This document shows, piece by piece, positions 1 to 15,531 of a DNA stretch of 15,531 nt. How positions within the stretch are numbered: the stretch's first letter is position 1; each line of letters opens with the position of its first letter. The translations under genes were made by a program, and so were the position numbers. Under the pieces are notes generated by a model, which did not search any database, had not been told where the DNA came from, and saw only the letters and a list, made by a program, of their open reading frames with translations. This DNA comes from an uncultured Faecalibacterium sp. (GTDB taxonomy: Bacteria > Bacillota > Clostridia > Oscillospirales > Ruminococcaceae). The stretch lies in the NCBI GenBank assembly GCA_934503275.1, contig CAKSVD010000029.1, positions 1 through 15,531 on the forward strand. The letters run 5' to 3'.

Positions 1-755
1 CACAGGTAGGGCAGGCAGAACAGCCCGAACAGCTTGAGCGCCTGCAGGGCAAAAATTTTCAGGCAGCGGGGCTTATCTGCCAGCAGGCGGCGGCTCTCGG
101 TGCCCAGCACCTCCAGCTGCTCCAGCCAGTCGGCACGGCGCTGCTGCCACTTTTCGGTCTTGGGCAGAAAGCCCAGCAGCCAGCGGGCGAGGCTTTGCAC
201 CAGCGGCGAGATACACAGCAGCACCAGCGCCACAATGACCACCGCTACCACAGCGTATGCCATGGGCAGGTAGCGCATGACACCGGTGGTGTTGGCGGCA
301 AGCCAGCGGCGCTGCAACAGCAGCATCACGGTGGCGTACAAAAGCACCGTGCTCTTGTGGAAAACGTATTCCAGCGTCATCAGACCTGCGCCGGGGCCCA
401 GCGGCAGCCCGGCCCGGTGCAGGTAGTACAGCTGCACCGGCACCGCACCGGCACCCAGCGTGACTACGTTGCCAAAGGTGCCGCACCAGCCCACATCCAG
501 CCCCTGCCATAGCTTGAACTGCGGCAGACGGCTGCGCACGATGACCCACGCCACGCACCCTTCCAGCAGGGGGTAGCTGAGTCCGACCGCCAGCACCGCC
601 AGCACCTGCCACACCGACAGCTGCGCCAGCGCCGCAGTGATCTCGGCCCAGTGATCCTTAAACGTGAACACGATGATGCAGGTAAGTGCCAGCAGCACCA
701 GCAGAGAGATCACGGTCTTTTTGCGGGAGGGCTGCTGCGCGGCGGCTTGGCTCAT
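1..755 (-). CDS. LPG-synthase-like (UPF0104) integral membrane protein, 3' end outside window
   Basis: The first 251 codons of a hydrophobic protein are present; the frame runs off the left edge without a stop. Start ATG at 753-755 follows an AAAGGAG ribosome binding site. After a basic N-terminus (residues 1-14, ending RKK) come several membrane helices (about 15-33, 45-65, then segments around 125-140 and 150-175). The stretch with TFGNVVTLGAGAVPVQLYYL followed by HRAGLPLGPG resembles the conserved core of the lysylphosphatidylglycerol synthase transmembrane/flippase family (UPF0104, PF03706). Members translocate or help make modified lipids or polyprenyl-linked material; many lack the cytoplasmic synthase domain, and whether this one has it cannot be seen. 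It has its own promoter and lies downstream of a terminated glycosyltransferase unit, so a role in envelope lipid or glycan export is an inference. Family fairly sure, substrate unknown. Confidence 0.75.
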   Translation of the reverse strand, partial: MSQAAAQQPSRKKTVISLLVLLALTCIIVFTFKDHWAEITAALAQLSVWQVLAVLAVGLSYPLLEGCVAWVIVRSRLPQFKLWQGLDVGWCGTFGNVVTLGAGAVPVQLYYLHRAGLPLGPGAGLMTLEYVFHKSTVLLYATVMLLLQRRWLAANTTGVMRYLPMAYAVVAVVIVALVLLCISPLVQSLARWLLGFLPKTEKWQQRRADWLEQLEVLGTESRRLLADKPRCLKIFALQALKLFGLFCLPYL

Positions 756-807
756 GGATACAAAACTCCTTTCGGTACGGTTGATCTTAACCGGAAATTC
801 TGGAACC

Positions 808-816
808 AGTATAGCA
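808..816 (-). promoter_or_regulatory. Extended -10 promoter of the UPF0104 gene
   Basis: Read on the minus strand the site is TGC-TATACT, an extended -10 element about 50 bp before the start codon. No good -35 box lies 16-18 bp upstream (ACAAAG or CACAAA), which suits the extended -10 class. The 12-mer TGTGCTATACTG that contains it recurs at two other promoters in the window. Confidence 0.6.
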
Positions 817-900
817 CATCTTCCGCTGCCCTTTGTGAACGGAAGCGGAACTTTGTTGGGCAATTTGAGATATTTGATAAAATGAGGAGATCTCCCATGA

Positions 901-937
901 AAAAATGCCGGGCAGCGTGCGGCTGCCCGGCATTGCT
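901..937 (-). terminator. Intrinsic terminator of the acyltransferase/coiled-coil/glycosyltransferase unit
   Basis: A perfect 13-bp stem (AATGCCGGGCAGC at 904-916 against 922-934) with a 5-nt loop is followed, on the minus strand, by a run of six T. It begins a few bases after the glycosyltransferase stop codon and closes that transcription unit before the UPF0104 promoter. Confidence 0.9.
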
Positions 938-943
938 TTTCGA

Positions 944-2548
944 TCATTCGTTTCCGTCCGTCAGCTCTTTTACAAGCCTTGTCAGGGTGGCTACATAGGA
1001 CTCGTTGGAGAATTTCTGCTCGTACAGGCGGCGGCAATCCTCGTGCATGGCGGCCAGTGCCTCCGGGTGCTCGATGGCCCAAGCCAGCTTGTCGGCCAGC
1101 TGCTGCGGGTCATCGTCCTTGTAGAGGAAGCCGTCCACGCCCTCGGTCACAAGCCCGGCGGTGCCGGTGTGCTCCGATACGATGGAGGGCTTGCCGAAGA
1201 TCAGACCCTCGGTGACAAAGGTGGGCATGGGGTCATCCCGGGAGGCACACACCACGCAATTGCACTGCTCCATCAGGGATTTTACCTCCGGGCGCTCCAG
1301 CCGCTTGCGGTAGAAAACGGTCTGGGGATAGTCCCGCACCAAGCTGTCCACGGCGTTGTACATCCCCTTGTCGGCAGCCTTGCCCACAAAGAGGAAGGCC
1401 GCTTTCTCCCGCACCGCAGAGGGCAGCAGCCGGATGGCATTGCAGAAGATGTCCGGGCCTTTGCGGGGCTCCAACGAGCCGACCGTTACAAAGAGGGTGC
1501 GTCCCCCGGCAAAGCTGATGTCATAGCGGGGGAACTGCTCGGCGGCGTAGTCCGGCAGACCGTAGATCAGCTGCTCGATCTCAAAATCCGGCCGCACCGA
1601 GTGCATGGCGGCGGTGGCATGGGAGCCTACGGCGCAGAGGTGTACGTTTTTGCCCAGTTCCCGGGGGATCTTGTGGGCGATGAAGGGGTAGCCCGCAAAG
1701 GCATCGTGCAGCCACCACAGCACCGGCACAAAGGAGCCGTTCAGGGTGCGCACCACAGGGGCCTCCACCACCGTATTGGCCAGCACAAAGTCCGCGCTGG
1801 TAGCCAGCCCCCACAGGGCGCTGGAGGTAACACAGTCCGGGCGGGTGACCACGGCGGCACCCGCCTCCAGAAACAATTGCAGCGGCCCCTCGTCCGCAGG
1901 GCCCAGCACCACTACCTCAAAGCCAAGGCTGCGCAGCACCGGTACGGCGCTTACCAGCACGATGGGCGCACCGGTCATGGTCAACTCGTGGCTCAGGATC
2001 AGCGCACGGCGTCCCTTGGCAGAGAATACATCCTCGGCGCACAGCTCCCGGCGGAAGTGCAGCAGCGCCTGCGGGATGCAGCAGCTGTGCTGTGCCATGG
2101 CATGGGCCAGACGCAGCAGCTCGGTAACGCTGTCCTTACCCCGGGCGGCGGCGCGTATCTCGTCCAGCAATGCGCGGGACACCAGTGCGCAGCTGCTGCC
2201 GGGCAGGTGCCGGGTGCTCAGGTACAGGGCGGTGGAGCCGTCAAAGCCAAAGGAGGCATCGCAGACCGCAAGGTCTGCCCCCTCCCGCAGAGCAGCGGCA
2301 AAATAGGTCAGGGCGGTGGGAACGCACTCCACATCCTCGCTTACCAGCAGCACCCCGGCTACATCGGGGGTCAGTTCGCCCTCAAGCTGGGTCACCAGAC
2401 GGAACTTGCGGTGCAGCTGGTTTTGCAGCGCCGCCTCCAGCGCCTTGTGACGCCCCGGCGCGTAGACCAGAAGATAGGTGCTTTGGGTATCGGTATAGAC
2501 CTGCGCGGACAATTGCCTGCGCTGCAGGGTACTGTAACTGGTGTACAT
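944..2548 (-). CDS. GT4-type glycosyltransferase with degenerate GT2-like N-terminal region
   Basis: 534 residues; ATG preceded by GAAGGAG. Residues about 180-530 form a GT-B fold: an acceptor-side half opening with ALILSHELTMTGAPIVL (182-198), the family's usual first strand-loop, and a C-terminal donor-binding half with GSLEPRKGPDIF (357-368), CASRDDPMPTFVTEGL (434-449) and FGKPSIVSEHTGTAGLV (451-467), the GT4 nucleotide-sugar signature. Residues about 22-165 read like a worn GT2/GT-A domain: LLVSEDVECVPTAL (67-80) sits where GT2 enzymes have a D-x-D metal motif, here SED, followed by ADLAVCD. No signal peptide or membrane helix, so probably cytoplasmic. It is the last gene of a unit with a coiled-coil partner 33 bp upstream and an acyltransferase. 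Likely job is adding a sugar to an envelope polysaccharide or glycolipid; donor and acceptor are not readable. Confidence 0.85.
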   Translation of the reverse strand: MYTSYSTLQRRQLSAQVYTDTQSTYLLVYAPGRHKALEAALQNQLHRKFRLVTQLEGELTPDVAGVLLVSEDVECVPTALTYFAAALREGADLAVCDASFGFDGSTALYLSTRHLPGSSCALVSRALLDEIRAAARGKDSVTELLRLAHAMAQHSCCIPQALLHFRRELCAEDVFSAKGRRALILSHELTMTGAPIVLVSAVPVLRSLGFEVVVLGPADEGPLQLFLEAGAAVVTRPDCVTSSALWGLATSADFVLANTVVEAPVVRTLNGSFVPVLWWLHDAFAGYPFIAHKIPRELGKNVHLCAVGSHATAAMHSVRPDFEIEQLIYGLPDYAAEQFPRYDISFAGGRTLFVTVGSLEPRKGPDIFCNAIRLLPSAVREKAAFLFVGKAADKGMYNAVDSLVRDYPQTVFYRKRLERPEVKSLMEQCNCVVCASRDDPMPTFVTEGLIFGKPSIVSEHTGTAGLVTEGVDGFLYKDDDPQQLADKLAWAIEHPEALAAMHEDCRRLYEQKFSNESYVATLTRLVKELTDGNE

Positions 2549-2581
2549 GATCCAACTCCTTCAGGCAGAATATCAGGCGGG

Positions 2582-3376
2582 TCAGTGACCGCGCACTAGG
2601 TTCAGCAGCCTGCGCAGGGGGGCGGTCAGCCGCCAGCTGCTGCTGGCGCGCATCGTTTCCAGCGAGACCTGATATTCGTGCTGGATGCCCTGCAAGGTCA
2701 GCAGCTGCTGGTTCAGCCGCATACACTCGGCGCGGCTGGTCTGCAATGCCTCATCGGCCTCCTGCGCAGCAGCGTCGTTCTTCAGCTTCAGGTCGTTCAG
2801 CGCCCGCAGCAGAGATTTGCCGGGCTGCTCGTGCAGAAAACGTCCCAGCGGGTAGTAGTGATAGTTCACCGCAAACTTCATGCCGGCACCAAAGCCGGAG
2901 GTGCAGTGCAGCGAAAGATTGGGGTCTACGTCCAGAAACAGCAGACAGTCCTCCTGCAGCATAAGGCCGTTGATCGACTGGAAGCTGATGCGCTCGTCCG
3001 AGATGGCAAGGTCGGTGATGCAGCAGGCCAGCTCGCCCGGGTCCAGCCGGATGGCGCGGGCGTCCTCCGGCAGGATGAAGGTGACAGACACCTCGTGGGT
3101 CAGTTCGTTGTAGGCGTCCTCGGTGGCGATCAGGCATTCCCGGGGCGAAAAACCGTTGCCGGTGTCGTAAAACAGCTGCGGCAGGGTAAGGGCGATGTTA
3201 TCCGTCTCGGTGGAGTGCTTGGCAAGTTCGGTCTGGCAGACCAGAAGCTGCTGCTCCAACTCCAGACACCGCTGCGCCAGCCGGGAAACACCCTCGTCTG
3301 AAAGCTTGAGCTGCTGCTCCAACTCGGCAACGTGGGCCTGCAGGGCAGCAGGGGTCACGGGGGTTTCGTGGTTCAT
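2582..3376 (-). CDS. Coiled-coil protein with beta-rich middle, probable glycosyltransferase accessory chain
   Basis: 264 residues; ATG behind GAGGAGG. Three parts can be seen: an N-terminal coiled coil (about 10-55, rich in L, E and Q heptads); a beta-rich block (about 65-185) opening with LFYDTGNGFSPRE and containing AIRLDPGELACCI; and a second coiled coil (about 190-245) ending in SSSWRLTAPLRRLLNLVRG. From recollection of the families, the D-x-G-x-GF block and the S-SWR-T-PLR tail recur inside large multi-domain glycosyltransferases of Firmicutes and in O-antigen or rhamnan enzymes, normally joined to a catalytic domain. Here no catalytic domain is present. The gene lies 33 bp before the glycosyltransferase, so it may be that enzyme's separately encoded scaffold or chain-length partner. 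Function is inferred; the architecture is seen. Confidence 0.7.
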   Translation of the reverse strand: MNHETPVTPAALQAHVAELEQQLKLSDEGVSRLAQRCLELEQQLLVCQTELAKHSTETDNIALTLPQLFYDTGNGFSPRECLIATEDAYNELTHEVSVTFILPEDARAIRLDPGELACCITDLAISDERISFQSINGLMLQEDCLLFLDVDPNLSLHCTSGFGAGMKFAVNYHYYPLGRFLHEQPGKSLLRALNDLKLKNDAAAQEADEALQTSRAECMRLNQQLLTLQGIQHEYQVSLETMRASSSWRLTAPLRRLLNLVRGH

Positions 3377-3408
3377 AACAGGGGCCTCCTCTTCCTATCC
3401 TGTAAACT

Positions 3409-3428
3409 CGGCTGCGCCGCCGCAGCCG
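3409..3428 (-). other. Intergenic hairpin between acyltransferase and coiled-coil genes
   Basis: An 8-bp perfect stem (CGGCTGCG/CGCAGCCG) with a 4-nt loop occupies the 70-bp gap inside the operon. There is no T-run after it on the minus strand, so it is not a standard terminator. It could act as an mRNA processing or 3'-end stabilising stem that sets unequal expression of the upstream and downstream genes. Confidence 0.35.
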
Positions 3429-3446
3429 GAATGCGCATAAATAATA

Positions 3447-4562
3447 TCAGTGCCGCGGGGCGTAGTGCACCTGCGGGGTGTGCCGCCGGGCGGGGAACAG
3501 CCGGATGATCAGATCCCGCCGCCGCTGCAGCAGGGCGCAGATCAGCCAGATAGAGCCCAGCGAAAAGACGTATTGCAGCCCAACGCCCAAAAGCGGACGG
3601 TCTGCATACTTTGCCGCAAACAGATACCAGGGAATAGCGGTAAGCTCCACAGTATGTATGCAAAAAATGTACAGGGAGCGCCGGCCAATGGATTCAAGAA
3701 AGCGCACCAGCACATTCCGGTGCCGGTTCAGCCGTAAAAACAGCCGGACGAACAGTAGGCCGACAAGGCCGTTCAGCAGGATGCTGACAGGGCCCATCGT
3801 CCACTCTGCCATGGAAACACAGTCTGTGCGGCCGGTGGCAAGGGTGGCTGCCGGGATCAGCAGCAGGGCAGCCCACAGGATGCAGGTCATCCGGCGGGAC
3901 AGGGGCTGATCCAGCCAGTGCTGACGCTTGGCAAGGTAGCCAAGGTACAGGTACGGCATGATCACCGCGCCCTGGATCAGGCAGAAGGGCAGCTCCCATG
4001 CAAGGCTGGCACCCCAGCCCAGCAGGGCGCAGCCACCCACCGCCCAAGGGATGTACCGCTCCGGGAAGATGTTCAGGATAACGTCCAGCAGGATCCAGCC
4101 CATCAGCAGCGCCAGCAGATACCACATGGGCCCGCAGGAAAAGAACTCCTGCCCGAAGTAGGTGGCGGTGTGGGGCAGACCCAGCAAAAAGCCGCCCGCT
4201 ACCTTGATGCTCTCGGTCAGTGAGCCGGGCAGATAGTGAAAGGTACTATAATGAATAATAAAGTGCAGCACCGTGGTAAAGACCGCCGTGTAGCAAAAGG
4301 GCTTGAGCAGACTTTTGAGCTGCTGGTGGATGCACTTGCGGATGGAACGCTTGCGGAAGCCGTAGCCGCTGGCAATAAAAAAGGCTGCCATCAGTGCTTC
4401 GCGGTAGGTAAAGCCCACAAAGGCGACCAGAGTCAGACTGCGCTCCAGCTGGATCGGATAAAGTTCTACAGTGTGCCCCAGCACGATGCCCAGCATCCCT
4501 GCGCCCTTGAGCATATCGAACATCCCGATGGAACTGACGGTGCGGGGCTTGGTTGTTTCCAT
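3447..4562 (-). CDS. Acyltransferase-3 family integral membrane protein
   Basis: 371 residues from the ATG at 4560-4562, chosen because GGAAGGAA sits 7-8 bases upstream; a 20-residue extension to a TTG at 4622 lacks a binding site. About ten hydrophobic helices span the length. The N-terminus FDMLKGAGMLGIVLGHTVELYP matches the acyltransferase-3 (PF01757) first helix, with the H of LGHT in the place of the conserved catalytic histidine. FFIASGYGFRKRSIRK fits the family's F-x-SG-(Y/F)-x-x-x-(R/K) element, and SLYIFCIHTVEL its late helix. Such enzymes move acetyl, succinyl or longer acyl groups from a cytoplasmic donor to sugars or lipids at the membrane. First gene of a three-gene unit with a coiled-coil protein and a glycosyltransferase, so O-acylation of an envelope glycan or glycolipid is the likely task. 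Family sure, substrate unknown. Confidence 0.88.
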   Translation of the reverse strand: METTKPRTVSSIGMFDMLKGAGMLGIVLGHTVELYPIQLERSLTLVAFVGFTYREALMAAFFIASGYGFRKRSIRKCIHQQLKSLLKPFCYTAVFTTVLHFIIHYSTFHYLPGSLTESIKVAGGFLLGLPHTATYFGQEFFSCGPMWYLLALLMGWILLDVILNIFPERYIPWAVGGCALLGWGASLAWELPFCLIQGAVIMPYLYLGYLAKRQHWLDQPLSRRMTCILWAALLLIPAATLATGRTDCVSMAEWTMGPVSILLNGLVGLLFVRLFLRLNRHRNVLVRFLESIGRRSLYIFCIHTVELTAIPWYLFAAKYADRPLLGVGLQYVFSLGSIWLICALLQRRRDLIIRLFPARRHTPQVHYAPRH

Positions 4563-4661
4563 GAAAGATTCCTTCCCTGCGCCGGGCAAATACCCCTTTA
4601 GAAAAAGCCGGATACGGCGCAAATGATCAGTTTTTATACAGCATCGCCATGATATATGGCT

Positions 4662-4690
4662 AGTATAATGCTTTTTTGAGAGACTGTCAA
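4662..4690 (-). promoter_or_regulatory. Sigma-70-type promoter of the acyltransferase unit
   Basis: On the minus strand: TTGACA (4685-4690), a 17-bp spacer, then TATACT (4662-4667). This is a near-consensus housekeeping promoter. Transcription would start near 4655 and give a leader of about 90 nt before the acyltransferase ATG. Confidence 0.85.
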
Positions 4691-4706
4691 TTTTGTTTTG
4701 CAGTCT
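4681..4706. promoter_or_regulatory. Inverted repeat overlapping the -35 box (candidate operator)
   Basis: AGACTG (4681-4686) and CAGTCT (4701-4706) form a perfect 6-bp inverted repeat around a 14-bp AT-rich spacer. The left arm overlaps the TTGACA box of the minus-strand promoter, where a bound dimer would block RNA polymerase. No regulator gene is adjacent. Confidence 0.4.
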
Positions 4707-4851
4707 GCGTGAGAGCGGGTATGGTATTTTGCGCTAAAAATTGTAGCACAGGAACCGGCGGATTGCAACGAAAGGTAGAATTTGGCCAAACCGCGCCGGA
4801 CGATATGCAAGTAAAAATTGTCAATGCAGGAAATTAAATGTTGCAGAAGTA

Positions 4852-4880
4852 TTGCATTGCCATGGAAGATATTGTATACT
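4852..4880 (+). promoter_or_regulatory. Promoter of the ligase/ACP/acyltransferase operon
   Basis: TTGCAT (4852-4857), a 17-bp spacer and TATACT (4875-4880) match the housekeeping consensus well. Transcription would start at about 4887, just before the first leader hairpin, leaving a leader of about 139 nt. Confidence 0.8.
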
Positions 4881-4886
4881 GAGCAC

Positions 4887-5025
4887 AGAGCGATCGCGCG
4901 CGGGCATCCACCGTGCGCGACCCGATCCCCCGGATGGAGCGTACCCTGCCGCGGCCCCGCAATGCCGCAGGCAAGCCGGTACGCTGTGTATAAAACGGAT
5001 GAAACAAAACAGGAAGGAAGCTACA
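4887..5025 (+). promoter_or_regulatory. Structured 5' leader with three tandem hairpins
   Basis: Immediately after the predicted start site come three packed hairpins: a 10-bp stem 4894-4903/4911-4920 (one G-U pair, 7-nt loop), a short stem ATCC/GGAT (4925-4928/4932-4935), and an outer 8-bp perfect stem AGCGTACC/GGTACGCT (4938-4945/4978-4985) with a GC-rich inner part. Then an unstructured A-rich stretch carries the AGGAAGGAAG ribosome binding site of the ligase gene. No T-run follows the last stem, so it is not an obvious attenuator. It does not match a riboswitch class I can name. It could stabilise the mRNA, bind a protein, or be a cis-regulatory element. Confidence 0.5.
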
Positions 5026-6492
5026 ATGGAAAAATTCGTGGATAATATGTACGATGCCATCACGCTGGGCATGGAAAAGGAATTTCCCGAGTGCGTGGCT
5101 TTTCGTTACTACAATGAGGATACCGACGCGGTGACCACCGTCCTTTTTAAGGAACTGGCACAGGATGTCCGCCGGATGGTCAACTACCTCCAGAGCACCA
5201 TCCCGGATGTGAAGGGCAAGAAGATCTGCCTGCTGAGCAAGAACAGCTATGAGTATGTGGTAGACACCTTTGGCGCGATCATGGCAGGCTGTGTGCTGGT
5301 GCCGCTGAACCAGCACAAGAGCTGGGCAGAGATGTCCCACGAGTTGGAACTGGTGGAGCCTGCCGCCATTCTGACCGATGGCGTGGACTACGGCAACAAG
5401 GAGCAGCTGGAGGCTGCGTACGGCAGCCTGCTGCACCCCATGGACGACTTCCGCAGCTACGAGCCGGTGGCCGAGCTGCACCCCATTGACCACGAGGCTC
5501 TGATGGTGCTGATGTTCACCTCCGGCACCACCGGCATAAGCAAGGGCGTTATGATGAGCGAACACAACCTGTTCAGCGCAGGCGCTATCATGTGGGCCAT
5601 CTCCGCACAGGTGAAGTCGCGGCTTAAGGTAAAGGATTCCCAGCCCGGCCACTACATGATGCTGCCCATGTTCCATATGGGCGCCTTCATCGACCTGTTC
5701 TCCACCACCGTCATGGGCTGGCCGCTGAATCTGGGCTTCGATGCCCGCAACTTCTACCGCGATGTCCAGAAGATGTCCAGCCAGATCATGTCCGTGGTGC
5801 CGGTGATCATGAACTCCCTGCACAAGGACGTGATGCGCGGCCGCCGCGACCGTCTGGGCGATCTGTGGACATTCATCGGCTCCTCTGCCATGTTTGACCC
5901 GCAGGTGCTGCTGGATATGGTGAACAACGGGATGTTCATCGTCCAGTGCTACGGCGCTACCGAGACCTGCGCCGCCGGTATCATCAACTTTGCACAGGAC
6001 GCAAAGCACATTGGCGCCGTGGGTCAGGGCAGCAAGCTGATGGACTACAAGATCGAGCCGGACGGCGAACTGTGTATGCGCGGCGAAAGCGTGATGATGG
6101 GCTACTATAAGGACCCGGAGGGTACTGCAGAGGTCATCGACAAGGACGGCTGGTTCCACACCGGCGACCTTGCCCGGGTGGACGAGGACGGCTACTATTA
6201 CATTACCGGACGCAAGAAGAACCTGATCATTCTGGACAGCGGCGAGAACATCAGCCCCGAGGAACTGGAGGGCATGGTAGAAAAATGTCCCGTTGTGAAG
6301 GAATGTATCGTAAAAGAACTGGGCAAAAAGATAGGTGTTGTGGTATACTGTGAGCAGGAGCACCAGCAGACCGTGCGGGACTTTGTTACCCAGATGAACC
6401 GCACCATCCCGCTGTACAAGCGTATCGGTGTAGTGGAGTTCAGCGAAACTCCGCTGCCCCGCACCGCAACGGGCAAACTGGTGCGTAAGTAA
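5026..6492 (+). CDS. Acyl-AMP/acyl-CoA-type ligase (ANL superfamily)
   Basis: 488 residues; ATG chosen because of AGGAAGGAAG just upstream. It activates a carboxylic acid with ATP to acyl-AMP and passes it to a thiol. Seen motifs: P-loop TSGTTGISKG (165-174), substrate-side LPMFHMGAF (213-221), YGATETCA (309-316), WFHTGDLARVDEDGYYYITGRKK (376-398; ribose-binding Asp 381), the hinge-region block around 399-415 (ILDSGENISPEELE) and PLPRTATGKLVRK with catalytic Lys 484. All motifs needed for both half-reactions are present. It is a little short for long-chain acyl-CoA synthetases (520-650) but normal for a free-standing adenylation enzyme. The free carrier-protein gene starts 27 bp downstream, so the likely thiol acceptor is that protein's phosphopantetheine arm rather than CoA. 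The acid is not predictable by eye: a fatty or short/branched acid is more likely than an amino acid because the sequence resembles acyl-CoA synthetases throughout. Confidence 0.9.
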   Translation: MEKFVDNMYDAITLGMEKEFPECVAFRYYNEDTDAVTTVLFKELAQDVRRMVNYLQSTIPDVKGKKICLLSKNSYEYVVDTFGAIMAGCVLVPLNQHKSWAEMSHELELVEPAAILTDGVDYGNKEQLEAAYGSLLHPMDDFRSYEPVAELHPIDHEALMVLMFTSGTTGISKGVMMSEHNLFSAGAIMWAISAQVKSRLKVKDSQPGHYMMLPMFHMGAFIDLFSTTVMGWPLNLGFDARNFYRDVQKMSSQIMSVVPVIMNSLHKDVMRGRRDRLGDLWTFIGSSAMFDPQVLLDMVNNGMFIVQCYGATETCAAGIINFAQDAKHIGAVGQGSKLMDYKIEPDGELCMRGESVMMGYYKDPEGTAEVIDKDGWFHTGDLARVDEDGYYYITGRKKNLIILDSGENISPEELEGMVEKCPVVKECIVKELGKKIGVVVYCEQEHQQTVRDFVTQMNRTIPLYKRIGVVEFSETPLPRTATGKLVRK

Positions 6493-6519
6493 AACGCAAC
6501 AGAAAGGAAGCATAATACG

Positions 6520-6762
6520 ATGGAACGTGCAGAAATAATTTCTCAGATCACGGCTATTCTGGAGGATGTCGCGGAGGTGTCGCCGGAGGATGTGACCGAA
6601 AGCAGCGTCCTGATGGACGATCTGGATCTGTCCTCTATGGAGATCCTGACCGTTGTGGCAGATATCGAGGAGACCTTTGGTCTGCGCATCCCGGAAAAGG
6701 AACTGCGCAACTTTGTCACCATGGGTGATCTGGTGGATTATCTGGCAGCAAACGTGGGGTAA
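6520..6762 (+). CDS. Free-standing acyl carrier protein
   Basis: 80 residues, acidic, with the four-helix carrier-protein pattern; ATG follows AGAAAGGAAG. The phosphopantetheine site is in DDLDLSSMEIL, with Ser 39 as the modified residue. The Asp that usually precedes it (D-S-L) is Ser 38 here, a variant that I recall in carrier proteins of acyl-ligase clusters but not in the FabD/FabH-served fatty-acid carrier. It would take an acyl group from the upstream ligase and present it to the downstream acyltransferase, whose ATG lies 6 bp after its stop, implying coupled translation. No phosphopantetheinyl transferase is in the window, so the host's general enzyme must activate it. The alternative, the housekeeping fatty-acid ACP, is unlikely because no fab genes are near. 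Confidence 0.92.
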   Translation: MERAEIISQITAILEDVAEVSPEDVTESSVLMDDLDLSSMEILTVVADIEETFGLRIPEKELRNFVTMGDLVDYLAANVG

Positions 6763-6768
6763 AGACCA

Positions 6769-7977
6769 ATGGAAGCACAACAGCGCTCGACGGAATATAA
6801 CTTGCAGGGCGTCATGTACTTTTTCCGTCGGGACAAGGTCCAGTGCCGGTACCAGTTCTCGCTGCGGGATGCGGTGGATATTACCCTTTTGCAGCGGGCA
6901 CTGACAGCGGCCTTGGCAAATGCACCTTATTATACCCAGCGTCTGGTGCAGGAAAAGCGGGGAATGTGGCTGGAGCCCAATACCGAGCCCTGCCTTGTGT
7001 ACCCCGGCAGCACCATGCGCAATATCCCGGAGCAGACGAACGGCTATCTGTTCTGCATCAGCTGCGAGGGGGATACCGTCTACTTTGACTGGCACCACTT
7101 CCTGCTGGACGGCCACGGGGTATCGCCCCTGTTCACCAGCATTCTGGAGCAGTACTGCAACCTGCGTTACGGCACTGCCTTTGTGGCACCGGCCATCGTG
7201 TGCGACCCGCCCTATGATATGGAGGCCATACTGGCAAAATATCCGCCTGTGGAGAGCGGCAGCGATGTCATTCAGCGGGAAGCGGTGCAGACTTACGAGG
7301 ATGCGCTGCGTCGCACCCGGGTGTGCCTGAGCAAGCAGAGCCTTGTGGAAAAGGCGCTGGCAAACAACGCAAAGCCGGTAAGCGCTCTGATGGGGTTGCT
7401 GTGCATGGCCATGCGGGAGTATCTTGGCAAGGAGAATATCCAGTATTCCTTCTCTACCGATACCCGCGATGTGGCCGGTGTGCCGAATGCACTGTACAAC
7501 TGTGTGTGCAGCTTTGAGCATACGGTGCAGCTGCAGGCCCAGACCCGCCTTGCGGATCTTGTACCGGATATAGATGCAAACATCAAGCGGGACCTGCAGC
7601 CGGAGACCAAGCTTCGCCGTATGGCGGTACAGATGGGCTGGGTGTACAAGGTGGAGCAGCAAAAGGTCCCCCTGCGCATCAAGCAGCGGGTGTTCCAGAT
7701 GGGCGAGTACGTCGGCGGTACCATCTCGGATTTCTGGCTCAGCTATCTGGGCAATCCGCTGATGCCTGCCAAACCGGAACTGGCACAGTACACCACGGAT
7801 TTTGGTGTCTGGGTACCGCCGGAGGGCGCATCCGTGGGTGTGGAGGCTGCCAGCCTGAACGGAAAGATCATCCTGTGCATCCACAGCAAGGCACCCATCC
7901 CGGGTCTGGCTGATATCATCTGCAAGACCTTTGAACGTGAAGGGGTTGCGGTGCTGGAAGCTGCCGATCTGGACTGA
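6769..7977 (+). CDS. HHxxxDG acyltransferase (condensation-domain / alcohol acyltransferase superfamily)
   Basis: 402 residues. The catalytic motif HHFLLDG is at 109-115 (His 109, His 110, Asp 114, Gly 115), preceded by VYFDW and followed by HGVSPLF, as in the chloramphenicol-acetyltransferase-like superfamily that includes NRPS condensation domains, papA-type and wax-ester/alcohol acyltransferases. The second half contains FSTDTRDVAGVPNALYNCV (about 228-246), which fits the D-x-R-x-x-x-x-N element near the channel floor, and ends with DFGVWVPPEG. No signal peptide or membrane helix. Length suits a single two-lobed enzyme. It would transfer the acyl group from the carrier protein to an amine or hydroxyl of an unidentified acceptor. 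It is the last gene before a terminator; there are no NRPS or PKS modules, so this is a minimal three-component acylation line. Confidence 0.82.
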   Translation: MEAQQRSTEYNLQGVMYFFRRDKVQCRYQFSLRDAVDITLLQRALTAALANAPYYTQRLVQEKRGMWLEPNTEPCLVYPGSTMRNIPEQTNGYLFCISCEGDTVYFDWHHFLLDGHGVSPLFTSILEQYCNLRYGTAFVAPAIVCDPPYDMEAILAKYPPVESGSDVIQREAVQTYEDALRRTRVCLSKQSLVEKALANNAKPVSALMGLLCMAMREYLGKENIQYSFSTDTRDVAGVPNALYNCVCSFEHTVQLQAQTRLADLVPDIDANIKRDLQPETKLRRMAVQMGWVYKVEQQKVPLRIKQRVFQMGEYVGGTISDFWLSYLGNPLMPAKPELAQYTTDFGVWVPPEGASVGVEAASLNGKIILCIHSKAPIPGLADIICKTFEREGVAVLEAADLD

Positions 7978-7991
7978 GAGATACTTACAAT

Positions 7992-8042
7992 AGACCGGGG
8001 CGTTCTCCCGCAGGGAAGGACGCCCCGGTCTTATTCTGTTTT
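7992..8042 (+). terminator. Terminator of the ligase operon, shared with convergent birA
   Basis: A 12-bp stem (AGACCGGGGCGT at 7992-8003 against 8020-8031) with a 16-nt loop is followed on the plus strand by TTATTCTGTTTT. The right arm touches the birA stop codon. On the minus strand the hairpin is followed only by TATTGT, so it works mainly for the plus-strand operon and perhaps weakly for birA. Confidence 0.85.
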
Positions 8043-8993
8043 GGTGGGACGGATGGTCACCTCGCCGCAGCGCAGCGCCTCGGTGCGGCCGCCCTCCCGC
8101 TGCACCACCAGCCGCCCGGCATCGTCGATGGAAAGCGCCTGTGCGGCGTAGGTCTCGGAGCCGGTGCAAACGGTCACCCAGTGGCCGGGCACAAAGCAGC
8201 GGGCGCGGTATTCGTCCAGACAGGTAAAGCCCGGGCAGAGCGCTAACAGCTCCCGCCCGATGGCACCCGCCAGCGCCGCCCGGCTTACCGGGGCGGGGCC
8301 GCCGGGGTATAAGCTGCCTGCTTTGGTGGCCAATTCCGGGGGAAAGTCCTCCGCCGTGGCGGTCAGGTTCAGCCCGATGCCCACTACCAGCCACTCCAGC
8401 TGACCGCTTTCAAGGTCGGTGCCGGCCTCGGTCAGGATGCCGCACACCTTTTTGCCCTTGTAATACAGGTCGTTCACCCACTTGATGGCAAGTTCCAGCC
8501 CGCACAGCGTCTGCACCGCCCGGCACACCGCCACCGCCGCGCCGATGGTGACGGTCTGGGCGTTGGCGGCGGGCAGCGGTGGGCGCAGCACTACTGAGCA
8601 GTACACCCCCTTGCCCGCCGGGCTGGCAAAGCTGCGTCCCAGCCGCCCGCGCCCGGCGGTCTGCCCGCCCGCCAGCACCAGCGTGCCGTGGGCAGTGCCT
8701 TCCAGCGCCAGCAGCTTTGCGGTGCGGTTGGTGCTTTCCAGCGTGTCGTACAACTGCACCGGGGCGGGGTAGGGACCTACCGCCTCGGCGCAGAAGGGGT
8801 CGCCGCCCAGCAGACGGTACCCCCGGCGGGAGGCTGCTTCCAGCGCATAGCCCTGCGCGGTAAGCGCCGCTGCTGCTTTGTGCACGGCAGCGCGGCTGAC
8901 CCCCAGCTGCTGCGCCAGCTGCTGGCCGGAAATATATGCGCCCTCGGCGGCGCTGAGCGCCTGTAAAAGCGCCTGACGGGTGGTAGAAGCCAT
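8031..8993 (-). CDS. birA: Bifunctional biotin-protein ligase / biotin operon repressor
   Basis: 320 residues; ATG with GGGAGGAT upstream. It makes biotinyl-AMP and attaches biotin to carboxylase carrier subunits. An N-terminal winged helix-turn-helix (about 8-60, GQQLAQQLGVSRAAVHKAAAAL) marks the repressor-type class. The ligase core shows STN (87-89), the biotinyl-AMP loop GRGRLGR (114-120), KWVNDLYYKGKKVCGIL (171-187) with the catalytic-region Lys 171, and VVGIGLN. A small C-terminal SH3-like domain follows (from about 270). Length is normal. It stands alone, convergent with the acylation operon and divergent from the sigma-factor operon. A -10 TACAAT at 9025-9030 on the minus strand probably drives it. 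No BirA operator was found nearby. Confidence 0.95.
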   Translation of the reverse strand: MASTTRQALLQALSAAEGAYISGQQLAQQLGVSRAAVHKAAAALTAQGYALEAASRRGYRLLGGDPFCAEAVGPYPAPVQLYDTLESTNRTAKLLALEGTAHGTLVLAGGQTAGRGRLGRSFASPAGKGVYCSVVLRPPLPAANAQTVTIGAAVAVCRAVQTLCGLELAIKWVNDLYYKGKKVCGILTEAGTDLESGQLEWLVVGIGLNLTATAEDFPPELATKAGSLYPGGPAPVSRAALAGAIGRELLALCPGFTCLDEYRARCFVPGHWVTVCTGSETYAAQALSIDDAGRLVVQREGGRTEALRCGEVTIRPTKTE

Positions 8994-9010
8994 GGCGTAA
9001 ATCCTCCCTG

Positions 9011-9030
9011 TGTGCTATACTGCTATTGTA
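9011..9030 (+). promoter_or_regulatory. Back-to-back promoters of the sigma-factor operon (plus) and birA (minus)
   Basis: On the plus strand TGTGC-TATACT (-10 at 9016-9021) is an extended -10 element, giving a leader of about 140 nt for the sigma-factor gene; the -35 region (TGGCGT) is poor. On the minus strand TACAAT (9025-9030) lies 31 bp before the birA ATG, with TTTTTC as a weak -35 at 17 bp. The two -10 boxes are only 3 bp apart, so the two polymerases should compete. In the plus leader a GC-rich stem CGCCGCC/GGCGGCG (9086-9092/9117-9123) can form. Confidence 0.45.
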
Positions 9031-9166
9031 CCATATCTGCGGCAGAAGAAAAAGTTTGAAAATATTTTAGTCTTTTTGCAGGAACCGCCGCCGCTGCTTC
9101 GTATTAAAGACAGAAGGGCGGCGCAGAGCACCGCATCCAGAACCGGAAAGGAGGCCGTGCAGCGCG

Positions 9167-9712
9167 TTGACAACACAGGAATTCAGCACGATGGTGCAGA
9201 AATATCAGGCGCTCGTGTACACGGTCTGCCACCAGCTGGTACCGGATGTACAGGAGGCGCAGGATCTGACGCAGGAGACCTTTCTGGCAGCGTGGCGGGC
9301 CATCGACCGCTGTCCGCCCGGCTTTGAAAAGCAGTGGCTGGCGCGCATCGCGGCCAACAAAGCCAAGGACTATCTGCGCAGCGCATGGGTGCGCAAGATG
9401 AACACCCCCGGCGACGAGGTGCTGGCGCTGGAGGGCGCGCCGCCCGGTATGCAGCCGGAGCAGCAGGTGCTGGAAGCGCTGGGCGAGGAAGAACTTACGG
9501 AGATGATCTTAAACCTGCGTGAGCCCTACCGCACACCCTGCTGTCTGGTGCTGCTGGAGCAGCACACCATGGCCGAGGCTGCAAGGCTGTGCGGCCGCCC
9601 GCCCAAAACGGTGGAAGCGCAGATCTACCGCGCCAAAAAGATGCTGGCGCAGCAGATCTTGCAAAACGACCGCATACCCTGTGAAAGGAGGAGCGTACAT
9701 GGAACTGTTTGA
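9167..9712 (+). CDS. ECF (extracytoplasmic function) RNA polymerase sigma factor
   Basis: 181 residues from a TTG start at 9167; AAAGGAGG lies 12 bases before it and no in-frame ATG is better placed (the next, at residue 9, would cut region 2). Region 2 spans about 5-75 with the polymerase-core element AQDLTQETFLAAWRAI (31-46) and the DNA-melting/-10 segment LARIAANKAKDYLRS. Region 4 spans about 105-165 with the helix-turn-helix HTMAEAARLCGRPPKTVEAQIYRAKKML. No region 1 or 3, and a normal length for the class. It overlaps the anti-sigma gene by 14 bp, the standard partner arrangement. It redirects RNA polymerase to a small stress regulon, probably including its own operon. The regulon cannot be read from the window. 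Confidence 0.93.
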   Translation: MTTQEFSTMVQKYQALVYTVCHQLVPDVQEAQDLTQETFLAAWRAIDRCPPGFEKQWLARIAANKAKDYLRSAWVRKMNTPGDEVLALEGAPPGMQPEQQVLEALGEEELTEMILNLREPYRTPCCLVLLEQHTMAEAARLCGRPPKTVEAQIYRAKKMLAQQILQNDRIPCERRSVHGTV

Positions 9713-10220
9713 CGCAAAAGGCTGTCTGAGTGAGGAAGGCTTGCAGGCACTGGTCGGCGGGCAATTGGACGAAACGCAGCGGCTGGAAGCCGCCGAGCAC
9801 CTTGCCTACTGCGACCGCTGCATGGACCGCTACACCGCCCTGTTGACCGACGATGTGCTGGAGCAGCCGCCGCGTTCCGCCTGGGGCGCGGTGATGGGCA
9901 CCATCTGGATACGGCTGATGCAGAACACATGGGGACGCGCTGCTGTGGCAACGGTGGCGGCGGTTTTGGCGCTGACACTGTGGCGCACCGGTACGCTGGA
10001 ACAGATCCTGCACACCGGGCAGCAGCTGAACACATGGCTGCCGCAGACCACACAGCAGACCGAACCGGAGCTGCTGGGCAAGCCGGTGAACGACAAAGCC
10101 CCGCAGCAATCCACCGCTCCGCTGGGCAAGCCCATAGAGGACAAAAAACAGCTGACCGAAAAACTATCCGATGCACTGGACGCGCTTTTGCACCGCAGTG
10201 CAGACACCACTGAGAAATGA
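9699..10220 (+). CDS. Zinc-type membrane anti-sigma factor
   Basis: 173 residues; ATG with GAAAGGAGGAG just upstream, inside the end of the sigma gene, so translation is coupled. The N-terminal domain carries the H-x3-C-x2-C zinc-finger signature HLAYCDRC (His 34, Cys 38, Cys 41) of ZAS/putative zinc-finger anti-sigma factors, which bind and hold the sigma factor. One membrane helix follows (about 80-97, AAVATVAAVLALTLW), then an outer tail of about 75 residues, Gln/Thr-rich, with two copies of a LGKP(V/I)xDK motif (126-133, 142-149). Signal perception would occur by this tail, by redox change at the cysteines, or through the two membrane proteins encoded next. ZAS family fairly sure; the trigger is unknown. 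Confidence 0.88.
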   Translation: MELFDAKGCLSEEGLQALVGGQLDETQRLEAAEHLAYCDRCMDRYTALLTDDVLEQPPRSAWGAVMGTIWIRLMQNTWGRAAVATVAAVLALTLWRTGTLEQILHTGQQLNTWLPQTTQQTEPELLGKPVNDKAPQQSTAPLGKPIEDKKQLTEKLSDALDALLHRSADTTEK

Positions 10221-10231
10221 GGGAACTGATT

Positions 10232-10966
10232 ATGAAGAAAAACGGGATCCTGACCCTGCTGTTTGCCTGCATCCCCGGTGCGGGGCAGATGTATCAGGGC
10301 TATATGAAGCGAGGGCTTTCGCTCATCACCATGTTCTGCCTGTTCATTATCGTGGGCAGCACCACGGGGCTGGACGCACTGGTAGTCGGCTGTATCGTTG
10401 TGTATATGTACAGCTTTTTCGATACCTTGAACCTCCGCGCGCAGCTGGCGGCGGAAAAAGCCCCGGAGGATGATTATCTGGTGCACTTTAACTGGCACGA
10501 CGCCCGCATGACCCAGTTCATGGGCGAAAGCCACAAGCTGGTGGGCTGGGGGCTCATCGCACTGGGCGCCATCGTGTTCTACAACAACATCATCATGCGG
10601 GTGCTGGGCGATGTGATGTGGCGCTGGGGACAGGATAACCCGGTTTTCCGCGCCATCTACCTGATGCTGGATGCCCTGCCGCAGATCGTGGTCTGCGTGG
10701 CGCTGATCGTGTGCGGTATGTGGCTGGTGCGCGGCCCGAAGAACAAAAAGGGCAAGCAGCCCGCCGAGGAGGAACCCGAGGACTTCCACGCCTACACGGC
10801 TGCGCCGCAGGCAGAGGATGCAGAGGATGCCGCGGACACCGCGGACACTGCGGACACGGACACCCATTTTGCCATGCCGGAGCTTTCGGCACTGCTGGGG
10901 GAGCCGGTGACCGGTGCAGAGCAGGACGAAAACCCTGCGGAGGATGACGATGACCGAGCAGAATAA
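10232..10966 (+). CDS. Four-helix membrane protein with acidic repetitive tail, ECF operon
   Basis: 244 residues from the ATG at 10232, preferred over an ATG at 10217 (overlapping the upstream stop) because GAGGGAAC lies 7-8 bases before it. The N-terminus LTLLFACIPGAGQMYQGYMKRGL resembles the start of TM2-like membrane proteins (G-x-G-x-x-Y-x-G-x-x-x-x-G). Helices at about 29-45, 48-65, 104-122 and 148-166; a soluble loop 68-100 between the pairs; then a highly acidic tail (175-244) with a repeated Glu-Asp-Ala / Ala-Asp-Thr stretch. No enzyme motif. Third gene of the sigma operon, 11 bp after the anti-sigma stop and overlapping the next gene by 17 bp, so probably a sensor or modulator of the anti-sigma factor. 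Function not known. Confidence 0.75.
   Translation: MKKNGILTLLFACIPGAGQMYQGYMKRGLSLITMFCLFIIVGSTTGLDALVVGCIVVYMYSFFDTLNLRAQLAAEKAPEDDYLVHFNWHDARMTQFMGESHKLVGWGLIALGAIVFYNNIIMRVLGDVMWRWGQDNPVFRAIYLMLDALPQIVVCVALIVCGMWLVRGPKNKKGKQPAEEEPEDFHAYTAAPQAEDAEDAADTADTADTDTHFAMPELSALLGEPVTGAEQDENPAEDDDDRAE
10811..10864 (+). repeat. In-frame 9-bp tandem repeats coding the acidic tail
   Basis: Two copies of GCAGAGGAT are followed by three copies of GCGGACAC(C/T/G) and a partial GACACC. The period of 9 keeps the reading frame, so copy-number changes would lengthen or shorten the Asp/Thr-rich tail without breaking the protein. Confidence 0.75.
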
Positions 10967-11786
10967 GACCCCTTTGACGGCTCAGCCGGGCAGCGCGCCC
11001 GCGCCGGAGCGCAAGCCCACAGAAAAGCCCCTGCGCCGGGTGGGCAGCCTGACTTTGGGCGCGTGCCTCATTGCGGCGGGCGTGTTCTTCCTGTTGTATT
11101 TCTTTGTGCCGGGCTTTGATGTGCAGCTGACCCTGAAGATCGCCCCGGCGGTGGCGCTGGTTCTGCTGGGATGCGAGGTGCTGTTCTTTGCCGCTCGCCC
11201 CGGCCGCTGGAAGTACGATTTTGTATCCGTGCTGGTCTGTCTGGTGCTGATGGCGGGCTGCTTCTGCATGGCGATGCTGCCCCTGCTGTGGGACGAGTTG
11301 AGCGGCGAAAATCAGCAGACGATGAACCGCCTGAGCGCACAGGCCATTGACGAACTGTACACCGCCTGCAAGCAGGATGCGCAGGATATTGCCATCCGGG
11401 ATATCAGCGGCAGAATGTTCCTGAGCGGCCCGCAGGCCGAAACCTTGCAGCAGGCCGCCGCCCTGCCCGCCGGGGATGTCTACCTGACCTTGACCGTGGA
11501 GCTGTTCGGCCCCTACGACAGCGCCGCCGCCTTTGCCCGGGACTGCTACACCCTGACCGCACTGGCAAAGCAGTGCACCGTGCCGCCGGAAAATCTGCAC
11601 TTTACATGGGATGCCCGCAGCCCGGCAGAAAGCAGCCTGAACACCGGCAGTCTGCTATACACCGAGGACTATTCGCTGGATCTGAGCGGCGCTGTGCAGC
11701 TGGACTGGACAGAGCAGCAGATGGAGCAGCAGACCGAGACCGAGTATCTGCTGGATGCAGAGAATATCCCCGACGAGGAAGAATGA
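10950..11786 (+). CDS. Three-helix membrane protein with LiaI/LiaF-like membrane region, ECF operon
   Basis: 278 residues. The ATG at 10950 is chosen because GGAGG ends 6 bases upstream; an ATG at 10944 is too close to it. After a basic cytoplasmic N-terminus (1-32) come three membrane helices (about 33-53, 62-82, 90-114). The run RRVGSLTLGACLIAAGVFFLL ... LKIAPAVALVLLGCEVLFFA resembles the LiaI-LiaF-like membrane region found in envelope-stress sensors. The rest (about 115-278) is a soluble, acidic domain of no recognised family, probably outside the cell by helix count. It ends the sigma-factor operon, followed at once by a terminator. A role in sensing envelope damage is inferred from the resemblance and from the neighbours. 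Confidence 0.75.
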   Translation: MTEQNKTPLTAQPGSAPAPERKPTEKPLRRVGSLTLGACLIAAGVFFLLYFFVPGFDVQLTLKIAPAVALVLLGCEVLFFAARPGRWKYDFVSVLVCLVLMAGCFCMAMLPLLWDELSGENQQTMNRLSAQAIDELYTACKQDAQDIAIRDISGRMFLSGPQAETLQQAAALPAGDVYLTLTVELFGPYDSAAAFARDCYTLTALAKQCTVPPENLHFTWDARSPAESSLNTGSLLYTEDYSLDLSGAVQLDWTEQQMEQQTETEYLLDAENIPDEEE

Positions 11787-11822
11787 AAAATACCGCTGCA
11801 CAGCTGTGCGGCGGTATTTTTG
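11786..11822 (+). terminator. Terminator of the ECF sigma-factor operon
   Basis: A stem of about 15 bp (11787-11801 against 11806-11820, AAAATACCGC outermost, one T-G pair) with a small AGCT loop ends in a T-run. It starts at the last base of the stop codon. The A-run on its other side means it could also act on the opposite strand. Confidence 0.9.
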
Positions 11823-11845
11823 CAGTGCGGCTGAAGGGATAAACG

Positions 11846-11880
11846 AAAAACGCCCCGAAGTCCTAAGACTTCAGGGCGCT
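11846..11880 (-). terminator. Terminator of tRNA-Thr
   Basis: On the minus strand GCGCCCTGAAGTC and GACTTCGGGGCG pair (one mismatch) around a TTAG loop and are followed by TTTTT. It begins 6 nt after the encoded CCA end of the tRNA and faces the terminator of the convergent sigma-factor operon. Confidence 0.88.
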
Positions 11881-11885
11881 TAAGC

Positions 11886-11961
<76 letters not shown>

Positions 11962-11977
11962 ACATCACAGCCCGATC

Positions 11978-12006
11978 AGTATAGCACAGCTTGACCGGCT
12001 TTGCAA
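11978..12006 (-). promoter_or_regulatory. Promoter of tRNA-Thr
   Basis: On the minus strand TTGCAA (12001-12006), a 17-bp spacer and TATACT (11978-11983), with an extended TGC just before the -10. Transcription would begin about 10 nt before the tRNA 5' end. Confidence 0.8.
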
Positions 12007-12035
12007 GCATTTTTTTGCAAAAAATAAAAAAATGT

Positions 12036-12071
12036 GCAAAAAGCCCCGGAGCATCCGCAGATGCTCCGGGG
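12036..12071 (-). terminator. Terminator of the secreted-protein gene
   Basis: A perfect 12-bp stem (CCCCGGAGCATC/GATGCTCCGGGG, 12044-12055 and 12060-12071) with a 4-nt loop is followed on the minus strand by CTTTTTGC and a second T-rich run. It lies 19 bp after the stop codon. Confidence 0.92.
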
Positions 12072-12090
12072 TTCTGTAAATTGCGTTTAC

Positions 12091-12759
12091 TTACTTTGCC
12101 AGACTGGTCAGGATAGGCTCGCACTGCTCCACGGTGGAGGAGAGCATCAGGTTGTAGGCGGTGACCATCTCCTGAATGGCGGTGCGGTTCTCCTTGGTCA
12201 GGGCGTAACTCTGGGTGGTGCCGTCCCGGCCGATGAACACAGCGGTGACGCTCTTGGCGTTCAGCCACTCGCTCAGCAGGCTGATCTCCTCATCGCTCAG
12301 CTGGAACAACTCCAGATCGAACCAGCAGCCCAGATCCTGATCGTAGCCGCCGCCGTACTCCTTGTCACAGGTGAAGGTGTACAACTCGTCATCAGCAGAT
12401 ACGTTGACCGTTTTGATGTCCAGCTTCTTGCTGCCTGCGTAGGTCAGGATCATGTTAAAGGCAATGCCATCGTCCTGCACGAACATATAGGGGTACAGTC
12501 CGCAGGACTTTTTATCCATGCTGGCCTGCTCCTGCGGAGAGGAAAGATCCCAGCCGCCGGCCTCCTTATCGTAGGTGACGGTGAACTTGGAAAAAGCGGT
12601 TTTGAGTTCGGCATCGCTGGGGGCGGCGTTGGTAGCCTCCACCGCAGCGGGAGCGGCGGGCAGTGCGGGCGCAGCAGCCGAAGCGGCCATGCCGCCGCAC
12701 AGCATGGCGGCAGCGCACAGACCGGCTACGACGCGCCGGAACAAATGGGAAACTCTCAT
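12091..12759 (-). CDS. Secreted or surface protein of unknown function
   Basis: 222 residues; ATG with AAAGGAG ten bases upstream. The N-terminus is a classical signal peptide: FRR charges, hydrophobic core VVAGLCAAAMLCGGMAA and a probable cut after ASA (about residue 28). A short Ala/Pro-rich linker (29-46) precedes a globular domain of about 175 residues, rich in aromatic and acidic residues, with three or four Cys (around CGLYPY, FTCDKEY, LGCWFDL, EQCEP). LCGG could in principle be read as a lipobox fragment, but the signal-peptidase-I pattern is better. No known family recognised. It has its own promoter and terminator, so it is a single-gene unit; the direct repeats upstream of the promoter suggest specific regulation. 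It lies downstream of the M3 peptidase gene. Confidence 0.8.
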   Translation of the reverse strand: MRVSHLFRRVVAGLCAAAMLCGGMAASAAAPALPAAPAAVEATNAAPSDAELKTAFSKFTVTYDKEAGGWDLSSPQEQASMDKKSCGLYPYMFVQDDGIAFNMILTYAGSKKLDIKTVNVSADDELYTFTCDKEYGGGYDQDLGCWFDLELFQLSDEEISLLSEWLNAKSVTAVFIGRDGTTQSYALTKENRTAIQEMVTAYNLMLSSTVEQCEPILTSLAK

Positions 12760-12803
12760 AAGTCAGTACTCCTTTCCATTTTCGAAGGGGGATCTCTGGC
12801 TTC

Positions 12804-12831
12804 AGTATACCGCAGCACGGCAGAAAAGCAA
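12804..12831 (-). promoter_or_regulatory. Promoter of the secreted-protein gene
   Basis: On the minus strand TTGCTT (12826-12831), a 16-bp spacer and TATACT (12804-12809). The start codon is 45 bp downstream. Confidence 0.65.
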
Positions 12832-12838
12832 GAAAACT

Positions 12839-12870
12839 GTCACGAAACGCCCTGCCGCAGTCATGAAACG
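12839..12870. repeat. Two direct repeats with 21-bp period (candidate activator site)
   Basis: GTCACGAAACG (12839-12849) and GTCATGAAACG (12860-12870) match at 10 of 11 positions and start 21 bp apart, two turns of the helix. They sit 7 bp upstream of the -35 box of the secreted-protein gene, where a tandem-binding activator such as a response regulator would be expected. They do not fit the LytTR consensus. Confidence 0.45.
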
Positions 12871-12873
12871 ACT

Positions 12874-14568
12874 TTAGCCCACCTGATGCTCCTCCAGCCA
12901 GCGGGTCATCTGCTGGGCAATGCCCTTGACGCTGCCTTCCTCAAAGGGCACCTTCAGCCCGGCGGTCTGCATCAGTTCGGTGTAGCTGGCAAGACCGGCG
13001 CGGCGCACCAGCTTGAGGTAGCGCTCCCATGCGTCCTTGTGATCGTCCAGGCTCAGCAGGAAGAACTGCAGCGCTGCCATGGTGGACAGGCAGTAGTCGA
13101 TATAATAGAAGGGGCACTCGTAGATGTGCAGCTGGCGCTGCCACCCGGCGCCGCGGCCATAGAAGGGCAGGTTGTCAAAATCGATCCACGGACGGTACTT
13201 CTTTTCCAGCTTGAGCCACTCGGCGTTGCGCTGGTCGGGGGTCAGGTCCGGGTTCTGGTACATGATGTGCTGGAACTCGTCCACGGCGCAGCCGTAGGCA
13301 AGGAACACAAAGCTGTCCTCGGCGTGGAGCAGGGCGTACTTCTCGGTGTCCTTGCCGAACAGCAGGTGATGCCACGGCGCGGTGAGAAACTCCATGGCCA
13401 TGGAGTGGATCTCGGCGCTTTCCATGGCAGGGCATTCCAGATCGGCGGGCACGTTGGGGTCGCGCTCGGCCACATAGCCCTCAAAGGCGTGGCCGCACTC
13501 GTGGGTCAGCACGTCCACATCGCCGGAGGTATCGTTCCAGTTGGCAAAGATGAAGGGTGCCTTGTAGCTGGGCAGGCTGGTCATGTAGCCGCCGGACATC
13601 TTGCCGGGACGGCTTTCCACGTCAAACAGCTCGTTGTCCTGCATAAAGTCGATGAACTCGGCGGTCTCGGGGCTCAGTTCGTGGTACATGGTGCGGGCAG
13701 CATCCATGCGTGCCTGATAGCCCGGGATGGGCTTGGGGTTGCCGTCCTTGAAGATGATGGGCAGGTCGGTAAAGGTGGGGTGGGTGAGGCCGGTGCGCTT
13801 GGCGCGCATGACCATCACCTTTTGCAGCTCGGGCACAACGTCCCTTGCCACCTGATCCCGGAAGGCCTGGATTTCGGCCTGTCCGTAGCCGATGCGGTTC
13901 ATGCGCACATAGGAAAGCTCGCTGTAATCCTTGTAGCCCAGCACCTTGGCCTGCTGATTCAGGTTCTTGACGATCTTGGTGTACAGTGCATCCAGTTCGT
14001 CCCGGTGGGCGTCAAAGTAACCGGCCTCGGCCTCGTAGGCAGCGCGGCGCACGGCGGGGTCCAGATCTTCTTTATAGGGGCCCAGCTGGGGGATGGTCAG
14101 CTGCTTGCCGTCCAGTTCCACCAGTGCACCGCCGTAGATCTGCTGGTACTGGCTGACCAGCGCGTTGAACTCCTGCTGCAATTCCACGGTGCGGTCGTCC
14201 ATGCCCAGCACGGCGTTCTTCATACCGGCCACGCAGGTGGTGCCGAAGTGCTCGGTGAGCGCTTCCACATGGGGGTTTGCCAGAAATGCCCGGCTGATCT
14301 CCACACTGGCGTTGGTCACGGCGGGGCCGTTGGCATCAAAAAAGTCCTGCTCGGCCTTCCAGTAGGCATCGCGGGTGTCGCAGGTGTAGTGGATGTTGGC
14401 TAGCTGAGAGGCGGTGGTGTAGTCTGCAAAGGCGCGGCTCTGCTCGTAGTACACCTGAATGAGGGCATCGCCGTCCTGCGCATCGGCGGCCTTGGCGGCC
14501 AGCTGCTTGCACCGTGCCAGCAGGGCGTCGATGTCCGGGCGGGTATAGGTCATTTCGCTGAATTTCAT
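12874..14568 (-). CDS. M3-family zinc oligoendopeptidase
   Basis: 564 residues; ATG behind GGAAAGGAAA. It cleaves short peptides in the cytoplasm (no signal peptide). The zinc site is HECGH (His 356, Glu 357, His 360) with the third ligand expected at Glu 386 in ESAEIHSMAMEF, matching the family's E-x-x-S-x-x-x-E element 26 residues on. The C-terminal substrate-binding tyrosine/histidine region is represented by FYGRGAGWQRQLHIYECPFYYIDYCL. Length and the MKFSEMTYTRPD start fit the M3 subgroup of about 550-560 residues distinct from PepF proper. Upstream only a TAAGAT-type -10 without a good -35 was seen; no terminator follows, so some transcription may continue into the secreted-protein gene 114 bp downstream. 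Divergent from folT. Confidence 0.93.
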   Translation of the reverse strand: MKFSEMTYTRPDIDALLARCKQLAAKAADAQDGDALIQVYYEQSRAFADYTTASQLANIHYTCDTRDAYWKAEQDFFDANGPAVTNASVEISRAFLANPHVEALTEHFGTTCVAGMKNAVLGMDDRTVELQQEFNALVSQYQQIYGGALVELDGKQLTIPQLGPYKEDLDPAVRRAAYEAEAGYFDAHRDELDALYTKIVKNLNQQAKVLGYKDYSELSYVRMNRIGYGQAEIQAFRDQVARDVVPELQKVMVMRAKRTGLTHPTFTDLPIIFKDGNPKPIPGYQARMDAARTMYHELSPETAEFIDFMQDNELFDVESRPGKMSGGYMTSLPSYKAPFIFANWNDTSGDVDVLTHECGHAFEGYVAERDPNVPADLECPAMESAEIHSMAMEFLTAPWHHLLFGKDTEKYALLHAEDSFVFLAYGCAVDEFQHIMYQNPDLTPDQRNAEWLKLEKKYRPWIDFDNLPFYGRGAGWQRQLHIYECPFYYIDYCLSTMAALQFFLLSLDDHKDAWERYLKLVRRAGLASYTELMQTAGLKVPFEEGSVKGIAQQMTRWLEEHQVG

Positions 14569-14685
14569 GGAAAATTTCCTTTCCGGGGCAGTTTCCCCTT
14601 TGGTATCTTGTGTTCATCTTACCACGTTCTGCGCCAAAAGAAAAGAGGGAGGCAAGCGGGTAAAAGTCCTACGTTTATACAACAC

Positions 14686-14713
14686 TGCCAAAAATAAAAA
14701 CGCTCCTTTGGCA
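14686..14713. promoter_or_regulatory. Inverted repeat upstream of the folT promoter
   Basis: TGCCAAA and TTTGGCA form a perfect 7-bp inverted repeat with a 14-bp spacer, 19 bp upstream of the folT -35 box. It may be a regulator site or only a hairpin; no T-run follows either arm. Confidence 0.35.
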
Positions 14714-14723
14714 AAGATGTCCG

Positions 14724-14737
14724 TTTAAGCGCTTGCA
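14724..14737. promoter_or_regulatory. cre-like / LacI-family palindrome over the folT -35 box
   Basis: TTTAAGCGCTTGCA holds the palindrome AAGCGCTT and, read on the minus strand (TGCAAGCGCTTAAA), matches 12 of 14 positions of the CcpA-type consensus TGWAARCGYTWNCW. It overlaps the -35 box at 14733-14738, a repressing position. Confidence 0.35.
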
Positions 14738-14761
14738 GAGCGGCAAAAAAAGGATTATAAT
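14733..14761 (+). promoter_or_regulatory. Promoter of folT
   Basis: TTGCAG (14733-14738), a 17-bp spacer and a perfect TATAAT (14756-14761). Transcription should start near 14768, right at the 5' end of the riboswitch. Confidence 0.85.
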
Positions 14762-14769
14762 GGCATCAT

Positions 14770-14868
14770 CAACAGAGTAAGACCCTGCGCGTTAAGTGCC
14801 GCATCAACGGGGAGTTGTGCTGCGGACGAAGGTTTTGACCGCGGTGCAGGGTCTGCATCCCGCTGCTG
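14770..14868 (+). promoter_or_regulatory. Tetrahydrofolate (THF) riboswitch
   Basis: The conserved pieces of the folT-type THF riboswitch appear in order: GAGTAA (14775-14780), GCGTTAAGTG (14788-14797), GACGAAGG (14825-14832), CCGCGGTG (14839-14846) and TGCATCC (14854-14860). P2 is an 8-bp perfect stem GACCCTGC/GCAGGGTC (14781-14788/14846-14853). P3 is CCGCA/TGCGG (14799-14803/14821-14825), topped by CAAC/GTTG. P1 is short and imperfect. It lies between the promoter and an intrinsic terminator ahead of a folate transporter gene, so high THF is expected to lower folT expression. Confidence 0.87.
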
Positions 14869-14934
14869 CATGGACTTGGGTGCAGGCGAGAGCCGTCTGC
14901 GGCTTTTGCCCGGAAGTGAATGTTGTTGGAATTC

Positions 14935-14976
14935 ACGCCCTCCTTTGTGCGGTCTGTCACAGGGGAGGGCGTTTTT
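14935..14976 (+). terminator. Riboswitch-linked terminator in the folT leader
   Basis: A continuous 15-bp stem (14935-14949 against 14958-14972, two G-U pairs) with an 8-nt loop is followed by TTTTT, 40 bp before the folT ATG. Its position inside the leader marks it as the output of the THF riboswitch by premature termination. A competing stem GTGAAT/ATTCAC (14916-14921/14931-14936) takes the first two bases of the terminator and may be part of the switch. Confidence 0.88.
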
Positions 14977-15016
14977 GCGTCCTGCCTGCTGTTCCTTTTT
15001 AAGGAGGACAACTACG

Positions 15017-15529
15017 ATGAACGACAAAAAAACTTCCGCGCGTACCCTGACCATGCTGGCTTTGCTGGTAGCCATGAGCATCGTGTTCAGCCGGGTGCTG
15101 AGCATCTCTACCGGCTTCGTCCGGTTCAATCTGGGCAGTCTGCCGGTGCTGCTGGCGGCGGTGGTGTTTGGCCCTGGCGCAGGCTTTGCGGTGGGCGCAG
15201 TGGCCGATATCATCGGCGGTGTGCTGGCGGGCTACGCCATCAACCCGCTTATCACGCTGGGCGCGGGTGCCATCGGTTTAGTGGCGGGCTTTGCATGGCA
15301 GAAGCTGAACCGCCTTTCCACAAATTTGCGGCTGGCAGTCAGCGTGCTGCTGGGGCACTTTGTAGGCTCCATGGTCATCACCTCGCTGGCGCTGCGGCTG
15401 TTCTACGGCTACCCGTGGGCAACGCTGGCAGTGCGCATCCCCAACGCCCTCATCCTGAGCGCCGTGAACGTTGTGCTGCTGCGCATCCTGCTGGAAAACC
15501 GCAGCCTGATGAAGCTGGCAAAGAAGTAA
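15017..15529 (+). CDS. folT: Folate-specific S component of an ECF transporter
   Basis: 170 residues; ATG ten bases after AAGGAGG. S components bind a vitamin in the membrane and dock to the shared EcfT/EcfA/EcfA' module, which is not in the window. About six membrane helices. The segment VRFNLGSLPVLLAAVVFGPGAGFAVGAVADIIGG is typical of the folate family, as is the later AVRIPNALILSAVNVVLL with its conserved Arg-x-Pro. Length is normal for the family (165-180). The upstream THF riboswitch independently supports folate as the substrate. It is probably the only gene of its transcript in view; the window ends two bases after the stop. Confidence 0.93.
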   Translation: MNDKKTSARTLTMLALLVAMSIVFSRVLSISTGFVRFNLGSLPVLLAAVVFGPGAGFAVGAVADIIGGVLAGYAINPLITLGAGAIGLVAGFAWQKLNRLSTNLRLAVSVLLGHFVGSMVITSLALRLFYGYPWATLAVRIPNALILSAVNVVLLRILLENRSLMKLAKK

Positions 15530-15531
15530 GA

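Follow-up and report, generated by a model that had tools for sequence, protein, structure and literature searches.

Do the acyl ligase, acyl carrier protein (ACP) and soluble acyltransferase encoded together in a gut Faecalibacterium form an acylation pathway of their own, or do they serve another enzyme? A sequence-only reading of the window, by which we mean the whole 15,531-nucleotide stretch of DNA analyzed here, had described them as a minimal, stand-alone line. The operon comprises the following features:

4852..4880, plus strand: putative operon promoter, TTGCAT-17-TATACT
5026..6492, plus strand: ANL-family acyl ligase (A2 type), ATG at 5026 and stop at 6492, 488 aa; PF00501 E 1.2e-44; P-M-F-H in the A4 region; Lys 484
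6520..6762, plus strand: acyl carrier protein, 80 aa; PF00550 E 1.5e-9; Ser 39 in LSSM
6769..7977, plus strand: soluble CAT-fold acyltransferase, PapA/AATase-like branch by predicted fold, 402 aa; xHxxxDG
7992..8031, strand not assigned: strong hairpin terminator between the operon and the convergent birA; -35 kcal/mol, z -5.3

Reading the window by ORFs and Pfam profiles, we found the three genes open and colinear, as had been proposed. The proposed terminator is backed by the hairpin, while the promoter can be read from the letters but is missing from the promoter scan list. Both features of ANL membership, PF00501 and the A10 lysine, are present in the ligase; Lys 484 is invariant in an alignment of 17 ligases, and Ser 39 is likewise invariant across 10 aligned ACPs. 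The PMFH sequence in the A4 region may reflect an acyl substrate rather than an amino acid. The motif around the ACP serine is also LSSM in the related genome G080, LSSL in G169 and [LM]NS[FY] in four aligned ACPs from fatty-acid-amide (FAA) clusters. The catalytic motifs said to be intact are all present in the window, with HHFLLDG at residues 109-115 of the transferase, but its first position is His in only 4 of 26 genus genomes (Phe in 11, Tyr in 10, Asp in 1). Since the second His, the Asp and the Gly are each found in 26 of 26, we consider xHxxxDG to be the conserved motif. Also in line with the earlier reading, the profiled window ORFs gave no NRPS, PKS or FAS match, the ligase and ACP themselves aside.

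The AlphaFold2 model of the transferase (pLDDT 89) matched the C domain of SrfA-C (4.1e-18) and PapA5 (2.4e-17) in Foldseek. PDB sequence searches gave no significant match to the transferase, and it has no Pfam match over the cut-off. Among the 17 members of its family, two showed PapA_C (best E only 0.018) and none AATase, and a precomputed PF16911 was found on one (P0106) of the 120 relatives listed. An hhalign comparison with a profile of lone CAT-fold proteins covered 371 columns (E 1.2e-38), a match favoured by the way this profile was built, from proteins chosen for their similarity to that of the window. The modelled fold and the xHxxxDG motif fit PapA/AATase-like CAT-fold acyltransferases, and the profiles, the predicted model and the fold matches together support the proposed pairing of an acyl-type ligase with a CAT-fold transferase. 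PapA5, which moves acyl groups onto a diol according to excerpts of PMC3709824, shares 14-17% identity with the window protein; the latter differs from the PapA5/alcohol-acyltransferase branch in having a dedicated ligase and ACP. Transferase homologues that stand alone in other genera showed no ligase or ACP in eight wider loci from the family search (L057-L064) or in six from the class search (L131-L136), as judged by phmmer with the window proteins, which ligases and ACPs unlike these would escape; the other family-search loci were viewed to 1.5 kb.

The sequence-only reading had the soluble transferase take the place of membrane proteins, and it overlooked the gene next door, on the other strand:

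4662..4690, minus strand: promoter-like site for AT3, TTGACA-17-TATACT; a match to the consensus only, at 11 of 12 positions
3447..4562, minus strand: AT3 (OafA-like) membrane acyltransferase, divergent neighbour and proposed partner, 371 aa; PF01757 E 3.1e-19
2582..3376, minus strand: protein without assigned family, after AT3, 264 aa; no Pfam match at E 0.001
944..2548, minus strand: GT4 glycosyltransferase, same direction as AT3, 534 aa; PF16994 1.4e-26, PF00534 9.3e-23

As an AT3 protein, the product of 3447-4562 shows both R/K-x10-H and PF01757 above the cut-off (69.6 bits against 31, with the ORF read from 4622). An alignment of eight members of its group gives D-x-x-K-x10-H in the first helix plus FxxxxG, with D16, K19 and H30 invariant, while a pattern search for the third-helix RxxR comes up empty in eight of nine group members. 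We considered whether the K for R in R-x10-H and the missing RxxR might mark ACP as the donor, and dropped them as a diagnostic, because both are also seen in other AT3s of the genus, several of which lack RxxR; this control of the CoA-binding residues was rough (29 loci read, the pattern missing in 9, a wrong-frame ORF plainly taken in at least 2). The gene for the 264-aa protein probably shares the AT3 transcript and is present in 27 of 27 genus loci (tblastn); the glycosyltransferase is found in 26 of 27, the exception, G256, being at the end of its contig.

Within the genus, the transferase is present in 26 of 31 genomes, directly after the ACP in all 26 loci. A lack of co-occurrence in related genomes had been named beforehand as refuting the three-gene unit; the ACP accompanies the transferase in 26 of 26 loci and the ligase in 25 of 26 (one of them broken), making this one genuine co-conserved unit. 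In each of the 27 loci, the AT3 gene lies divergent from the operon at a distance of 334-581 bp. The gene on the opposite flank, birA, is near (64-218 bp) in only 6 of 26 (the contig of G259 ends there). Of the 27 loci, 25 have all four genes, the ligase being broken in one of these. In G255, ligase, ACP and AT3 are retained and the transferase is reduced to a 34-residue remnant.

The same three kinds of part are known from the FAA clusters of gut Clostridia (OaaA/OaaACP/OaaC; the CTA operon), where a free-standing acyl ligase, an ACP and a CAT/condensation-fold transferase make up a small operon (PMC13142362, PMC13060934). By this likeness, the window operon could be a soluble small-molecule line in which the transferase joins the ACP-loaded acid to a free amine or alcohol and the AT3 gene is an unrelated neighbour. 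We regard this as possible but rather doubtful. The place of the transferase directly after the ACP and the divergent position of AT3 outside the operon favour it as well; yet the 12 FAA loci found here are ordered C-ACP-ligase and have DHxxxD[SA], whereas the window has ligase-ACP-transferase and xHxxxDG, an AT3 neighbour and a transferase of another branch. The motif reported for the FAA transferases is (D/H)HxxxD(S/A), with G in 17% (PMC13142362), compared with G in 26 of 26 of the window family, where the first residue is H four times and D once. The FAA transferase profile (A4) matched OaaC 12kh_A with 624 bits, while the window transferase profile (A1) did not list it at E 5; PF00668 was found in 8 of 8 FAA members (best 2.8e-41), against a best of 0.0057 in the window family, and hhalign between the two profiles covered 114 columns (E 2.3e-6). 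Judged by sequence, the window transferase is outside the OaaC clade, which counts against the small-molecule line. FAA-cluster membership of the operon was rejected on profile, gene-order and ligase comparisons.

Outside the genus, the two closest AT3 relatives found stand in ligase-ACP-AT3 rows without a soluble transferase (G080, 88% complete, and G169, 85% complete, both from a single genus), which, like G255, also tells against the small-molecule line. In G080 the row is ligase-ACP-AT3-GT-GT; its AT3 is 32.8% identical to that of the window (E 2.5e-54), and its ligase is the best out-of-genus match among 197 family genomes (358 bits; next 167). The AT3 of G169, in a ligase-ACP-AT3 row, shows no PF01757 at E 0.001, its kinship resting on phmmer (76 bits) and the AT3 profile A2 (118.7 bits). 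Its ligase gave no entry in the ligase search at E 1e-40 and is 29% identical to the window ligase (152 bits), compared with 30-31% (136-205 bits) for FAA ligases. In the ligase tree, the genus, G080 and G169 separate from the FAA ligases (97/95), with a long-branch warning for G169. More distant AT3 kin lie in polysaccharide loci, next to a flippase, a UDP-GlcNAc epimerase and a UDP-sugar dehydrogenase in G755 and to a GT2, a GT8, a dTDP-sugar epimerase and an ABC exporter in G516, in both cases with no ligase or ACP near. Among the ligase matches, no fused ligase-ACP-AT3 protein was found; L140 is a ligase-ACP-condensation fusion, and L141, an ACP, matches GNAT weakly; AT3 is present in neither.

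According to these results, the three genes are probably not a self-contained pathway; by an unusual route, they may supply the sugar decoration carried out by their AT3 neighbour, whose family modifies sugars of the cell surface. We give about an even chance to an activation module of the Dlt kind that supplies acyl-ACP to AT3 and is joined by a soluble, PapA-like enzyme forming esters, the target being a glycan or glycolipid. The AT3 feed is supported by the constant AT3 neighbour, compared with a birA that is seldom close, by what G255 retains, by the rows of G080 and G169 and by the ligase tree; the glycan role, by the polysaccharide loci of G755 and G516. The ligase would form an acyl-AMP and then load the acid on holo-ACP, as in D-alanylation, and we infer that the ACP is charged in vivo. 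The acyl-ACP would feed AT3, and the soluble transferase would add a second acceptor route, most likely by esterifying an intermediate that is lipid-linked or cytosolic; the final acceptor would be a glycan. AT3 proteins acylate sugars (excerpts of PMC9558356 and PMC9833829) and their donor is held to be acyl-CoA, not acyl-ACP (excerpts of PMC9558356), so the acyl group of AT3 could be drawn from the ACP directly or through CoA.

Besides acyl-CoA being held to be the donor, several observations run against an AT3 feed. The Faecalibacterium AT3 is on the opposite strand, outside the operon, and its genus-wide linkage is partly shared ancestry. G268 keeps the transferase with the ligase absent. 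G080 and G169 are a single genus, the G169 ligase being no closer to that of the window than the FAA ligases are, and G516 and G755 show that AT3s of the group also occur without ligase and ACP. The transferase is kept in 26 of 27 AT3 loci and is thus no idle extra there, which counts against the explanation that we prefer.

A further reading takes the transferase as a relay, moving the acyl group from the ACP to a carrier (lipid or CoA) for AT3, so that the four proteins form one line. The four-gene loci and the fold resembling that of PapA5, the diol-acylating enzyme (excerpts of PMC3709824), agree with a relay, but AT3, ligase and ACP occur without the transferase in G080, G169 and G255, and we find it improbable. 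It is very unlikely that the ligase serves to join scavenged acids to CoA, with the ACP incidental: its nearest solved folds are indeed CoA ligases (FadD13, feruloyl-CoA synthetase, MenE), but in all 25 transferase loci that have a ligase the ACP gene is placed between the two, and in G080, G169 and G255 the ACP adjoins the ligase.

For the Dlt-like module feeding AT3, the comparison with D-alanylation (DltA, DltC, DltB, DltD) had already been drawn, and holds for the ligase, carrier protein and membrane acyltransferase that both systems have (excerpts of PMC9338922); it had passed over the FAA clusters. The membrane protein of Dlt is an MBOAT (DltB), whereas that of the window is an AT3 (PF01757), and excerpts of PMC12423673 describe TmAT and MBOAT as distinct folds. 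The window ligase further differs by its PMFH, and the profiled window ORFs gave no DltD-like match. With the AT3/TmAT enzymes (OafA/OafB, OatA) the window AT3 shares PF01757, D-x-x-K-x10-H and FxxxxG, and it differs in being tied to a ligase and an ACP, for which no precedent was found in the literature searched. The operon does not stand alone: AT3 accompanies it at every locus of the genus, and elsewhere, in a second genus, the AT3, ligase and ACP genes share one row.

Nor is the operon minimal. Two tandem ligases are found in 15 of 26 genus genomes, and the window retains a trace of the other one:

4933..4993, plus strand: scar left by the lost first ligase (A1), a decayed 3' end that blastn matches to the ends of A1 in L071 and L003

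Positions 4931-4993 read RMERTLPRPRNAAGKPVRCV and a stop, versus VEFSAEPLPRNATGKLLR and a stop in L071, and 4840-4893, a stretch that includes the putative promoter, are 93% identical (50/54) to the sequence leading into the first ligase of L071. The one-ligase form of the window is derived, a deletion product. Recombination among the ligases was assessed by identity windows and then a permutation test, whose 0/10000 overstates the support because neighbouring sites are not independent. Natural ligases include hinge hybrids in addition to A1 and A2.

Ligase-ACP and AT3 are thus fixed neighbours in one gut genus and form one gene row in another. An AT3 whose acyl donor is a dedicated carrier protein, loaded by a ligase of the same module, would be, as we tentatively suggest, a second, independently assembled 'Dlt-type' acylation of surface glycans, with the acid exchangeable through recombination at the ligase hinge. 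With AT3 proteins held to use acyl-CoA, at least in the excerpted source above, a ligase-ACP pair fixed beside AT3 makes the use of acyl-ACP directly testable. If true, this would also point to a new acyl modification at the cell surface of a bacterium common in the human gut, and its acid would vary from strain to strain via ligase duplication, loss and hinge recombination.

We found the transferase in 26 of the 31 genomes of the genus, at 47-89% identity, with the ACP directly upstream in all 26 and a ligase upstream of the ACP in 25, counting a broken copy in genome G256. Co-occurrence of the three genes, the check set by the sequence-only reading, was thus borne out, and the ligase-ACP-transferase unit is real and conserved. 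That reading had also given the transferase motif as HHxxxDG. The second His, the Asp and the Gly are each present in 26/26 transferases, but the first residue is His in only four; the conserved signature is xHxxxDG, and the HH of the window is incidental. Regarding individual genomes, the single ligase of G256 is split into two ORFs (locus L094, 2108-3063), through either decay or, perhaps, a fault in the assembly, and G268 (L065, 5933-8958) retains the membrane acyltransferase AT3, the ACP and the transferase, with no ligase found between them.

The unit had been described as stand-alone, without membrane proteins. This is wrong in a key point. AT3 (window 3447-4562, reverse strand; PF01757, 69.6 bits against a cut-off of 31) is present in 27 of the 31 genomes and lies divergent to the unit, 334-581 bp apart, in 27/27 loci, and G255 (L126) retains AT3, ligase and ACP with only a 34-residue remnant match of the transferase (1973-2068). 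On the other side, birA is found 64-218 bp from the unit in 6/26 genomes; G259 is undecided, as its contig stops there. Both AT3 and the transferase are missing from four genomes; this joint absence is weak evidence, because they are deep branches, judged by their distant birA, and two of them are less than 90% complete. Between AT3 and GT4, a 264-aa protein (window 2582-3376) with no Pfam match is retained in 27/27 loci by tblastn.

The single ligase does not make the unit minimal, as had been proposed. Two tandem ligases (A1 and A2) precede the ACP in 15 of the 26 transferase genomes, one in ten (one of these broken) and none in one, leaving out extra matches in G253 and G256, which belong to separate ligases on the opposite side. 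The window ligase is of the A2 type (85-87% identity to A2 in the nearest genomes). In three two-ligase neighbours, the region upstream of A1 matches window 4400 to ~4890 at 86-89%, and the A1 end, spacer and A2 match window 4948 onward at 89-90%. Window 4931-4993 reads RMERTLPRPRNAAGKPVRCV stop, the A1 end of L071 reads VEFSAEPLPRNATGKLLR stop, and blastn agrees in matching this window segment to the A1 end. By these alignments, A1 has been lost from the window by deletion, leaving a decayed tail.

Ligases of the genus also show recombination, at two loci:

L070 (G260), 6089-7558, ligase recombination locus
L071 (G262), 4219-5787, ligase recombination locus

The single ligase of L070 is like L071 A1 up to residue ~409-415 and A2-like beyond, while L071 A1 and L003 A1 diverge over the large domain and agree more frequently after residue ~409. 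The break falls near the ligase hinge (GRKKN at 395), and its statistic was reached in 0 of 10000 permutations, with sites that are not independent; the window ligase has no such break by this test (8384/10000). The acid-binding domain seems to be exchangeable over a fixed small domain (conserved C-domain).

According to the available text of PMC13142362, a free-standing ligase, an ACP and the condensation protein OaaC produce fatty-acid amides (FAA) in gut Clostridia. Twelve of the 15 candidate free C proteins fetched showed the C-ACP-ligase order and DHxxxD[SA]. The FAA profile A4, aligned from eight of these, matches OaaC (12kh_A) at 624 bits; OaaC was not among the matches of the profile of the window transferase family. 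By hhalign, this family aligns over 371 columns (E 1.2e-38) with lone CAT-fold proteins, which match PapA_C or AATase weakly, and over 114 columns (E 2.3e-6) with the FAA set, a comparison biased toward the lone proteins, chosen by likeness to the window protein. The ligase A4 region is PMFH or PLFH in Faecalibacterium, in contrast to PIHH in FAA clusters (PFYH in G080 and PLYH in G169, outside the genus), and the ACP motif is LSS[ML] in the window group and [LM]NS[FY] in FAA. The window unit is an assembly of like parts, separate from the FAA clusters.

Other arrangements of ligase and ACP were also seen. One protein of L140 (G097, 1-3033) joins ligase, ACP and condensation domains in A-T-C order, like a fused FAA cluster, and in L141 (G137, 1465-4274) an acyl ligase precedes an ACP whose fusion partner is a region that matches GNAT weakly. 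ACP-ligase pairs adjoin a cut ORF resembling the FAA condensation protein in L142 (G127), L143 (G182), L144 (G093) and L146 (G029), all from the window's own family; the CTA operon survey, in the available text of PMC13060934, gives 36 species, from Lachnospiraceae only.

Across 197 family genomes, the best out-of-genus ligase was that of G080 (358 bits; next, 167). Beside it, on the same strand, are an ACP with the LSSM motif, as in the window, AT3 (32.8% identity to the window AT3, E 2.5e-54) and two glycosyltransferases, with no soluble transferase at this locus. At E 1e-20 in these 197 genomes, the AT3 profile matched outside the genus only G080, whose AT3 was in the profile, and G169, whose AT3 was not (E 2.8e-34); these are two genomes of one genus, 85-88% complete. 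The gene row of G169 is also ligase-ACP-AT3, and its AT3 is only 22% identical to that of G080; therefore, the arrangement has outlived much change. The G169 ligase is 29% identical to that of the window, no closer than FAA ligases (30-31%), and was not among the listed matches of the 197-genome ligase search; the ligase tree unites it with the window group (97/95), with a long-branch warning. Wider searches gave further AT3 proteins of this group only in G516 (one of 290 further genomes of the class) and G755 (one of 318 further genomes of the phylum), neither with a ligase or ACP nearby, so the AT3 group is not always accompanied by this module. In both, AT3 is surrounded by polysaccharide genes, a point in favour of a glycan acceptor; this context and the weak kinship of the G169 ligase pull the odds in opposite directions.

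As in the Dlt system, the window holds a ligase, a carrier and a membrane acyltransferase, with AT3 in place of DltB; unlike Dlt, it has an additional second, soluble transferase.
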